A DNA stretch of 64,000 nucleotides from Ilyomonas limi. Lineage in GTDB: Bacteria; Bacteroidota; Bacteroidia; Chitinophagales; Chitinophagaceae. The notes under the pieces were generated by a model. It was given only the letters and a program-made list of their open reading frames with translations. It was not told the DNA's origin and made no database searches. A program made the translations under genes and the position numbers. Shown piece after piece: positions 1 to 64,000 of this stretch. Each line of letters opens with the position of its first letter. Within the stretch, counting starts at the first letter, position 1. The stretch lies in the NCBI RefSeq assembly GCF_005233845.1, contig NZ_SZQL01000002.1, forward strand, positions 124,001 through 188,000, written 5' to 3'.

Positions 1-2
1 CA

Positions 3-437
3 TATCAAACGCTGGCGGTAAATATGCGTGGCTTTAAGCAAAATATTGCCAATGGCAACAACAATATTGTGCTTAACAGCGAACTGCGGTTGCCGGTATT
101 TACCACCTTATTCAACAAACCTATTAATAATGCCTTTATCCGTAATTTTCAACTGATTCAGTTCATTGATTTAGGCACAGCCTGGGAAGGTAGTTTTACC
201 AATATCAAACGTCCTACAAGGGTGTATTCGCCCGACCCGAACACCGATCTGAATGCCAATAATAACCCTATACAAGTAAGACTGAAAGCCGGCGGTTTAG
301 GACCTTTGGCAGGGGGCTACGGCTTTGGTGCACGCAGCACCTTGCTCGGCTACTTCTTAAAATTTGATGTAGGCTATCCGATGCGCGGCTTGTTTAGAGA
401 GCCGGTGTATTATTTCTCATTAGGACTTGACTTTTAA
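3..437 (+). CDS. C-terminal end of an outer membrane beta-barrel protein (partial)
   Basis: The reading frame is open to the left edge, so only about 145 C-terminal residues are present. The visible part has alternating hydrophobic/polar beta-strands rich in Gly and aromatics (GGLGPLAGGYGFGARSTLL) and ends in Phe (FSLGLDF), the usual C-terminal signature of outer membrane barrels inserted by BamA. The pattern resembles the last strands of Omp85/surface-antigen (BamA/TamA-like) barrels, in which a soluble strand pair such as LRLPVF is followed by FIDLGTAW. Membership of the Omp85 family is inferred; barrel character is well supported. A strong terminator follows 20 bases after the stop, so this gene ends its transcript. 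Confidence 0.6.
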   Translation, partial: YQTLAVNMRGFKQNIANGNNNIVLNSELRLPVFTTLFNKPINNAFIRNFQLIQFIDLGTAWEGSFTNIKRPTRVYSPDPNTDLNANNNPIQVRLKAGGLGPLAGGYGFGARSTLLGYFLKFDVGYPMRGLFREPVYYFSLGLDF

Positions 438-794
438 GAACTATATTTTTGAGCGGGGAGGTTGCTGCAACAGCAACCTCCTTTTTTATTCTGGCAAGTT
501 AGTTATATATTGCAGCTCTTTCTTGATTTGTATATCTATTGTAATAGTGAGCCATATGGATATATTTTATTGAAATTCATAGTAGAAAAAAGGAATGATT
601 TTGTTGTTTTGCTAAAGCCGGAAAATAAATGCTAAAAACACACTTATTGCTCACCTGCCGGTGCCGGATTGTGTTAACAGGGCGACAAAATCACTGCATT
701 TACAGCTTAAAAAAAGATATAAATTAAACATTGGTTACTGAAGCCTATCGAATAGATGGGTTTTTTAATTTTTCAGTATTAAAAATTCCCCTGC
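438..794. other. Gene-free stretch upstream of the first ECF sigma gene
   Basis: Apart from the terminator at 457-487 there is no credible reading frame. A second, weaker hairpin at 741-763 (AAGCCTATC / GATGGGTTT with G-U pairs) runs into a T-rich tract about 30 bases before the sigma gene. It could be a leader attenuator or the end of a short transcript; neither is proven. Confidence 0.4.
457..487 (+). terminator. Rho-independent terminator after the barrel gene
   Basis: An 11-bp perfect stem (GGAGGTTGCTG, 457-467, with CAGCAACCTCC, 471-481) has a CAA loop and is followed by six T. Confidence 0.9.
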
Positions 795-1340
795 ATGCAT
801 TTAGATGATCAGGAACTCTTGCAACAATTCAGGCAAGCGGCAACAAAGGAAAAGGCGTTTACAGCTATTATAAAAAAGTACCAGGAAAAACTATACTGGC
901 ACATACGGCGCATGGTAGTGGACCATGACGATGCGAATGATGTGCTGCAAAATATGTTCATCAAAGTATGGAATGCACTGGACAACTTTAGAGAAGACAG
1001 CCAGTTATATACCTGGCTGTACCGCATAGCTACCAACGAATCGCTTACTTTTTTGCAGCAGCAAAAGCGCAGGTCGGCAGTAAGCCTGAGTGATGTGGAA
1101 AGCGGTTTATCCAACAAAGTGAAAGCTGACACCGGCTTTGATGCAAATAAATTAGAATGGAAGCTGCAACTGGCTATTCAGCAACTGCCTGAAAAGCAAC
1201 GCGCGGTATTTAACCTTCGCTATTATGATGAGATGCCTTACGAAGAAATGAGCCGGGTGCTGGAAACCAGCGAAGGCGCATTAAAAGCAAGCTACCATCA
1301 TGCAGTAAAAAAAATAGAGGAGTTTATCAAAAATCGTTAA
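795..1340 (+). CDS. ECF-family RNA polymerase sigma factor
   Basis: This 181-residue protein has the two-domain ECF layout. Region 2 (about residues 21-66) contains DHDDANDVLQNMFIKVW, matching the DAEDxxQExFxxxW consensus. Region 4 (about 125-178) contains LPEKQRAVFNLRYYDEMPYEEMS and a helix-turn-helix that contacts the -35 region. It should direct RNA polymerase to a small regulon. The next two genes, a membrane protein and a Spy-like secreted protein, form a compact unit typical of Bacteroidota sigma/anti-sigma loci, so this sigma factor is probably sequestered at the membrane until an envelope signal arrives. The signal cannot be read from sequence. Confidence 0.93.
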   Translation: MHLDDQELLQQFRQAATKEKAFTAIIKKYQEKLYWHIRRMVVDHDDANDVLQNMFIKVWNALDNFREDSQLYTWLYRIATNESLTFLQQQKRRSAVSLSDVESGLSNKVKADTGFDANKLEWKLQLAIQQLPEKQRAVFNLRYYDEMPYEEMSRVLETSEGALKASYHHAVKKIEEFIKNR

Positions 1341-1395
1341 ACTATAAAACAGACTATAAGTCGTAATTTGTTGATAGTAAATTTTTAATTACATT

Positions 1396-2130
1396 ATGAG
1401 GAACGAAATAAGAGATGAGTTGAAGGAAATAGCGGCTTCGCTTGCCAATATTGGCAACGAAAACTGCTATCGTGTTCCGGATAATTATTTTGAAGATGTT
1501 GCCGGTGAAGTAATGAGCAAAATACAGTTGCCCTTTACACAATTGCCGCTTACCCCACCTGCTCCCGACTATTTTGACGGACTTGCGGGCACTATACTAA
1601 ACAAAATAAAAAGCAATGGTACTATTGTTGAGGCAAATAACGAAGTAACCAGCGAATTAACCGAGCTCTCGCCTTTAGTGGCAGGGATAAAAAAAGAAAA
1701 CGTTTATACCGTACCGGCAGATTATTTTGCTAACTTTAAAGTAAACGTACCGGCAACAGCAGAAAAAACAAAAGTAGTGGCTATGCGGCCAACGACCCAT
1801 TGGGCGCGGTACGCAGCAGCAGCAGTGATTGTGGGCGTAATAGCAATAAGTGGAATGTTCTTGCTTAAAAATGATACTGCAATAAATGATACTGCTGTTA
1901 CTATAACAAAATACATTCCGTCCTTATCTTCGGTAAGCGATAATGCAATTGCCAGCTATCTTAAGGAATCGCCGGCAAATATGGATATAGTACTGCCAGT
2001 TTATGACGATAGTAAAATAAACGCCGGCAGCCTTACAGAACAATTGTTACAGGATGTAAGCGACTCCGATATTCAGGAATATTTACAGGAAAATCAGCAA
2101 CCGGGTGAAAAAGACATTAAAGGCATTTAA
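1396..2130 (+). CDS. One-TM membrane protein, candidate anti-sigma factor
   Basis: No named family is recognised with certainty. The 244-residue protein has about 135 N-terminal residues, one hydrophobic segment at about 138-157 (WARYAAAAVIVGVIAISG) and an acidic C-terminal tail of about 85 residues. The N-terminal part carries three related short motifs: YRVPDNYF (25-32), APDYF (56-60) and YTVPADYF (104-111), each followed by a helix. It begins 55 bases after the ECF sigma gene and is followed by a Spy-like gene, which is the position of anti-sigma factors in Bacteroidota. Anti-sigma function is inferred from context and topology; I see no zinc-binding HxxxCxxC motif. Confidence 0.6.
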   Translation: MRNEIRDELKEIAASLANIGNENCYRVPDNYFEDVAGEVMSKIQLPFTQLPLTPPAPDYFDGLAGTILNKIKSNGTIVEANNEVTSELTELSPLVAGIKKENVYTVPADYFANFKVNVPATAEKTKVVAMRPTTHWARYAAAAVIVGVIAISGMFLLKNDTAINDTAVTITKYIPSLSSVSDNAIASYLKESPANMDIVLPVYDDSKINAGSLTEQLLQDVSDSDIQEYLQENQQPGEKDIKGI

Positions 2131-2143
2131 ATCTCGATTAAAT

Positions 2144-2521
2144 ATGAGGAAAATTTTATTAATATTATTTTTGTGTATTAGCACTGCTTACTTTTGTAAT
2201 GCGCAGAAGGGAAAGGACGATATAAATACTGTAAAGATTGCGTATATAACTAATCAGCTCAATTTAACCCCCGCAGAAGCTCAAAAGTTTTGGCCTATTT
2301 ACAACCGTTATTTTAGCGAGGTAAAGAAAGCGCAACAGCAAAGCCCCAACGATATTGTAGCATTTCAGGAAAAATTGGTGAATATTCGTAAAAAGTACAA
2401 GCCGGAATTTAAAGATGTGTTAGGCTCAGACGAGCGGGTAAATAAAGCTTATACAGCAGAGGCAAAATTTATTGCACTGCTTAAGAACGAACTAAAGAAC
2501 CGGCGTAAAGATGATCAATAG
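2144..2521 (+). CDS. Secreted Spy/CpxP-like protein of the sigma operon
   Basis: The 125-residue product starts with a clear signal peptide (MRKILLILFLCISTAYFCNAQ). The mature part is helical and contains ITNQLNLTPAEAQKFWPIYNRY, a variant of the LTxxQ motif of Spy/CpxP-type periplasmic proteins. Such proteins are often annotated in Bacteroidota as sensors of ECF-type sigma factors. An ATG at 2105 would give 13 extra residues, but it overlaps the upstream gene and hides the signal peptide, so 2144 is preferred. It lies 13 bases after the membrane protein gene and is probably co-transcribed. A role in sensing or buffering periplasmic stress is inferred. Confidence 0.7.
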   Translation: MRKILLILFLCISTAYFCNAQKGKDDINTVKIAYITNQLNLTPAEAQKFWPIYNRYFSEVKKAQQQSPNDIVAFQEKLVNIRKKYKPEFKDVLGSDERVNKAYTAEAKFIALLKNELKNRRKDDQ

Positions 2522-2848
2522 GAGTAATTTTTCTAAAACTATTACTGGTGGTCTCCAAAAAATAGAAGATTATTATTTATAATATAAACTTGGTGTTTTT
2601 CATAGGTTAGCAACGGCCAGCTCTTTTTAGGGCGGGCCTCATTTGTAAGGTGTCTCACAATTTTTATTTCCGTTATCTTTATTATGTACATAAATGGTAT
2701 AATACCATTTTCAATTAAGTAGCGTGAATGTATGCTTAATTCAAAGTTCCAAGCTTATAGTTTACAGCTTGCAGCTTTTATAGTTTGTCTGAATCCAGCA
2801 TTATTACCTTTAATAGCGCAGTTTAATGCCCTGTACTTTCCGGCAGCC
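2522..2848. other. Gene-free stretch between convergent genes
   Basis: No plausible gene is seen. A perfect 9-bp inverted repeat (AAATGGTAT-A-ATACCATTT) lies at 2692-2710 without a proper T-run. A stretch at 2745-2780 is rich in TTACAGCTTGCAGC-type repeats. No convincing terminator separates the sigma operon from the convergent transporter gene. Confidence 0.4.
2692..2710. repeat. Perfect 9-bp inverted repeat
   Basis: Arms AAATGGTAT and ATACCATTT surround one central A. The size fits a dimeric regulator site, but both flanking genes end towards it, so a weak terminator or chance are equally possible. Confidence 0.4.
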
Positions 2849-4213
2849 TTATATTTTCTTGTTTTTCCACCTGCCGCTACGCATATATAAAAATGAAGGG
2901 GTAAAAATAGAAATCCAGTATAGCCACTCGCTCATCCAGCCCACCACAATAGATAAATGCAGTACCTCAAATACAAGCCATACATAAATGCAGTACAATG
3001 TGATAGCCAGCATTTCGGTATATAAATTTATCCGGCTATTGCCAGTACCTACCACAGCATTCAGCCAAACGGCAGCTACAGGCTGCATGACCAGTGCTGC
3101 TGAAACTACGTGCATAACTGGTATAGCGCCTTCAATAAAGCTTTCACTTTGCCCGTAAATAGAAAAAAATAAGTGTGGTATCATATTCAAAATGGTACAA
3201 ACTGTTAAAGCTACCAGTACGCCAAGCTTTACAATTCTTCTTATCAAAGGCAGTACTTCCTCTTGCCGCCCTTGCCCTATCACATTGCTCACCATGGCGT
3301 TGCCCGCTGCGGCAAACGACCATCCGAAACACCCAAAAAGCCCAAATACATTGCGCATACTGTTGGATATAGCCAGATCGGTAACGGTATGGTTGCGCTC
3401 AATAAGAATATAAAAAAACTCCCAGCTTGTAAGGCTGATAGCAAATTGCAGAGCGAGTGGCGCCGATTGCGTAAGGACGAGTTTTATTTCCTGCTTGTTG
3501 ATATGCAGTCCTGTAAATAGGTGCAACTGTCGGCTGATGCCGCGGTTTTTCATTAGTGCATATATTACTGCCAAACCTGTAAACTCTGCAATGATAGAAG
3601 CAAGCGCTGCACCATTAAAGCCCATCTTAGGAAGCAGGAAAGCGCCGGTTATCAGGCTGTAATCGAAAAAAACATTCGCAACTGTTTCGGCTAAGGTGCC
3701 AATTACCAAAAAACGGCTGTTATTGGTGCCTACCAGCAGTGCATTGCGCATTTGATATAAATACAAAAAAGGCAAGCCCCACATACGGATATACAGAAAG
3801 CTCAGTGCTTTTTGAGCATGGTCGGGATTGTGTAGTACATAACGTAATACAACCGGTGCAACAGTATAAGTAATAATAATATTAACGGCACTTATTACAA
3901 GAGAAATCAGTACCCCATTTTGAAACAAACTGCCAATAGCTGCAATCCGGTTTTCGCCGGCACGCCTTGCGATAAGCGCCTGCAAACCATTGTTTAACCC
4001 GAGGCCAATGCAGGAGAATATTAAATAATACACGCCGGTAATAGCCGCAATGCCCAGGTATTCGGTTGGTAAAAAATGCCCGATGAAAATATTGTTGGTA
4101 ATAAAGTTGAGCTGCGGCACCAGCATAGAAGCAGCTATAGGCATAGCTAATTTAAGGATATGCCGGTAACTGGTAGAAACCTGTAATTGTAACGAGGCTG
4201 CCATGCTGCTCAT
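2849..4213 (-). CDS. MATE-family efflux transporter
   Basis: The product (about 454 residues) has roughly twelve hydrophobic segments in two similar halves, as in MATE (MatE) cation-coupled drug or metabolite antiporters. Family-like segments include LAMPIAASMLVPQLNFITNNIFIGHF near the N-terminus and LTQSAPLALQFAISL at the start of the second half. Two residues of the usual length variation aside, it appears complete. An upstream ATG at 4258 is possible, but a TAGTTTTG promoter-like motif lies just before the ATG at 4213, so the shorter form starting at 4213 or 4204 is favoured. The substrate cannot be predicted. It is transcribed alone, towards the sigma operon. Confidence 0.9.
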   Translation of the reverse strand: MSSMAASLQLQVSTSYRHILKLAMPIAASMLVPQLNFITNNIFIGHFLPTEYLGIAAITGVYYLIFSCIGLGLNNGLQALIARRAGENRIAAIGSLFQNGVLISLVISAVNIIITYTVAPVVLRYVLHNPDHAQKALSFLYIRMWGLPFLYLYQMRNALLVGTNNSRFLVIGTLAETVANVFFDYSLITGAFLLPKMGFNGAALASIIAEFTGLAVIYALMKNRGISRQLHLFTGLHINKQEIKLVLTQSAPLALQFAISLTSWEFFYILIERNHTVTDLAISNSMRNVFGLFGCFGWSFAAAGNAMVSNVIGQGRQEEVLPLIRRIVKLGVLVALTVCTILNMIPHLFFSIYGQSESFIEGAIPVMHVVSAALVMQPVAAVWLNAVVGTGNSRINLYTEMLAITLYCIYVWLVFEVLHLSIVVGWMSEWLYWISIFTPSFLYMRSGRWKNKKI

Positions 4214-4346
4214 GCGCACAAAACTAATGGTAGCAGTTAATAGTACACCAACCGGCATGTACCGGTTGATTATTTTTTGGATGAATGGTGTATTTCAGCA
4301 GCAAGATTGCAGGCTGATGCAAAAGATAATTAAATTACAACACGAA

Positions 4347-5810
4347 CTAACGTAACGATTTGGTGAAGCCCAGCTTTATACCATAATCCAGCAAATGTTC
4401 GCGAATAGGATAGCCGCCGCCATAAGTAGGCAAGTGCTGATAGCGAAACTGCGGGCCGATTTGCCAGCGAAATGCACCCAGTTTATAACTAATGTAGGCT
4501 TCTACACTGGAGTTGATATTCCAGTTGCGCATCAGCAGTGAGCCATCGGCATAGTTTTTATAATCGGTGGTAATAACAAAGGGCTCTTTATCAAAAGTAT
4601 ATGTAGGCTGTACCGTAGCAGCTACATTGATGGTAACTGTACCGTTTGTGCCGGCAAACACTTTGTAATCCATTCCTATTGGTGCAGCTATCTCATAATA
4701 CCGGTTGCGCAATACAATAGGATCTGCATTGTTTTGTGTATAATGTGCCGATGTAGCAAGCGCATCTGTAGTTGCACTGCTGCCTTCCTGAATATCGTTG
4801 GGTGCAGGCGGCCAGGCAGCCGGATACGCTGCTATATTATATTGCCTTACATTAAACTGCAAACCCGATTTTACCGTAAAACGGTTATTCAACTGGTAGC
4901 CCAATGCAAAACCCACTTCAGCACCAATAGAAGGTGTATGCTTTACTATATTATTGATGTCAATTTTGTAATTGGCAGATAAAGGTATAGCGGTATAAGC
5001 TCTTGCTGCCTTACCTTTTGCATCGGTAAGCTGGCGGTAGCTAACAGAAGGAGTAATGTAAAACTGGAAATTGAATTTAGAGAGCTTTTTAAGAATAATA
5101 TCATTGGCATTCAGCAGCGGGTAGCTTCTCCATATTTCTTCATTATCAATATTTGCCAACGAATATTGCATCAGGCTACCAGATTTTAACCCTGGAAAAT
5201 TCATCAAGCCTAAGGTGCTGAAATACATAGAGGCCGGCTTACCTGCATTAGGAACAGTTGCAACTTCCTCGTTGCTGTTTCTGGCTGCTGCAATTTCCAG
5301 AGCCGTTAATGCCGGTGCTTTTACAACGGCAGTCGCTATACTGGCAGGGTTTATAGCCGCTTTAGCCTGAATTAAAGCGACATCACCTTTACCTGCGTAA
5401 TTTTCTATACCGTGTTTGCTGATAATGCTAAGCTGTTCTTTATTCACTTTATCATTTACAGCCTCAATGGTATTTTGTGTTATTTTATCGGTATAAGCGT
5501 GTTGTACAGGCGAATTTTCGGCAGCATTGGTACGGTTGGCGAGTGCAGTTTCGGTATTAGCAATAGTTGAGGCAGTAGTATAAACAGCTACATTTTTTTT
5601 CATGCGTTCTTCCGGCTTCATCAGCAGTGTACTTGCCACAAGCGAGGCGATAATGAAAATAGAAATGTAAGTGAGTGCCGGCCACCGGGTTTCGCCATGT
5701 AGCGTAAGCTGTATGTTTCGCCACAGTTTATCCGATGGATACATCCGATGGTCATCTGCCTGCTTCCGCAGAAAATCTTCCAGTTCATCATTGTACAATG
5801 GGGTCCTCAT
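4347..5810 (-). CDS. One-TM protein with barrel-like C-terminus, in a sigma factor operon
   Basis: The 487-residue protein begins with a short cytoplasmic segment (DELEDFLRKQADDHRMYPSD), then one hydrophobic segment at about 44-64 (ALTYISIFIIASLVASTLLM), then about 170 Ala/Asn/Thr-rich low-complexity residues. From about residue 245 it has amphipathic beta-strands (FQFYITPSVSYRQL, YKLGAFRWQIGPQFRYQ) ending in LGFTKSLR. The last part looks like a porin-type or OmpA-like barrel. It starts 6 bases after the second ECF sigma gene, so the N-terminal segment plausibly binds that sigma factor. An inner-membrane anchor and an outer-membrane barrel in one chain would span the periplasm; this is inferred. 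Confidence 0.65.
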   Translation of the reverse strand: MRTPLYNDELEDFLRKQADDHRMYPSDKLWRNIQLTLHGETRWPALTYISIFIIASLVASTLLMKPEERMKKNVAVYTTASTIANTETALANRTNAAENSPVQHAYTDKITQNTIEAVNDKVNKEQLSIISKHGIENYAGKGDVALIQAKAAINPASIATAVVKAPALTALEIAAARNSNEEVATVPNAGKPASMYFSTLGLMNFPGLKSGSLMQYSLANIDNEEIWRSYPLLNANDIILKKLSKFNFQFYITPSVSYRQLTDAKGKAARAYTAIPLSANYKIDINNIVKHTPSIGAEVGFALGYQLNNRFTVKSGLQFNVRQYNIAAYPAAWPPAPNDIQEGSSATTDALATSAHYTQNNADPIVLRNRYYEIAAPIGMDYKVFAGTNGTVTINVAATVQPTYTFDKEPFVITTDYKNYADGSLLMRNWNINSSVEAYISYKLGAFRWQIGPQFRYQHLPTYGGGYPIREHLLDYGIKLGFTKSLR

Positions 5811-5816
5811 CTCAGT

Positions 5817-6404
5817 TCAGTTTGTAGTGGCGCCAAGGGATGCAATAAAACCAGCATCCATATTGGGCTTCTCAATAATTCTTTTCTTAATCAGTATAGC
5901 TTCAAGCATGTTTCTCGACCGCGTATATTGGCTACGGCTGGTGCTCTCTTCTATATCCAGCATTTCTGCTATTTCTTTGTGGCTGTATCCTTCTATAGCA
6001 TACAGATTTAATACAGTGCGATAACCAATTGGCAGTAGTCTTATACATTCTACTACCTGTTTTGCCTGCATAATAGAAGGCAGGGTTTCTTCTTTTACAT
6101 GCAGGGCGCTGGCATGCTCCAGATCAAGGCTTTCATTAAAGCGTTTGTTCTTCTTTAAAAGATTAATGCAAGTGTGTACAATAATGCGTCTTACCCAGCC
6201 TTCAAATGCACCTTTGTTTTCAAAAGTATGTATTTGCATAAATACCTTGATAAAGCCCTCCTGCAACATATCTTCGGCATCTTCCCTGCTTTGTGCAAAG
6301 CGGTAGCATACGGGCAGCATTTTGGGGCTGAACCTGTTGTATAGCTCACGTTGTGCAGCAGGGTCGTTTTGTATGCAACCCAAAATCAGTGCATCAATAT
6401 TCAT
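5817..6404 (-). CDS. ECF-family RNA polymerase sigma factor
   Basis: This 195-residue ECF sigma factor has region 2 at about residues 22-62 (SREDAEDMLQEGFIKVF, close to the consensus) and region 4 at about 110-165 (LPIGYRTVLNLYAIEGYSHKEIAEMLDIEESTSRSQYTRSR) with a clear helix-turn-helix. The helix-turn-helix is of the type seen in Bacteroidota ECF factors linked to membrane anti-sigma proteins. It is the first gene of a two-gene operon with the barrel-like membrane protein, with a 6-base gap. It is transcribed divergently from the serine hydrolase gene, with 239 bases between the starts. The regulon is unknown. Confidence 0.92.
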   Translation of the reverse strand: MNIDALILGCIQNDPAAQRELYNRFSPKMLPVCYRFAQSREDAEDMLQEGFIKVFMQIHTFENKGAFEGWVRRIIVHTCINLLKKNKRFNESLDLEHASALHVKEETLPSIMQAKQVVECIRLLPIGYRTVLNLYAIEGYSHKEIAEMLDIEESTSRSQYTRSRNMLEAILIKKRIIEKPNMDAGFIASLGATTN

Positions 6405-6625
6405 TCGTAGGCAAATTATTTACCACATAAAATTAGACAAGTTTAACAACATATTGCTGCATTGGTTACGAATAATTTTTTATAGCAGAAAGAATAAACA
6501 ATAAAACAAAAACAATAAGTATCAAGAAAAATGTAAATCGGGCATGTGGAATACACCTTAAACAACATTGGTGAACTTATTGTTACAACTTTCCTAATAC
6601 AATTTTTGCCTTTTGTGTTTCACCT

Positions 6626-6633
6626 TACATTTG
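6626..6633 (+). promoter_or_regulatory. Candidate -7 element for the serine hydrolase gene
   Basis: TACATTTG matches TAnnTTTG. A TTTG 17 bases upstream (6605-6608) could be the -33 element. The leader would be only a few bases long, so this is tentative. Confidence 0.35.
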
Positions 6634-6643
6634 CCCATCTCTT

Positions 6644-7804
6644 ATGAAAGGCTTTTTATATTTTTTTCTCTTTTTCAATATCGCTGTAGCTACCGTTAGC
6701 TGCACTTCTCAGGCTGAAAAAACGAACGAACTTAATCACCGTAAAAGGCTGACCTCGGCCGGTGATTTTCACTTTAGAAAACTGGCACCTGCAGAAGAAC
6801 ATTACTATGCACAGGCAACTAAAGATTATTACGATTCGCACCTGGGGAAAACCGGTTTTAATGGTGCCATACTGTTAGCAAAGAACGGACAGATAGTGTT
6901 TGAAGATTACCGTGGTGTTGCCGACTTCAAAAAGCTTACGCCAGTTACATCCAATACGCCGTTTCATTTAGCTTCTATATCCAAAACATTTACCGGCATG
7001 GAAGTGCTAAAACTATGGGAACAAGGCAGACTGTCGCTTAACGATTCGCTGCAACAATATTTTCCGCAGTTTCCTTATCATGGCATCAATATCCGCATGT
7101 TGCTCGACCACCGGAGCGGGCTGCCCAATTACCTGTACTTCATGGATTCGGTTTGGGATAAAAAGAAAAAAGCTACCAACGAAGATGTGTTAAACTTCAT
7201 GATTGCGCACCAGCCCAAAGCCGACGCTCCGCCCAATCGCGTATATCACTATTGCAACACCAATTTTGTATTGCTGGCGCTGATAATAGAAAAAGTAACG
7301 CACCAGCCTTTTCCGCAATTTATGAAAGACAGTGTATTTACCCCCTTGGGTATGAACAATACGTTTGTCTTTTCCATACAGGATACGCTTAGTTATGTTC
7401 CTACTTATGCAGGCAGCCGCCCTTATCCCATGGACCATTTAGATTGCACATACGGCGATAAAAATGTGTACAGCACCGTACGTGACTTGCTGCAATGGGA
7501 TAAAGCCTTGTATCAGCACACTTTTGTAACTAAAACAGCTTTAGACTCCGCCTTTCTGCCACGCAGCAACGAACGAAAGTCTATGCACAACTACGGACTT
7601 GGCTGGCATTTATATTTTAATAATGGCGACACGCTGGTGTATCACAATGGGAAATGGCATGGCAGCAACACCGTATTTACAAGATTTATGCAGGATACCG
7701 CTACCATTATTGTTTTAGGCAATAAGTTAAACCGTGCTATTTATCAATCCAAAGACATGGGCGTTATCTTTACCGGGCACAAGGATACCGCCGAACTGGA
7801 ATAA
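6644..7804 (+). CDS. Serine hydrolase lipoprotein (beta-lactamase class C / PBP4-like)
   Basis: The 386-residue protein has a lipoprotein signal with lipobox ending at Cys20 (TVSC). The beta-lactamase (Pfam Beta-lactamase) fold follows from about residue 65. All three class C-type motifs are visible: SxxK as SISK (111-114), YxN as YCN (203-205), and an HNG triad in VYHNGKWHG near residue 335 in place of KTG. HxG is usual for esterases and D-peptidases of this superfamily rather than true AmpC enzymes. It should be anchored in the envelope and act on peptidoglycan peptides or esters. Nothing suggests antibiotic resistance. Confidence 0.88.
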   Translation: MKGFLYFFLFFNIAVATVSCTSQAEKTNELNHRKRLTSAGDFHFRKLAPAEEHYYAQATKDYYDSHLGKTGFNGAILLAKNGQIVFEDYRGVADFKKLTPVTSNTPFHLASISKTFTGMEVLKLWEQGRLSLNDSLQQYFPQFPYHGINIRMLLDHRSGLPNYLYFMDSVWDKKKKATNEDVLNFMIAHQPKADAPPNRVYHYCNTNFVLLALIIEKVTHQPFPQFMKDSVFTPLGMNNTFVFSIQDTLSYVPTYAGSRPYPMDHLDCTYGDKNVYSTVRDLLQWDKALYQHTFVTKTALDSAFLPRSNERKSMHNYGLGWHLYFNNGDTLVYHNGKWHGSNTVFTRFMQDTATIIVLGNKLNRAIYQSKDMGVIFTGHKDTAELE

Positions 7805-7868
7805 GCAGGCGGAGATTTGGAGGTGATTGTTGGGCCATTGAAAAAATTATAGGAATTGTCTGATTTAT

Positions 7869-7914
7869 AAACGGTTCCCAAACTTCATAAAGGTTCGGAA
7901 CTGTTTGTTTTTTA
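7869..7914 (+). terminator. Probable terminator after the serine hydrolase gene
   Basis: AAACGGTTCC (7869-7878) pairs with GGAACTGTTT (7897-7906) over 10 bp with one G-U pair, and GTTTTTTAT follows. The loop is long (18 nt) and partly paired. It shares the GGTTCC core of the hairpins at 14937 and 21028. Confidence 0.55.
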
Positions 7915-8065
7915 TCTATGTGCGGCGCTGTGTTCTTCCCCAACTCCACAGCTAAAAAGGTGTTTCTTTGTTTAAAATAAAAGCAAGTAATACTATTTTT
8001 AAGAGCATAACATAGGATGTATTTTGCTCAAAGCTTATCACAGTATAAGTAATTACAAACCTGTG

Positions 8066-8635
8066 TTACGGACGAATGATATACGGCTGTCCGTATTGCC
8101 ATTTGATGATGGATGATGGTGCGCACAATGCTGCTTCATCGCGGCGATACTGCACTACATAATCTACTCCATTAATAATGTCCACACTTATTTCAGAGAA
8201 ATTTGCCGGTGAGGCATCACCCGAAATATTTGCCGATGTACTTACCAGCGGCTTGTGCAAACGCTTGATCAAATGCCTGCAAAACTCATCTTTACAAATA
8301 CGTATAGCTATCGAGCCATCGGCAGCTATCACATTATCTGCAAGCCCAAGCGCATGCTCGTAAATAACAGTAGTGGGCTTTGTTGCCTGCTGCAGGTAAT
8401 CAAACACGGCAAGGTCGGGCGAGGCGGCATATTGCAGTACTTCTTTTTCATCAGCCACCAACACCACAAAACTTTTATAATCGGGGCGTTGTTTTAAACC
8501 AACAATTTTCTCAACTGCATTAGCGTCTGTAGCATCGCAACCAATACCCCAAATGGTATCGGTAGGATACAAAATAGTACCGCCGCTTTTAAGTACAGTA
8601 AGACATTGCTCTATATCGTTCTCAAATACTGACAT
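8066..8635 (-). CDS. tsaC: L-threonylcarbamoyladenylate synthase (TsaC/YrdC)
   Basis: It makes threonylcarbamoyl-AMP from threonine, bicarbonate and ATP, the first step of t6A37 modification of ANN-decoding tRNAs. The 189-residue protein is the short YrdC-type form without the C-terminal Sua5 extension. Family motifs are GGTILYPTDTIWGIGCDATD near the N-terminus, VGLKQRP (the KxR motif, about residues 46-52) and PLVSTSANISGDASP (about 130-145). It lies 8 bases downstream of a glycosyltransferase gene and is probably co-transcribed with it. The partner gene tsaB is in the same window at 42.9-43.6 kb. Confidence 0.95.
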   Translation of the reverse strand: MSVFENDIEQCLTVLKSGGTILYPTDTIWGIGCDATDANAVEKIVGLKQRPDYKSFVVLVADEKEVLQYAASPDLAVFDYLQQATKPTTVIYEHALGLADNVIAADGSIAIRICKDEFCRHLIKRLHKPLVSTSANISGDASPANFSEISVDIINGVDYVVQYRRDEAALCAPSSIIKWQYGQPYIIRP

Positions 8636-8643
8636 AACTTAGT

Positions 8644-9567
8644 TTATAAGGGTAATTTCATCTGTTTCCGGTAATGCCGGATATCAGCAATATTATTCAA
8701 AAACAGCCATTCATCTTTCAGTGCATCGCGTATGTAATTGCTGCGGTAAGCAGCCGCTTTCCGCCGCAAAGAGAAATACTTCCATAAAGCCTGCAAATAA
8801 GCAGCAGCAAAGCTTTTACGAATATCCGTTGCGGTATAACGTACAATGGTTTTAATTTTGCGTAGCAACTCCCTTTGTTTATCTGCCTGTTGATTTCTAT
8901 CGTGTATCACATAACTACCCGGGCAAATGCCGACCTTAAAACCATGGTACTGCACGCGTGAGCTGTAATTGTTATCTTCTCCATAATGAAAAAAAAGCGG
9001 ATGAAAATAACCCACTTTTCGCACCACTTCTGCGTGCATCAGCCATGCCGCCGCATTTACAAACCGCACCGGTATTATCTTTTTACCGGCATATATTTTT
9101 TTTTCAATTGCTTTTACTTCATCGCCCGTACATAGACGTTCAAGGTATTTTTTAAAACTGTTATCCAGCATTTTGCCATTACCGCTTTGCTGTACCGGAC
9201 TTACAATACCATATTCCTTATACTGTTGTATTACACTCAGCAATTGCTCAATGCTGTCTTGGTAAACATATACATCCTGGTTAAGTAGTAGCACAAAGTG
9301 TGCCTCTCGCCGGAGCGCAATTTCTATAGCTATATTATTGGCAGCGCCAAAGCCGAGGTTGGTTTTATTTTGTATTAATTCGATATATGGAAATTCCGTT
9401 TTTATAATCTTTACCGTATCATCTTCAGAAGCATTATCTACTACAATCGTAAACTCGTGTACAGAGCTATGCGCCAGTGCCGATAAACATTTTCGTATCC
9501 ACTGCGCACCATTGTAGGTAACAATAATTGTATAAATAACCGGCGATGAAGTATTGTACATTTGCAA
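8644..9567 (-). CDS. Family 2 glycosyltransferase
   Basis: The 307-residue GT-A fold protein begins VIYTIIVTYNGAQWIRKCL, typical of GT2 enzymes. It has VVDNASEDDT (nucleotide-binding Asp), an LLLNQDVYVY segment in the DxD position and HYGEDNNYSSRV (ED catalytic-base motif). The form resembles the rhamnosyltransferase-like GT2 group that builds cell-surface polysaccharides. No membrane segment is evident, so it acts at the cytoplasmic face of the membrane. It heads a likely two-gene operon with tsaC and is divergent from another GT2 gene. The sugar and acceptor are unknown. Confidence 0.9.
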   Translation of the reverse strand: MQMYNTSSPVIYTIIVTYNGAQWIRKCLSALAHSSVHEFTIVVDNASEDDTVKIIKTEFPYIELIQNKTNLGFGAANNIAIEIALRREAHFVLLLNQDVYVYQDSIEQLLSVIQQYKEYGIVSPVQQSGNGKMLDNSFKKYLERLCTGDEVKAIEKKIYAGKKIIPVRFVNAAAWLMHAEVVRKVGYFHPLFFHYGEDNNYSSRVQYHGFKVGICPGSYVIHDRNQQADKQRELLRKIKTIVRYTATDIRKSFAAAYLQALWKYFSLRRKAAAYRSNYIRDALKDEWLFLNNIADIRHYRKQMKLPL

Positions 9568-9627
9568 ATGAATAGCTGCAAAATAAGTGCTTCTTTACTT
9601 TTATTGTTTATAATCCTGTATTAGCCA

Positions 9628-10440
9628 ATGGAATTATCTGTTATAATTACTACTTACAATGCTGCCGAATGGCTCGAAAAAGTAATGTGGGGCTATCAGG
9701 CGCAAGTATTTCGCAATTTTGAATTGGTGATTGCCGATGATGGCTCTAACGATGTTACAAAACAATTGATAGCGCGTATGAGCAAAGACGTGTTTTATCC
9801 GGTAAAGCACGTATGGCATGAGGACGAAGGATTTCGCAAATGCACTATTTTAAATAAAGCTATCAGCGAAGCATCTGCCGATTATCTTATAATATCGGAT
9901 GGCGACTGCATACCACGCAACGACTTTTTGCAGGTGCATGCTACCAGAAGAAAAAAGGGTTATTTTTTATCGGGCGGATACAGCAAGCTGCCCATGCAAT
10001 TATCAAAGCAGATAACGAAAGAGGATATTTTAACGCAACGGTGTTTTGATGTTAACTGGTTAAAAAGGAATGGCTTACCCGATAGTTTTAAGAATAGCAA
10101 GTTTACTGCATCGGGCTGGAAGGCCAATTTACTTAATCTTATTACTCCTACTAATGCTTCCTGGAACGGACACAACTCATCGGCATGGAAGCAGGATATA
10201 CTGAATGTAAATGGCTTTGATGAACGGATGCGTTACGGCGCGCTTGACCGCGAGATGGGTGAGCGCCTGATGAATAATGGTATTAAAGGATTGCAAATAA
10301 GATACAGCGCTATTTGCATACACCTCGACCATTCGCGTGGCTACAAAAACGATAAAGACCTTGCCAGCAATCAGGCGATTCGCGATGCTACCAAAAAAGA
10401 CAAGCGCACCTGGACTGACTTTGGTATAGTGAAAAGCTAA
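9628..10440 (+). CDS. Family 2 glycosyltransferase with galactosyltransferase-like C-terminus
   Basis: The 270-residue protein opens MELSVIITTYNAAEWLEKVM and shows VIADDGSNDVT, then ISDGDCIPRNDF carrying the DxD metal/nucleotide-binding motif (about residues 90-94). The C-terminal part, NVNGFDERMRYGALDREMGERL, matches the acceptor-side motif of the Glyco_transf_7C region. It is an independent gene starting 60 bases from the divergent GT2 gene and ending towards a GT4 gene. Together these suggest a scattered lipopolysaccharide or surface-glycan locus. Specificity cannot be predicted. Confidence 0.9.
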   Translation: MELSVIITTYNAAEWLEKVMWGYQAQVFRNFELVIADDGSNDVTKQLIARMSKDVFYPVKHVWHEDEGFRKCTILNKAISEASADYLIISDGDCIPRNDFLQVHATRRKKGYFLSGGYSKLPMQLSKQITKEDILTQRCFDVNWLKRNGLPDSFKNSKFTASGWKANLLNLITPTNASWNGHNSSAWKQDILNVNGFDERMRYGALDREMGERLMNNGIKGLQIRYSAICIHLDHSRGYKNDKDLASNQAIRDATKKDKRTWTDFGIVKS

Positions 10441-10470
10441 GAAAGAATAGAGCAGAAGATTGGTTAACTA

Positions 10471-11457
10471 TCACGATTTATTACCAATTTTTTGTGCTAT
10501 GAAAGCCAAAATATTATTTGCAAGAATATCCCAGCTAAAAGCTTCTATTTTCCTGCGTCCATTCTCGCCAAGCTTTATACGCAACGCTTTATCGTTAATC
10601 AATTTTTCCAAAGCCTTTCTTACAAAGTAAGCATACCGTTTTACTACAATACCTGTTTCATTGGGTATTAAAAAATCTTTCGTACCTATGTCTGTTCCTA
10701 TTACTGGTATGCCAGAAGCCATAGCTTCGGCGGCTGTATTGGTCCAGCCTGCTTTTCTTTCTACAGCTACAAATACAGAAGCCCTTTTAAAAAGTTCATC
10801 ATTTTTATCCACCGGGTGATTAAGTACAAATTCAAAAGGCGCTTTGGGATGAAAGTTATTTATCAGTTGTTTTGATTTTTCATCAATAGGCGTATCATAT
10901 AGGAGCAGCTTAACTGGGTAGCCTAACCGGTGGAGCTTTTCGGCGGCTTTTACCACTATCCGTGTCCCTTTCTTTTTGCGGCTAAGACGGCCATAACACA
11001 TAATAGTAAACACGTCTTCGGGCTGGTGTAAGTCTTTTGTTTGCGCAGGTAAATTAATCCCGCCTATTTGTTTTATTAGCTCAATTCCATACCTCTTTTT
11101 CACATATTCAAAAGAACTGGTCGAATTTACAAAGATTGTAATTTCCTTATGTTGCAATATCTTATCAATCTTTGCAGTAGGTATCACATGATAAAATATT
11201 TTTAGAAGTGCATTAGCCAACAGCAGTTCGTTTATAAAAACCGTTTCTGTTATAAATAACGCCGTAAAATGGTGCTGCTGCATATTCTCCAGCCTATCCA
11301 TCTTCCCCGAAAAATGGAACCACTCTGGTGGTAATCCTTCAGGTGTAAGAATAATCATTTGATGACCTTGCTGTATAAATCGCTCTCCCAGCTCAAAAAA
11401 GCGGCGTACACCGCCAAATAATTTTGTGTGTGGTAGAATTGCTCCTATTACATACAT
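10471..11457 (-). CDS. Family 4 glycosyltransferase
   Basis: The roughly 328-residue GT-B protein starts MYVIGAILPHTKLFGGVRRFFELGERF, a GT4 N-terminus with the acceptor-side GGVRR loop. The C-terminal half has FTIMCYGRLSRKKKGTRIV and AGWTNTAAEAMASGIPVIGTDIGTKDF, the donor-binding E-x7-E region. An ATG 15 bases further upstream (11472) would only add MLICC and is less likely. It is convergent with the GT2 gene at 9.6 kb and divergent from the FkbM methyltransferase gene. It probably transfers a hexose during surface-glycan assembly; substrate unknown. Confidence 0.9.
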   Translation of the reverse strand: MYVIGAILPHTKLFGGVRRFFELGERFIQQGHQMIILTPEGLPPEWFHFSGKMDRLENMQQHHFTALFITETVFINELLLANALLKIFYHVIPTAKIDKILQHKEITIFVNSTSSFEYVKKRYGIELIKQIGGINLPAQTKDLHQPEDVFTIMCYGRLSRKKKGTRIVVKAAEKLHRLGYPVKLLLYDTPIDEKSKQLINNFHPKAPFEFVLNHPVDKNDELFKRASVFVAVERKAGWTNTAAEAMASGIPVIGTDIGTKDFLIPNETGIVVKRYAYFVRKALEKLINDKALRIKLGENGRRKIEAFSWDILANNILAFIAQKIGNKS

Positions 11458-11616
11458 GCAGCAAATCAACATAGAAATAACCAGATACCCAAACTAAACT
11501 ATCTGTTCGCCAAGTTTACAGATACATGCCTAAATCAAAATCAATTGTTCGTTTACAATATAATTGCACGATGTTAATTGCATGCACATGAAATAAATCT
11601 TTACTTTACCACAGAT

Positions 11617-12354
11617 ATGAGTACAATAAAAAAAATTATAAAAAATTATGGGCTAAACGGGCTGATAGTTTATTTAAAACTTAAAACCGGCAGCACAAAA
11701 AATATACAGGTAGCAGGTTTAAAAAATGAGATTGCATTACGCAATACCAGGGCAGATAAACTTCTCTTCAAGCAAATATTCGTTCATGAAGAGTATAATT
11801 TTAATACCCCTGTACAGCCGCAGTTTATTATAGATGCAGGCGCTAATATTGGATTATCGGCGCTTTATTTTGCCAATCGGTTTCCCGGAGCTGTTATTGT
11901 TGCCGTGGAAGTAGAAAAGGAAAATTTCGAAATGCTTAGCCGGAATACAAAAAACTATCCCAACATAAAGCCTATTAATGCAGGACTTTGGCCAAAGCCA
12001 GCAGTACTGGAGGTGGTGGATTCCGGCTCAGGATCTACAGGTTTTATGGTAAAAGAGACCAGCGCAGATAACCCTAACAGCTTTAAGGCTATTTCCATAA
12101 CTGATATTATACGAATGTATCAGATCTCCATAATTGATATAGTAAAAATAGATATTGAAGGCGCAGAAAAAGAACTGTTTTCTGATAATATTGAATGGAT
12201 AGCCAAAAGCAAAATAATTATACTTGAGCTTCATGACAGAAAAAAAGAAGGCTGTAGCCTGTCATTCTTTACAGCATTTAGTCAGTTCAACTTTGAATGT
12301 CATCCTTTTGAACAAAACTTTTTACTTATCAACAGAGATTTGGTAAAATCGTAA
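11617..12354 (+). CDS. FkbM-family SAM-dependent methyltransferase
   Basis: The 245-residue protein carries a SAM-binding Rossmann motif (FIIDAGANIGLSALYFA, about residues 70-86), an acidic loop (AVEVEKENFEML) and IIDIVKIDIEGAEKELF, the hallmark of the Methyltransf_21/FkbM family. Such enzymes O-methylate sugars or polyketides, and the neighbouring glycosyltransferases point to a glycan here. An upstream ATG at 11578 would add 13 unlikely residues (MHAHEINLYF...), so the ATG at 11617, which gives MSTIKKIIKNYG, is preferred. It is transcribed alone. Confidence 0.88.
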   Translation: MSTIKKIIKNYGLNGLIVYLKLKTGSTKNIQVAGLKNEIALRNTRADKLLFKQIFVHEEYNFNTPVQPQFIIDAGANIGLSALYFANRFPGAVIVAVEVEKENFEMLSRNTKNYPNIKPINAGLWPKPAVLEVVDSGSGSTGFMVKETSADNPNSFKAISITDIIRMYQISIIDIVKIDIEGAEKELFSDNIEWIAKSKIIILELHDRKKEGCSLSFFTAFSQFNFECHPFEQNFLLINRDLVKS

Positions 12355-12466
12355 ACCTTATTAAATATTGTACATAAAAAGAGCAAGAACTGTATTAATA
12401 TATTTACGCTTTATGAGAAGCTTTAAACTGCACTCTTAATTTTAATTTAGACAAGATAATTCAAAA

Positions 12467-13543
12467 CTACTTTACATCCATTACACACCTGAACCCAAGG
12501 TTGTTGGCAGCGCTGTTGGTTTCACCTTTGCCGCGGCTACCTGCTTTGTAACGAATGCAATAATCATCGCTGCAAAGGAAAGAACCGCCGCGCTGCACGT
12601 GTTTTTCCAAATCGGGCTCATCGGGGTCGTAGCTGTCTTTCGGGCCCTGCGGGTTATTGGCAGCACTTTGTGCATAATAATCCGGGCGGTACAAATCGCT
12701 GCACCATTCCCACACATTGCCTTCCATATCGTACAAATGGAACGCATTGGGTGGAAAAGACTTTACTGGTGCAACACCTGTATAACCATCTTCTTTTGTA
12801 TTCTTCCAGGGGAAAGAACCTTCAAAAATATTAGCTACCAATTTGCCGTTGGGCTTAAACTCCTTTCCCCAATAATATTTATCAAAATGCTTCCCGGCGC
12901 GCGCTGCATATTCCCATTCTGCCTCGGTGGGTAAGCGCTTGCCTGCCCATTTTGCATAAGCTGCAGCATCGGTATAACATACTTGTACTACCGGGTCGCT
13001 ATCTTTTCCGGCAATACTGCTATTAGGACCTTGCGGATGTTTCCAATTGGCGCCTGCCTGATACGTCCACCATTGCATAGGATTATTCAATGATACAGCG
13101 TAAGAAGGTGGGGTAAAAACTGCCGAACCAGGCACCAGTTTATCTGCAGGCACGCCGGGAAAATCGGCAGGATTGAGCGGCTGTTCTGCAACGGTTACAT
13201 AGCCGGTAGCTTTTACAAATTGTGCAAATTGTGCATTGGTTACTTCATGTTCGTCCATGTAAAAACTATTGACTGATACAGTATGGATGGGCTTGCTGTC
13301 TGCAAAATCATCGGAGCCCATCCGGAAAGTGCCCCCTTTAATAAAGACCATTCCGGTAGTATCTGCCTTAACTACAGCAGTATGTTGATGCGAGGCGGCT
13401 TTGATGAGTGCGGCTCTTGAAGAAGGTGCTTTGCAGGCAGTACAGTCGGCTTTGGAAACATTGGCCTTATCGGTATTTCCTTTACAGCCCAACAGTATTA
13501 ACAGCAATATAATAACAGAAGGAAATTTCATTAAATACATCAC
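12467..13543 (-). CDS. Formylglycine-generating enzyme family lipoprotein
   Basis: The 358-residue protein has a lipoprotein signal (IILLLILLGC) and an FGE-sulfatase (SUMF1) domain from about residue 65 to the end. Family landmarks are IKGGTFRMGSD, DEHEVTNAQFAQF, LPTEAEWEYAARAG, YDMEGNVWEWCSDL and LGFRC. The segment RGGSFLCSDDYC places cysteines at 324 and 329, the CxxxxC pair that in true FGEs binds copper and oxidises a sulfatase Cys to formylglycine. Many SUMF1-like proteins lack them, so this is a plausible genuine FGE. An alternative start is the Met at 13531. No sulfatase gene is in the window. It is divergent from pyrH. Confidence 0.88.
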   Translation of the reverse strand: MMYLMKFPSVIILLLILLGCKGNTDKANVSKADCTACKAPSSRAALIKAASHQHTAVVKADTTGMVFIKGGTFRMGSDDFADSKPIHTVSVNSFYMDEHEVTNAQFAQFVKATGYVTVAEQPLNPADFPGVPADKLVPGSAVFTPPSYAVSLNNPMQWWTYQAGANWKHPQGPNSSIAGKDSDPVVQVCYTDAAAYAKWAGKRLPTEAEWEYAARAGKHFDKYYWGKEFKPNGKLVANIFEGSFPWKNTKEDGYTGVAPVKSFPPNAFHLYDMEGNVWEWCSDLYRPDYYAQSAANNPQGPKDSYDPDEPDLEKHVQRGGSFLCSDDYCIRYKAGSRGKGETNSAANNLGFRCVMDVK

Positions 13544-13672
13544 TTAAAGAATACAAATTTAAACAGTACAATAATAAACAATAAAACATTAAATCTTATT
13601 TAATTCAACGGTATAAAACATACAAGAATGTCCAGATACTATTATTCTAAGCTTTTTTTATTCCCCCTCCGC

Positions 13673-13703
13673 TTGGCACTTGTGCAAAAATTCTGTCTAT
13701 TTG
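13673..13703 (+). promoter_or_regulatory. Candidate pyrH promoter
   Basis: TTG (13673-13675), 20 bases, then TCTATTTG (13696-13703), a one-mismatch version of TAnnTTTG. The leader would be about 16 bases. Confidence 0.45.
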
Positions 13704-13725
13704 CAAACCAAACATTATATTATAC

Positions 13726-14445
13726 ATGCTTCCTAAATACAAGCGCATTCTTTTAAAATTATCAGGTGAATCTTTCTTAGGCAACAAATCAAACGGCTTC
13801 GATCCTTTTTCTCCCGAGATTATTGAACAATATGCAAATGACATTAAAACCGTAACCGACCTTGGCGTACAGGTAGCCATTGTAATTGGCGGGGGCAATA
13901 TTTATCGCGGTATGAATGAAGCCGAAAGTGGCATTGAGCGTGCCCACGGCGATTACATGGGTATGCTGGCAACGATGATTAATGGTATGGCCATGCAGGC
14001 AATGCTCGAAAAAATTGGCGTTTATACGCGGCTGCAAAGTGCCATTAAAATGGAGCAGATTGCCGAACCGTATATTCGTCGCAAAGCTATCCGCCACCTG
14101 GAAAAAGGCCGGGTAGTGATATTCGGGGCCGGCACAGGCAATCCTTATTTTACTACCGACACAGCCGGTTCTTTGCGCGCGATTGAAATAAAAGCCGATG
14201 TGATTTTGAAAGGCACGCGCGTAGATGGTATTTATACTGCCGATCCGGAAAAAGATTTAACAGCTACCCGCTACGAAAAAATTACTTACCACGAGTGTAT
14301 TGGCCGCAACCTGAAAGTAATGGACATGACTGCCTTCACGCTGTGTATGGAAAACAATTTGCCTATTATTGTATTTGACATGAACAAACCCGGCAACCTG
14401 CTGGAAGTAGTATTAGGTATGAATGTAGGCACGCTGGTATCGTAA
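13726..14445 (+). CDS. pyrH: UMP kinase
   Basis: It phosphorylates UMP to UDP in pyrimidine nucleotide synthesis. The 239-residue protein is full length for the hexameric bacterial UMP kinase of the amino-acid-kinase fold. Motifs are [15 protein letters not shown] at the N-terminus, [13 protein letters not shown] (phosphate loop), [35 protein letters not shown] (UMP and ATP binding) and [13 protein letters not shown]. It has its own candidate promoter and a strong terminator, so it is a single-gene unit here, without the usual tsf or frr neighbour. Confidence 0.97.
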
Positions 14446-14471
14446 TATTTTTGCTTACTTTTAATTAATTG

Positions 14472-14498
14472 AAAAGCACCAAAAGGTGCTTTTTTTTG
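14472..14498 (+). terminator. Terminator after pyrH
   Basis: AAAAGCACC (14472-14480) and GGTGCTTTT (14485-14493) form a 9-bp stem with an AAAA loop followed by a T tract. Confidence 0.9.
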
Positions 14499-14516
14499 GG
14501 TCAAGCATTTGTGATA

Positions 14517-14571
14517 CTATAAAGCTCCGGTGGCAGCCTGTGGCGCTACAAGCGCCGTCGCACACTGCAAC
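14517..14571 (+). repeat. Dispersed intergenic repeat, copy C
   Basis: Positions 14536-14571 match the copies at 49408-49443 and 50500-50535 (complement) at about 33 of 36 positions, with core TGGCGCTACAAGCGCC. The upstream CTATAAAGCT...AGCC part is more diverged. Downstream, GCTTTTAAGCGAGTA and GAACCACAGAGAG are also shared with the 49.4-kb copy. Confidence 0.75.
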
Positions 14572-14936
14572 TAAAGACTATCTGTCGGGCTTTTAAGCGA
14601 GTATGTGAGTTGAACCACAGAGAGCACCCGGCGGAGTATAGAGAAGGGCTTCATTACAGATATAGCGAAGCATAACAAAGAGCGCAGACGGAGTTCAGAA
14701 CCATAGGTGTTAGAAATCTTTTAGCTATCCCGAAGGGATGAAATGATTATAGAAAATGGTTGCTTTTTCAAAGAAAAACTCCGGAGAAGTGATATAATTT
14801 TCTGCTATCGTTTGGGATTTACATTCCAGCCTGCCTGTTTTTACTATAATAATGTCAGCCTCTCAGGCTTATTTATTAGCAATCTCAGGTTTAAAACATC
14901 TATGGTTTAGAATACTGTCAGCGTTTAACAAATAAA

Positions 14937-14967
14937 AGGTCCCGAACTTTTAAAAAGTTCGGGACCT
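14937..14967 (-). terminator. Terminator of the rpsL-rpsG operon
   Basis: Near-perfect palindrome with arms AGGTCCCGAACTTTT (14937-14951) and AAAAGTTCGGGACCT (14953-14967). Read on the minus strand it is followed by TTTTATTTG. It lies 84 bases after the rpsG stop. Confidence 0.8.
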
Positions 14968-15050
14968 CTATATATATAGAAACCAAATTATATCTTTATT
15001 CTATCAGGTTAATCAGTACCAACATCAGGCAACATCAAAATCTAAGAGCA

Positions 15051-15518
15051 CTACACTCTAAAGTGCGAGAATGCTTTGTTAGCTTCAGCCATACGGTGGG
15101 TATCTTCTTTCTTTTTGAAGGCGGCACCTTCCCCTTTGCTGGCTGCAACAATTTCATTCGCTAGTTTATCTGCCATGGTACGACCATTTCTTTCGCGGCT
15201 GTAGCGGATGAGCCATTTAATACTTAAAGAAACTTTACGGTCGGCACGTACCTCGGTAGGAATCTGGAAGGTAGCACCACCAATACGACGGCTGCGTACT
15301 TCTACGGCAGGCGTTACATTGGCTAAAGCTCTTTTCCATATTTCGTAGCCATCTTCGCCGGTATTTTTACCTACTTTATCTACTGCATCGTAGAAGATGT
15401 TGATAGCAGTGCTTTTTTTGCCATCCCACATCAGGTTATTAATGAAACGTGTAACCAGCTTATCATTGAAACGCGAATCCGGTGCTAACGGAAGTTTCTT
15501 GGCTTGAGATTTTCTCAT
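15051..15518 (-). CDS. rpsG: 30S ribosomal protein S7
   Basis: This primary 16S rRNA-binding protein nucleates the head of the small subunit and contacts mRNA and E-site tRNA. The 155-residue product is full length. Family stretches are DSRFNDKLVTRFINNLMWDGKKSTA, NVTPAVEVRSRRIGGATFQIP and KWLIRYSRERNGRTMADKLANEI. It follows rpsL by 33 bases and shares its promoter. In most bacteria fusA and the S10 operon genes follow; here a terminator follows instead. Confidence 0.98.
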   Translation of the reverse strand: MRKSQAKKLPLAPDSRFNDKLVTRFINNLMWDGKKSTAINIFYDAVDKVGKNTGEDGYEIWKRALANVTPAVEVRSRRIGGATFQIPTEVRADRKVSLSIKWLIRYSRERNGRTMADKLANEIVAASKGEGAAFKKKEDTHRMAEANKAFSHFRV

Positions 15519-15551
15519 TGTGTATATACAATTATAATAGCTTACTTAAAT

Positions 15552-15959
15552 TTATTTTTTACCTTTTGCAGGTGCGGCGGCTGCGCCGGCTTTTGCCTTT
15601 TTAGTACCATATTTACTACGGCTTTGCTTACGGTCTTTTACACCGGCAGTATCCAGGCTACCGCGTACAATATGATAGCGCACACCCGGCAAGTCCTTCA
15701 CACGACCACCGCGTATCAATACGATAGAGTGCTCCTGTAAGTTGTGACCTTCACCAGGAATATAAGCAATCACTTCCACTTTGTTTGTCAAACGCACTTT
15801 TGCTACTTTACGAAGCGCTGAATTTGGCTTTTTTGGAGTAGTAGTATATACCCTGGTGCAAACACCACGGCGCTGCGGGCAAGCATCCAAAGCTCTCGAT
15901 TTGCTCTTTGCCCTTATTATTTCACGACCTTTTCTTACTAACTGCTGTATTGTTGGCAT
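15552..15959 (-). CDS. rpsL: 30S ribosomal protein S12
   Basis: It is the decoding-centre protein of the small subunit. The 135-residue product includes the invariant [13 protein letters not shown] start, [31 protein letters not shown] and [28 protein letters not shown]. The streptomycin-relevant lysines ([17 protein letters not shown]) are in the ordinary sensitive form. The C-terminal tail is Lys/Ala-rich. A textbook Bacteroidota promoter lies just upstream, and rpsG is the only other gene in the operon. Confidence 0.98.
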
Positions 15960-15987
15960 TATAAACCAATTAAAATTTTTAGGACGG

Positions 15988-16021
15988 CAAAGGTAACAGC
16001 CTTTGTTTTAACTTCCAAAAA
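15988..16021 (-). promoter_or_regulatory. rpsL-rpsG promoter
   Basis: On the minus strand, TTTTTG (16016-16021), 20 bases, then TACCTTTG (15988-15995). This matches the Bacteroidota consensus TTTG-N19/20-TAnnTTTG. The leader is about 20 bases. Confidence 0.8.
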
Positions 16022-16047
16022 CAAAAAGTAAAAATTTAGTGATAGCA

Positions 16048-16128
16048 CACAGATGACACGGATTAAAGCACGGATTAGGAAAAATGAGGACAGAACTGAT
16101 GAGGAAATCTGATAAAACCGATTTATTC
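16048..16128 (+). repeat. ACACGGATTAAAGCACGGAT-type intergenic repeat, copy 1
   Basis: About 80 bases align with 25978-26048: identical blocks include TAAAGCACGGATT, AACTGAT and CGATTTATT. A shared ATTCGYGTAATT-type stretch follows each copy (about 16160 and 26090). Confidence 0.65.
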
Positions 16129-16239
16129 CTGCTTTAATTTACCTCTAAAAAACTCCAAACAATCCGTACAATTCGCGTAATTGGCGTTTGAACCATTCGA
16201 GCTGAAGGTAAATCCATGCTTTAATCCGGGCGCTATAAA

Positions 16240-17304
16240 TCAAACCGGGAGCATCCAACCATAAGTGTCTTCTGCCCTGCCCTCGCGGATGTCGGTTAAT
16301 CTTTGCTTTAATTCTTTAGCAATATTGTATTTCTCCAAATCAAAATACATAGAGAAATCCTGATACCGCAATTCTTTAACGCGCGAAATAGTTGCCGCTG
16401 TACCGGTGCCAAATATTTCGGTAAAAGTGCCTGCCTTATACGCATCTATCAGTTCATCAATATTGATTTTTCTTTCTTCTACGTGTATGCCCATCTCGTG
16501 CAATACTTTAATGGCACTGTCACGCGTTACGCCATTCAATATAGTTCCTTCTTCCAGCGATGGTGTGATAGCTACATTATTAATGATAAAAAACACGTTC
16601 ATGGTACCTACCTCCTGTAGCCATTTGTGTTCAAATGCATCGGTCCACAACACCTGATCATAGCCTTGTTCTTTTGCTTTTTGTGCTGCCAGCAGGCTAC
16701 CGCCATAGTTGCCGGCATTCTTGGCAAAGCCTACGCCACCAGGCGCTGCACGGGTGTAGGTTTCTTCTACATAAATCTTCATTGGTGCGTCATAATATGC
16801 TCCTGCCGGACTTAACAGGATCAAAAATTTATATTTTTTAGAAGCATGTACACCCAGGCTTTCGTCGGTGGCAAACATTACCGGGCGGATGTATAATGAA
16901 TGATCGGGCTTGGTAGGAATCCAGTCTTCATCCACCGCAACTAACTGCTTCATACCTTCAATAAATATTTCTTCGGGTACTTCGGGCATTTGCATGCGCT
17001 GTGCTGAAATATTAAAGCGTTTCCAGTTGTCGTACGGACGAAAAATAAACGCTTCACCGTCTGCGTTCTTATAGGCCTTAATGCCTTCAAAAATAGCCTG
17101 CCCATAATGCAATGCCGCCATCGAAGGCATAAATTGTATAGGTCCAAAAGGGTTGATTTCTACATTTTTCCATTCGCCGTTTTCATAATCGGCTTCCAGC
17201 ATGTGGTCGGTAAAATCTTTACCAAATACCAGCTTTTCAAAAGAGGTGCTTTTTAGTTTGCTTTCTGTAGCTTTTGTGATCGCTATATCCATAGCTGCTG
17301 TCAT
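16240..17304 (-). CDS. ilvE: Branched-chain amino acid aminotransferase
   Basis: A PLP enzyme of fold type IV that interconverts Leu, Ile and Val with their 2-oxo acids using glutamate/2-oxoglutarate. The 354-residue product is of the longer group (eukaryotic-like BCAT). Motifs are PSMAALHYGQAIFEGIKAYK, YIRPVMFATDESLGV, GGVGFAKNAGNYGGSLLAAQKAKEQGYDQVLWTD (catalytic Lys in FAKNAGNY) and EVGTMNVFFI. A longer frame to 17361 exists but its first 19 residues (MLTTVSFSFF...) are unlike the family, so the ATG at 17304 is used. It is divergent from the next gene with only 65 bases between the starts. Confidence 0.96.
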   Translation of the reverse strand: MTAAMDIAITKATESKLKSTSFEKLVFGKDFTDHMLEADYENGEWKNVEINPFGPIQFMPSMAALHYGQAIFEGIKAYKNADGEAFIFRPYDNWKRFNISAQRMQMPEVPEEIFIEGMKQLVAVDEDWIPTKPDHSLYIRPVMFATDESLGVHASKKYKFLILLSPAGAYYDAPMKIYVEETYTRAAPGGVGFAKNAGNYGGSLLAAQKAKEQGYDQVLWTDAFEHKWLQEVGTMNVFFIINNVAITPSLEEGTILNGVTRDSAIKVLHEMGIHVEERKINIDELIDAYKAGTFTEIFGTGTAATISRVKELRYQDFSMYFDLEKYNIAKELKQRLTDIREGRAEDTYGWMLPV

Positions 17305-17369
17305 AGTAGTACATTTGTTTGCAAATAAACAAAAAAAAGAAAAGCTAACTGTTGTTAACATTTATTAAC

Positions 17370-17888
17370 ATGAAAATCAAGCTGCCCGATTTTATAATTG
17401 CTGACCTGTACAAAGATTCGCTGGTAGTGCTGAATGAAGGGGCAATACAACCAGCCGAAGAAGTAATTGCAGCAGCAGTTACGGAAGAAAAGCCGTTCTA
17501 CTTTGGCAATAATGCACAACATATTTGCATTGTACTCAACAATGCTACGCATGTTTTTACCGATGATGAAAGTCTGCAATTATTGAGTAATTTATTAGCT
17601 GCATTAAATTTTACGCTGGCAGATGCTGCTATCATCAATCATTATCGTACGCCGGTGGTGTATTCGCAAATAAATGAAATGTTACAGCCGCGTGTTTGCC
17701 TTTTATTTGGCATCAGCACGCAGGCATTGCAACTGCCTTTTATTATACCCAATTATCAATTGCAGCGTTACGAAGATTGCACCTTTATACAAGCGTGTTC
17801 CATTGATGATATGAAAGCCAATGATGATAAAGCAAAAGCAGAAAAAAGGAAGTTGTGGACTTGCTTGAAAGCGGTTTTTAATAAATAA
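17370..17888 (+). CDS. Conserved-looking hypothetical protein upstream of rdgB
   Basis: I do not recognise a family. The 172-residue product starts MKIKLPDFIIADLYKDSLVVL and has mixed alpha/beta character with a Lys-rich C-terminal helix (DDMKANDDKAKAEKRK), no signal peptide and no membrane segment. Features such as FYFGNNAQHICIVLNN and VCLLFGISTQALQLPF suggest a small globular cytosolic protein. It sits 32 bases upstream of rdgB in the same direction, so co-transcription is likely. An ATG at 17352 would overlap the ilvE leader and is less likely. Confidence 0.7.
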   Translation: MKIKLPDFIIADLYKDSLVVLNEGAIQPAEEVIAAAVTEEKPFYFGNNAQHICIVLNNATHVFTDDESLQLLSNLLAALNFTLADAAIINHYRTPVVYSQINEMLQPRVCLLFGISTQALQLPFIIPNYQLQRYEDCTFIQACSIDDMKANDDKAKAEKRKLWTCLKAVFNK

Positions 17889-17920
17889 AATAAAGATCAA
17901 AGCTCAGATAAAATAAATGT

Positions 17921-18517
17921 ATGTCCATCACTATCATTTTTGCTACCAATAATTTGCATAAAATAGAAGAAATAAAAAAAATTGTTCCTCCCGATTTCCA
18001 TATTATTACGCTCAAAGAAGCCGGCATCAACCAGGATATTCCTGAGCCATATAATACGCTGGAAGAAAATGCAAGCGCAAAATCATCTGTCATTCATCAG
18101 CTTACGCAACAAAACTGTTTTAGCGAAGACACCGGACTGGAAGTAACCGCGCTCAATGGTGCGCCCGGTGTAAAGAGTGCCCGTTATGCCGGCGAAGACA
18201 GGAACTTTGAAGAGAATATACAAAAATTGTTACATAATCTGCAAGGCAAAACAGACCGGAGCGCACGTTTCAGAACCGTTGTTTCGTTGATTTGGAATAA
18301 GGAAGAACATTATTTTGAAGGCATTTGCGAAGGTAATATTATTGGTGCGCCCAGAGGGGAACAAGGTTTTGGCTACGACCCGGTTTTTGTGCCCGATGGC
18401 AGCAATAAAACCTTTGCAGAAATGAGCCTGAAAGAAAAAAACCTATTCAGCCACCGCCGCAAAGCAACGGATAAATTAATAGCTTTTTTAAAAGAAAAGG
18501 TAGTTACTGAAGTATAA
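17921..18517 (+). CDS. rdgB: XTP/dITP diphosphatase (non-canonical purine NTP pyrophosphatase)
   Basis: It hydrolyses dITP, XTP and ITP to monophosphates, keeping deaminated purines out of DNA and RNA. The 198-residue Ham1/RdgB-family protein shows IIFATNNLHKIEEIKKI, NTLEENASAKS, CFSEDTGLEVTALNGAPGVKSARYAG (metal and base-binding loop) and GFGYDPVFVPDGSNKTFAEM with SHRRKA near the C-terminus. It follows the hypothetical gene by 32 bases and converges with a NUDIX gene, so two house-cleaning hydrolases sit side by side. Confidence 0.96.
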   Translation: MSITIIFATNNLHKIEEIKKIVPPDFHIITLKEAGINQDIPEPYNTLEENASAKSSVIHQLTQQNCFSEDTGLEVTALNGAPGVKSARYAGEDRNFEENIQKLLHNLQGKTDRSARFRTVVSLIWNKEEHYFEGICEGNIIGAPRGEQGFGYDPVFVPDGSNKTFAEMSLKEKNLFSHRRKATDKLIAFLKEKVVTEV

Positions 18518-18527
18518 GAACAATTTA

Positions 18528-18998
18528 TCAATCTTTTACTTCCAGCTTTTTCACCAACTCAGCTAAAAAGGGCAATTGCCCCGTGTTCATTTTTTCACTT
18601 GCTTCTTCAATGGTAAAATAAGCGGCATTATCGGTTTCGTAAAATAGCTGTTGCCTGCCCGATTTTGGCGGCCACTCCATAGAGAATAAGTTGCTGCTGA
18701 TAAACGGTTGCTCAAAATAACTGGCAGCAGCCCATACACTTATTACTTTGCCACTTTTAATTTTTACAGGTGTTAACGCAATAAAGTTATCATTCATTAC
18801 CACATTGCCGGTTTCTTCTTCCAGTTCGCGCTTTGCTACTGTTAACGGGTCTTCTCCATCTTCATATTCGCCTTTTGGTATAGACCATACACCAGCATCT
18901 TTCTTTATAAAAAATGGTCCGCCGGGATGCACCAGCAATACCTTTAATACCTCATTAAAATAATGATAAACAAGCAAGCCAGCGCTCTTTTTTGCCAT
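18528..18998 (-). CDS. NUDIX hydrolase
   Basis: The 156-residue protein has a perfect Nudix box, G-x5-E-x7-REL-EEETG, in GEYEDGEDPLTVAKRELEEE at about residues 41-63. It starts MAKKSAGLLVYHYFNEVLKVLLVHPGG and carries WSIPKGEYEDGE, which resembles the diadenosine-polyphosphate/NTP group; the substrate is not certain. A longer frame to 19079 overlaps the upstream gene and lacks homology-like sequence, so the ATG at 18998 was chosen. It lies 2 bases after the stop of the upstream membrane protein gene, indicating an operon. Confidence 0.9.
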   Translation of the reverse strand: MAKKSAGLLVYHYFNEVLKVLLVHPGGPFFIKKDAGVWSIPKGEYEDGEDPLTVAKRELEEETGNVVMNDNFIALTPVKIKSGKVISVWAAASYFEQPFISSNLFSMEWPPKSGRQQLFYETDNAAYFTIEEASEKMNTGQLPFLAELVKKLEVKD

Positions 18999-19000
18999 AC

Positions 19001-19306
19001 TTAATAGGTTGTATAAATAATAATCAGTCCAACAAAAAACATAATAATCATGCCGGCATAATAAAAGATGTCTGCCCATTTCTCCAATCGTTTGTTTTCA
19101 TCTTTTCGTAATACGGCATACGATAAAATAGAAGCAATAATAAACAGCGAAACATCAAAGGCTAATATTTCATCGGCATACGTTTGAATGCCAGTTTTCA
19201 TAACACGAAAAAGCGTAATAACGGTGATGCAAACTCCCACCATGGTATTGGCGCCGGAGAAAACATAAGAGGCTATTTTCCTGTTATCTTCTGAGTTATT
19301 GTCCAT
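19001..19306 (-). CDS. Small membrane protein with three TM helices
   Basis: No family is recognised. The 101-residue product (start at ATG 19306, MDNNSEDNRKIASYVF) has three hydrophobic helices: SGANTMVGVCITVITLF, EILAFDVSLFIIASILSYAV and ADIFYYAGMIIMFFVGLIII, with a charged loop KDENKRLEKW between the last two. It is the first gene of a two-gene unit with the NUDIX hydrolase. An extension to 19327 adds only seven residues. Confidence 0.65.
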   Translation of the reverse strand: MDNNSEDNRKIASYVFSGANTMVGVCITVITLFRVMKTGIQTYADEILAFDVSLFIIASILSYAVLRKDENKRLEKWADIFYYAGMIIMFFVGLIIIYTTY

Positions 19307-19564
19307 GTATTGCAAGCTAAATAGCAAAAAGTAAAAAGATGTTTAAAGCTGGCTGTTGCAATTGTTTACGAAAGTATATAGTTTTTTAATTAACTTAAGG
19401 TAAATGATACATAATGCTTTTTGGGTAAAAAGCAACATCATAATCAACATTCGCTGCTGCTACGGCAAGTTGTTCGTTGTTGCTAAATGGCAGTACTAAC
19501 AACAGCTTGCAACAAGCTAATGAAACCTGAGTAACAAAAATAAAACTGACTGTATTATTTTGCT

Positions 19565-20872
19565 CTATGCTATTCTTTGAATGTCAGCCCCCAAATTATT
19601 AAGCCTTGTATCAATGTATTGATACCCTCGGTCTATCTGCTCTATATTTTGAATGGTACTGTAGCCATCGGCACTTAAAGCGGCAATCAGCAAGGCAACA
19701 CCGGCACGTATGTCGGGGCTGCTCATCGTAATGCCGTGCAGTGCATATTTGCGGCCAATGCCTATTACAGTGGCGCGGTGCGGATCGCAAAGGATAATTT
19801 GTGCGCCCATATCCACCAGTTTATCTACAAAAAATAACCGGCTTTCAAACATTTTTTGGTGTATTAAAACAGAGCCAATGGCTTGTGTGGCAGTTACCAA
19901 AATAATACTTAATAGATCGGGAGTTAAGCCTGGCCAAGGATGATCGGAAACAGTAAGAATACTGCCATCTAAAAAGGTTTGGATCTGGTACACTTCCTGT
20001 GCCGGTATAAAAATGTCATCACCTTTAAACTCCATTTGAATACCCAATTGCATGAACTTCTCTGGTATGATGCCTAAACAGGACAAGCCCACATTTTTAA
20101 TAGTCAGCTCACTTTGTGTCATGGCCGCCAGGCCAATAAAACTGCCTACTTCAATCATATCGGGCAGCATGGCATGGTCTGTTCCGCTTAATTTCTGTAC
20201 ACCTTCTATCGTTAGCAGATTACTGCCAATACCGCTTATCTTGGCACCCATTCGGTTGAGCATATTGCAAAGCTGCTGCAGGTAAGGCTCGCAGGCTGCA
20301 TTGTAAATGGTGGTAATACCTTCGGCCATTACAGCCGCCATTACAATATTGGCTGTGCCTGTTACCGAAGGTTCGTCCAGCAACATGTATGCTCCTCTCA
20401 GTTTTGATGCAGTGAGCTGCATTAAACTATTAGTGTCTTCGTAGTTAAATCGCGCACCCAGTTTTTGAAAGCCAATAATATGTGTGTCCAACCGCCGGCG
20501 ACCAATTTTGTCACCGCCCGGTTTGGGCACATACGCTTTTCCAAAACGCGCGAGCATTGGTCCGGCAATCATCACACTGCCACGCAAGCGTGCGCTTTTT
20601 TTACGAAAAGCTTCAGAACCTAAATAGTCGGGATCGATATTATCTGCCTGAAAGGTGCAGGTATGGCGTGTAATACGCTCTACTTTTACACCAATTTCTG
20701 CCATCAACTCTATCTGCAAATTTACATCCACTATATCCGGTATATTGGTAATTGTTACCTTATCTTTCGTAAGCAATACCGCCGAAATAATCTGCAAGGC
20801 TTCATTCTTAGCACCTTGCGGAACAATTTCTCCTTTCAGTTCTACACCACCTTTTACATAAAATGAAGCCAT
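19565..20872 (-). CDS. murA: UDP-N-acetylglucosamine 1-carboxyvinyltransferase
   Basis: It transfers enolpyruvate from PEP to UDP-GlcNAc, the first committed step of peptidoglycan synthesis. The 435-residue product is full length: GAKNEALQIISAVLL at the N-terminus (catalytic Lys in GAKN), SARLRGSVMIAGPMLARFG, and the active-site loop PKPGGDKIGRRRLDTHIIG. The loop residue that is Cys115 in E. coli MurA is Asp121 here, a change known to give fosfomycin insensitivity while keeping activity. DUF4290 lies upstream, a pairing common in Bacteroidota, but a terminator separates them. Confidence 0.97.
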   Translation of the reverse strand: MASFYVKGGVELKGEIVPQGAKNEALQIISAVLLTKDKVTITNIPDIVDVNLQIELMAEIGVKVERITRHTCTFQADNIDPDYLGSEAFRKKSARLRGSVMIAGPMLARFGKAYVPKPGGDKIGRRRLDTHIIGFQKLGARFNYEDTNSLMQLTASKLRGAYMLLDEPSVTGTANIVMAAVMAEGITTIYNAACEPYLQQLCNMLNRMGAKISGIGSNLLTIEGVQKLSGTDHAMLPDMIEVGSFIGLAAMTQSELTIKNVGLSCLGIIPEKFMQLGIQMEFKGDDIFIPAQEVYQIQTFLDGSILTVSDHPWPGLTPDLLSIILVTATQAIGSVLIHQKMFESRLFFVDKLVDMGAQIILCDPHRATVIGIGRKYALHGITMSSPDIRAGVALLIAALSADGYSTIQNIEQIDRGYQYIDTRLNNLGADIQRIA

Positions 20873-21027
20873 ACAAAACAGTTTGGGGCGAAAGTAAAAA
20901 AAGCGAGCCTACTACTGACTTTTAAAAATATTTTTCAGGGTTGCTTTAACTTCGAAGGCGCTAAGATGCAATCGAAGAATCTGCCTGTTGGTAGATGAGA
21001 CAATACAAAGAAGATAGAGATCAATAA

Positions 21028-21062
21028 AAATGGTTCCGTACTATTGATGTACGGAACCATTT
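21028..21062 (-). terminator. Terminator after the DUF4290 gene
   Basis: 14-bp perfect stem AAATGGTTCCGTAC (21028-21041) / GTACGGAACCATTT (21049-21062). On the minus strand TTTTTATTG follows. It isolates DUF4290 from murA. Confidence 0.8.
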
Positions 21063-21104
21063 CTATTCTCTTTATAAATCTCTGCGTCTTAGCAGTTCAA
21101 ACAA

Positions 21105-21860
21105 CTAAAAGCGCTTTTTAAAGCCACCACCGTTGGAGTTACGGTTGTTTTTATTACCATTCATGCCGCCACTGTTGCGGTTACCATTACCACCATTGCG
21201 CTGCATATTATTGCTGCCGCGGTTATCGCGGTTGCCAGTCATACGGTTGCTACCACCGCCGCGACCTGCAAAATTTCTGTTGCGGGTAGCCGGTCGGTAA
21301 TCATCGCGCTCAAAGTTTTGAGCCCTATGTTTGATGTAAGGTGTATTGCTAAATTCCAGTTCACCTTTAGTAATATTGTTCAGCTCGCTACGAATGGCAT
21401 CATCGTGTACCAGTTCTTTGTGCCAGTTGCTATACGATAGCTTCATGTAGTAGGCAATTGCGTTGGCAAATCCGGCTTTCTTTTCCGGATTTTCTTCGTG
21501 TAATGCCTTATCTATTACCAATTCCAGGTTTTTGCCCAGATGTGAATATTTTGGATAACGCTTAGGATAACCCATTGGCTCCGACTTTGCTTTATATGTC
21601 TCTTTTTGCGGAATGGGATACGGGCTATCTACATCCAGCTTAAAATCGGAAATAAAAAACAGATGATCCCAAAGCATGTGTCGGAAATCTTCTACATTTT
21701 TAAGGTGCGGATTTAAAAAGCCCATCAGTTCTATCACTGCACGGGTTTGTTGCTGCCGCTTGGTGCGGTCTTCAATCGTTAAGAGGTACTCTACCATTTT
21801 TTGAATATGCCTGCCATACTCGCGCATACTCAGGTAGTTTCTTTCAGTATTATATTCCAT
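21105..21860 (-). CDS. DUF4290 protein with an Arg/Gly/Asn-rich tail
   Basis: The 251-residue protein has a helical DUF4290 domain over about residues 1-180 (MEYNTERNYLSMREYGRHIQ, MGFLNPHLKNVEDFRHMLWDHLF, YPKRYPKYSHLGKNLE). This family is widespread in Bacteroidota and has no known function. The last 65 residues are low complexity: RNFAGRGGGSNRMTGNRDN and similar runs ending in GGGFKKRF. RGG-rich tails often bind RNA; that is inferred here. A TAGATTTG promoter motif lies 18 bases upstream. The gene is adjacent to murA, as usual in the phylum. Confidence 0.85.
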   Translation of the reverse strand: MEYNTERNYLSMREYGRHIQKMVEYLLTIEDRTKRQQQTRAVIELMGFLNPHLKNVEDFRHMLWDHLFFISDFKLDVDSPYPIPQKETYKAKSEPMGYPKRYPKYSHLGKNLELVIDKALHEENPEKKAGFANAIAYYMKLSYSNWHKELVHDDAIRSELNNITKGELEFSNTPYIKHRAQNFERDDYRPATRNRNFAGRGGGSNRMTGNRDNRGSNNMQRNGGNGNRNSGGMNGNKNNRNSNGGGFKKRF

Positions 21861-22180
21861 GTAGTTTGTAAAAGTGGCAAATCTATCGTAAGTATTTCGG
21901 TTTGCCTGTTGAGTGAAGGTTAAAATAATTACTTATACAACACAAAATAAAAACATATTTTTTAAATAGAAAAACATGAATTTTGGCTGATAATTTAGTG
22001 ATTGATGAAGTTTACAGTTGAAAGATGAGGGATAGCAGCGAATAATGCTGCTTGCATCCTTTCACCTAAACTCACAAAATTCATTCAAAAATCTGTTCTC
22101 ATCCAAACCGTATAAAAAATATAACTTCAAAATCTGTGCATGAACATCCATGTCATTCGTGCGTCATTCTATACCATACA
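21861..22180. other. Gene-free stretch between DUF4290 and the metallo-hydrolase gene
   Basis: AT-rich, no gene seen. It holds a short hairpin AGCAGC/GCTGCT (22034-22052) and, near 22150, CATGTCATTCGTG, a fragment of the ACACGGAT-type repeats seen at 16 and 26 kb. Confidence 0.4.
21878..21885 (-). promoter_or_regulatory. Candidate -7 element of the DUF4290 gene
   Basis: TAGATTTG on the minus strand, 17 bases before the start codon; no clear -33 element. Confidence 0.45.
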
Positions 22181-22921
22181 CTACACCGCTTTGCTCACTG
22201 GTGTTTTTATATCATGATAAAACAAAAACGTCCAGTTTTCTCCTTTACCCTCCTCCCACCACTGCTGACGCAGTTGCATACATTTTTTACCGTCGTAGTC
22301 ATATTTCGCTACAAACCTGCTTTTCATCTGTTGTAATTGCGGCGCATCATCGCCACCAAAGAAAACGATTTCTCCACCTTCCTTTATCCAAAACACCTGA
22401 TGGTAGCGGCTATGGCCGGCAGTTACTTCGTAGTCTATATATTTGTCTATAATGCCGTTTCCATTAAGCAAAACCACTTGCGAACTGTTTTGCAACATAG
22501 ACAATTCTTCGGGCATATAAGAAGGAAAGCCAGTTTCTAACGCAAATGCCAGTTCTTGCTCTTGTATATAATAGACAGCATTGGGGAAAGATAAGTAATA
22601 ATGTCCCAAATTATCTTTTTTACTTACGCCACCGGCATGATCTTTATGCAAATGGCTCATTAATACTTTGGTTATTTGTTCCGGTTGTATGCCAGCGGCC
22701 CTAAGGTTTTGATGCAGTTGCAGCTCGCCGTTTTTGTAAAAACCTAAACCGGCATCCAATAATAAGATATCTTTTTCGGTTTTTATAACAAACGGCTGTA
22801 TTTCTACCAACAAACTACCGGAGGAGCGGCTTTGCAATTGATCATCTTCTACATCAAACGGTAAAAACACTTTTGTTTTATCTACTGTGAATGCGCCCTC
22901 GGAAAGTGGAATAATCTGCAT
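22181..22921 (-). CDS. MBL-fold metallo-hydrolase
   Basis: The 246-residue beta-lactamase-fold hydrolase has the metal-binding motif SHLHKDHAGG (HxHxDH) at about residues 94-103, preceded by ILLLDAGLG, with later ligands in VTAGHSRYHQVFW and FFGGDDAP. The overall layout resembles quorum-lactonase-like or glyoxalase II-like MBL proteins, but the substrate cannot be told. A longer frame to 23023 would add 34 residues with a hydrophobic stretch (WVVFLQLIIFFNYM); I prefer the ATG at 22921 because family similarity begins there. It is divergent from gapA. Confidence 0.85.
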   Translation of the reverse strand: MQIIPLSEGAFTVDKTKVFLPFDVEDDQLQSRSSGSLLVEIQPFVIKTEKDILLLDAGLGFYKNGELQLHQNLRAAGIQPEQITKVLMSHLHKDHAGGVSKKDNLGHYYLSFPNAVYYIQEQELAFALETGFPSYMPEELSMLQNSSQVVLLNGNGIIDKYIDYEVTAGHSRYHQVFWIKEGGEIVFFGGDDAPQLQQMKSRFVAKYDYDGKKCMQLRQQWWEEGKGENWTFLFYHDIKTPVSKAV

Positions 22922-23037
22922 GTAATTGAAAAATATAATAAGCTGCAAAAATACTACCCATCTGTAATAGCATCCCATTTTCATTGCTATATAAATACTT
23001 GTATCTGTGGCAAAGACCGGCACTCCTTAAAAAATCC

Positions 23038-23068
23038 TTTATTATTCCTATGCAATCAGCTAATTTTG
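23038..23068 (+). promoter_or_regulatory. gapA promoter
   Basis: TTTA (23038-23041), 19 bases, then TAATTTTG (23061-23068), matching the Bacteroidota consensus except for one base in the -33 box. The leader is about 27 bases. Confidence 0.65.
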
Positions 23069-23100
23069 CGGTGCTTTTCAAAAAATAAACACTAATTAAT

Positions 23101-24120
23101 ATGAGCACAGTAAAAGTTGCCATTAACGGTTTCGGACGTATCGGCCGTTTGGTATTTCGTCAGATTTACAACATGGAAGGTATTGATGTAGTAGCAATAA
23201 ACGATCTCACCAGCCCCAAAGTACTTGCCCACTTACTGAAGTACGACAGTGCACAGGGACGTTTTGAAGGAGATGTTACCTTCACTGATACTTCCATTTC
23301 GGTAAATGGCGAAGAAGTGAGAATCTATGCGCAAAGAGATCCGTCACAAATTCCCTGGGGCGAACACGATGTGGATGTGGTAATTGAAAGCACCGGCTTC
23401 TTTGCCGATAAGACTAAAGCTGAAGCGCACCTGAAAGCCGGCGCAAAACGCGTAGTGATTTCTGCACCTGCTACCGGCGATCTTAAAACCGTTGTATTTA
23501 ATGTAAACCACAATATTCTGGATGGCAGCGAAACCATTATCAGCTGCGCATCTTGTACTACCAACTGCCTTGCACCAATGGCAAAAGCATTGAACGATGC
23601 CCTAACTATTGAAGTAGGCAGTATGACTACCATTCACGCTTATACCAACGACCAGAATACATTGGATGCGCCACATGCCAAAGGCGACCTTCGCCGCGCA
23701 CGTGCAGCAGCAGCCAACATTGTGCCCAACAGCACCGGCGCTGCCAAAGCCATTGGTTTGGTATTACCCGAACTAAAAGGTAAGTTGGATGGCGGCGCTC
23801 AACGTGTACCGGTAATTACGGGTTCCGTAACCGAACTGGTGGCTGTTTGCAGCAAAAAAACAACTTACGAAGAAGTAAATGCTATAATGAAAGCTGCCAG
23901 TAACGAAAGCTTTGGTTATAACGAAGATGAAATTGTGAGCTCCGACGTAATTGGTATGCACTACGGTTCTTTGTTTGATGCTACGCAAACAAAAGTGGTT
24001 TCTGCCGGTGATAAGCAAGTAGTGAAAGTAGTAAGCTGGTACGATAACGAAATGAGTTATGTAAGCCAGTTAGTGCGCACCGTAAAATACATGGCGCAAC
24101 TGATTAACAAACAACAATAG
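23101..24120 (+). CDS. gapA: Glyceraldehyde-3-phosphate dehydrogenase
   Basis: It oxidises glyceraldehyde-3-phosphate to 1,3-bisphosphoglycerate with NAD. The 339-residue type I enzyme has the NAD-binding start [16 protein letters not shown], the catalytic loop [19 protein letters not shown] with the active-site Cys (SCTTN), [11 protein letters not shown] and [16 protein letters not shown] near the C-terminus. It has a good promoter and a strong terminator, so it is transcribed alone, although pgk, the next enzyme in glycolysis, lies 644 bases downstream beyond a decayed toxin-antitoxin pair. Confidence 0.98.
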
Positions 24121-24138
24121 TATTTAACTGTTTTACGC

Positions 24139-24167
24139 AACCGCAGCATTAGTGCTGCGGTTTTTTT
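24139..24167 (+). terminator. Terminator after gapA
   Basis: AACCGCAGCA (24139-24148) / TGCTGCGGTT (24153-24162), 10-bp stem, TTAG loop, T7 tract. Confidence 0.92.
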
Positions 24168-24191
24168 ATTTTTGTAGGTAAATGCAATTGT

Positions 24192-24417
24192 ATGCAAACA
24201 GAATTGCTAAAAAGAATTACGATCGTTCCCGGACTGATGGGCAGCAAACCAACCATCAGAGGAATGCGGTTTGGGTATCAGATATTCCTGAACTGCTTGC
24301 GAGTGGAATGACGAATGAGGAAGTTCTGGAAGATTTTTACCCGGAAAAGGAGATAATCAAGCCTCTTTGCTGTATGCATCTCTCAGATTAAAAGATATAA
24401 TTATTAATGCTGCCTGA
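24192..24417 (+). pseudogene. Decayed DUF433 antitoxin gene
   Basis: Reading in three successive frames reconstructs a DUF433 protein. The first frame, from the ATG at 24192, gives LLKRITIVPGLMGSKPTIRG. The frame around 24285 gives SDIPELLASGMTNEEVLEDF. The frame from 24352 gives QASLLYASLRLKDIIINAA and ends at 24417. At least two frame changes are needed, one near 24278 and one near 24350. DUF433 proteins are small antitoxins usually paired with DUF5615 PIN-like toxins, and a DUF5615 relic follows directly. Any single frame here gives only a chimeric short protein, so this is not an active gene unless the sequence has errors. Confidence 0.75.
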
Positions 24418-24424
24418 CTGGTAA

Positions 24425-24768
24425 ATCTGGTTAGACCATAACATTGCTCCCACTATTGGTAAATAGTTGAAAGACGACCTTGATTTGAGCGGCAAATTAG
24501 CTTATAGTTTACAAATGCAAACTTTATCTGATTTTCAACTTTACCAGAAAGCAAAAGAAGCTGGCAGGATTATTACTGCTTTAAGAGATTCAGACATAAA
24601 AGAGATTATCAACAAAATGGTGCCCGGCCTGAATTGATTAACATTAAAATTGGAAATTGCACCAATCGCTTTCTTTATACCATTCTTCCAAAGAATATAG
24701 AAAAAGCCTTGCATTTATTGATTGATTTTAATAACAACATTATACAAATAGAACTACCAACACCATGA
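24425..24768 (+). pseudogene. Decayed DUF5615 PIN-like toxin gene
   Basis: From 24425 the frame reads WLDHNIAPTIGK, then a TAG stop (24464-24466) where the family has Trp, then LKDDLDLSGKLAYSLQMQTL and ALRDSDIKEIINKMV to a TGA at 24635. A shift at about 24630 continues as ELINIKIGNCTNRFLYTILP and KNIEKALHLLIDF to the TGA at 24766-24768, which overlaps the pgk ATG. This order (N-terminal D-x-N, SxD in the middle, INIRxGN at the end) is that of DUF5615 toxins. No start codon is visible. It pairs with the DUF433 relic. Confidence 0.75.
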
Positions 24769-25958
24769 GCAAATTCTCCGACTTTAATTTTCAAGGCAAA
24801 ACTGCCCTCATCCGCGTTGACTTCAATGTACCGCTAAACGACAAGTTTGAAATCACCGACGATACCCGTATGCGTGCAGCCGTGCCTACCATCAAAAAGA
24901 TTCTCAGCGATGGCGGCAGCGTAGTATTAATGAGCCATTTGGGACGACCAAAAGAAGGTCCAGCCAATAAATATTCGTTAAAGCATTTGGTAAATCACCT
25001 GTCCGAGCTGCTGGGCAATGTGCCGGTAAAGTTTGCCGAAGATTGCATTAGTGAGCAGGCGGTACAAATGGCAAAATCACTGCAGCCCGGCGAAGTATTA
25101 CTATTAGAAAACCTCCGCTTTTATAAAGAAGAAGAGAAGGGCGATAAAACGTTTGCTGAAAAACTTGCCCGCCTTGGCGATGTGTATATAAATGATGCTT
25201 TTGGTACCGCACACCGCGCCCATGCTTCTACTGCGGTGATCGCCCAGTTTTTTCCACCCGAAAGAAGAATGTTTGGTTTGCTGATGGAAAGTGAAGTAGC
25301 CAGCGCCGAAAAAGTGCTGCACAAAGCAGAAAAACCTTTCCTTGCCATTATTGGCGGCGCAAAGGTTTCTGATAAAATTCTTATTATCGAAAATCTTCTG
25401 GAAAGGGCAACCGACATTATCATTGGCGGCGGCATGGCTTATACTTTTTTCAAAGCCGAAGGTGGTCACATTGGTAATTCGCTTTGCGAAGAAGACCGTG
25501 TGCAAACCGCATTAGACCTTATGAAAAAGGCAGAAGAAAAAGGCGTAAACATTCACCTGCCGGCCGACTCGGTGATTGCCGATAAATTTGCCAACGATGC
25601 TAATATTTCCAGCTCTTTAAGCACCAATATCCCTGATGGCTGGATGGGCCTTGATATTGGAACAATGGCGTGCGACACTTTTACCAAAGTCATTCACAAT
25701 GCTAAGACCATTTTGTGGAATGGACCGATGGGCGTGTTTGAAATGGAATGTTTTCAACACGGCACCAAAGCCATTGCAACAGCAGTAGCGGAGGCAACGC
25801 AAAATGGGGCGTTCTCCCTTGTGGGTGGCGGGGATAGTGTGGCAGCCGTCAATCAGTTTGGCTATGCCGATAAAGTAAGTTATGTGTCCACCGGCGGCGG
25901 TGCTATGCTCGAGTATTTTGAAGGTAAAGAATTGCCGGGTATTGCTGCCATTAAATAA
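24765..25958 (+). CDS. pgk: Phosphoglycerate kinase
   Basis: It makes ATP and 3-phosphoglycerate from 1,3-bisphosphoglycerate. The 397-residue monomeric enzyme is full length: [13 protein letters not shown] at the N-terminus (substrate-binding DFNVP), [67 protein letters not shown] and the nucleotide loop [13 protein letters not shown]. The start codon overlaps the stop of the toxin relic by ATGA, so the native promoter may have been displaced. No clear TAnnTTTG was found immediately upstream. Confidence 0.98.
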
Positions 25959-25970
25959 GCTCGTTTGTAA

Positions 25971-26048
25971 AACGCGGATAACACGGACTAAAGCACGGAT
26001 TGTTTTGAATAAGGATAAAACTGATTATGCGGATAAGGCCGATTTATT
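25971..26048 (+). repeat. ACACGGATTAAAGCACGGAT-type intergenic repeat, copy 2
   Basis: Aligns with 16048-16128. An inverted fragment (ATGTCATCCGTGTTACA, 26161-26177) and an ATTCGTGCAATTCGTGTAATT stretch (26086-26106) follow. This composite fills most of the 287-base gap before lemA. Confidence 0.65.
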
Positions 26049-26245
26049 TACTTAATAATCAAATCTTTATTCTTGAGTTAAAATAATTCGTGCAATTCGT
26101 GTAATTAGATATGAATAATTCATGTTTAAATACCCCTTTTCAATCCCTGCAGGAGTATTCATGTCATCCGTGTTACATTCAGCAATAATGTCAGCCTATT
26201 AATTTGGATTACAATTTGTTTATTTATCGCAAACAATCATAAAAC

Positions 26246-26866
26246 ATGAAAACAAGAAACTTAGCGCTTATTGTTATTCTTGCTTTGGTAGTGCTGGTGG
26301 GTGGATGTGTAGGTTGCGGTGCAGTCTCCTTTCAGAAAAGAGGCGTAGCCCTGGACGAAAATGTGAAAGCCAAGTTTGCCAATGTACAAAGCGAATATCA
26401 GCGCCGCAGCGACCTGATACCCAACCTGGTAAGCACCGTAAAAGGCGAAGCTAACTTTGAACAAAGTACGCTGGAAAATGTGATTAAAGCGAGAGCTTCG
26501 GCTACGCAGGTAAGAGTAGATCCCAATGATCTTACTCCCGAAAAATTAGAGCAGTTTCAGCAGGCGCAAGGGCAGTTGTCGCAAGCTTTGGGCAGATTGC
26601 TGGTAGTAACAGAAAATTATCCCAACCTGCGCGCCAATGATGCCTTCCGCGGTTTGCAAGCGCAGTTGGAAGGTACCGAAAACCGGATAAAGGTAGCACG
26701 CAACGATTTTAATACAGCCGTGCAGGAGTACAATACTGCTATCCGTACTTTTCCTAACAATTTTTACGCTGGCTGGTTTGGCTTTACGCCCAAGCAACCT
26801 TTCCAGGCCGATCCGGGTGCAGAGCGGGCTCCTACCGTAAACTTCGATACCAATAACAGCAAATAA
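26246..26866 (+). CDS. LemA family protein
   Basis: The 206-residue protein has an N-terminal hydrophobic segment (LALIVILALVVLVGGCVGCG) and a long helical LemA domain beginning VQSEYQRRSDLIPNLVSTVKG, with NFEQSTLENVIKARASATQV and RLLVVTENYPNLRANDAFRGLQ. The mature part is predicted to lie outside the cytoplasmic membrane; a Cys after the hydrophobic segment could be lipidated. The function of LemA proteins is unknown. It is followed after 12 bases by one TPM-domain gene and then by a second, the common LemA-TPM cluster of Bacteroidota. Confidence 0.93.
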   Translation: MKTRNLALIVILALVVLVGGCVGCGAVSFQKRGVALDENVKAKFANVQSEYQRRSDLIPNLVSTVKGEANFEQSTLENVIKARASATQVRVDPNDLTPEKLEQFQQAQGQLSQALGRLLVVTENYPNLRANDAFRGLQAQLEGTENRIKVARNDFNTAVQEYNTAIRTFPNNFYAGWFGFTPKQPFQADPGAERAPTVNFDTNNSK

Positions 26867-26878
26867 ATTGTTATAATC

Positions 26879-27337
26879 ATGCTGTTTCCATGGCAAAAGC
26901 CGAAAACATTTTTTACCGAAGAGCAAAAGCAACGAATTGTGCAGGCTGTGCAGCAAGCCGAGCGGCAAACCAGCGGCGAGGTACGCGTGTATGTAGAAAG
27001 CAAGTGCCGCTTTGTAGATGCCCTGGATCGGGCAGCGGAAATATTTTTCCAGTTGCAAATGGATAAAACAACCTTGCATAATGGCGTGCTGGTGTACGTT
27101 GCGGTAGATGACAAGCAAGTAGCAGTGTATGCCGATGAAGGTATTCATGCCAAAGCCGGGAGGCAATATTGGCTTGGTACTGTAGCTGCCATGCTACAAC
27201 ACTTCAGGCAAGAGCATGTTGCAGAGGGAATTTGCAGTGCGGTATTAAAGATTGGTGAAGCGTTAGTACATCATTTTCCTTACGATGCAACAACCGATAA
27301 AAATGAGCTGCCCGATAATATCGTTTTTGGCAAATGA
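26879..27337 (+). CDS. Small TPM-domain protein
   Basis: The 152-residue product lacks a signal peptide and starts MLFPWQKPKTFFTEEQKQRI. Its TPM-domain pattern, IVQAVQQAERQTSGEVRVYVES followed by NGVLVYVAVDDKQVAVYADEGI, matches the family sometimes annotated as putative phosphatase. It is smaller than the secreted TPM protein downstream. It starts 12 bases after lemA and is probably co-transcribed with it. The function is unknown; TPM proteins often accompany LemA. Confidence 0.85.
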   Translation: MLFPWQKPKTFFTEEQKQRIVQAVQQAERQTSGEVRVYVESKCRFVDALDRAAEIFFQLQMDKTTLHNGVLVYVAVDDKQVAVYADEGIHAKAGRQYWLGTVAAMLQHFRQEHVAEGICSAVLKIGEALVHHFPYDATTDKNELPDNIVFGK

Positions 27338-27512
27338 TTTTCTCACCGCGGAGAGCAGAGGAGATGAGGTTCCGTAGAGAAGATGCAAATAGAATACTCA
27401 TTCCAGGAAGAATGAACCTCTACATAAAAATTTCCGAAACCTCCATTTACTCCTGTTCTTTGCGGTAAAAAGAGGTGAAAAATCACTCCATAATATAAAA
27501 CCACTCGCTACG

Positions 27513-28343
27513 TTGAAAAGCAGCAACAGCATAAAATATCTTTTTCTCCTTTCCGCCATGCTCGTCATGAGTATTGCGGTATTTAGTCAGAATATTCCTA
27601 TACCACCAAGGCCAAATCCGCCACGGCTGGTAAACGATCTTGCGGGCACGTTGCTACCGGAGCAGGAAGATGCACTGGAAAGAAAACTGGTAGCACTGGA
27701 CGACAGCACCAGCAACCAGATAGCCATTGTACTGATAAAAACATTAAACGATTACCCCATAGAAGATTATGCAGTAAAGCTGTTTAGAAGCTGGGGCATT
27801 GGCAATAAAACAACCAATAACGGCGTGCTCATTGTAGCGGCTATCGAAGACCATAAAGTGCGCATAGAAGTTGGCTATGGGCTGGAAGGTGCTATTCCGG
27901 ATATAACAGCTAATAGTATTATTGAAAACGATATTATACCCAATTTTAGAGAGGGCAATTATTTCCGCGGGCTGAACGTTGCCACGGACGATTTAAGCAA
28001 AGCGGCTGCGGGTGAATACCATACGGCAAGAGAAAGAAAGAGTAACGATAATGGCGGCGGAGGCGGCGGCTCCATTTTAGGAGTCATTATTATTATCGTT
28101 ATTGTGCTATTCTTAATACGCGGCGGAGGTCGTGGCGGCCGCGGTGGAGGAATGATCAGCCGCAGAGGATATGGTGGTTTGGGGCCACTGTTCTGGGCAA
28201 GCATGCTGGGTAGCAGCAACCGCGGTTGGGGCGGTGGCGGCGGTGGTTTTGGAGGAGGCGGCGGCTTCGGCGGTGGCGGTGGAGGATTTGGTGGTTTTGG
28301 TGGTGGCAGCAGTGGTGGCGGTGGCGCGAGTGGTAGTTGGTAA
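27513..28343 (+). CDS. Secreted TPM-domain protein with Gly-rich tail
   Basis: The 276-residue protein begins at a TTG codon (27513), which gives a full signal peptide ending AVFSQ; the first ATG in frame (27558) would truncate it. A TPM domain spans about residues 38-165 (LVNDLAGTLLPEQEDALERK, DYAVKLFRSWGIGNKTTNNG, EVGYGLEGAIPD). One TM helix (ILGVIIIIVIVLFLI, about 190-204) follows. The C-terminus is an almost pure Gly run with Phe/Ser/Trp ending in GASGSW. This is the usual form of YgcG-like TPM proteins. It is anchored in the membrane with the TPM domain outside. It closes the lemA cluster. Confidence 0.88.
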   Translation: MKSSNSIKYLFLLSAMLVMSIAVFSQNIPIPPRPNPPRLVNDLAGTLLPEQEDALERKLVALDDSTSNQIAIVLIKTLNDYPIEDYAVKLFRSWGIGNKTTNNGVLIVAAIEDHKVRIEVGYGLEGAIPDITANSIIENDIIPNFREGNYFRGLNVATDDLSKAAAGEYHTARERKSNDNGGGGGGSILGVIIIIVIVLFLIRGGGRGGRGGGMISRRGYGGLGPLFWASMLGSSNRGWGGGGGGFGGGGGFGGGGGGFGGFGGGSSGGGGASGSW

Positions 28344-28355
28344 AATTATCTTAGT

Positions 28356-28388
28356 AAAGCGGCTTATAAATTATTAAGCCGCTTTTTT
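28356..28388 (+). terminator. Terminator of the lemA-TPM cluster
   Basis: AAAGCGGCTTA (28356-28366) / TAAGCCGCTTT (28375-28385), 11-bp stem and T6 tract. Confidence 0.92.
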
Positions 28389-28607
28389 ATTGTGATACAT
28401 AAAAAACAGAACATTGTAATTGCCTGTGCTTCAATTGCTGTGATGCCAACGGCGGCACAGCTACACTTTTGGCCCCGTGTTTGTTTTTATAAAGTAAAAA
28501 TGAAAAAGGTAGGCTATGAATTCAGATAATTATTCCTTTCAAAACTTGTTTGTAGATGTATTGGTAATTGCAACACTGCTGATGGCTTTCATGTAAAACA
28601 AAACGTT

Positions 28608-29786
28608 TTAATACCATACGTAACCCGATGCATTTTTATCATTGCTCCCCACAATGCTGCGGCTACCCTTTCCACTCCACATCAATAAAGAAGTTGTAAC
28701 ATACATTTGAGAAAGTTGTATTGCTTCTTTGTAGGTCAAATTGCTGCCAGCGCAAAGCACAAGTGCATTTTCCTGAGCAGGAACTGTAATTTCCCTTACA
28801 TCATTCACCAAACGTATAGCAGTTTCCGGGTGATTTTTCTTAATAATTTTTATTGCCGTTTCAGTTTGTAAAGTACTTCCTGTGAGATAGACTTTTTGAA
28901 AAACAATAGGATTGTTTTTAGTACTTTTTTTATAAAATGGCAAAGCTAAAGCTGCTACCATTTGTCGCAATAAAATGCCGGTGTACAAGCCTTTATTTAC
29001 CAGCCATGCGCCTGCTCCACCATGATGTTTCTTTACAAATAAGCGCATGGCTTCGTAAAACATACGCACATAACGCAGGCTGCCCTTTTTTGTACTTTCT
29101 CCCTTGAAATGTACAACGGTAATATCACCCAAATAATAATTTTTGTAGCCTCCCTTTTGAATGCGATAGCTTAAATCAATATCTTCGGCATACATAAAAA
29201 ATTGGTCATCAAAGCCACCAACAGTATACAATACACTTTCTCTTACCATCATAAAAGCGCCGGCTAATACATCCACTTCATGTACCGCATTCTGAGGTAA
29301 AAAGCCCAGAGCATATCTATTGAATATTTTTGATTTTGGGAATAAAGCAGCTAACCCGGTAAGCTTATAAAAAGATACCCAGGGTGAAGGAAATGCACGT
29401 TTGCTTTCCGGTAAAAATGTACCAGAACCATCAATCATGCGCACGCCCACGGCACCGGCATTTGTATGCTTTGCAAAGAAATGAATACATTGCTGCAATG
29501 TATCTTCAGCCAGTATAGTGTCTGGATTTAGAAATAAAATGAACTCGCCTTTTGCAAGTTTTAGTGCTTTATTGTTCGCTTTGGCAAAGCCTTCGTTTAG
29601 CTTATTTTGGATGAATATAACACGAGGAAAATAAGGTTGCAAATATTCAATGCTGCCATCTGCAGAGCAATTATCAACTACTATTATTTCTGCTTCCATA
29701 TTTGCAAGAGCAGCCTGCACCGAACAAAGACACTGCTCCAAAAAATACTTTACATTGTAGTTGACAATAATGACAGATAGCAGCAC
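28608..29786 (-). CDS. Family 2 glycosyltransferase with an extra C-terminal domain
   Basis: The 392-residue protein has a GT2 domain over about residues 1-240: LLSVIIVNYNVKYFLEQCL, IIVVDNCSADGSIEYL, LFLNPDTILAED (metal-binding region) and FMYAEDIDLSYRIQKGGY. It continues with an amphipathic stretch (GILLRQMVAALALPFYKK) and about 110 residues of alpha/beta sequence (NNPIVFQKVYLTGSTLQTET...) that I do not recognise. The first part resembles rhamnosyl/mannosyl transferases of surface glycans. It starts 9 bases from the fabG stop and is probably co-transcribed behind fabG. Confidence 0.9.
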   Translation of the reverse strand: MLLSVIIVNYNVKYFLEQCLCSVQAALANMEAEIIVVDNCSADGSIEYLQPYFPRVIFIQNKLNEGFAKANNKALKLAKGEFILFLNPDTILAEDTLQQCIHFFAKHTNAGAVGVRMIDGSGTFLPESKRAFPSPWVSFYKLTGLAALFPKSKIFNRYALGFLPQNAVHEVDVLAGAFMMVRESVLYTVGGFDDQFFMYAEDIDLSYRIQKGGYKNYYLGDITVVHFKGESTKKGSLRYVRMFYEAMRLFVKKHHGGAGAWLVNKGLYTGILLRQMVAALALPFYKKSTKNNPIVFQKVYLTGSTLQTETAIKIIKKNHPETAIRLVNDVREITVPAQENALVLCAGSNLTYKEAIQLSQMYVTTSLLMWSGKGSRSIVGSNDKNASGYVWY

Positions 29787-29795
29787 AGTATGGCA

Positions 29796-30554
29796 TTAAA
29801 TATTTAATCCGCCGCAAACACTGAGTACCTGCCCGGTAATATAACTGCTCATGTTTGATGCAAGAAACAACGTAGCGTCTGCAATTTCTTCTGCTCTGCC
29901 AAACCTGCCCAGTGGTATTTTTTTCAGAAATTCATCTGCGCCGCTACCTTCTTTTAAATAATGCGTCATATCGGTTTCTACAAAACCGGGCGCAATAGCA
30001 TTGCAGCGGATGTTGCGGCTGCCTAGCTCTAATGCAATGGATTTTGTAAAGCCAATAATCCCCGCTTTACTGGCAGCATAACTGCTTTGCCCTGCATTGC
30101 CGCGAACGCCAACAATAGAACTCATGTTAATAATGCTGCCGGCTTTGGCTTTCATCATCGGGCGAATGACCTGCTTAGTCATATTAAATACACTTTTGAG
30201 ATTGGTATTCATCACATCATCCCACTGCTCGGGTGAGAGGCGCAGTAAGAGATTGTCTTTGCTGATGCCTGCATTGTTTACACATACATCTACCGTTCCA
30301 AAGGTTTTTACCACATCGCCCACAAAGGCTTCACAGGCAGCAAAATCGCCGGCGTTGCTCTGATAGCTTTTGGCCTGTACGCCCATGCCGGTTAGCTTTT
30401 GCTCCAAAGCAGCAGCTTTTTCTGCACTGCTGTTGCTAACATAGGTAAATGCAATGTGCGCACCGTTTTCGGCAAGTTTAATTGCAATTGCTTCGCCAAT
30501 GCCACGGGCTGCGCCGGTAACAATACAAACTTTATCTTTTAATAGCATAGACAA
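29796..30554 (-). CDS. fabG: 3-oxoacyl-[acyl-carrier-protein] reductase
   Basis: It reduces beta-ketoacyl-ACP with NADPH in fatty acid elongation. The 252-residue short-chain dehydrogenase has the cofactor motif VTGAARGIG, the NNAG motif (VNNAGISKDNLLLRL), the catalytic Ser in NMSSIVG, YAASK with Tyr and Lys, and IAPGFVETDM. Alternative starts at codon 1 or 3 differ by two residues. FabG cannot always be told from other SDR reductases by sequence; the strong match to the FabG-specific segments makes this likely. It is not linked to other fab genes here; a glycosyltransferase gene follows. Confidence 0.92.
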   Translation of the reverse strand: MSMLLKDKVCIVTGAARGIGEAIAIKLAENGAHIAFTYVSNSSAEKAAALEQKLTGMGVQAKSYQSNAGDFAACEAFVGDVVKTFGTVDVCVNNAGISKDNLLLRLSPEQWDDVMNTNLKSVFNMTKQVIRPMMKAKAGSIINMSSIVGVRGNAGQSSYAASKAGIIGFTKSIALELGSRNIRCNAIAPGFVETDMTHYLKEGSGADEFLKKIPLGRFGRAEEIADATLFLASNMSSYITGQVLSVCGGLNI

Positions 30555-30624
30555 TCTATTTTGGTGATATGTTGAATATGGAATGTATGAATTAAAATAT
30601 AACGCTGTGAACTAATGTATGTGG

Positions 30625-30676
30625 AACCTGTCATAACGCTGACAAGGTTTGAAACCTGTCAGCGTTATGACAGGTT
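30625..30676. repeat. 52-bp palindromic repeat (TAACGCTGACAGG family), copy 1
   Basis: Near-perfect palindrome with 25-bp arms and one bulged A: AACCTGTCATAACGCTGACA at the left and its complement ending at 30676. The core matches 49668-49704. Without a T-run it is not an ordinary terminator, though it lies between fabG and ftsE. Confidence 0.8.
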
Positions 30677-30754
30677 AGCCTTAAACTTGCAATCTAACCT
30701 GCCAGGTCATCAACCTCATAGCAGTACAGCACCCCACGCTGTAAAAAGAGATAA

Positions 30755-31447
30755 TTACGCTTCTATTGCGGTAGTAGCACTATCCAGCACCTTGCCACGC
30801 TCGGTAGTGAGTGTGCGCGAAGGATAATTTTTAATAACCATAAAATCGTGCGTTGCCATAATGATGGACGTACCGTAATCTTTAACAATGCGGAACAGCA
30901 GTTGCATAATTTCGTCACTGGTTTCGGGGTCCAGATTGCCGGTTGGTTCATCTGCCAAAATAAGTTTGGGCGAATTGAGCAAAGCACGCGCAATATCCAC
31001 ACGTTGCTGCTCGCCACCGCTTATTTCAAAAGGCATTTTAAAGCCTTTGCTTTTAAGCCCCACTTTATCCAGTACATCATTTATTTTTTCTTCCATCAGG
31101 CGCTTGTCAGTCCAGCCGGTTGCCTGCAGTACAAACTTCAGGTTTTCATATATATTCCGGTCAGTAAGCAGTTGAAAATCCTGAAACACCACGCCTAAAT
31201 TGCGGCGCAAAAAGGGTACTTTTTTCCAGTTCATTCCCTTCAGGTCAAAACCTACCACATTACCCGTACCTTCTTTAAGAGGCAACTCGCCATATAACGT
31301 TTTCAGCAGGCTGCTCTTGCCCGAACCGGTTTTTCCAATAAGATACACAAACTCACCGCGGGATATAGTAAAATTAACATTCTCCAGTACGAGGTTTTCG
31401 CCCTGATATATATTGGCATTATTAATAGCAACTACAGTTTCGGACAT
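30755..31447 (-). CDS. ftsE: Cell division ATP-binding protein FtsE
   Basis: An ABC ATPase that with the membrane protein FtsX activates peptidoglycan hydrolases at the septum. The 230-residue product has Walker A (GKTGSGKSS), a Q-loop (VFQDFQLL), the signature EISGGEQQR, Walker B ([13 protein letters not shown]) and the H-loop (ATHDF). FtsE features include a short length and N-terminal [13 protein letters not shown]. ftsX is not adjacent, which is common in Bacteroidota. LolD-like transport ATPases are close relatives, so the FtsE name is likely, not certain. Confidence 0.85.
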
Positions 31448-31548
31448 AACAAAAAATCCAGTTTCGGCGAAGGTAAAGAATTGAAATTTTTATCCATTAT
31501 AAAAATAGCTATTACACAACTTTAGAAAATATTTAGAGTACGCACGCC

Positions 31549-31578
31549 GTCATTGCGAGCGGTAGCGAGGTAATCTGT
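31549..31578 (+). repeat. GTCATTGCGAGC repeat, copy 1
   Basis: Shares GTCATTGCGAGC, AGCGA and AATCTGT with 49503-49532 and its inverse at 49636-49665; more diverged than those two. Confidence 0.65.
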
Positions 31579-31699
31579 AAATAGCAATAAACCATAATCA
31601 ATAGTTTAATAGGAACATTATAAAAAGTGTTCAATATCGCTGGCATATTTTGATTTTACTACAATTCATAGGTTGCCTTATTGTGTTCGCAACCGCAGA

Positions 31700-31734
31700 T
31701 AACGTTGGCAGGGTTTAAACCCCAATCAGCGTTA
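31700..31734. repeat. Palindromic repeat (TAACGCTGACAGG family), decayed copy 2
   Basis: TAACGTTGGCAGGGTTT followed by AAACCCCAATCAGCGTTA. The arms no longer match fully. Confidence 0.6.
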
Positions 31735-31783
31735 ATGCCCCGAATGCAATATTTTTGCACACTTCATCAGCTATATTAAGAGC

Positions 31784-32056
31784 ATGAAAGCAACACAGGC
31801 GAGTTTAGATAGATTATCGGCTATTGTGCACGAGGCAGATTATTTGATGCGCTACGAGCGTGGCACTTTCCAAAGCGGCTGGTGCCTGCTGGAGCAAAAA
31901 CGTATTATTGTGCTTAATAAGTTTTTGGATACCGAAGGGCGCGTTAATACTTTGCTGGAACTAATACCGCAGTTGCCCATTAATGTTGATAAACTCACGC
32001 ACGAATCGCAAAAGCTGTATGAAGAAGTAAAGAAAGAAGCAGCACATAAAGCATAG
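31784..32056 (+). CDS. Small hypothetical protein
   Basis: This 90-residue helical protein (MKATQASLDRLSAIVHEADY, ERGTFQSGWCLLEQKRIIVL, then an acidic/Lys-rich C-terminal helix) is not assigned to a family. The segment WCLLEQKRIIVLNKFLDTEGR is probably the structural core. It has no signal peptide or membrane segment. It precedes an MBL-fold hydrolase gene in the same direction with a 40-base gap, so the two may be co-transcribed. Short ordered proteins of this kind are common in Bacteroidota genomes. Confidence 0.7.
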   Translation: MKATQASLDRLSAIVHEADYLMRYERGTFQSGWCLLEQKRIIVLNKFLDTEGRVNTLLELIPQLPINVDKLTHESQKLYEEVKKEAAHKA

Positions 32057-32096
32057 TGCATTATTTTACATCCTTAAAATTGATAGTTTAAATTTT

Positions 32097-32870
32097 TTGT
32101 TTCCACCACTTACTATAACATTTCTCGGCACCGGCACCAGCACCGGCATTCCTATGATTGGCTGCCACTGCGAAGTGTGCACATCTAAAGATGAAAAAGA
32201 TAAACGCCTGCGCAGCAGCATTTTAATACAATCGCCAACTACTACCATTGTGGTGGATACTACGCCCGATTTCAGGCAACAAATGCTGCGCATTGGCAAC
32301 AACAAATTAGATGCGGTGTTGTTTACGCATCCGCACAAAGACCATATTGCAGGACTGGATGATGTGCGACCTTACAATTTTTTTTCGGGTCTTGCGATAG
32401 ATGTATATGCCAATGCATTAACTGCCGAAGCATTGAAGAAAGAGTTTGCATATGTGTTTGCTGAGTATAAATACCCGGGTATTCCCGATATTCATTTGCA
32501 TATTATTAATGAGCAACCATTTACGATTGGCGATATACCGGTAACACCTATTACTGTGTGGCATCACAAAATGATTGTATATGGATTTCGCTTTGGCAAT
32601 TTTACCTACATCACCGATGCCAATAAAATAGAAAGCGACCAAAAAGAATTGATAAAAGGATCTGAAATATTGGTAGTAAATGCGTTGCGCAACGAAGAAC
32701 ATATTTCGCACTTTACCCTGAGCGAAGCTATTGCATTGGTAGAAGAATTGAATATTCCCCGCGCTTATTTTACACATATCAGTCATCAATTAGGAAAACA
32801 TGAAGAAGTGAGTGATATATTACCAAAAAACATATCTTTAGCATACGATAACCTGGTTATTCAGGCCTGA
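32097..32870 (+). CDS. MBL-fold hydrolase (PhnP-like)
   Basis: The 257-residue protein begins at TTG (32097): FPPLTITFLGTGTSTGIPMI. It has the motif HPHKDHIAGLDDVRPYN, a Cys-rich GCHCEVC segment near residue 24 and IVVDTTPDFRQQ. These match the PhnP branch of the beta-lactamase fold, a cyclic-phosphate phosphodiesterase family in which many members do not function in phosphonate use. TTG is the only start that gives the complete LGTGTSTG motif. It precedes the helix-hairpin-helix gene by 19 bases. Confidence 0.88.
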   Translation: MFPPLTITFLGTGTSTGIPMIGCHCEVCTSKDEKDKRLRSSILIQSPTTTIVVDTTPDFRQQMLRIGNNKLDAVLFTHPHKDHIAGLDDVRPYNFFSGLAIDVYANALTAEALKKEFAYVFAEYKYPGIPDIHLHIINEQPFTIGDIPVTPITVWHHKMIVYGFRFGNFTYITDANKIESDQKELIKGSEILVVNALRNEEHISHFTLSEAIALVEELNIPRAYFTHISHQLGKHEEVSDILPKNISLAYDNLVIQA

Positions 32871-32889
32871 ACTCAAAACCAAAACTGCT

Positions 32890-33816
32890 ATGCGCACAGA
32901 CTGGAAAGCTTACCTGGCTTTCTCTAAAAGAGATAGAAATGTCGCTATTATACTGTTACTTCTGATTGTATTAATTATTATTAGTGTTTTCTACTATCAT
33001 CCTTCCGGCAATCAGCCGTTGGTTATAATTACTACATTAGATCAGGAGTTGGCAAAGCAAAAAATAGATACAACATCTAATGCTGATGAACAAATAGCTT
33101 ACGTTCCTTCAGAAGGAAGCGAAGTAATAAACATCAGAGCCGGTGAACTTTTTCAATTTGACCCCAACACTTTGACAGCAGCAGGCTTTAAGCAACTTGG
33201 TTTGCAGGATAAAATCATTCATACTATCATCAATTACCGCGGTAAAGGCGGGCATTTTTGGAAGCCGGAGGATGTAAGAAAAATATATGGCTTGCAAAAA
33301 GAAGACGCAGACCGCCTGATTCCATACATACATATTGCCGGCTTGCAACCAACATTTACCCAAAAAGATAAAGCGCAAACAAACTATCCTAATCCTAAGC
33401 CGGCTGTTATAGAAATAAATACCGCTCCAATAGAACAGTGGAAAGCGTTGCCTGCTATTGGCGATGCACTGGCAAACCGCATTGTAAAATTTAGGGATAA
33501 AATAGGCGGCTTTACATCTGTTGCACAAGTAAAGCAAACCTATGGTTTGTCAGATTCTGCCTTTCGGGTAATCGAGCCGTATTTACAGATGGCCTCTGCT
33601 CCGCAAAAGAATATTCCGCCCGAAAAGATTAATATTAATACCGCTTCTCTTAATCAGTTTAAAAGCAATTCACACATCCCGGAGGAAATAGCACAGGCGA
33701 TTATTATTTACCGCTCGCAACACGGCAATTTCTCTTCAATAGAAGATATCAAAAAGATTGTATTTATTAATGATGAAATATACACACAAGTAGCGCCTTA
33801 TTTAACTATTGAATAA
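32890..33816 (+). CDS. Helix-hairpin-helix protein with N-terminal TM segment (ComEA-like)
   Basis: The 308-residue protein has an N-terminal TM segment (VAIILLLLIVLIIISVFYY) and three HhH repeats: FDPNTLTAAGFKQLGLQDKI, INTAPIEQWKALPAIGDALA and ININTASLNQFKSNSHIPEE. Each repeat binds DNA non-specifically in the ComEA family. Topology places the HhH part outside the cytoplasmic membrane, as in DNA-uptake receptors. No other competence gene is in the window, so a role in DNA uptake is inferred from the family only. It is co-directional with the upstream PhnP-like gene. Confidence 0.88.
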   Translation: MRTDWKAYLAFSKRDRNVAIILLLLIVLIIISVFYYHPSGNQPLVIITTLDQELAKQKIDTTSNADEQIAYVPSEGSEVINIRAGELFQFDPNTLTAAGFKQLGLQDKIIHTIINYRGKGGHFWKPEDVRKIYGLQKEDADRLIPYIHIAGLQPTFTQKDKAQTNYPNPKPAVIEINTAPIEQWKALPAIGDALANRIVKFRDKIGGFTSVAQVKQTYGLSDSAFRVIEPYLQMASAPQKNIPPEKININTASLNQFKSNSHIPEEIAQAIIIYRSQHGNFSSIEDIKKIVFINDEIYTQVAPYLTIE

Positions 33817-33861
33817 TTAAAGTCATTTACCAAAAGATTTTTATAAAATGATTTATATATT

Positions 33862-33892
33862 TTTAATACATACAAAACTTCCATTAATTTTG
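33862..33892 (+). promoter_or_regulatory. Promoter of the acyl-CoA dehydrogenase gene
   Basis: TTTA (33862-33865), 19 bases, TAATTTTG (33885-33892): the same element pair as at gapA. Predicted transcription start about 33899. Confidence 0.65.
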
Positions 33893-33895
33893 CAA

Positions 33896-33911
33896 ACTAA
33901 CATTAGTTAGT
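33896..33911 (+). promoter_or_regulatory. Inverted repeat across the predicted transcription start
   Basis: ACTAAC (33896-33901) and GTTAGT (33906-33911) flank ATTA, directly before the ATG. The position suits a repressor site, but it is short. Confidence 0.35.
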
Positions 33912-35054
33912 ATGAATTTCGTTACCGAAGAAATAACACAGCAGATAGGAGAAGCTACCCGCGAATTTACTGAGCGATACATTAAGCCGCATGTAATGGA
34001 ATGGGATGAAAGTCAGACCTTTCCAAAAGAAGTGCTGCAAGAGATGGGCAGGTTGGGCATCATGGGCGTGCTGGTGCCCGAAGAATATGGCGGCGCCGGA
34101 CTGAGCTATTTTGAGTACAAAGTAGTAATAGAAGAAATAGCCAAAGTGTGTGGCTCTATAGGCTTGAGCGTGGCAGCACATAATTCTCTTTGTACCAATC
34201 ATGTTCTCACCTTTGGTAATGAAGAACAGAAATACAGATACCTGCCCCGGCTGGCATCCGGCGAATGGATTGGTGCCTGGGGCTTAACAGAACCCAATAC
34301 CGGCAGTGATGCCGGCAACATGAAATGTACCGCTGTGCAGGACGGCGATGAATGGATTATCAACGGTACTAAAAATTGGATTACGCATGGCAAAAGCGGT
34401 GATGTAGCAGTAGTCATCACCCGCACCGGCGAGCCGCGCACCAAAAATAACAGCACAGCCTTTATTGTAGAGCGGGGTACGCCAGGTTTTTATGGTGGAA
34501 AAAAAGAAAATAAACTGGGTATGCGCGCCAGCGAAACTGCCGAGATGATCTTTGATAACTGCCGCATACCTGCCGAAAATATGCTGGGCGAAGTAGGCGA
34601 CGGCTTTCACCAGGCAATGAAAATACTGGATGGTGGCAGAATATCTATTGCTTCCTTGTCGCTGGGTATTGCCAAGGGTGCATATGAAGCAGCATTGCAA
34701 TACGCCAAAGAACGCCACCAGTTTGATAAACCAATTGCTTCTTTCCAGGGCATCAGTTTTAAGCTGGCTGATATGGCCACAGAGATAGAAGCTGCAGATT
34801 TGCTTACGCAAAAAGCTTGTCATCTCAAAGTGATGGGTGAAAATGTAACGCAACAGGCAGCTATGGCAAAATACTATGCAAGTGAAGTGGCGGTAAAAGT
34901 AGCTAATGATGCAGTACAGATTTTTGGCGGTTATGGCTATACCAAAGATTTTCCGGTAGAAAAATATTATAGAGATGCCAAGCTGTGCACGATTGGCGAA
35001 GGCACTTCGGAGATACAAAAAATTGTAATTGCCCGCGAGGCTCTACGCGAATAA
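33912..35054 (+). CDS. Acyl-CoA dehydrogenase
   Basis: A flavoprotein that introduces the 2,3-double bond in acyl-CoA, using electron-transfer flavoprotein. The 380-residue product has the standard layout: helical N-domain ([24 protein letters not shown]), beta-domain ([30 protein letters not shown]) and C-domain ([29 protein letters not shown]). The GEGTSE motif holds the Glu of the catalytic base. Chain-length specificity cannot be read. It has its own promoter and terminator, so it is a single-gene unit, and no other beta-oxidation gene is nearby. Confidence 0.95.
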
Positions 35055-35096
35055 AGGCCTCTAACGATTGAGTGGATTTTGATTGCTTGCTTACCC

Positions 35097-35130
35097 GCCC
35101 GCTTTTTTATAAGAGCGGGCTTTTGCTTTT
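35097..35130 (+). terminator. Terminator after the acyl-CoA dehydrogenase gene
   Basis: GCCCGCT (35097-35103) pairs with AGCGGGC (35114-35120) and TTTTGCTTTT follows; 10-nt loop. Confidence 0.75.
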
Positions 35131-35189
35131 GCCATAAAGGCACAAAGAGGCTTAAGAATATACTTCGTAATTTCGTGCCTTAGTGGCAA
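35131..35189. repeat. GTGCCTTAGTGGC repeat, inverted arms
   Basis: GCCATAAAGGCAC (35131-35143) is largely complementary to GTGCCTTAGTGGC (35175-35187). The segment 35169-35189 matches the complement of 63111-63131 at 20 of 21 bases. Confidence 0.65.
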
Positions 35190-35191
35190 AA

Positions 35192-36688
35192 TTACTTCAC
35201 TTCAAACGCTTTCATGTCTTCTGCTATTTTCCTGTCGTTACTCAACCTTGGCAGTTTGTTTTGTCCGCCAAGCTTGCCAATGGATTTCATGTAATTAATA
35301 AAACCAGACTTTTGTACAGGTCTTATTTGTAAGCGTTGCAAAATATTACCGGCAATCAAATCATCGTAATACACATTCTTTGCGCGTAGGTTATTATCTA
35401 CTTTTTCTGCAAAAGCCTGCAAATCTTCAGGTTCATTTTCAAATTCAATAAACCACTCGTGGTAGCTTTTTCCTTCGCCCTGCTGTATCATTGGCGCTAC
35501 GGTAAATTCAATAATAGAAATATTTTCTTCCCCTGCCGCTTTCATCAATGCCTGTTCCACTTCTTCGGCTATTACATGCTCACCAAAAGCCGAGATAAAG
35601 TGTTTGGTGCGCCCCGTAACTACTAACCGGTATGGATTGATGCTGACAAATTTTACCGTATCGCCAATATTATATGCCCATAAGCCGGCATTATTGCTAA
35701 TAATCAGCGCATAGTTTTCATCCACTTTTACGTCTTTCAGGCTAAGGCGTGTTTGGGTATCGTTCCAAATTTCACCGGCGGGCACAAACTCATAAAAAAT
35801 ACCGGAATTAGTGTTTAATAATAAACCCTGGTGTTCGGGCGTATCCTGAAAAGCAAAAAATCCTTCGGAAGCAGGAAAAGTTTCAATAGAATCCACTTTT
35901 TTACCAATACTATCAAACAGTTTTGCCTTGTAGGGTTCAAAGTTTACGCCGCCATATACCATCACCGAAAAGTTGGGGAACAAATCTTTTATCTTTTTGC
36001 CACTTACTGCTGTAAGCCGGTCAAAATACATTTGCATCCACGGCGGAATACCGCTGATGAGCGTCATATCCTGGTTAATAGTTTCTTTTACAATCGCGTC
36101 CAGCTTAGTTTCCCAGTCTTCAATACAATTCGTTTCGTAAGAAGGTAATTGGTTAGACCGCAAATACCGGGGTACATGGTGGTTTACAATGCCGCTCAAC
36201 CTTCCCGTAGGCACGCCTCCTACCCTATCGAGCACCGGCGAACCGCTGAGAAAAATCAATTTACCGTTGGTAAAAGCCGCATTGCCCGATTGTGCTATAT
36301 AACAAAGCAATGCATTGCGTGCAGTATCTATGTGGTTATCAATAGAATCTTTAGAAATAGGAATGTATTTTATACCACTGGTAGTGCCGCTGGTTTTGGC
36401 AAAATAAATTGGCTTGCCTCTCCATAAAATATTGTGTTTACCTTCTTTTACCAGCACTATATACCGCTTCAGTTGTTCATAATCGCGTATGGGCACCTGC
36501 CGCTTAAAATCTTCGTAAGTGCGTATTGAATCAAATCCATGATCTTTACCAAATACGGTGTCTTTTGCACTTTTTACCAGGTTAGTGAGTATTTGCTCCT
36601 GATCTTGCACTGCCGTGTACATTTCTTTTTTAGTCTTATTATAAATGTAGTTGGCAAATGGCTTTGCAAGTGTGGATTTTATATTCAT
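35192..36688 (-). CDS. GH3-family acyl-adenylating protein
   Basis: The roughly 498-residue product starts MNIKSTLAKPFANYIYNKTK. It has the ATP/AMP-binding loop FAKTSGTTSGIKYIPIS (about residues 99-115), GVNFEPYKAKLFDSIGK, SEGFFAFQD and VTGRTKHFISAFGEHV. Plant GH3 enzymes join amino acids to carboxylated hormones through acyl adenylates. Bacterial homologues belong to the same ANL superfamily and have unknown substrates. A longer frame to 36814 adds 42 Cys/Tyr-rich residues that do not look coding. Upstream lie TACTTTTG and a 10-bp inverted repeat. Confidence 0.85.
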   Translation of the reverse strand: MNIKSTLAKPFANYIYNKTKKEMYTAVQDQEQILTNLVKSAKDTVFGKDHGFDSIRTYEDFKRQVPIRDYEQLKRYIVLVKEGKHNILWRGKPIYFAKTSGTTSGIKYIPISKDSIDNHIDTARNALLCYIAQSGNAAFTNGKLIFLSGSPVLDRVGGVPTGRLSGIVNHHVPRYLRSNQLPSYETNCIEDWETKLDAIVKETINQDMTLISGIPPWMQMYFDRLTAVSGKKIKDLFPNFSVMVYGGVNFEPYKAKLFDSIGKKVDSIETFPASEGFFAFQDTPEHQGLLLNTNSGIFYEFVPAGEIWNDTQTRLSLKDVKVDENYALIISNNAGLWAYNIGDTVKFVSINPYRLVVTGRTKHFISAFGEHVIAEEVEQALMKAAGEENISIIEFTVAPMIQQGEGKSYHEWFIEFENEPEDLQAFAEKVDNNLRAKNVYYDDLIAGNILQRLQIRPVQKSGFINYMKSIGKLGGQNKLPRLSNDRKIAEDMKAFEVK

Positions 36689-36695
36689 ATAGCAA

Positions 36696-36703
36696 CAAAA
36701 GTA
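36696..36703 (-). promoter_or_regulatory. Candidate -7 element of the GH3-family gene
   Basis: TACTTTTG on the minus strand, 7 bases before the start codon at 36688; a leader of about one base is short, so confidence is low. Confidence 0.35.
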
Positions 36704-36724
36704 ATAGACAAAAATAATGGAATG

Positions 36725-36751
36725 TACTATTCTGTTTGGTACAGAATAGTA
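36725..36751 (-). promoter_or_regulatory. 10-bp inverted repeat upstream of the GH3-family gene
   Basis: TACTATTCTG (36725-36734) and CAGAATAGTA (36742-36751) flank 7 bases. It lies just upstream of the candidate promoter, where a dimeric regulator would bind. Confidence 0.5.
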
Positions 36752-36906
36752 ATGCTTTTGTAAATTAAAGCTAATTACGACAAAGCACATGTAACTATCA
36801 CCTTCACACCACACATCTTACATCGTATATAAACATCATTTGGGTGCTATTCTATTAAATAAGAAAAGTTTTAGCATAATAATTACTTCCATTTATCTAA
36901 AATCCT

Positions 36907-36914
36907 TACCTTTG
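36907..36914 (+). promoter_or_regulatory. -7 element of the rplU-rpmA operon
   Basis: TACCTTTG, the same octamer as at rpsL, 22 bases before the rplU ATG; no obvious -33 box. Confidence 0.6.
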
Positions 36915-36936
36915 CCACCCTAATTTTAGAAAAGTT

Positions 36937-37242
36937 ATGTTTGCAGTTGTAAAAATAGCAGGTCAGCAATTCAGAGTACAGGAAGGTGATAGCCTGTATG
37001 TACCACACTTGTCTGGCAAAAGTGGCGATACGGTTGAGTTTAGCGATGTATTGCTGGTGGATAACAATGGTGGTCTCACCACCGGTGCTGATGTAAAAAC
37101 TACCGTAAAAGCCGAAATACTCAACGACCTTATCAAGGGCGATAAAGTAATTGCTTTTAAAATGAAGCGTCGTAAAGGCTTCCGTAAAAAGCATGGTCAC
37201 CGTACGCAGTACACGCAAATCAAAATCAGCAGTATTGCTTAA
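36937..37242 (+). CDS. rplU: 50S ribosomal protein L21
   Basis: This 101-residue large-subunit protein binds 23S rRNA together with L20. It begins MFAVVKIAGQQFRVQEGDSLYVP and ends with KMKRRKGFRKKHGHRTQYTQIKISSI, the conserved basic RNA-binding region. rpmA (L27) follows after 41 bases, the near-universal rplU-rpmA order. A TACCTTTG element is present upstream. Confidence 0.98.
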   Translation: MFAVVKIAGQQFRVQEGDSLYVPHLSGKSGDTVEFSDVLLVDNNGGLTTGADVKTTVKAEILNDLIKGDKVIAFKMKRRKGFRKKHGHRTQYTQIKISSIA

Positions 37243-37283
37243 TTCTCTTAAATAATTTCATCAACATTATTAAATAGATTTTT

Positions 37284-37550
37284 ATGGCTCATAAAAAAGG
37301 GGAAGGCAGTGTTAAGAACGGTCGTGACTCTAATAGTAAACGCCTGGGTGTAAAGATATATGGCGGCCAGCCTGCTATTGCCGGCAACATCATCGTTCGT
37401 CAGCGTGGCACGCAATATCATCCGGGTAAAAATGTAGGCGTTGGTAAAGATTTTACCTTATTTGCTTTGGCAGATGGTGTGGTAACTTTTAGAAAAACAA
37501 AAGATAACAAAACCACAATCTCTGTAAACGCTGCTGAAGCAACTGCATAG
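37284..37550 (+). CDS. rpmA: 50S ribosomal protein L27
   Basis: Its N-terminal tail reaches the peptidyl-transferase centre. The 88-residue product begins [24 protein letters not shown] and contains [30 protein letters not shown], both family hallmarks. The sequence starts directly with MAHKKG, so no N-terminal processing extension of the kind seen in Firmicutes is present. It is the second gene of the rplU operon. Confidence 0.98.
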
Positions 37551-37625
37551 TGTGGAAAATTTTTTGTAGTTGGCATAAGTTATGTACTTTTATGGAATAT
37601 TTACTAACCACTAAATTGTACAAAC

Positions 37626-37901
37626 ATGGCAACTGCAAAAAAAGCTGCTACTTCTAAAGCGGCAACTGCAAAGAAAGCGGCGCCAAAAACATCTGCCGCC
37701 ACTGCTACAAAAAAAACCGCTGCTCCTAAAAAGGCGGCTGGCACATCGAAAGCGGCTACAGCCACCAAAAAAGCAATGCCTGTGAAAAAGGCAAGTGCTA
37801 AAAAAGCTACCACCGCTTCCACAAAAAAAGCAGCTACTAAAAAAACGGCATCAGCCTCAAAGACAACATCAAAAGCTTCGTCCAAAGGAGCAACAAAGTA
37901 A
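37626..37901 (+). CDS. Histone H1-like Lys/Ala-rich protein
   Basis: The 91-residue protein is made almost entirely of Lys, Ala, Thr and Ser in repeated ATKKA/AKKA units (MATAKKAATSKAATAKKAAP). It has no aromatic residue and almost no acid. This composition resembles the C-terminal tail of eukaryotic H1 and bacterial HctB/AlgP-type nucleoid proteins, which bind DNA through charge. Low complexity makes homology uncertain. It lies 75 bases behind rpmA and has a terminator of its own. Nucleoid binding is inferred. Confidence 0.8.
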   Translation: MATAKKAATSKAATAKKAAPKTSAATATKKTAAPKKAAGTSKAATATKKAMPVKKASAKKATTASTKKAATKKTASASKTTSKASSKGATK

Positions 37902-37932
37902 GCTGATGTTTTTTGTAAAGAAAGTAAATTCA

Positions 37933-37960
37933 AATCCTGGCATAACGCCGGGATTTTTTT
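37933..37960 (+). terminator. Terminator after the H1-like gene
   Basis: AATCCTGGC (37933-37941) / GCCGGGATT (37947-37955), 9-bp stem with one G-U pair, T7 tract. Confidence 0.88.
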
Positions 37961-38017
37961 ATACTCTATATCCTTTTGTAGCGGCACAATATTCGCGCTT
38001 CTTTCTACATTCGTGGC

Positions 38018-39691
38018 ATGAACAACAGTGCCATTGCCAATAACTTTTCGCTGCTTGCCAAACTGATGGATATACATGGCGAAAACAGTTTTAAATCAAA
38101 GTCGTACGCTAATGCTGCTTTTACCATAGATAAACTGCCGGCTGAGTTAAGTCAGTTGCCTGAAGAAAAAATTGAATCCATTAAAGGCATTGGTGAAGCT
38201 ATTTGTAAAAAAATACTACAGCAACTACACACCGGTGAATTGCCCTTGCTGAATGAATATATACAAAAAACACCGATAGGCGTTTTAGAAATGCTGAAGA
38301 TAAAAGGTTTGGGTGCAAAAAAGATCAGTACAATTTGGAAAGAATTAGAAATAGAAACAATTGGTGAATTGCTGTATGCCTGCAACGAAAACAGGCTGAT
38401 GTTGTATAAAGGTTTTGGTGAAAAAACGCAGCAAAACATTAAGGAAGCCATTGAATTCTATCTGCAAAATCAGGGCAGTTATTTATATGCTGAAATAAGT
38501 GGTTATGCCGATGCACTAACACAGCAACTGCAGGCTGCACTGCCTCAAAACACTTTTTTACTTACCGGCGCAGTAAGAAGGCACCTGGAAATAGTAGAAC
38601 AAATAGAATGGATAACAACAGCTGCTGTAACCGAATTACAAGATTTTTTTACCAACCAACAATTCGAAACGCTTTCTATCAATAGCAGTACAGTTACATT
38701 TAAAAGCCCGCATAATGTAGAGGTGCAATTTCATTTGGCAAATACATCCAATCAATTTACAAAACTGTTCATCACAAGTTGCAGCGAAGCATTTTTGCAA
38801 GCATGGCAACAGCAATTTCCACTTAAAGAATCTTACAACAGCGAAGAGATCATATTTACTGAAGCCGGTATAGCATTCATCCCTCCTTATTTGCGCGAAA
38901 GTCCTGCTATTATTAGCAAGGCAAAAGATAATAATTTACCTGAAGTTATACAACCAAAAGATATTACTGCTATTATTCACTCGCACAGTACCTGGAGCGA
39001 TGGCTCTTTTACCATTGCAGCAATGGCAAAAGCTGCTATAGAAAAAGGCTTTCAATATCTGGTTATTAGCGACCATTCCAAAACAGCTACTTATGCCGGT
39101 GGTTTATACGAAGAAAAAGTGAGCGCCCAACATCAGGAAATTAATGAACTGAATGCAAAACTGGCACCTTTCAAAATTTTTAAAAGTATAGAAAGTGATA
39201 TTCTGAGTGATGGTAGTTTGGATTATGCATCTGATGTATTAACCACATTCGATTTGGTGATTGCTTCTGTTCACAGTAACTTAAAGATGAGCGAAGACAG
39301 AGCCATGAAGCGTTTGCTTATTGCTATTGAGAATCCATACACCAGTATTTTAGGTCACATGACGGGCAGGCTGTTGCTTAGCCGCAGCGGTTTTCCGGTA
39401 AATCATAAAACCATTATAGACGCCTGTGCTGCTAATAATGTTGTTATTGAATTGAATGCCAATCCGCGCCGCCTTGATATGGATTGGCGCTATATTGACT
39501 ATGCACTGGAAAAAGGTGTACTTATTTCTATTGACCCCGATGCACACTCCATTAATGGATTTAATGATATTTATTATGGTGTATTGGTGGCACAAAAAGC
39601 AGGGCTCACCAAACAGCAGAATCTCAGCAGTTTCAGCCTGCAACAGTTTGAAACATTTATAGCGGGGCAAAAAGCAAAACGCCCCATGTAA
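38018..39691 (+). CDS. PolX-family protein with PHP domain and degenerate polymerase site
   Basis: The 557-residue protein has the PolX order: helix-hairpin-helix 8-kDa-like region (IESIKGIGEAICKKILQQLH, about 52-71), a second HhH (LKIKGLGAKKISTIW), the palm/nucleotidyltransferase region (about 178-300) and a C-terminal PHP domain from about 315 with HSHSTWSDGS, ISDHSKT, HMTGRLL and SIDPDAHS. In active PolX the palm has GSxRRGxExxGDxD and a third Asp. Here the first reads GAVRRHLEIVEQIEW, so the two Asp are Gln195 and Glu197, and the third is Gln237 (NVEVQF). The PHP metal ligands look intact. Probably a nuclease or DNA-binding repair protein without polymerase activity. Confidence 0.85.
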   Translation: MNNSAIANNFSLLAKLMDIHGENSFKSKSYANAAFTIDKLPAELSQLPEEKIESIKGIGEAICKKILQQLHTGELPLLNEYIQKTPIGVLEMLKIKGLGAKKISTIWKELEIETIGELLYACNENRLMLYKGFGEKTQQNIKEAIEFYLQNQGSYLYAEISGYADALTQQLQAALPQNTFLLTGAVRRHLEIVEQIEWITTAAVTELQDFFTNQQFETLSINSSTVTFKSPHNVEVQFHLANTSNQFTKLFITSCSEAFLQAWQQQFPLKESYNSEEIIFTEAGIAFIPPYLRESPAIISKAKDNNLPEVIQPKDITAIIHSHSTWSDGSFTIAAMAKAAIEKGFQYLVISDHSKTATYAGGLYEEKVSAQHQEINELNAKLAPFKIFKSIESDILSDGSLDYASDVLTTFDLVIASVHSNLKMSEDRAMKRLLIAIENPYTSILGHMTGRLLLSRSGFPVNHKTIIDACAANNVVIELNANPRRLDMDWRYIDYALEKGVLISIDPDAHSINGFNDIYYGVLVAQKAGLTKQQNLSSFSLQQFETFIAGQKAKRPM

Positions 39692-39701
39692 CTTTCGTTT
39701 A

Positions 39702-39709
39702 TACCTTTG
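39702..39709 (+). promoter_or_regulatory. Candidate -7 element before the old-yellow-enzyme gene
   Basis: TACCTTTG, the same octamer as at rpsL and rplU. Transcription would begin near 39716, directly upstream of the terminator-like hairpin at 39722-39744. Confidence 0.4.
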
Positions 39710-39721
39710 CATTGGTAAACG

Positions 39722-39753
39722 AATGCAGCTTATAAGGCTGCATTTTTATTTTT
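39722..39753 (+). terminator. Terminator after the PolX-family gene, or leader attenuator
   Basis: AATGCAGC (39722-39729) / GCTGCATT (39737-39744), 8-bp stem, T-rich tract TTTTTATTTTT. It ends 20 bases before the next start codon. Confidence 0.75.
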
Positions 39754-39773
39754 CCAACTATTCTAAAAAACCT

Positions 39774-40844
39774 ATGAGTAAATTATTCTCGCCGCTAATT
39801 ATCAGAAATACCACACTTAAAAACCGCATTACGATTTCGCCCATGTGTCAGTATTCTTCTGTTGATGGTTTTGCCAACTACTGGCATCTCGTACATTTGG
39901 GTAGCCGCGCAGTAGGCGGTGCCGCATTGGTAATGCAGGAAGCGACTGCCGTTTCGCCCGAAGGGCGTATTACTTACGCCGATATGGGTTTGTGGAAAGA
40001 GGAGCAGATAGAAAAGCTGAAGCAAATAGTAGATTTTATTCATGCACAAGGCACACTTGCAGGCATTCAGCTGGCACATGCCGGGCGCAAGGCTAGTCGT
40101 CAAAAACCGTGGGATGGTGGCAAATTCATTCCTGCTGATGAGCCCTATGGCTGGCAAACAGTAGCACCCAGCCCTATACCTTTTGCCGAAGGCGACGGAT
40201 TGCCGGCAGCACTGGATAAAACAGGCATTCAAAAAGTAATTGATGACTATGTAGCAGCGGCCAAAAGGGCAATAAAAGCAGGCTTTGATGTAGTAGAAAT
40301 TCATGCGGCACACGGCTATTTGTTTCATGAATTTTATTCGCCATTAAGTAATAAACGCACCGATGAATATGGCGGCACTTTTAAAAATCGCGCTCGTTTA
40401 TTACTTGAAGTAACCGAAGCCGTGCGGAATACCTGGGGGAATGATAAGCCTTTATTTATTCGTATATCGGCAACCGACTGGACCGATGGTGGCTGGGATA
40501 TTGAAGATTCAGTAATACTATCTGCCATGCTAAAGGAAAAAGGTGCAGACCTGATTGATACTTCTTCGGGCGGTAATGTACATGCTAAAATTCCGCTCAA
40601 GCCTGGCTATCAGGTGGAGTTTGCAGAACGCATTAAAGCCGAAGCTGGTATTCTTACAGGTGCAGTAGGTTTAATCACCAATGCGCAACAAGCCGATATG
40701 ATTCTGGAAAAAGAGCAATCCGATATTATACTTATAGCCCGCGAAAGCTTACGCGATCCGTATTTTCCGCTGCACGCTGCACAAACGCTCGGTGATGAGA
40801 TACCTTGGCCGGTACAGTACGAAAGAGCAAAACCAAGAAAATAA
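39774..40844 (+). CDS. NADH:flavin oxidoreductase (old yellow enzyme, YqjM group)
   Basis: The 356-residue FMN-dependent TIM barrel reduces activated C=C bonds with NAD(P)H. It begins MSKLFSPLIIRNTTLKNRITISPMCQYSS, with the YqjM-type Cys near FMN in PMCQYS. It has IQLAHAGRKAS, HAAHGYLFHEFYSPLSN and the substrate-binding HxxH. A longer frame to 39723 contains a terminator-like hairpin and no family similarity, so the ATG at 39774 is chosen. The natural substrate is unknown. It converges with the MBL-rhodanese gene across a strong bidirectional terminator. Confidence 0.93.
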   Translation: MSKLFSPLIIRNTTLKNRITISPMCQYSSVDGFANYWHLVHLGSRAVGGAALVMQEATAVSPEGRITYADMGLWKEEQIEKLKQIVDFIHAQGTLAGIQLAHAGRKASRQKPWDGGKFIPADEPYGWQTVAPSPIPFAEGDGLPAALDKTGIQKVIDDYVAAAKRAIKAGFDVVEIHAAHGYLFHEFYSPLSNKRTDEYGGTFKNRARLLLEVTEAVRNTWGNDKPLFIRISATDWTDGGWDIEDSVILSAMLKEKGADLIDTSSGGNVHAKIPLKPGYQVEFAERIKAEAGILTGAVGLITNAQQADMILEKEQSDIILIARESLRDPYFPLHAAQTLGDEIPWPVQYERAKPRK

Positions 40845-40973
40845 TTTCCCATCATTGTTTTGCTACACTCGCAACACGATGTACCCACGGGTATTGAAGG
40901 GAGTACTGGTGCTCTTGGCATTACGAGCTACCCCAAAAACTAAGTGCTTGCATACAAGCTCATCCTGAAAAAG

Positions 40974-41009
40974 AAAAGAGGCAAATGGCTAAGCCATTTG
41001 CCTCTTTTT
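40974..41009. terminator. Bidirectional terminator between convergent genes
   Basis: 17-base arms AAAAGAGGCAAATGGCT (40974-40990) and AGCCATTTGCCTCTTTT (40992-41008), T-rich on both strands. Confidence 0.9.
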
Positions 41010-41025
41010 ATATAGTATTTTAAAA

Positions 41026-42438
41026 CTAATTAAGCACTTCATTGCTTTTTTCAGTTTCAATCTTTTGTTCATTTTTAATAGCAGTATAACCTCCATTAAC
41101 GTTGCGCAGGTTATGAATGCCCTGGCGTTTAAGCAGGGATGCGGCTATCACACTGCGATAGCCACTGCCACAATGCAGATACAGGTTATCAGTATCATTG
41201 ATGCTGGCCATACTTCCCGGATCGGTGAGATTGCTGAGGGGAATGTTTATGGCATCCTTGACATGACCATCAGCAAATTCCACTTCTTTGCGTACATCCA
41301 TAATCACCAAATTTTCATCAAAGGGAATATCCATTGCCAATTCATCAGCATCAACGTTAATAATCATATCTACCGGTTCACCGGCTTCCTTCCATGCTTC
41401 ATAGCCACCTTCCAAATAACCTTTAAACTTCTCAAAACCTACACGTGCCAACCGTACAATCGTTTCTTTTTCTTTGCCATTCTCGGTTATCAGCACTAAG
41501 CTTTTGTCAAACGGCAACAAACTGCCTGCCCACTCGGCAAAGCGGCCTTCGAGCCCGATATTAATAGCACCGGGAACAAATCCTTGTGTAAATAAACCAG
41601 TAGGCCGGGTATCGAGCAAAATATTATCCTCCTGCCGGATAATGGTCTTAAAATCAGCAACATTCAGCGGAGTCAGTCCTTTTTCAAGTAAAGCATCCAA
41701 CGCCTCATAGCCTTCTTTGTTAATTTGAGCATTTAACGGAAAATATTGCGGTGGCACAGCAAGTCCTTCGGTTATTGCTTTAATAAACTCCTCTTTGGTT
41801 TGCGGCTGCAAAGCATAATTGCTCTTTTTTTCCTCGCCAATAGTACTGTAGTTATGGGGGCCAAGATGTTTACCGCAACTGCTGCCTTCTCCGTGTGCAG
41901 GATAAACAATAATATCATCTGCCAGCGGCATAATTTTTTGCTGCAGGCTGTTGTACAACATGCCGGCCAAATCTTCGGTAGTAAGTGTTTCCCCTTTTTG
42001 AGCCAGATCGGGTCTGCCTACATCGCCTACAAATAAGGTATCACCGGTAAAAATAGCGTAGGGCTTTCCACCTTCATTCTTTACCAGATAACAAGTACTT
42101 TCAAGTGTATGCCCGGGTGTATGCAGTACTTGTATGGTAATGTTTCCCAAAGTAAATTCCTGGTTGTCTGCAGCTACAATTACATCAAAATTTGCTTGTG
42201 TATCGGGGCCATAAACAATAGGCGCACCGGTAGCCTTACACAGGTCGAGGTGGCCACTTATAAAATCTGCATGAAAATGCGTTTCAAAAATATACCGTAT
42301 AGTAGTATTGCGCTCTTTAGCCAGTAATAGGTAGGGGTCAATGTCGCGCAGCGGATCTACAATTGCTGCTTCGCCGTTACTTTCTATATAATAAGCTGCC
42401 TCGCTGATGCAGCCGGTGTATAATTGCTGTATATACAT
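41026..42438 (-). CDS. MBL-fold/rhodanese fusion protein (persulfide dioxygenase-like)
   Basis: The 470-residue protein has an ETHE1-like MBL domain at about 1-240 (FETHFHADFISGHLDL, HTPGHTLEST, FTGDTLFVGDVGRPDL) followed by two rhodanese domains. The first (about 265-355) has no Cys in the active loop (LITENGKE), the second (about 375-460) has LHCGSGYRS with the catalytic Cys. Fusions of this kind oxidise glutathione persulfide and move sulfane sulfur. A longer frame to 42468 adds ten residues. It follows the ArsR-type gene in the same direction and is probably co-transcribed with and regulated by it. Confidence 0.9.
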   Translation of the reverse strand: MYIQQLYTGCISEAAYYIESNGEAAIVDPLRDIDPYLLLAKERNTTIRYIFETHFHADFISGHLDLCKATGAPIVYGPDTQANFDVIVAADNQEFTLGNITIQVLHTPGHTLESTCYLVKNEGGKPYAIFTGDTLFVGDVGRPDLAQKGETLTTEDLAGMLYNSLQQKIMPLADDIIVYPAHGEGSSCGKHLGPHNYSTIGEEKKSNYALQPQTKEEFIKAITEGLAVPPQYFPLNAQINKEGYEALDALLEKGLTPLNVADFKTIIRQEDNILLDTRPTGLFTQGFVPGAINIGLEGRFAEWAGSLLPFDKSLVLITENGKEKETIVRLARVGFEKFKGYLEGGYEAWKEAGEPVDMIINVDADELAMDIPFDENLVIMDVRKEVEFADGHVKDAINIPLSNLTDPGSMASINDTDNLYLHCGSGYRSVIAASLLKRQGIHNLRNVNGGYTAIKNEQKIETEKSNEVLN

Positions 42439-42510
42439 GTGCTTATTTTTAGCAAAGATAACGCACATACAGCGGCGGCACAGCCACGTAAAACTTTTTG
42501 TAACAGGACT

Positions 42511-42858
42511 TTAGGCAATGAGATTCTCCACAAACTGGTTAATCTCGGCTACTCTCGGGTAGTTGATAGCGTAATAAATAAACTTGCCATCACGCTTGGT
42601 AACTACAACGCCGGCACGGCGCAAAATAGCTAAGTGCTGAGAAGCCACCGACTGCTCCAGACGCAGTTTGATGTATAATTCGGTTACTGTTAGTCGTCCG
42701 TTCTCATCAAGCAATTTTATCATTTGCTGCCGCAGCTTATGATTCATGGCTCTGAGAATAAGGGCTGATTTCTTAATATGTAAAAAATCAACCTTAATTT
42801 GTTCCTTCGATTCTGGATTCGTGAGGTTTACATAGGGAGTGTGTGCGGTTGTGATCAT
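42511..42858 (-). CDS. ArsR-family winged-helix regulator without cysteines
   Basis: The 115-residue protein is a winged helix-turn-helix: HKLRQQMIKLLDENGRLTVTELYIKLRLEQSVASQHLAILRRAGVVVTKRDGKFIYYAI. It carries no Cys at all, so it cannot use the dithiol chemistry of BigR/SqrR or the Cys-metal sites of ArsR/SmtB. It lies 72 bases upstream of the MBL-rhodanese gene on the same strand. A near-palindrome, AACTTTATTATAATAAGTT on the minus strand, overlaps its own likely promoter (42915-42933). Autoregulation and control of the next gene are inferred. Confidence 0.9.
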   Translation of the reverse strand: MITTAHTPYVNLTNPESKEQIKVDFLHIKKSALILRAMNHKLRQQMIKLLDENGRLTVTELYIKLRLEQSVASQHLAILRRAGVVVTKRDGKFIYYAINYPRVAEINQFVENLIA

Positions 42859-42914
42859 TTGTTGGTATGTTAGGATATTGAGTATGAATAATTAGGTAAG
42901 TTTTACAAATAAAC

Positions 42915-42933
42915 AACTTATTATAATAAAGTT
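42915..42933 (-). promoter_or_regulatory. Candidate ArsR operator
   Basis: AACTTATTA/TAATAAAGTT, a 9-bp inverted repeat with one extra A. On the minus strand it lies immediately upstream of TTTATTTG, a near-consensus -7 element. Confidence 0.45.
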
Positions 42934-42943
42934 AGAATTATCT

Positions 42944-43609
42944 TTATAAAGTATAAAAATTTTTTAAATAATAAGGCTCACTATAAGCTAAATCTGCAAA
43001 CTTTTTATTATTAAAAGCCTGTTGTGCTAACATATTTATCTGCTGTATAGTATGCGCAACCTGGGAAAATATGGCATTTTGGTGATTGATAATGGATTCC
43101 ACCTTTTTTTGTCCACTACCCGAAAATACAACTTTTTGGAATTGCAAAAAAGTATTAAAACTATTTGCTGATAAAATTATCGGCTGTGGCGGTAACAATG
43201 CCTGCAAATGCCGGTTGTAAACAGCTGCGAACACTTCCATACGGCGGGCATCAATCATTGGGCAATGCAATGTATTTTCATCAGGAAACGCAGTAACAGA
43301 AGCCAATGCCATTACTTCCAGGGTATTCAATAAAATTAAGGGCTTGTTAAGTGCAAAACATAATCCTTTCGCCGAAGCAAGCCCCACACGCAGGCCGGTA
43401 TAACTACCGGGCCCATTTACTACGGCCACAGCATCTATATTTTGCAGTACCAGTTGATGCCATTGCATTAACTGGTGAATAGCACTTTGCACAAAAGCAG
43501 CATGGTTCTTTTGGTCTTCGCTTGTTTGCACAGCTATAATACCATTTTCATTGGCAAAACCAACAGCAGCCACATTGGTAGATGTATCTATATTTAAAAT
43601 AAGAGCCAT
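42944..43609 (-). CDS. tsaB: tRNA threonylcarbamoyladenosine biosynthesis protein TsaB
   Basis: This 221-residue ASKHA-fold protein supports TsaD in transferring threonylcarbamoyl to A37 of tRNA. It has LILNIDTSTNVAAVGFAN, VVNGPGSYTGLRVGLASAKGL and a shorter C-terminal part than TsaD, as expected. The tsaC gene that makes its substrate is at 8.1 kb. Its start is divergent from ridA. Confidence 0.95.
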   Translation of the reverse strand: MALILNIDTSTNVAAVGFANENGIIAVQTSEDQKNHAAFVQSAIHQLMQWHQLVLQNIDAVAVVNGPGSYTGLRVGLASAKGLCFALNKPLILLNTLEVMALASVTAFPDENTLHCPMIDARRMEVFAAVYNRHLQALLPPQPIILSANSFNTFLQFQKVVFSGSGQKKVESIINHQNAIFSQVAHTIQQINMLAQQAFNNKKFADLAYSEPYYLKNFYTL

Positions 43610-43835
43610 TGAAAGAGATCTGGTTGATAACTAAAAGCTGTTTAAAATAATATTTGAACTATAAAAACAAAGAACATAAATTACTCAAAGAAGTGTAAAA
43701 AAGACTTTGTTGTAACTTCACATTCTGCGACTTAGTGATTGCCATTCGCATTTCTCAACGAGCCGCAAAAATAAGGCGTGCAGGTTTGCAGAAATAACTG
43801 CAACTTGCCAGTGTGTAACTTTAACTTTCTTACTT

Positions 43836-44222
43836 ATGCCAAAGCAAATTATCAAAACAGACAAAGCACCTATGCCTATTGGCCCGTACAGCCAGGCTGT
43901 AAAGGTGGACAATCTATTATTTCTTAGTGGGCAGGTTGCCATCCATCCCGAAAGTAATGAGTTGATAACCGGCGATATAACCGCAGAAGCCAAACAGATT
44001 ATGGAAAATCTGAAAGCAGTGTTGAGTGAAGCCAAACTTACATTTGAACATGTGGTAAAAACAACTATTTTTCTGGCAGATATGCACTTGTTTGGCGCAG
44101 TAAATGACGTGTATGGCAGCTATTTCAACGGCGATTACCCTGCACGTGAAACAGTAGCTGTAAAAGCTCTGCCCAAAGGCGTAGAAGTGGAAATCAGTAT
44201 GATTGCAGTGGTGAATTTGTAA
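43836..44222 (+). CDS. ridA: RidA family protein (enamine/imine deaminase)
   Basis: It hydrolyses reactive enamines such as 2-aminoacrylate released by PLP enzymes. The 128-residue product has AVKVDNLLFLSGQVAIHP, GDITAEAKQIMENLKAVL and YFNGDYPARETVAVKALP with the active-site Arg (PARE), and EISMIAVV at the C-terminus. It forms trimers in this family. It is transcribed alone, divergent from tsaB and convergent with the TonB-dependent receptor. Confidence 0.95.
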   Translation: MPKQIIKTDKAPMPIGPYSQAVKVDNLLFLSGQVAIHPESNELITGDITAEAKQIMENLKAVLSEAKLTFEHVVKTTIFLADMHLFGAVNDVYGSYFNGDYPARETVAVKALPKGVEVEISMIAVVNL

Positions 44223-44231
44223 ACGTTTGGT

Positions 44232-44348
44232 GTGAATTGTCAATTGGGGAAAGGTGAATAAGGTACTTACGTTTAATTTCATCTGCAATCACTCCTTCAC
44301 ATCAAAAGCTTACAACTAACAACTTACCATTCACAATTGACAATTCAC
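44232..44348. repeat. 15-bp inverted repeat pair flanking the ridA/receptor gap
   Basis: GTGAATTGTCAATTG (44232-44246) and CAATTGACAATTCAC (44334-44348) are perfect complements. A TCACAACTGACAACCCACTA stretch at 59514 is related to the right part. Confidence 0.6.
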
Positions 44349-44357
44349 CACTCACAC

Positions 44358-46859
44358 TTACCAGTTAGCTACAATTTTAAAATTTACTAAACGCGGTGTA
44401 AGGCGGTTGGGTAAAGCAAATGTATTGCTCTGAAAATCTTTAATGAGTAAATAACTGATTGTATTGGGATGATCAATTAAATTGAACACTTCCAGGCTTG
44501 CCCAGATATTTTTAAAAGAGCGGAATGGAGAATGGCTCCTGCGCTGTTTTTCTGCATCTAACAACAGTGCACTAAACCCAATATCCACGCGGATGTAAGA
44601 AGGAATTTCCAGTGCGTTGCGATAGCGTGTGCTGCCCGGAATATTATAGGGCAAATTGCTGCCGTACAAGGCATTCAGATACACTTTGATGTTTTTATTG
44701 GTACTCAAATAATCCTGGAAAAACATCCCAAAAGTTATGAGTTTGTCTGTCGGGCGGCGCAGCCAGCCTATGTCATTCACACTGCTATCTGCTACCACTT
44801 TATCTTTTGATGCGGAAGTAATCGTTTCACCTGCTTTATTGTAGTAAGTAGTATAAGTGTCGTTATCAATGTTTTCGCGCGTGCGCATAAAGCCAAGGCT
44901 CAGCCAGCTTTCTGCTCCTTTCACTACTTCTCCAAAGAATCTGCCCTCTATACCATATGCATAAGCTGTTGCGCTGTTGGCACCAAAGTACCGGATGCGT
45001 ACATTGTCTATATCATACGGATCCACATCGGTCATATATTTATAATAAGCTTCGGTGGTAAAGCGTGCCGGCCGGTCAAATAATGCAAAGCTGTAATCCA
45101 TGCCTGTCACTGCCTGCCAGCTTTTTTGTGCTTTTAAACTGGTGTTGATGCTGCCATCGTAGCGGCGCAATTCGCGATAAAAAGGCGGCTGATCGTAAAT
45201 GCCAGCAGAACCCTTAAATACAATATCCTTTTCCCAGCGCACCGGCTTGAACGAAAAGCCAATACGCGGAGAAATAAGCAATTCTTTGGTAAATGTATTG
45301 TAGTTGTAACGTACACCTGCCTGCAATACAAAACTGGCAGAATCTTTAAAGCGTATGTTATCCTGCAAATAACCGCTAAAACGTGTGATGTTAATGGCTG
45401 CATTGCTTTTAACCACATCACTCAACTCCAGATTACCGTCCGGCGTATAAGGCAGAGAATAGCCAGCCGAATCATTGTATCGCCATTCATTGATGTGGTC
45501 GCGTATAGTTTGTTGTTCTACGGAATTTCCCCATTGCAAATAATGCTTACCGGCATCCAGCGAGCCTTTGTGCTGCGCATTCAGCAAGCGGATATAGAGT
45601 TGGTTGCGGGAGAAGTTTTGATATACGCCTTTACCTAAAGGATTGATTATATTATCAAATGAGGAGCTGTTTTCATCCATCTCCCGCTCGCCAAAAATGT
45701 ACAAAGAAGTGATGTCTACATTCTCCCGTTCATTGTCTTCAAAATAACTCAGCATCCATTTAAGGCGAAGGTTTTTATTCACCTCATGAATAGCGGACAA
45801 GCCTACAAAACCGGTGCTGTATTTATCTTTTTCGCGCCCTGCAAAATCAATATTCACCTCCAAGTTTTGCGGATATAAAGGCGAAAAGGAACTGGCAGAT
45901 AATTTATTTTCTTCGGGGTATAATGTAAAACGTGTTTGGGAATAATTACCCAATGCTTCCAGTCGCAAGTGGTTACTCACCTGCCAGGTAAGCAAACCTT
46001 GTACATCAGCAGAAGAGGGAATATAATTGCCTTGCGTAGATTGGCTGCTGAGCAAATTTTTATTGCTGCGGTTGCGCACGCCAATGAGGTAAGTTACTTT
46101 TTGCTTATGCGCAACACCTTCCAAATGCAAGCCTTGCTCTAACAAACCTACGTAAGCCGAGCCGCCGTTTTTTGTAGGTTTTTTATAGGTAATATCCAAA
46201 ACCGAACTCATTTTATCACCATACTTTGCCTGATAGCCGCCGTTGTAAAATTTTACACCACTTGTCAGATCAGGGTTAATAAAGCTTAAGCCTTCCTGCT
46301 GCCCACTACGCACTAAATACGGGCGAAACACTTCAAAATCATTTACATACACTAAATTTTCGTCGTAGTTGCCGCCGCGCACGCTGTATTGCGAAGTGAG
46401 TTCGTTATTGCTGCCAACAAATATTTTTATCAGGCTTTCTATATTGTTCAAAGGCGAAGGATTAACCAACGCCCGGGAAGGATCCACATTAATCAATCCG
46501 GTCTGCTCGCGTGCTGTACTGTTGGTTACAGTTACCTCTTTTAATTGTGAAACAACGCGCTTCAGTGTAACCATTACTTTTTCTTCCTCTCCCTTATTCA
46601 ATAAAAAGTTTTTCTGTACCGGTTGATAGCCACTAAAGGAGAACACCAATGCAAAAGGCCTGCCTGCCTCTACCTGTATCACAAAGTAGCCGGAATCGTT
46701 GGTAGCAATGCCTTTATTGCTATTGAGCATCTGCACTGATGTGCCTGCAACAGGTTTGTTATCTTCATTAAGCACGCGACCGCTTACGGTTGCATTTTTT
46801 TGGGCAAAGAGAGATAGGCAGATAAGACAGCAGATAATTATAGTTGCAACTTTTCTCAA
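44358..46859 (-). CDS. TonB-dependent outer membrane receptor with carboxypeptidase-like N-domain
   Basis: The 833-residue protein has a signal peptide (IIICCLICLSLFAQ), a CarboxypepD_reg-like domain at about 22-105 (ATVSGRVLNEDNKPVAGTSV), a plug region (LKEVTVTNST... LTSQYSVRGGNYDENLVYVND) and a 22-strand type barrel ending LVNFKIVANW. It imports a ligand across the outer membrane with TonB energy. No SusD-like gene is next to it, so it is unlike a SusC nutrient system and closer to FecA/CirA-type receptors. The substrate cannot be predicted. Confidence 0.93.
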   Translation of the reverse strand: MRKVATIIICCLICLSLFAQKNATVSGRVLNEDNKPVAGTSVQMLNSNKGIATNDSGYFVIQVEAGRPFALVFSFSGYQPVQKNFLLNKGEEEKVMVTLKRVVSQLKEVTVTNSTAREQTGLINVDPSRALVNPSPLNNIESLIKIFVGSNNELTSQYSVRGGNYDENLVYVNDFEVFRPYLVRSGQQEGLSFINPDLTSGVKFYNGGYQAKYGDKMSSVLDITYKKPTKNGGSAYVGLLEQGLHLEGVAHKQKVTYLIGVRNRSNKNLLSSQSTQGNYIPSSADVQGLLTWQVSNHLRLEALGNYSQTRFTLYPEENKLSASSFSPLYPQNLEVNIDFAGREKDKYSTGFVGLSAIHEVNKNLRLKWMLSYFEDNERENVDITSLYIFGEREMDENSSSFDNIINPLGKGVYQNFSRNQLYIRLLNAQHKGSLDAGKHYLQWGNSVEQQTIRDHINEWRYNDSAGYSLPYTPDGNLELSDVVKSNAAINITRFSGYLQDNIRFKDSASFVLQAGVRYNYNTFTKELLISPRIGFSFKPVRWEKDIVFKGSAGIYDQPPFYRELRRYDGSINTSLKAQKSWQAVTGMDYSFALFDRPARFTTEAYYKYMTDVDPYDIDNVRIRYFGANSATAYAYGIEGRFFGEVVKGAESWLSLGFMRTRENIDNDTYTTYYNKAGETITSASKDKVVADSSVNDIGWLRRPTDKLITFGMFFQDYLSTNKNIKVYLNALYGSNLPYNIPGSTRYRNALEIPSYIRVDIGFSALLLDAEKQRRSHSPFRSFKNIWASLEVFNLIDHPNTISYLLIKDFQSNTFALPNRLTPRLVNFKIVANW

Positions 46860-46972
46860 TGTAGTTGAAGTTAGTTTTTAGCAGGAAAGATACACATTCG
46901 TACAATTCAAAATGAATATGGGAATAGAACGGCTGATGAAAATGAATATCTTATTTTTATGAAAAGAAAGAT

Positions 46973-47415
46973 ATGGAAACATCACTTATTCCCCGGTACA
47001 CGTATGCCGATTATGCACAATGGAAAGAAGATTGGGAATTGATCAAAGGTTATCCTTATCAATTGTTGCCTTCAGCAAGATGGCAACATAATAGTGTGCA
47101 GGTAAGATTATCAAAACAGGCAATGGATAGTTTTATAAAAATAGCAACTGCAACTGCATGGTATTTACAGGATTGGATTGGAAAATAAGTAATGAGACAG
47201 TTGTAAGACCTGATGTAATGATTGTGTGTGGTAAAATAGAAACCGATTATTTAGAGTTTCCGCCGGCTTTAATTGTAGAAATATTATCATCAACAAGCTT
47301 GGTAAAAAATAGAAATATAAAGTTTGAATTGTACCGGGAAAATGGTGTAAAATATTACATCATGGCTGATTATACCAAAGAAACTGTGGAAGTATTTGAG
47401 TTGATAGACAATTAA
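46973..47415 (+). pseudogene. Uma2-family protein gene with a frameshift
   Basis: Two overlapping frames together read as an Uma2 (DUF820) protein. The first starts METSLIPRYTYADYAQWKED and has SARWQHNSVQVRLSKQAMDS; the second continues NETVVRPDVMIVCGKIETDY, FPPALIVEILSSTS and KFELYRENGVKYYIMADYTK. The switch falls in the A5 run at 47137-47141: one extra A would join them. Uma2 has a PD-(D/E)xK nuclease fold, and the acidic residues lie after the shift. The joined length of about 147 residues is shorter than the usual 190. It may be a pseudogene or a sequencing error. Confidence 0.75.
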
Positions 47416-47521
47416 TACAAAAGTGTTGAAAGGAATAAATTTGTCTTGAATAAAAGTTGTTCTGTTGAATTTGATTTCGATGGAATTTTTAAAAAGTAGT
47501 TTTTATTACTTTATTTTAAAA

Positions 47522-47565
47522 ATACAAATGCCCTTTTCGCCAGCAAGCGAAAAGGGCATTTGTAT
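47522..47565. terminator. 19-bp perfect inverted-repeat terminator
   Basis: Arms 47522-47540 (ATACAAATGCCCTTTTCGC) and 47547-47565 around a 6-nt loop. It lies 11 bases after the carB stop and ends carB transcription, possibly also Uma2 from the other side. Confidence 0.8.
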
Positions 47566-47576
47566 ATAAAGAAATG

Positions 47577-49223
47577 CTATCCTTCAAACGTGCTATAAAA
47601 ATAAGGTGTTTTTGCTTCAAACTCCGCACTGCAGGTATCTACCATTTTATATACGCGGGTAATGCCTAAGGCTTTTCTCTTTTCATATACCTCGTCATCG
47701 GTGCAATGATATTTGAGAATGCGTGCAACCTGCTCATCGCTAAAGCCGTTCTTCTTTGCTTCTTTCAGCAGGTCAGCAGGCAAATCCTGAATGGAATAAT
47801 GGCTGAGTTCTTTTTCTATGTTGCAGAGATTTTGTATCTGATAAATAAACCAGCGGTCAATGCCGGTTGCCTGTACAATGGTCTTTATTGTTACCCCCTG
47901 CATCAGCGCATCTTTAATGCGGAAAATCCTATCCCACTTTGGCGTTTTGATATACTCAATTATTTCCTCACTTTTCATCAGGCTTTTACCATAATAGCCC
48001 AGGCCAACCGCTTCATTTTCCAGGCTCTGACAAGCTTTTTGGATCGCTTCGGTAAAGCTGCGGCCAATGCCCATTACTTCACCCACACTTTTCATTTGCA
48101 AGCCCAGTGTGTCATTGGCACCTTTAAATTTATCAAAATTCCAGCGCGGCATTTTTACAATTACATAATCCAGTGCCGGTTCAAAATATGCCGAGGTAGT
48201 TCTCGTGATCTGATTTTTCAATTCATCCAGTGAATATCCAATTGCCAGCTTGGCAGCAATCTTGGCAATTGGATAACCGGTCGCCTTGCTTGCCAATGCC
48301 GAAGAACGGCTCACACGCGGATTGATTTCTACAGCAATCAGCTCTTCCGTTTCCGGATTTTGAGCAAACTGCACATTACAACCACCGGCAAAGTTGCCAA
48401 TACTGCGCATCATTTTCATAGCCTGGTTGCGCATGTCCTGAAATGCTGTATCGCTTAAGGTCATTGCCGGCGCCACCGTAATGGAATCGCCGGTATGAAC
48501 CCCCATCGGGTCCACATTTTCTACAGTACAAATAATAACTACATTATCATTTTTATCACGCAGCAATTCCAGTTCAAATTCTTTCCACCCAAGTACTGCC
48601 TTCTCTACCAGCACTTCATGCATGGGTGATGCCTCCAAACCACGTTTCAACGCTTCATCCAACTCACTTTTATCGTGCACAAAACTGCCGCCGGTACCAC
48701 CGAGCGTAAATGAAGGACGGATTACCAGCGGAAAACCAATTTCCTGTGCATATTCTTTTCCTTCCAGAAAGCTGTTGGCTACATGGCTGGGCGCCACTTT
48801 TATTCCAATATCAACCATCAGCTGGCGAAATTTTTCACGGTCTTCGGCAGTATCAATTGCTGCTACATCTACGCCAATCATGCGCACACCATATTTTTTC
48901 CAAACGCCCAGTTCATCCGCTTCTTTACAGAGGTTCAAAGCGGTTTGTCCGCCCATGGTTGGCAGCACGGCATCAATCTGGGTTTCTTCCAGAATCTGCT
49001 CAATACTTTCTACCGTTAAAGGCAGCAAATACACTTTATCCGCCATCATCGGGTCGGTCATGATGGTTGCGGGATTACTGTTTATTAATATCACTTTTAT
49101 CCCTTCTTCGCGCAGGCTACGGGCTGCCTGTGAACCGGAATAATCAAACTCGCAAGCCTGACCAATAATGATGGGACCAGAACCTACAATAAGCACAGAT
49201 TGAATAGAAGTATCTTTTGGCAT
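47577..49223 (-). CDS. carB: Carbamoyl-phosphate synthase large chain, N-terminal half only
   Basis: The 548-residue product is the first half of CarB. It contains the carboxyphosphate ATP-grasp domain (SVLIVGSGPIIIGQACEFDYS, LPTMGGQTALNL, PLVIRPSFTLGGTGGSFV, INPRVSRSSALASKATGYPIAKI) and the oligomerisation domain (ITRTTSAYFEPALDYVIVKMPRW; CSAEFEAKTPYFYSTFEG). Normal CarB is about 940-1070 residues and continues from YSTF into a second ATP-grasp half. Here a TAG stop and a strong terminator follow, and no second half is in the window. Upstream frame to 49328 is unlikely; MPKDTSIQSVLIVG is the expected start. The other half is presumably encoded elsewhere. Confidence 0.93.
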   Translation of the reverse strand: MPKDTSIQSVLIVGSGPIIIGQACEFDYSGSQAARSLREEGIKVILINSNPATIMTDPMMADKVYLLPLTVESIEQILEETQIDAVLPTMGGQTALNLCKEADELGVWKKYGVRMIGVDVAAIDTAEDREKFRQLMVDIGIKVAPSHVANSFLEGKEYAQEIGFPLVIRPSFTLGGTGGSFVHDKSELDEALKRGLEASPMHEVLVEKAVLGWKEFELELLRDKNDNVVIICTVENVDPMGVHTGDSITVAPAMTLSDTAFQDMRNQAMKMMRSIGNFAGGCNVQFAQNPETEELIAVEINPRVSRSSALASKATGYPIAKIAAKLAIGYSLDELKNQITRTTSAYFEPALDYVIVKMPRWNFDKFKGANDTLGLQMKSVGEVMGIGRSFTEAIQKACQSLENEAVGLGYYGKSLMKSEEIIEYIKTPKWDRIFRIKDALMQGVTIKTIVQATGIDRWFIYQIQNLCNIEKELSHYSIQDLPADLLKEAKKNGFSDEQVARILKYHCTDDEVYEKRKALGITRVYKMVDTCSAEFEAKTPYFYSTFEG

Positions 49224-49240
49224 AGTAAAAACAAATTGTG

Positions 49241-49248
49241 CAAATGTA
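49241..49248 (-). promoter_or_regulatory. Candidate -7 element of carB
   Basis: TACATTTG on the minus strand, 17 bases before the start codon. Confidence 0.5.
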
Positions 49249-49339
49249 AGTGCGGGAAAATAAAAGAGGATATAAAATTTGAATTGATGTGTTGGCAGCG
49301 GGTTAACTGGAATAACATTCACTTTCACTTAAAACAGAT

Positions 49340-49365
49340 AAAAACACCCCAGGTGTTTTTTATTT
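49340..49365. terminator. Short terminator-like hairpin
   Basis: AAAAACACC (49340-49348) / GGTGTTTTT (49352-49360) with a 3-nt loop, T-rich on both strands. It may stop read-through into carB. Confidence 0.55.
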
Positions 49366-49373
49366 TTACAGAA

Positions 49374-49443
49374 CGAACTGTAGTACTGCTATCAAGCTTT
49401 TGGTATAGTCTGTGGCGCTACAAGTGCCATCACTCACTTCAAC
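49374..49443 (+). repeat. Dispersed intergenic repeat, copy A
   Basis: 70 bases, matching the complement of 50500-50569 at about 65 positions. Downstream, GCTTTTAAGCGAGTA (49461-49475) and GAACCACAGAGAG (49486-49498) are shared with copy C at 14.5 kb. No transposase is nearby. Confidence 0.85.
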
Positions 49444-49502
49444 ACCAGTACACAGATTGAGCTTTTAAGCGAGTACCTGCGTTTTGAACCACAGAGAGGA
49501 AC

Positions 49503-49532
49503 GTCATTGCGAGCAAAGCGAAGCAATCTGTG
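49503..49532 (+). repeat. GTCATTGCGAGC repeat, copy 2
   Basis: GTCATTGCGAGCAAAGCGAA plus GCAATCTGTG. The inverse lies at 49636-49665 with one mismatch in 30. Confidence 0.85.
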
Positions 49533-49635
49533 AGTTGTAGTACAATCAACATAAGCCTTCAGTAGTGATGATTAATTAATGCCAAACTTTTCCATAAACA
49601 TCAAACTAAGCCATCTATAATGATTTACAGCATAG

Positions 49636-49665
49636 CACAGATTGCTTCGCTTTGCTCGCAATAAC
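49636..49665 (-). repeat. GTCATTGCGAGC repeat, copy 3 (inverted)
   Basis: Inverted partner of 49503-49532, 29 of 30 bases complementary; 103 bases separate the two, so they could form a long stem-loop. Confidence 0.85.
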
Positions 49666-49667
49666 AA

Positions 49668-49704
49668 AAAGCGCTGACAGGGTTTTGAACCCTGTCAGCG
49701 CTTT
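49668..49704 (-). terminator. Palindrome of the GCTGACAGGG family, serving as terminator
   Basis: 17-bp stem AAAGCGCTGACAGGGTT (49668-49684) and its complement (49688-49704). On the minus strand TTTTTGTTAT follows, so it can terminate the cupin gene. The stem core GCTGACAGGGTT is that of the repeats at 30625 and 31700. Confidence 0.75.
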
Positions 49705-49721
49705 ATATAAAATACTTTTAA

Positions 49722-50120
49722 TTAATCCCGGTTATACATCGTAAGCAGGAAAATAGATTCTTCTTTAGCAGCAATATAGTACTGTAATTGCTCGTGAAAG
49801 TTTACTATTTGATGGCGCTTGATCGTAAAGGTTTGCCCTTCTATTTCAACAGTTAATTCACCACTCAATACCTGAATAACAGCAATGCCCACCGATGGCG
49901 ATGGTGGTTGCAACTGAGCGGTTTCGTGCAAGGCAATAAGCACCACCGTTATATTATCACTTTTAAATAAAGTAATAGCATTGCGGTCGTTTTTAAACCA
50001 CGCATCTTCTTCGGTTATCTGCCTGATGTAGGCTTCCAGATCGGCTATCACAAACGGTGCATCCAACAGCCTTTCGCCTTCAGGACGGTTAATGGTTGAT
50101 TCGTTGAACTTTTCTTCCAT
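49722..50120 (-). CDS. Small cupin-like protein
   Basis: The 132-residue product has a cupin-type beta-roll pattern: VIQVLSGELTVEIEGQTFTIKRHQIVNFHE (G-x-L-x-V, then the second strand pair). It lacks the full HxH-E-H metal set; His residues occur in ALHET and FHEQ only. Such proteins bind small ligands or metals in many ways, and no function can be assigned. It follows the 65-residue gene on the same strand and ends at a palindrome of a dispersed repeat family, lying between the arms of an inverted 70-base repeat. Confidence 0.7.
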   Translation of the reverse strand: MEEKFNESTINRPEGERLLDAPFVIADLEAYIRQITEEDAWFKNDRNAITLFKSDNITVVLIALHETAQLQPPSPSVGIAVIQVLSGELTVEIEGQTFTIKRHQIVNFHEQLQYYIAAKEESIFLLTMYNRD

Positions 50121-50191
50121 AAATATTTATTATACAATGGCTGACGTATATAGTACATCGGTCATTAGTAAACATTTTATACTTCTAATAG

Positions 50192-50389
50192 TTAGTTATT
50201 CATCTTATCCTTCTCAGGTTTTGTATTTGCCCTTTCTGTATTTTTATTAGCTTCTTCCTGATTTGCGTCTATCTCCGATTGGTCAATACGGTCCGTTTCT
50301 TCCGGTGTGCGCTGAAAATCTCTGTCAGTAGGATTGTAACCTTTCATGGCATCGGTAGTAGGTTTATCATTTTTTTGATTGTTTTCCAT
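50192..50389 (-). CDS. Small hydrophilic, disordered protein
   Basis: The 65-residue product is made of Asn, Asp, Glu, Lys, Thr and Arg with no hydrophobic core (MENNQKNDKPTTDAMKGYNP; EEANKNTERANTKPEKDK). No family is recognised. It may be an intrinsically disordered stress-type protein. It lies 71 bases upstream of the cupin gene on the same strand. Short length leaves some doubt that it is translated. Confidence 0.55.
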   Translation of the reverse strand: MENNQKNDKPTTDAMKGYNPTDRDFQRTPEETDRIDQSEIDANQEEANKNTERANTKPEKDKMNN

Positions 50390-50499
50390 AGTTGTACATT
50401 TTATATACTAAAGAAACAATTTTCAGACCATTATGCTTTATGTGCATGATTGTGAATAGAAAACGCCGATTTTGGTTATTGCGCAATGAATATTTTACA

Positions 50500-50569
50500 G
50501 TTGCAGTGAGTGATGGCGCTTGTAGCGCCACAGGCTATACCAACAGCTTGATAGTAGTACTACAGTTCG
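50500..50569 (-). repeat. Dispersed intergenic repeat, copy B (inverted)
   Basis: Complement matches 49374-49443 at about 65 of 70 bases. Together they enclose the cupin and disordered-protein genes. No tail matching the GCTTTTAAGCGAGTA part is seen on this copy. Confidence 0.85.
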
Positions 50570-50573
50570 TTTT

Positions 50574-50609
50574 ACAAAAAATAAAAAGCGCCACGCGATG
50601 CGTGGCGCT
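50574..50609 (-). terminator. Terminator of the ATPase gene
   Basis: AGCGCCACGC (50587-50596) / GCGTGGCGCT (50600-50609); minus-strand T-rich tract TTTTTATTTTTTG follows. Confidence 0.85.
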
Positions 50610-50632
50610 GTATGCAATTTATGAATTCCATT

Positions 50633-52177
50633 TTACTTATAATCATCCTCATTAAAATCGTCGTCTTCCAAATTAAGCTGCCCCAGATTCATCATACTGC
50701 CAATAAGGTCTTTAAACTCAATCTTGCCTTCAATCGTCTTTTTGCTGATGAGCGAGTACGCCGATAAACCATGCAGCACAAACTCCATGAGCAGTGCATT
50801 TTCTTTTTCGTTGGCGTGCGGGAAATATTTCTTTACAAAACTATACAAGCCATCCACTTTATAAAGCGCATTCACTTTATCAGCATCTTTCATATCTACA
50901 AAAAGATCCAAATGATTGCCGGCATCAAACCAACGCGTGATGTTTTTGTACGGATTTTCATCTTCGGCGCGGCTCTGCTGCGAAGCTTTGCCGGTATTAC
51001 GCTTTTTCTTCAATGCATCGGGGTTAGGAAAATAAGAAATGAATTGTGTACGGATTGCCTTATCCAATAAATTAACTGCTACCTGGTAAGGACCTTCTTG
51101 CTCCCCTTCGTACACCAATTCTATTTTACCGGTAATTGCGGGGATAATGCCGGTGAGGTCACTTACCCAAACCTGTGTACTTTTTTCGTTGTGAATAATG
51201 GCTCGGCGCTCAGCGCTGCTTACGGCATTTTCATAAGCAGCAATAGTAAGCCTTGCACTTACACCACTTTTTTTGTCCACATATTCATTGCCACGTGCTT
51301 CAAAAGCCACCTGCTCTATGAGGCGTTTTATGAGGTCACTTACCGTTACCTTTTGCAACTGTTCTTCCAGCACATCCGCTTCCTGCTCGGTAATAGCAAG
51401 CGAGGTTTCGATATCTTTTGGATAATGCGTTAATATCTGGCTTTCAATGCGGTCTTTGAGTGGCGTAACAATACTGCCGCGGTTGGTGTAATCTTCGGGA
51501 TTGGCGGTAAAAACAAACAAAATATCGAGCGGCATACGCAGTTTAAAACCACGGATTTGTATATCGCCTTCCTGTAAAATGTTGAATAAAGCCACCTGAA
51601 TGCGCGCCTGCAAATCGGGCAATTCATTAATCACAAAAATGCCCCGGTTGCTGCGTGGAATAATGCCGTAGTGAATCACACGTTCATCAGCAAAACTTAA
51701 ACGCAGATTAGCTGCTTTAATGGGGTCAATATCACCAATCAAGTCAGCTACGCTTACATCGGGTGTTGCCAGTTTTTCGCCGTAGCGCTCGCTGCGGTGC
51801 ATCCAGCGGATGGGTGTTTCATCGGCATATTCGGCTATCTGATCTTTTGCAAATTTGCTTAATGGATTCAGCGGGTCGTCATTTACTTCGCTGCCGGCAA
51901 TTACGGGAATGTATTCATCCAGCAGGTCGGTCATTTGCCTTGCCATACGTGTTTTTGCTTGTCCGCGCAAGCCGAGAAACAGGATATTATGCCGGCTTAG
52001 CAAAGCTCTTTCGGTATCAGGAATTACGGTGTCTTCGTAACCGATAATGCCGGTAAAAGGATTCTCTTTGCTGCGTATTTTAGTAATAAGATTGCTGCGT
52101 ATTTCTTCTTTTATTGATTTGGGCTTGTAACCACTTCTTTTTAGTTCGCCTAACGTTTTTATGTCGTGTATGTTCAT
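50633..52177 (-). CDS. BchI/MoxR-like AAA+ ATPase
   Basis: The 514-residue protein has a Mg-chelatase-I-like AAA+ module with the P-loop in FLGLRGQAKTRMARQM (about residues 68-83), Walker B-like GIFVINELPDL and the sensor segment VFTANPEDYTNRGSIVTPLKDR. The C-terminal part is helical, ending in an acidic tail (LEDDDFNEDDYK). It is probably a chaperone ATPase working with the VWA protein encoded upstream at 52.8-53.9 kb; such ATPase/VWA pairs load metals or remodel complexes. The target is unknown. Two toxin-antitoxin-like genes separate the partners. Confidence 0.88.
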   Translation of the reverse strand: MNIHDIKTLGELKRSGYKPKSIKEEIRSNLITKIRSKENPFTGIIGYEDTVIPDTERALLSRHNILFLGLRGQAKTRMARQMTDLLDEYIPVIAGSEVNDDPLNPLSKFAKDQIAEYADETPIRWMHRSERYGEKLATPDVSVADLIGDIDPIKAANLRLSFADERVIHYGIIPRSNRGIFVINELPDLQARIQVALFNILQEGDIQIRGFKLRMPLDILFVFTANPEDYTNRGSIVTPLKDRIESQILTHYPKDIETSLAITEQEADVLEEQLQKVTVSDLIKRLIEQVAFEARGNEYVDKKSGVSARLTIAAYENAVSSAERRAIIHNEKSTQVWVSDLTGIIPAITGKIELVYEGEQEGPYQVAVNLLDKAIRTQFISYFPNPDALKKKRNTGKASQQSRAEDENPYKNITRWFDAGNHLDLFVDMKDADKVNALYKVDGLYSFVKKYFPHANEKENALLMEFVLHGLSAYSLISKKTIEGKIEFKDLIGSMMNLGQLNLEDDDFNEDDYK

Positions 52178-52198
52178 TCTGAATGTTTAAAAATGTAT

Positions 52199-52594
52199 TT
52201 ATTGCGCAGGCTTGTACAAAACAAGCCCGTCAATAAAATTGTAATCCTGAATATTATCTGTATATAACGGCAGATCACTTACAATTGCTGTAGCAGCAAT
52301 CAGCATATCCGCTACACCAATAGTATGTAGCATACCATACCTTCTTGAAAGTACTAAAGCTGTTTTACTTATCATTGGACTTGCTTCTATCAGCTCATAT
52401 GCTTTTAGGGTTTTAGCAACTTTATATTGCTTTTTTATTGTTTTTGCACCAGCCATTAATTCAATAGCCATGATAAAGGAAATAGCCAGATGATCCTGTA
52501 TCGGAGCAATTACTTTTTGCTTTTCCTTATCGCCGCGATAAATCTTAATCAATCTATCGGTATCCACTATTCTAACTCTGGTGCTTTTCGCCAT
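52199..52594 (-). CDS. VapC-like PIN-domain toxin
   Basis: The 131-residue protein shows the PIN-domain acidic residues: IVDTDRLIKIYRGDKE (first Asp), IMAIELMAG (Glu), GVADMLIAATAIV (Asp) and LYTDNIQDYNFIDG (Asp). VapC family members cut tRNA or rRNA. The start overlaps the end of the antitoxin-like gene by 28 bases, the usual arrangement of the pair. It ends 21 bases before the ATPase gene. All four acidic positions are present, so it looks functional. Confidence 0.85.
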   Translation of the reverse strand: MAKSTRVRIVDTDRLIKIYRGDKEKQKVIAPIQDHLAISFIMAIELMAGAKTIKKQYKVAKTLKAYELIEASPMISKTALVLSRRYGMLHTIGVADMLIAATAIVSDLPLYTDNIQDYNFIDGLVLYKPAQ

Positions 52595-52797
52595 AATTGC
52601 TTCCGGTATATTTTGGGGTCAAGATCAATATCTGACCATGTACCAAAAAAGTCAAGTGGCTTATATTTCCTAACCTGCACCCTTTTACTCTCCTTCTTCT
52701 CTTTCGCCTTTGTTTCTACACTTCCTCCAATCCGCTCCACAAACTTCTCTACAAAATCAACTGAATCATCCGGCACCTGAATAGTCATTATTTTCAT
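52567..52797 (-). CDS. Putative VapB-like antitoxin
   Basis: The 76-residue product starts MKIMTIQVPDDSVDFVEKFV, a beta-strand/helix start typical of ribbon-helix-helix or similar antitoxins, then a Lys/Glu-rich linker and YKPLDFFGTWSDIDLDPKI, a motif like the toxin-binding tail of small antitoxins (the FFGSWSD type). An ATG at 52818 is also possible. It lies 23 bases after the VWA gene stop, and its end overlaps the PIN gene. It probably neutralises the PIN protein and represses the pair. Confidence 0.75.
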   Translation of the reverse strand: MKIMTIQVPDDSVDFVEKFVERIGGSVETKAKEKKESKRVQVRKYKPLDFFGTWSDIDLDPKIYRKQLWRKAPELE

Positions 52798-52820
52798 ACC
52801 TGCATTTCTTTTTATCAAAA

Positions 52821-53918
52821 TTAATACACCGTTTTCCTTTTACCACTTTCAAAATCCTTGAAAATAAAAGCACCCAACTTGTCCAGCGATGCAAAGAATG
52901 CCTTACCATTATTGGTCTCGGTAAACTCCGTTACAAACCGTTGCAGGTAAGGGTCCGATGCAATCATAAAGGTAGTAATTGGTATCTTTAGCTTTTTGCA
53001 TTGTGCAGCAAGGTTAATACAGCGATTCACTACTTTACGGTCTAAGCCAAAACTATTTTTGTAATAACGCTTACCAATTTTTAAACACGTGGGTTTACCA
53101 TCGGTAATCATAAAAATTTGCTTGTTGGCGTTTTTACGGCGGCGCAATATATCCATTGCCAGCTCCAGCCCCGCAACGGTATTGGTATGGTAAGGGCCAA
53201 CCTGCAAATAAGGCAAATCCTTCACTTCTATTGGCCAGGCATCATTGCCAAATACCACAATATCCAGTGTGTCTTTAGGGTATTTTGTTTGAATAAGTTC
53301 GCTTAATGCCATGGCTACTTTTTTTGCAGGCGTTATGCGGTCTTCGCCATACAAAATCATAGAGTGCGAAATGTCAATCATCAGCACCGTAGAAGTCTGC
53401 GCTTTAAAATCGGTTTCGCGTATCTGCAGGTCATCTTCCTGCATGTTAAAACTTTCTATACCATGATTGATTTGTGCATTGCGAATACTCTCCGTAAAAT
53501 CTATCTGCTCCAGCATATCACCAAACTGAAAGGGCCGGTAATCGGGGCTGATTTCATCACCTTGTCCCGGTTTAGTAGTAGAATGGTCACCTTGCTTCGT
53601 CTTTTTTAGCTTGCCAAAAATCTCTTCGAGGCTGCGCTTGCGGATGGTTTGCTCACTTTTAGCAGTGATTTCAATAGTACCCTTCTCGTTATTTTCGGTG
53701 AGGTAGCCTTTTTCTTTCAGTTCATCAATAAAATCACCCATACCATATTCATCATCGGTCAGTTGATACTGCTTATCCAACTGATTCATCCACTGCATGG
53801 CTTCAGCTACATCGCCACTGGTATAAGTGAGCAGTTGCATAAACAAATCGAGCAGCTGCTCAAACTTTGATTTGCCCTGCTCGTTGGGATCAAATTGTAT
53901 AAATCGGTGTCCTATCAT
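52821..53918 (-). CDS. VWA-domain protein partnered with the AAA+ ATPase
   Basis: The 365-residue protein has an N-terminal helical region of about 170 residues and a von Willebrand factor A domain with the MIDAS motif DISHSM (DxSxS), the T in HTNTVAGL and the D in ITDGKP. VWA proteins of this type (BchD/CoxE-like) bind a metal and interact with a MoxR or BchI-like ATPase. Here the ATPase is 640 bases downstream on the same strand, separated only by a toxin-antitoxin pair. No other cofactor-assembly gene is near, so the client is unknown. Confidence 0.88.
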   Translation of the reverse strand: MIGHRFIQFDPNEQGKSKFEQLLDLFMQLLTYTSGDVAEAMQWMNQLDKQYQLTDDEYGMGDFIDELKEKGYLTENNEKGTIEITAKSEQTIRKRSLEEIFGKLKKTKQGDHSTTKPGQGDEISPDYRPFQFGDMLEQIDFTESIRNAQINHGIESFNMQEDDLQIRETDFKAQTSTVLMIDISHSMILYGEDRITPAKKVAMALSELIQTKYPKDTLDIVVFGNDAWPIEVKDLPYLQVGPYHTNTVAGLELAMDILRRRKNANKQIFMITDGKPTCLKIGKRYYKNSFGLDRKVVNRCINLAAQCKKLKIPITTFMIASDPYLQRFVTEFTETNNGKAFFASLDKLGAFIFKDFESGKRKTVY

Positions 53919-54161
53919 AATAGGTGTAAGTTACACGAAAGCGGATAAATAAATTGCATAAAAGAAAGTTAACAGCACAGGTTTTATGCCAGTTATATGC
54001 TTTCACTGAACCACGGATACACGAATAACACAAAGGAACACCAGGATTTTAGCGTATATTTTGCGAGGTTTTAAGACTCCATAAATCAAGCATCATAAAC
54101 ATAGATGGCTGATTTATTGTAGCTTAATTATTGCTTTCATTAGCCAATCAACATATTCTAT

Positions 54162-55421
54162 ATGATCCATGCAGATATACTTATCGTTGGTGCCGGAGCC
54201 AGCGGACTGATGGCAGCTAAAGAACTATCCGCCAGGGGTAAAAAAGTGATTATTCTGGAAGCCCGCAACCGTGCCGGCGGACGCATTGATACATTACCGC
54301 AAAAGCACTTCAGCCAACCTGTAGAAGCAGGCGCCGAATTTATACATGGCAACCTGTCTCTTACACTGCAACTCCTAAAAGAAAATAATATTCCATATAC
54401 AAAAGCAACTGGCAGTACGCTGCGTAAAAAAGATGGTCAATGGCAGGATACAGATGATGAAATAGAAGGTTGGGATGAAATGATGCAACAAATGGATGCG
54501 CTAAATGAAGACATTACTTTGAGCGACTTTTTAAATACCTTTTTCAACGGAGAAAAATATACAAAACTCAGGCAATCAGCCATTCAGTTTGCACAAGGTT
54601 TTGATGTAGCAGATGAAAATAAAGCCGGTGTAATAGCATTGCGCAACGAATGGCAGCATGAAGAAGAGGTGCAATACCGGATAGGGGGTGGTTACATGCA
54701 ATTAATAGATGCATTAACAATGATTTGCCTGCGGCAGCATTGCGAAATCCACTTTTGGGAGGTAGTGAATAAAGTAGTTTGGAATAAAAATAAAGTAATA
54801 GCAACTACAGCAAATAATGAACAATTTAGTGCAGAAAAGATAATCATTACAGTACCCATCAGCATGTTGCAAACCGAAGGAGCTATTGCATTTGTACCTG
54901 CTATTTCAGAGAAAATAAACGCTGTAAAAGAAATTGGTTTTGGCGCGGTCATCAAAGTTTTAATCCAGTTTGAAGAAGCCTTCTGGCAGGATGTACATCA
55001 AGATGCGCTATTCTTTTTTTGCGAAGAAAAAATACCTACCTGGTGGACGCAATATCCCGCAAAAAACAACCTGCTCACCGGCTGGCTGGGCGGCCCCAAA
55101 GCCTTTGCTATGCAGGATTATTCGCCAGAGCAAATATTGGATATAGCATTACAATCACTTGCTTCCATGTTCAGCAAAAAGCTACCACCCGTTACTGCAT
55201 GGCATGTAGCCAACTGGCAAAAACAACCTTATACTTTTGGTGCTTATTCTTACAATACCACCCAATCGGCACAGGCCAAAGCCATTTTGAAAGAACCAGT
55301 TGAAAACACCATTTATTTTGCCGGCGAAGCAATTTATACCGGCGATGCGCAAGGCACCGTGGAAGCAGCGTTGATAAGCGGCAGAGAAACAGCGGAACGA
55401 TTATTGAAGGATATTGAATAG
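54162..55421 (+). CDS. Flavin amine oxidase-like FAD-dependent oxidoreductase
   Basis: The 419-residue protein has an N-terminal FAD motif (ILIVGAGASGLMAAKELSAR), the second motif RAGGRIDT with EAGAEFIHG, and the C-terminal FAD-binding segment YFAGEAIYTGDAQGTVEAA. These match the flavin monoamine oxidase/phytoene-desaturase-like superfamily. The middle domain with WDEMMQQMDALNED and RIGGGYMQLIDAL is typical of amine oxidases. The substrate is unknown. The gene is transcribed alone. Confidence 0.93.
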   Translation: MIHADILIVGAGASGLMAAKELSARGKKVIILEARNRAGGRIDTLPQKHFSQPVEAGAEFIHGNLSLTLQLLKENNIPYTKATGSTLRKKDGQWQDTDDEIEGWDEMMQQMDALNEDITLSDFLNTFFNGEKYTKLRQSAIQFAQGFDVADENKAGVIALRNEWQHEEEVQYRIGGGYMQLIDALTMICLRQHCEIHFWEVVNKVVWNKNKVIATTANNEQFSAEKIIITVPISMLQTEGAIAFVPAISEKINAVKEIGFGAVIKVLIQFEEAFWQDVHQDALFFFCEEKIPTWWTQYPAKNNLLTGWLGGPKAFAMQDYSPEQILDIALQSLASMFSKKLPPVTAWHVANWQKQPYTFGAYSYNTTQSAQAKAILKEPVENTIYFAGEAIYTGDAQGTVEAALISGRETAERLLKDIE

Positions 55422-55451
55422 TTTAACTTTTACAATATTATACAAACCAAA

Positions 55452-55475
55452 GCGCCCCCGTTTTACCGGAGGCGC
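55452..55475 (+). terminator. Weak hairpin after the flavoprotein gene
   Basis: GCGCCCCCG / CGGAGGCGC with one mismatch; no T-run follows, so termination is doubtful. Confidence 0.4.
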
Positions 55476-55587
55476 CTCGTCTTATTAACACAACTTATGA
55501 AGGCGTATGCTGATGATAATGATGCTTACCGATTAAAACAAATAATTGCTGATGTTGTTATTCAAACTATATATTTAAATACAATTC

Positions 55588-56058
55588 TTACTTTGTTGTT
55601 CCTGGCAGCACCTGTTCTACCTTTACGCGAGCCAGACCTCTGTTTATAAAGCCTAACTGCTGTGCAGCCGATATAGTTACATCTGCTACGCGCCCTAATG
55701 CCTGCATTCCTTTGCTCATACGATCGTTGATGCGCACGATTACCGATTTATTATTGCGCATATTGGTAATGCGCACCCAACTATTCAGTTCAAAACTGTT
55801 GCTTGCTGCCACCATTTGGTCGTGGTGAAAAATTTCACCGGTGGCTGTCTTACTTCCTTCCAGGTGTTTGCTGTAAAAGCTGGCAACGCCATACACTACT
55901 TTAGCTCTTTGTATAGTAGTACCCTGCTGGCAAAAAACAGCTATATGCAGCAATAAACAAGCTATAATTACACCTACCCTTCTCAACAATCGCACGCCGA
56001 AAAAACCTGCACAATGAGGGCTATAAACATGCAGAACATGATTAATTTTTCGCTTCAT
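55588..56058 (-). CDS. rlpA: RlpA-like secreted double-psi beta-barrel protein
   Basis: The 156-residue protein has an N-terminal signal region (VGVIIACLLLHIAVFCQQG) preceded by a long basic segment. Its DPBB domain has VASFYSKHLEGSKTATGEIF, MVAASNSFELNSWVRITNMRNNKSV, VRINDRMS and DVTISAAQQLGF, the RlpA pattern. RlpA in Proteobacteria is a lytic transglycosylase for glycan strands lacking stem peptides. This copy lacks a SPOR domain, as is common in Bacteroidota, so septal targeting is not evident. It is transcribed alone. Confidence 0.85.
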   Translation of the reverse strand: MKRKINHVLHVYSPHCAGFFGVRLLRRVGVIIACLLLHIAVFCQQGTTIQRAKVVYGVASFYSKHLEGSKTATGEIFHHDQMVAASNSFELNSWVRITNMRNNKSVIVRINDRMSKGMQALGRVADVTISAAQQLGFINRGLARVKVEQVLPGTTK

Positions 56059-56422
56059 ACTATAACTATGAAGTTTTTAATTTAAAAATGTTTGCATAGC
56101 ATATTTTCAAATCAATTGTGGGAATTAGCAAGCAATTACAAATGCAATTTTTAAATAAATAGGCCAATGAAAAATTAAAGATAACGATTACAATAAAATA
56201 TAAAACTGAAATTTATCAACAATACATATTGTTAAGTCTCATTGAGTTGGATAAACGTGCAGCACACAGCAACTAAATAACACCAACTAAAATTTTAGGA
56301 GAGAACGATAACTGGTTTTGCAAAGGAATATATAACCTTGTCATGCATCACTCTCTATATAAATAATTGCCTTTGCAAATAAAATTGCGTTTATCTGCAA
56401 AGGCAATGCAAAAAATTAACTA
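56059..56422. other. Gene-free AT-rich gap
   Basis: No gene seen. Near the gcvH end a hairpin (56366-56407) is the only clear structure. Confidence 0.4.
56366..56407 (-). terminator. Possible terminator after gcvH
   Basis: ATTGCCTTTGCA (56366-56377) / TGCAAAGGCAAT (56396-56407), 12-bp perfect stem with an 18-nt loop. The minus-strand tail ATTATTTATATA is only moderately T-rich. Confidence 0.55.
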
Positions 56423-56803
56423 TTAACCTACCAGTTTGTTATACGCCTCTGCATCAAGCAGGTTGTTTACATCTCCGGCATTGGAAAGCTTGATTTTTAC
56501 CATCCAGCCTTCGCCGTAAGGATCGCTGTTTATCAACTCAGGTTGTTTGTTCAGCACGGGGTTTACTTCTTCTACCGTGCCGGCCACAGGCAGGTACAGG
56601 TCGCTAACGGTTTTTACTGCTTCTACAGTACCAAACACGGTTTCAGCTTCCAGCGTTTGTCCTTCAGTAGCAATGTCAACAAACACAATATCGCCCAGTT
56701 CGCTTTGGGCAAAATCGGTGATACCAATGTAGGCATGTTCATCATCAATCATTTTTATCCACTCATGGTCTTTGGTGTATCTAAGCTCCTGCGGAATGTT
56801 CAT
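56423..56803 (-). CDS. gcvH: Glycine cleavage system protein H
   Basis: The lipoyl carrier shuttles the aminomethyl group between the P, T and L proteins of glycine cleavage. The 126-residue protein is full length: [36 protein letters not shown], and [22 protein letters not shown] in which the Lys of AVKTVSD is lipoylated. GEGWMVKI is near the C-terminus. gcvT and gcvP are not in the window; the separate location is usual in Bacteroidota. Confidence 0.96.
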
Positions 56804-56893
56804 AAGGTTTTTTATTTAATGGTCTGACTTAATATATAAAGATGAAAATTTTTATTTATAAAATAAAGCTTTCGTTATCATACTTTCAATCCG

Positions 56894-57580
56894 TTATCTC
56901 AACATACGAATGCTCATGCGCACGTTTTGCAGCGGACGGTCATTAGTATCGCGCGGCAGCGCTGCTATTTTATCTATCACCTCCAGCCCTTTTATTACTT
57001 CGCCAAATACAGTATAATTCTGGTCTAAGAAGGGCGTGCCACCAACTGTGTTATATACTTTTCGCTGCTCTTCGGTAAAGCTGAAACCCGGATTTTCGTT
57101 ACGTATCTGGCACTCCATCATATTGAGAGATGTATCGTTGTACTGCTTGCCTTGCACAATATAAAACTGGCAGTTGCTGCTCGCCTTTTCAGGATTATCG
57201 TCGCGCGCAGCAGCCAATGCTCCCTTTTTATGGAAATAATTGCTGTTAAACTCCGCCGGAATGCGGCTGCCGGGCGCCTCACCAGCACCCAGTTGTACCG
57301 AATCGGGTGCATTTTTACTCTCCGGATCGCCACCTTGTATCATGAAACTATCAATTACCCGATGAAATAAAAGACTGTCGTAAAAACCTTCTTTCACCAG
57401 CTTTATAAAATTGTTCCTATGCAATGGTGTACTGTCGTATAGCTTTACCACCATATTTCCATAATTAGTAGATATTTCTGCAAGCTGCGGTGCTACGGTT
57501 CTATTTTTAGCAGTTTTGGTGCTTGCACAACTTATTGCAAACAGACATACGGCAAACATTGCAATCGAAACTTTATTCAT
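56894..57580 (-). CDS. Cyclophilin-type peptidyl-prolyl isomerase lipoprotein
   Basis: The 228-residue protein starts MNKVSIAMFAVCLFAISCAS, a lipoprotein signal with lipobox AISC; an upstream ATG at 57610 only adds ten residues. The cyclophilin domain has VVKLYDSTPLHRNNFIKLVKEGFYDSLLFHRVI (with the catalytic FHRV), MIQGGDPES and GALAAARDDNPEKASSNCQFYIV. It should act as a protein-folding isomerase in the periplasm. It follows the 114-residue gene by 64 bases on the same strand. Confidence 0.93.
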   Translation of the reverse strand: MNKVSIAMFAVCLFAISCASTKTAKNRTVAPQLAEISTNYGNMVVKLYDSTPLHRNNFIKLVKEGFYDSLLFHRVIDSFMIQGGDPESKNAPDSVQLGAGEAPGSRIPAEFNSNYFHKKGALAAARDDNPEKASSNCQFYIVQGKQYNDTSLNMMECQIRNENPGFSFTEEQRKVYNTVGGTPFLDQNYTVFGEVIKGLEVIDKIAALPRDTNDRPLQNVRMSIRMLR

Positions 57581-57644
57581 TATTCCTAAACGCTGAACTT
57601 TTATAATCATTCCTTCAATCAGATTTTCTTTTCCTTACATTCCC

Positions 57645-57989
57645 TTAAAAACCTATCTGGTCAAAATAGAGCAAGATATGGTCTTTCAAAAAATTTTCCT
57701 GTTCGTGCAAAGAAAAGTTGGGTAATTCTTTCAATTGCGCAAAATGCGGCCACCCTTCCGCATCATGCCCCTGTAACTGGTAATAACCACTGGAGCTAAG
57801 CACGGTACACACTGCTACATGCATCAAATCCTGCTTTTGTTCTTTGGTTATTTTTTCTTTTACAAAGCCGGTTTCCTGCATACCTATCAAAAAAAGAATG
57901 GCTTCCATATCGGGCTTTTTGTCAAAGCGCTCTACCAGTTTGGCTTCGAGCGTCCACCAGCGCTGCTGCAAATCATCACGTACATTCAT
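57645..57989 (-). CDS. Conserved-looking hypothetical protein
   Basis: The 114-residue product (start ATG 57989, MNVRDDLQQRWWTLEAKLVERF) is not placed in a family. It is helical and acidic, with motifs ILFLIGMQETGFVKEKITKEQKQDLMHVAVC and YYQLQGHDAEGWPHF; the pattern looks globular and conserved. A start at 58043 would add 18 residues of doubtful origin and overlap the serS promoter. It lies ahead of the cyclophilin gene on the same strand and is divergent from serS. Confidence 0.75.
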   Translation of the reverse strand: MNVRDDLQQRWWTLEAKLVERFDKKPDMEAILFLIGMQETGFVKEKITKEQKQDLMHVAVCTVLSSSGYYQLQGHDAEGWPHFAQLKELPNFSLHEQENFLKDHILLYFDQIGF

Positions 57990-58021
57990 AGGTCGCAAAG
58001 GTAAGGTTTGGCGGCAAAGGT

Positions 58022-58029
58022 TATATTTG
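58022..58029 (+). promoter_or_regulatory. Candidate -7 element of serS
   Basis: TATATTTG, 18 bases before the serS ATG. Confidence 0.5.
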
Positions 58030-58047
58030 TCGCCAAAACGCATTTAC

Positions 58048-59319
58048 ATGCTGCAAGTAACAGTAATAAAACAAAAGCCGGACTGGGTAAAAGAAAGATT
58101 AGCGATACGAAATTTTAAGAATCCTGAACTGGTAGATGAAATTATTGCACTGGACGATGAGCGCCGGGCTACGCAAACTGCCTTCGATACGATGCAAGCC
58201 AGCATCAACAGTGCCTCCAAAAATATTGGACAATACATGGCGCAGGGCAATAAAGAAGAAGCCGAAAGACTGAAAGCCAGCATTGCCGGCAACAAAGCCG
58301 AAGCCACAAGGCTCAACGAGCAATTGGCTACAATAGAAAAAAACCTGCAAGGCAAGCTCATTATGCTGCCTAACTTGCCTGCCGACAGAGTACCGGCGGG
58401 CAAAGGTGCTGAAGACAACGTGGTGGTACGCGAAGGGGGCAAAAAACCACAACTACCCGAGAATGCGTTGCCGCATTGGGAACTGATAAAAGAATATAAT
58501 TTAGTAGATTTTGAAACCGGTGCTAAAATTACCGGCAGCGGATTCCCATTGTATAGAGGTAATGGTGCTAAGCTGCAACGTTCGCTGGTACAATATTTTT
58601 TAGATTATAATACCTCTAAAGGCTACACCGAATACTTGCCGCCCTTTATGGTAAACGAAGCCTCAGCTTACGCTACCGGGCAACTGCCCGATAAAGAAGG
58701 ACAGATGTATCACGTAACCGAAGACAATTTGTATCTTATTCCAACTGCAGAAGTACCGGTAACCAATATTTACCGCGATGTAATTTTAAAAGAAAATGAG
58801 TTGCCCATCAGGATGACTGCTTATTCGCCGTGCTTTAGGCGTGAGGCGGGCAGCTTTGGCAAAGATGTACGTGGATTGAACCGCGTGCACCAGTTTGAAA
58901 AAGTGGAAATTATTCAATTGGTGCTTCCCAAATACAGCTACAATGTGCTGGACGAAATGGTACATCATGTAGAAGGATTGGTGCAAAGCCTCGCTTTACC
59001 TTATCGTATTTTAAAACTCTGCGGTGGCGATATGGGCTTTACCAGTGCGCTTACTTATGACTTTGAAGTATATAGTGCAGCACAGCAGCGCTGGCTGGAA
59101 GTGAGCAGTGTGAGCAATTTTGAAAGCTATCAAACTAACCGTATGAAGTGCCGCTACAAAGATGCGGATGGCAAGATGCAGTTGGTGCATAGCCTGAATG
59201 GCAGTTCGCTGGCATTGCCGCGCATCATGGCTTGTTTGCTGGAGAATAACCAAACGGAGAAGTGCATTCGCATACCGGAAGTATTGCAAAAGTATTACGG
59301 TAGTGCTATGATTATGTAA
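58048..59319 (+). CDS. serS: Serine-tRNA ligase
   Basis: It charges tRNA-Ser and tRNA-Sec with serine. The 423-residue product has the N-terminal coiled coil that grips the long variable arm (about residues 30-105, DERRATQTAFDTMQASINSA) and class II motifs: motif 2 PCFRREAGSFGKDVRGLNRVHQFEKVE and motif 3 with NGSSLALPRIMACLLEN. The ATG at 58048 gives MLQVTVIKQKPDWV; the longer open frame upstream runs into the opposite-strand gene and is rejected. Confidence 0.97.
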   Translation: MLQVTVIKQKPDWVKERLAIRNFKNPELVDEIIALDDERRATQTAFDTMQASINSASKNIGQYMAQGNKEEAERLKASIAGNKAEATRLNEQLATIEKNLQGKLIMLPNLPADRVPAGKGAEDNVVVREGGKKPQLPENALPHWELIKEYNLVDFETGAKITGSGFPLYRGNGAKLQRSLVQYFLDYNTSKGYTEYLPPFMVNEASAYATGQLPDKEGQMYHVTEDNLYLIPTAEVPVTNIYRDVILKENELPIRMTAYSPCFRREAGSFGKDVRGLNRVHQFEKVEIIQLVLPKYSYNVLDEMVHHVEGLVQSLALPYRILKLCGGDMGFTSALTYDFEVYSAAQQRWLEVSSVSNFESYQTNRMKCRYKDADGKMQLVHSLNGSSLALPRIMACLLENNQTEKCIRIPEVLQKYYGSAMIM

Positions 59320-59541
59320 TGTACGTATTTGCTTAAGGTTTAATGCGTAAAGTTTAAAGTTGCCCAAACGCAAAGTGGTAAGATAGACGGTTTGCTTGCC
59401 ATGTATATTACTTTATGGCAAAGCTTTTTATATCATAAGCTTAAAAAATGTATTTGCAGTTATTGGCAGCAGATATGCCCATTTGCACCTTGCAATGTTG
59501 ATATAATTTAACTCACAACTGACAACCCACTACTCACATCA

Positions 59542-60759
59542 TTGACTATCCGTAATATACCAAAGAAAAAGCTGTTCCTCATCATCAATCGGCTCGCATT
59601 AGCCGGCGGCTCGATGGATGCGCTGTCAATGGCCTTTTACTTAAAAGATAAATACGACATTACGGTTGTGTATGGCGAAAAAGAAAGAGACGAAAAAGAA
59701 GCTCCGCTCCTACTGAATAGTGAAAATATTCAGTTTATAAAAATAAAAACGCTGCACCGCGCTATCCTGCCTTTTAAAGACATACAGAGCTATAAACAAA
59801 TACGTACACTTATTCGTAAGCACCAGCCGGATATTGTACATACGCACGGTTTTAAAAGCGGTTTATTGGGTAGAATAGCAGCGTACAACACAAAAGTTCC
59901 GGTGATTATTCATACCTATCATGGGCACTTATTTCATTCTTATTATAATAAAGCTATTTCCCGGTTTATTGCTTTTATAGAAAGGAAACTGGCAGCGATT
60001 TCTACCCGCATTATTGCCATCAGCCCACATCAGGCTTATGAGTTAGCAACGGTTTACCGCATTGCACCGCTATTAAAAATCTGTACAATTTTCATTGGTA
60101 TTGATGAGGAAAGATATTCACTGCAATCTGCTGATAGCAACACTTTCAGGCAACGATACAACATTCCTGAACATACCATTATCATAGCCATCATCGGCAG
60201 GTTAGTAAGTATAAAAAATCTTTCTCTTTTTATTCCTATTATTCAGCAAATACAGCAGCAACACGAAGATGTTTGTTTCTTTATTATTGGCGATGGCAAC
60301 TGCAAAACAACCATGCAGCAGGAAATGCAGCAAAAAGGAATAAATTGGTACGAAGGCAGTGCTGCACCAGCAACACCAGCAAATGTTATTTTCACTTCTT
60401 GGATTACAAATATTTCCGAAGCGCTGCAAAGTATAGATATTGTGGTGCTAACCTCTTATAACGAAGGCACGCCGGTATCTTTGATAGAAGCACAACTGTT
60501 TCAAAAACCAGTTGTTGCTACCAATGTAGGTGGCGTAAGGGATACGATTATTGATGGTGAAACGGGTTTTTTAGTAGCTAATTTTAGTATAGAAGACTTT
60601 GTAAAAAAGCTACAATTGCTCATCCATGATAAAACATTACGGATGCGTATGGGCAGCAAAGGAAAAGCATTTGTGCTAAACCGTTTTTCAAAAGAAAAAG
60701 AAACAGACGCAATGGATAAGTTGTATATACAATGCCTTCAGGCTGAAGGCATTGTATGA
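59542..60759 (+). CDS. Family 4 glycosyltransferase
   Basis: The 405-residue GT-B enzyme starts at TTG (59542; TIRNIPKKKLFLIINRLALAGG). It has the acceptor loop RLALAGGSMDALSMAFYL, HTHGFKSGLLGRIAAY, TYHGHLFHSYY and, in the donor domain, IAIIGRLVSIKNLSLF and SYNEGTPVSLIEAQLFQKPVVATNVGGVRD (the E-x7-E motif). The group resembles lipopolysaccharide or exopolysaccharide mannosyl/galactosyl transferases. Its last codons overlap a perfect terminator hairpin (60727-60757). A downstream ATG cannot give the full N-terminal GG motif. Confidence 0.9.
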   Translation: MTIRNIPKKKLFLIINRLALAGGSMDALSMAFYLKDKYDITVVYGEKERDEKEAPLLLNSENIQFIKIKTLHRAILPFKDIQSYKQIRTLIRKHQPDIVHTHGFKSGLLGRIAAYNTKVPVIIHTYHGHLFHSYYNKAISRFIAFIERKLAAISTRIIAISPHQAYELATVYRIAPLLKICTIFIGIDEERYSLQSADSNTFRQRYNIPEHTIIIAIIGRLVSIKNLSLFIPIIQQIQQQHEDVCFFIIGDGNCKTTMQQEMQQKGINWYEGSAAPATPANVIFTSWITNISEALQSIDIVVLTSYNEGTPVSLIEAQLFQKPVVATNVGGVRDTIIDGETGFLVANFSIEDFVKKLQLLIHDKTLRMRMGSKGKAFVLNRFSKEKETDAMDKLYIQCLQAEGIV

Positions 60760-60770
60760 TGACTATTTTT
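60727..60770 (+). terminator. Terminator embedded in the end of the GT4 coding sequence
   Basis: 14-bp perfect stem ATACAATGCCTTCA (60727-60740) / TGAAGGCATTGTAT (60744-60757) with a GGC loop; the T6 run is at 60765-60770. The stop codon TGA begins at the last base of the stem (60757). Confidence 0.8.
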
Positions 60771-60777
60771 TGATAAC

Positions 60778-63045
60778 TCATGCCACTGCTTCCTCCGTAT
60801 CAAACCGTTCTACGTTTTGAATACCATTTAATCTTTTCAACCGGTCAACCAGTTCTTCCAGTTCTTCCTTATCGTGCACAAACACTTTTACTGTACCTTC
60901 AAAGAGTCCTTCGCCCGACTCGATAGTAAGCGCAGCAATATTAATTTTCATATCGCCGCTAATAACATTGGTAATTTTGTTGATAACGCCCACATCATCA
61001 AGCCCTACTATTTTCAAACCGGTAAGGAAGGAAATCTCCTTATTTTTCGCCCATTTTGTCTTCACAATGCGATGCCCGTAATTCGCCATCATTTGAGCGG
61101 CATTGGGGCAGTTGGTACGGTGAATAATCAAGCCTTTGCCGGTACTTACAAAGCCAAACACATTATCGCCCGGTATGGGGTTGCAACATTTGGCAAGTGT
61201 GTACATAATGCGGTCGCTGCTTTCCCCAAAAATAATAAGCTCCGACTCTTTTTTGTTAGCAGCATGTTTGTGTTCAACGCTTTCGGGCTTTACTTCCACT
61301 ACCGGCTTCACAGGCTTGGGCATCTCCAGCCGGTCGCCCAGCACATGAAACTCTTTAAGCTCCTTTAAATCAATCTGCTTTATCGCTACTTTATAAAACA
61401 GATCAAGTTGCGACGGCACTTTATAAAAGCTTACCAATTCATCAATATTCCCCTGGTTAAAAGCTGCACCCATGCCTTCCAGCTTGCGTTGAGTGTAAGC
61501 CTTACCATCTTCGGCAATGGTGCGTTTTTCTTCTTTTAAAGCATCCTTTATTTTGCTTTTGGCTTTGGTGGTCACCACCATATTCAGCCAGTCTTCGGTA
61601 GGCTTCTGTTTATTGCTGGTAATGATTTCCACCTGGTCGCCGCTGCGCAGCTTATAGCTGAGCGGCACCAACTTATGATTCACCTTGGCACCAATACACT
61701 TTGTACCAATAGCCGAGTGAATAGAAAAAGCAAAGTCTAGCGTAGTGGAACCAACCGGCAACATTTTTACATCGCCGCGTGGCGTATATACATATATTTC
61801 TTCGGCAAGAAAACTGGTTTTAAAATCCTGCAAAAAGTCCACACCATCAGTATCCTGGCTGCTGATGACTTCGCGTATTTGCCCAAACCATTTATCAAAG
61901 CGGTCTTCATCGCTGTTGCCCTCTTTGTATTTGTAGTGGGCAGCCAGGCCTTTCTCTGCAATTTCGTTCATACGGCGGGTGCGTATCTGTACTTCCACCC
62001 ATTTGCCCTGTGGTCCCATCACGGTGGTATGCAACGCCTCGTAGCCATTGCTTTTAGGATTGCTTAGCCAATCGCGCAGGCGTTCCGGAGCGGGCGTGTA
62101 TTCGTCTGTAATCATCGAGTACACCTTCCAGCAATCTTCTTTTTCCCGCTCAGGCGGCGAGTTGAGAATAACGCGAATGGCAAACAAATCGTACACTTCT
62201 TCAAAATCAACGGCTTTCTTTTTTATTTTATTCCAGATAGAATGAATGCTTTTTGGACGGCCATAAATCTCAAAGTCAAAGCCTCCTTTTTGTAGCTTTT
62301 CTCTTAGTGGTTTAATAAACTCGTTGATATAACGGGTGCGCTCTCTTTTTGTTTCTGCTAATTTGCGGGCAATGTCTTTGTATTCCTGCGGCTCAAGGTA
62401 TTTCATGCTCAAGTCCTCAAGCTCGGTTTTTACATTGTACAAACCCATACGATGTGCTAAGGGCGCATACACCCATACGGTTTCGCTCGCAATTTTTAGC
62501 TGCTTTTCACGCTTCATGTAATCGAGCGTGCGCATATTGTGCAGTCGGTCGGCAAGCTTAATGAGTATCACGCGCGGATCATCGGTAAGTGTGAGCAATA
62601 TCTTTTTAAAATTCTCTGCCTGCTGGCTGCTGCTCGTGTCAATAATGCCCGATATTTTGGTCAATCCATCTACAATACGGGCTATTTCGCCGCCAAAGTC
62701 GTGCTCTATTTCTTCCAGTGTAAGGTCGGTATCTTCTACGGTATCGTGCAGCAGCGAACAGATAGTGCTGCGCACGCCCAGCCCAATTTCTTCCACGCAT
62801 ATCATAGCTACTGCCAGTGGGTGCAAAATGTACGGCTCGCCGCTCTTGCGCCGCATGGTCTGGTGGGCTTCGGCAGCCATTTCAAAAGCGTGGCGCACCA
62901 GCTCTTTATCACCTTTTTTTAGTTTGGGGCGAAGACTGCGCAGTAAAGCGCGATAATGGCGTAAAATCAGTTTACGCTCCTGCTCTTCGGTAAGTGTATA
63001 TTTAGGTAATTGTACTTCGGTAGTTATTACTTGCTCGTTCTGCAT
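60778..63045 (-). CDS. spoT: Bifunctional (p)ppGpp synthetase/hydrolase (Rel/SpoT)
   Basis: It makes and degrades the stringent-response alarmone. The 755-residue protein is full length: HD hydrolase domain (ICSLLHDTVEDTDLTLEEIEHDFG with the HDxxED motif, about 85-108), synthetase domain (YGRPKSIHSIWNKI, YEALHTTVMGPQGKWVEVQIRT), TGS domain (VYTPRGDVKMLPVGSTTLDFA, about 405-425), a zinc-finger-like CCNPIPGD and a C-terminal ACT domain. Both active sites look intact, so it is a bifunctional Rel-type enzyme, the single such protein expected in Bacteroidota. It converges with the GT4 gene. Confidence 0.97.
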   Translation of the reverse strand: MQNEQVITTEVQLPKYTLTEEQERKLILRHYRALLRSLRPKLKKGDKELVRHAFEMAAEAHQTMRRKSGEPYILHPLAVAMICVEEIGLGVRSTICSLLHDTVEDTDLTLEEIEHDFGGEIARIVDGLTKISGIIDTSSSQQAENFKKILLTLTDDPRVILIKLADRLHNMRTLDYMKREKQLKIASETVWVYAPLAHRMGLYNVKTELEDLSMKYLEPQEYKDIARKLAETKRERTRYINEFIKPLREKLQKGGFDFEIYGRPKSIHSIWNKIKKKAVDFEEVYDLFAIRVILNSPPEREKEDCWKVYSMITDEYTPAPERLRDWLSNPKSNGYEALHTTVMGPQGKWVEVQIRTRRMNEIAEKGLAAHYKYKEGNSDEDRFDKWFGQIREVISSQDTDGVDFLQDFKTSFLAEEIYVYTPRGDVKMLPVGSTTLDFAFSIHSAIGTKCIGAKVNHKLVPLSYKLRSGDQVEIITSNKQKPTEDWLNMVVTTKAKSKIKDALKEEKRTIAEDGKAYTQRKLEGMGAAFNQGNIDELVSFYKVPSQLDLFYKVAIKQIDLKELKEFHVLGDRLEMPKPVKPVVEVKPESVEHKHAANKKESELIIFGESSDRIMYTLAKCCNPIPGDNVFGFVSTGKGLIIHRTNCPNAAQMMANYGHRIVKTKWAKNKEISFLTGLKIVGLDDVGVINKITNVISGDMKINIAALTIESGEGLFEGTVKVFVHDKEELEELVDRLKRLNGIQNVERFDTEEAVA

Positions 63046-63110
63046 CGGATAACGAATTTACTAAATAAGTGTAATAAAGAAACGTGATAATTGTGCTGAA
63101 AGTAGACTTG

Positions 63111-63131
63111 TTGCCACGAAGGCACGAAATT
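63111..63131 (+). repeat. TTGCCACGAAGGCACGAAATT repeat
   Basis: Complement matches 35169-35189 at 20 of 21 bases; found in the gap before the esterase gene. Confidence 0.65.
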
Positions 63132-63240
63132 TATAAAGAAAAAACTGTGCAACATAAATTAAGCAGGTTTCCTGATGCCTTTATGGCAGTAAGCGTGCTA
63201 TCTTTATCTTTCATCATACAAAAACCTGAACAAAAAATAC

Positions 63241-63972
63241 ATGCGCAGAGAAATCACTTCGTGGTATAGCCCCAGCACCAACCGGGAAATGCCTATCGTT
63301 ACCTATGGTCATTATGGTTTTGCTTTACTAATGATACCTACTGCCGGCGCCGATTTTCTGGAGTATGAGCGCTTCAATCTTATTAATGCTATTGCACCTT
63401 TTATTGACGCGGGCAAAGTAAAAGTGTTTAGTATCAACAGCATGAATAAGGAAAGCTGGCTGAACTACGACATGTGGGGTGAACATAAAGCCATTAACCA
63501 CAACAACTTCAACCACTATGTCATCAACGAAGTAATTCCGTTTATACGTAACAATGTGGGCAACGATACTTTTGTTTACACCTGCGGTGCATCTTTTGGC
63601 GCATTGCACAGCATGAATTTATTTTTGAAACACCCCGATATTATCAATGGTGTGATAGCTATGAGTGGCGTGTACGACCTTACCGAATATACGCGCGGCT
63701 ACTGGGACGAGCAGGTGTATTACAACAGTCCGGTGCATTACATGCCCAACCTGCACGACAAATGGTACCTGGATAAAATACGGGCGAGCCAACACATACA
63801 TATCCTTTCTGGCAGCGGCGACTATGAAGCGCCTGGAGAAAACAAGCGTTTTTCAGACATACTGTGGAGCAAAGGCATCTGGCACAACCTGGAGATTTGG
63901 GGAACGGACATGAAGCATGAATGGCCTACCTGGTACAAAATGTTGCCGTATGTGCTGGGCAGTAAATTTTAG
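63241..63972 (+). CDS. Alpha/beta-hydrolase of the putative esterase family
   Basis: The 243-residue protein is an esterase-D-like alpha/beta hydrolase. The nucleophile motif is GASFG in CGASFGALHSMNLFLKHP (about residues 114-131), with later acid/His candidates in SGSGDYEAPGENKRFSD and DMKHEWPTWYKM. The N-terminus (MRREITSWYSPSTNREMPIVTYGHYGFALLMIPTAG) matches the family. The physiological ester is unknown. No signal peptide is seen, so it is cytosolic. Transcribed from a gap with one repeat copy; the coding region ends 28 bases before the window edge. Confidence 0.9.
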   Translation: MRREITSWYSPSTNREMPIVTYGHYGFALLMIPTAGADFLEYERFNLINAIAPFIDAGKVKVFSINSMNKESWLNYDMWGEHKAINHNNFNHYVINEVIPFIRNNVGNDTFVYTCGASFGALHSMNLFLKHPDIINGVIAMSGVYDLTEYTRGYWDEQVYYNSPVHYMPNLHDKWYLDKIRASQHIHILSGSGDYEAPGENKRFSDILWSKGIWHNLEIWGTDMKHEWPTWYKMLPYVLGSKF

Positions 63973-64000
63973 ACTTTTAACTGCAGTGGCGCAAAGAAGC

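Follow-up and report, generated by a model that had tools for sequence, protein, structure and literature searches.

The carB gene in the stretch of DNA analysed here (64,000 nucleotides, referred to as the window) encodes one half of what we consider, with a probability of about 0.93, to be a naturally split large chain of carbamoyl phosphate synthetase (CPS): CarA, CarB-N and CarB-C, the products of three genes, would form one enzyme. CarA (the glutaminase) would supply ammonia, CarB-N would use ATP to convert bicarbonate and ammonia into carbamate, and CarB-C would phosphorylate the carbamate to yield carbamoyl phosphate; contact between the subunits would take the place of the covalent linker of fused CarB. 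Sequence, together with the analogy to known split enzymes, suggests that the halves bind each other and that the assembled split enzyme is active. Genomes, contigs, loci and families are denoted below by G, C, L and f numbers, G000 being the window genome.

Results

The carB gene of the window encodes the N-terminal half of the large chain

The carB-N reading frame (Table 1) comprises 548 aa from an ATG at 49223 on the minus strand; the start chosen by the ORF finder was an upstream GTG, giving 583 aa. The protein matches positions 1–542 of 1058 of the NCBIfam large-subunit profile NF003671, and Pfam CPSase_L_D1, D2 and D3 each match it in one stretch. Its alignment spans residues 1–548 of E. 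coli CarB with 290/548 identities, and its end coincides with the joint between the two synthetase halves. The pre-ATP-grasp, ATP-grasp and oligomerisation domains of a CPS II N-terminal half are thus all present, as a sequence-only reading of this DNA had claimed in describing the gene as a first half only. The perfect terminator-like hairpin that the same reading placed after the stop codon was recovered by an inverted repeat search (arms 47522–47540 and 47547–47565), and a genome-wide ATP-grasp search agreed with it that the N-half stands alone in the window. By eye, an inverted repeat of small mobile or REP-like appearance lies 5' of carB-N (about 49502–49532 and 49641–49662), and a short frame past the terminator (47158–47415, plus strand), apparently part of a broken gene, resembles a Uma2-like endonuclease.

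Table 1. Position of the split CPS genes and associated elements (window numbering unless a contig is given).
Feature	Position	Strand	Basis
carB N-terminal half (CPS.A: carbamate-forming synthetase half + oligomerisation domain), 548 aa	47577..49223	-	profile matches, E. coli alignment
intrinsic-terminator-like hairpin 3' of carB-N	47522..47565	.	19-bp perfect stem, 6-nt loop
promoter-like element TACATTTGCACAATTT (consensus TAnnTTTGCRCAAT), 9 bp ahead of carB-N ATG	49233..49248	-	= G000:C12:173233-173248 (window start C12:124001); putative function
carB C-terminal half, 397 aa	G000:C1:127220-128410	-	CPS ATP-grasp search of window genome (G000)

The C-terminal half and carA are found on other contigs

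The window genome (5.88 Mb, 70 contigs) was searched with the CPS ATP-grasp family as query and five places matched. One of them is a C-terminal half with its own ATG start, on a different contig from carB-N, and this frame is the sole C-half match at E ≤ 1e-80. It covers positions 540–925 of 1058 of NF003671 with 565 bits; the score lies below the whole-protein cut-off of 599, as expected since the protein is a half. It matches E. coli CarB from residue 555 (183/366 identities) and is matched by Pfam D1 and D2, so the second ATP-grasp of a CPS II is present, on another contig than carB-N. The two halves tile the large chain and the missing piece is the linker only. The CPS II glutaminase subunit, carA, is present on a third contig (G000:C8; TIGR01368 above cut-off). 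The search for a C-half and carA that the sequence-only reading had proposed has therefore located both, each on a separate contig, and its option of a split pair with an unlinked partner is the one that held.

That reading had also expected the partner to carry an MGS-like allosteric domain. A Pfam scan of the C-half found none, and the two MGS matches in the window genome are PurH and methylglyoxal synthase. The fused CarB frames of the family, mostly about 940–1021 aa among the matches listed, are too short for MGS, so that, judged by frame length alone, the fused relatives lack the domain too and MGS is not a defining part of the enzyme in this family. Without the allosteric domain the enzyme would not be controlled by UMP, ornithine or IMP.

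Split carB is common in the family, and a second kind of split occurs in the phylum

Among named records, the 80 nearest that the search retained are mostly Chitinophagaceae or Bacteroidetes MAGs and include Sediminibacterium, Foetidibacter, Limnovirga, Hydrotalea, Segetibacter and other genera. In all 80 the N-half stops 0–4 codons past the end residue of carB-N, so the survey of close relatives found the same end throughout. No C-half was found in the fetched flanks (up to 4 kb) of these N-halves; a separate C-half frame of 404–502 aa is present in 14/14 named genomes searched (15 asked). On the 7.29-Mb chromosome record CP128386.1 the N-half lies at about 3,708,929–3,710,572 and the C-half at 6,123,856–6,125,046, 2.4 Mb apart. 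Two N-half copies accompany one C-half in G069 (C67:83743-85383 and C77:24508-26148) and in Limnovirga soli (G353). The named-record and family-genome samples overlap, some entries probably being the same assemblies.

A search of 107 family genomes with the C-half gave matches in 103, each with a single one at E ≤ 1e-80. Sixty of the frames exceed 900 aa (one is that of the divergent G089), 41 measure 380–445 aa (among them a fragment at a contig start in G020) and two are broken; about 40 of the 103 genomes are thus split. Apart from G089, fused family CarB is, over its C-half, 81–91% identical to the C-half of the window genome. The CarB frame of G089 (L247) has 1104 aa and is 48% (C) and 53% (N) identical to that of the window; it was perhaps acquired from elsewhere or is a binning contaminant.

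Across 163 genomes sampled from the phylum, the matches listed place the oligomerisation domain in frames of 941–1219 aa in most genomes outside the family; a 655-aa frame at a contig end in G253 is an exception. At least 35 genomes of other families (f10, f13, f15, f24 and f26) carry a cut oligomerisation domain in frames of 493–533 aa. A separate second-half frame of 598–662 aa was found in 6/6 such genomes searched further, and the C-halves have 596–622 aa where read (G230, G199, G270 and G195). Both halves were read in G230, where they are adjacent, and also in G199 and G270, there from separate loci; in G195, where they flank one gene, the C-half alone was read; elsewhere they lie further apart. 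The N-half ends at position 54 of 80 of D3 in both proteins scanned (G230 and G266), and the C-half carries MGS in both scanned (G230 and G199). The linker split of this clade and the break inside the oligomerisation domain elsewhere make two kinds of split in the phylum. The earlier statement that the phylum normally has carB as one gene stands for most sampled families and fails for this clade and for the families with the different split.

The break lies in a variable linker

Between YSTF(E/D) and KKK(I/V) the fused proteins have a linker of 9–24 variable residues (50/53 read), with an NES motif 2–17 residues into it in 47 of those 50. Split N-halves whose partner is adjacent or near terminate at STFE or shortly beyond it, and in 37/37 split C-halves an ATG stands ahead of NES. 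The distance between the halves varies widely: 17 bp from N stop to C start in G045, 147 and 506 bp between the half alignments in G011 and G081, and 3.6 and 5.0 kb in G027 and G082. In a larger set of split genomes that includes the window's (the old group, see below) the halves compared either sit on separate contigs or are separated by 42 kb or more; in G066 the distance is 0.6 Mb. The 506-bp gap of G081 (L219) contains short direct repeats and an apparent gene fragment, which we take to resemble an ORF6N-type gene, as if the linker had been broken by an insertion.

Neighbouring genes were compared in 4-kb flanks, the neighbour families being picked after seeing the table. The families 5' of fused carB (32/55 fused loci) are, by eye, a peroxiredoxin, an M23 peptidase, a biotin ligase, RsfS and FtsH; they recur 5' of the N-half at 20/32 N loci and at 0/32 C loci. 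Those 3' of fused carB (23/55 fused loci) are, again by eye, ComEC-like, a response regulator plus kinase, PurH and two unnamed families, and they recur 3' of the C-half at 11/32 C loci and at 0/32 N loci. One further C locus, that of G067, has them on the 5' side of the C-half, and in the genomes of these 12 C loci the N loci also keep their own side. Fisher p-values for flank retention are 2.3e-8 and 1.4e-4, ignoring shared ancestry and counting G067 with the C loci. At the two loci of the window genome the ancestral neighbours were not found in the 4-kb flanks; its ComEC-like and PurH genes lie together on contig C45. N loci that keep the 5' side and C loci that keep the 3' side are the pattern expected after a rearrangement through the linker, and the gene was probably broken there in this way.

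carB was apparently split several times

Trees were made from 90 of the 107 family genomes and G089, which was included in the first C tree but not in the later one. The genomes left out are G020 (N-half spread over two frames, C-half at the start of a contig), G033 and G038 (broken), G041 (N-half not found), G012 and G077 (C-half not found), G091 (neither found), G030 (82-aa N piece only), and G078 and G100–G106 (contig end, or genus already present). One of 80 genomes (G085) gave no rpoB and six rpoB rows are partial. The split and fused states need 9 changes on the C tree, 9 on the N tree and 10 on the rpoB tree, with shuffled means of 26–31.

In the C tree 29 split genomes, including that of the window, form one side of a branch (SH-aLRT 95) and are here called the old group. 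The rpoB tree unites 27 of the 29 in a clade (SH-aLRT 100) whose sister is the fused G008 plus G009, and the other two, G079 and G097, group with the fused G039; the N tree requires 4 changes for the 29. Eight further splits are scattered among fused genomes (G001, G011, G027, G045, G074, G081, G082 and G098). On 31 of the 79 rpoB rows, with rows and group picked after seeing the tree and the long branch G074 omitted, a single origin is rejected for the splits as a whole (p-AU 3.5e-50) and is not rejected for the old group (p-AU 0.137). All ten sampled outgroup loci are fused. We read these data as a single old fission, with others perhaps inside the old group, and several more recent ones, apparently all at the same joint.

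The split copies keep the catalytic residues and evolve no faster

We inspected positions that we take to be catalytic or ATP-binding in E. coli, namely R129, R169, G175, G176, E215, G241, H243, Q285, E299, N301 and R303 in the N-half and R675, R715, G722, H754, E761, G786, H788, Q829, E841, N843 and R845 in the C-half. All eleven N and all eleven C positions are identical to E. coli in the pair of the window genome; at a twelfth N position inspected, 210, E. coli has L and the window genome V. The 22 positions are retained in 37/37 split genomes, and the 64 fused rows (53 family, 10 outgroups and G089) show exceptions at 175 (one) and 754 (seven). The median distance to outgroups divided by that of rpoB is 1.17 for the N-half in 37 split genomes versus 1.21 in 38 fused ones, and 1.00 versus 1.04 for the C-half. 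Judged from these alignments, split copies evolve no faster than fused ones relative to rpoB.

A shared promoter-like element lies upstream of many carB genes and half-genes

The sequence TAnnTTTG, presumably the Bacteroidota −7 box, occurs within 70 bp upstream of 29/37 C-halves, 28/37 N-halves and 28/53 fused genes (1.3, 1.2 and 1.8 expected from shuffles). The longer form TAnnTTTGCRCAAT stands within 260 bp upstream of 24/53 fused genes, 24/37 N-halves and 22/37 C-halves, and in 0/10 outgroup loci in full. In 2.42 million strand-bases of family loci it occurs 70 times, 69 of them at carB pieces; the N-half copy of the window genome is extra to these. A looser form precedes 61 of the 73 N-halves in named records whose upstream sequence was long enough; there are 5 other matches in 675 kb. 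A 16-mer form searched in five whole genomes gave 8 matches (reversed control 2), five at carB pieces; by eye, the remaining three precede carA (G051), a heme-A-synthase-like frame (L349, G000:C23) and an aminotransferase-like frame (L350, G022), the last two in one genome each. Since sequences upstream of carB were used to define the element, its matches at carB are partly circular; the carA match in G051 is not. A shorter 12-mer has 11 matches in the window genome (reversed control 0), one at the N-half and one at the C23 heme-A-synthase-like frame.

Both halves carry the element in 17/29 old-group genomes and at least one half does in 28/29; seven of the eight scattered splits have it on neither half and one on the N-half alone. 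The C-half of the window genome has an imperfect copy (score 11 of 12), and none was seen in the 80 bp upstream of its carA. The shared element may keep the unlinked CPS genes expressed together.

CAAT is followed by TT in 24/24 N boxes, 24/24 fused boxes and 9/22 C boxes. The resulting CAATTT run is similar to the start of the E. coli carAB P1 promoter, a UTP-sensitive one prone to slippage (reiterative transcription), at which control is abolished when the T-run in the initially transcribed region is interrupted (PMC6245113). Its presence in 9/22 C boxes only argues against slippage at the C-halves. In a search for a regulatory RNA no Rfam family reached its gathering score in L118, L119 or L249. 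Among the literature matches listed no paper combined reiterative transcription, UTP and Bacteroidetes. It is conceivable, and in our judgement unlikely, that loss of MGS moved the control of CPS to transcription, with TAnnTTTGCRCAATTT as a start element giving an AAUUU start and slippage at high UTP; expression set by the element would then have allowed repeated breaks of the linker, and C-halves with their own copy could move yet be made in step with the N-half.

Discussion

A single gene half with a stop codon at the domain joint could also be a decayed carB, truncated by loss of its second half, with carbamoyl phosphate coming from other sources. This reading, one of the two offered from the sequence of the window, draws on the solitary position of the N-half there, and we reject it as very improbable: an intact second half is present on G000:C1, 80/80 relatives are split alike, the catalytic positions are kept in every split genome and the split copies do not evolve faster. 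An assembly or sequencing artefact at the carB-N stop codon, which had likewise been suggested and for which the 70-contig assembly might speak, can be dismissed with near certainty, since all 80 named relatives, including the CP128386.1 chromosome, stop at the same residue and the C-half has its own ATG on another contig.

A history in which a common ancestor of all split genomes underwent a single fission, reversed later by re-fusions, would fit the single branch that holds the 29 old-group C-halves, the proximity of the fused G008, G009 and G039 to the old group in the rpoB tree, and the fact that adjacent halves could re-fuse. Set against this are the fused outgroup loci, the 9–10 changes on three gene trees, the AU rejection (obtained with the 31 rpoB rows and the group chosen after seeing the tree) and the precise re-fusion that dispersed halves would need, and we consider such a history improbable. 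Duplication of the whole locus and subsequent loss of opposite halves, rather than a break, is a somewhat better candidate, though still an unlikely one. The similar upstream element on both halves and a genome with two N-half copies speak for it. Against it are the 4-kb flanks, where the 3' families are missing from every N locus and the 5' families from every C locus, and the finding that none of the 103 matching genomes has more than one C-half match at E ≤ 1e-80. Repeated breakage at the linker remains the history that we favour.

Unstable intermediates pass through the internal tunnel of CPS, so a break between the active sites might be costly. The apparently repeated breaks in this family, with halves adjacent, a few kb or Mb apart, offer a natural series for studying how a channelling enzyme tolerates fission, and the same series is useful for asking what keeps the expression of a metabolic enzyme's subunits coordinated when their genes are unlinked. 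The family also supplies a small CPS that lacks the allosteric domain. Half-genes of this kind may be labelled partial by annotation pipelines.

Comparison with known systems

In the open-licence literature searched, no split carB of this group was found among the matches listed, which is no proof of its absence from print. Split CPS as such is already known from Aquifex (review PMC6022934); new here are the recurrence, the absent regulatory domain and the shared upstream element.

As in Aquifex aeolicus, the large chain is encoded by separate CPS.A and CPS.B genes in addition to a glutaminase gene, with the break in the window genome likewise between CPS.A and CPS.B. Aquifex CPS.B presumably keeps its regulatory domain, unlike the C-half of the window genome. 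A further difference from Aquifex is that the split is seen here beside fused relatives and is recurrent. The A. aeolicus CPS.A, CPS.B and GLN proteins form one active complex (Ahuja et al., 2001, as described in review PMC6022934).

The E. coli enzyme (CarA plus a 1073-aa CarB, PDB 1bxr) has the same domain order to about residue 940 and is identical at the checked catalytic positions, but it has one large-subunit chain instead of two, and a C-terminal allosteric domain that is missing here. This domain contains the IMP site, within Ser937–Lys1073 of CarB (PMC6245113). The fused CarB of the family is one gene, and the split ones are broken in its variable linker of 9–24 residues.

The second split type (f10, f13, f15, f24 and f26) also has CarB in two genes, but the break lies inside the oligomerisation domain and MGS is kept in the two scanned, unlike the linker break without MGS described here. 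The split of M. jannaschii is, we assume, of the same form as this second type. Finally, PMC6022934 describes a single-domain CPS of 41 kDa from Methanobrevibacter smithii, which resembles the split enzyme in that small CPS chains work as an assembly; one domain type dimerises there, whereas two different specialised halves would come together here.
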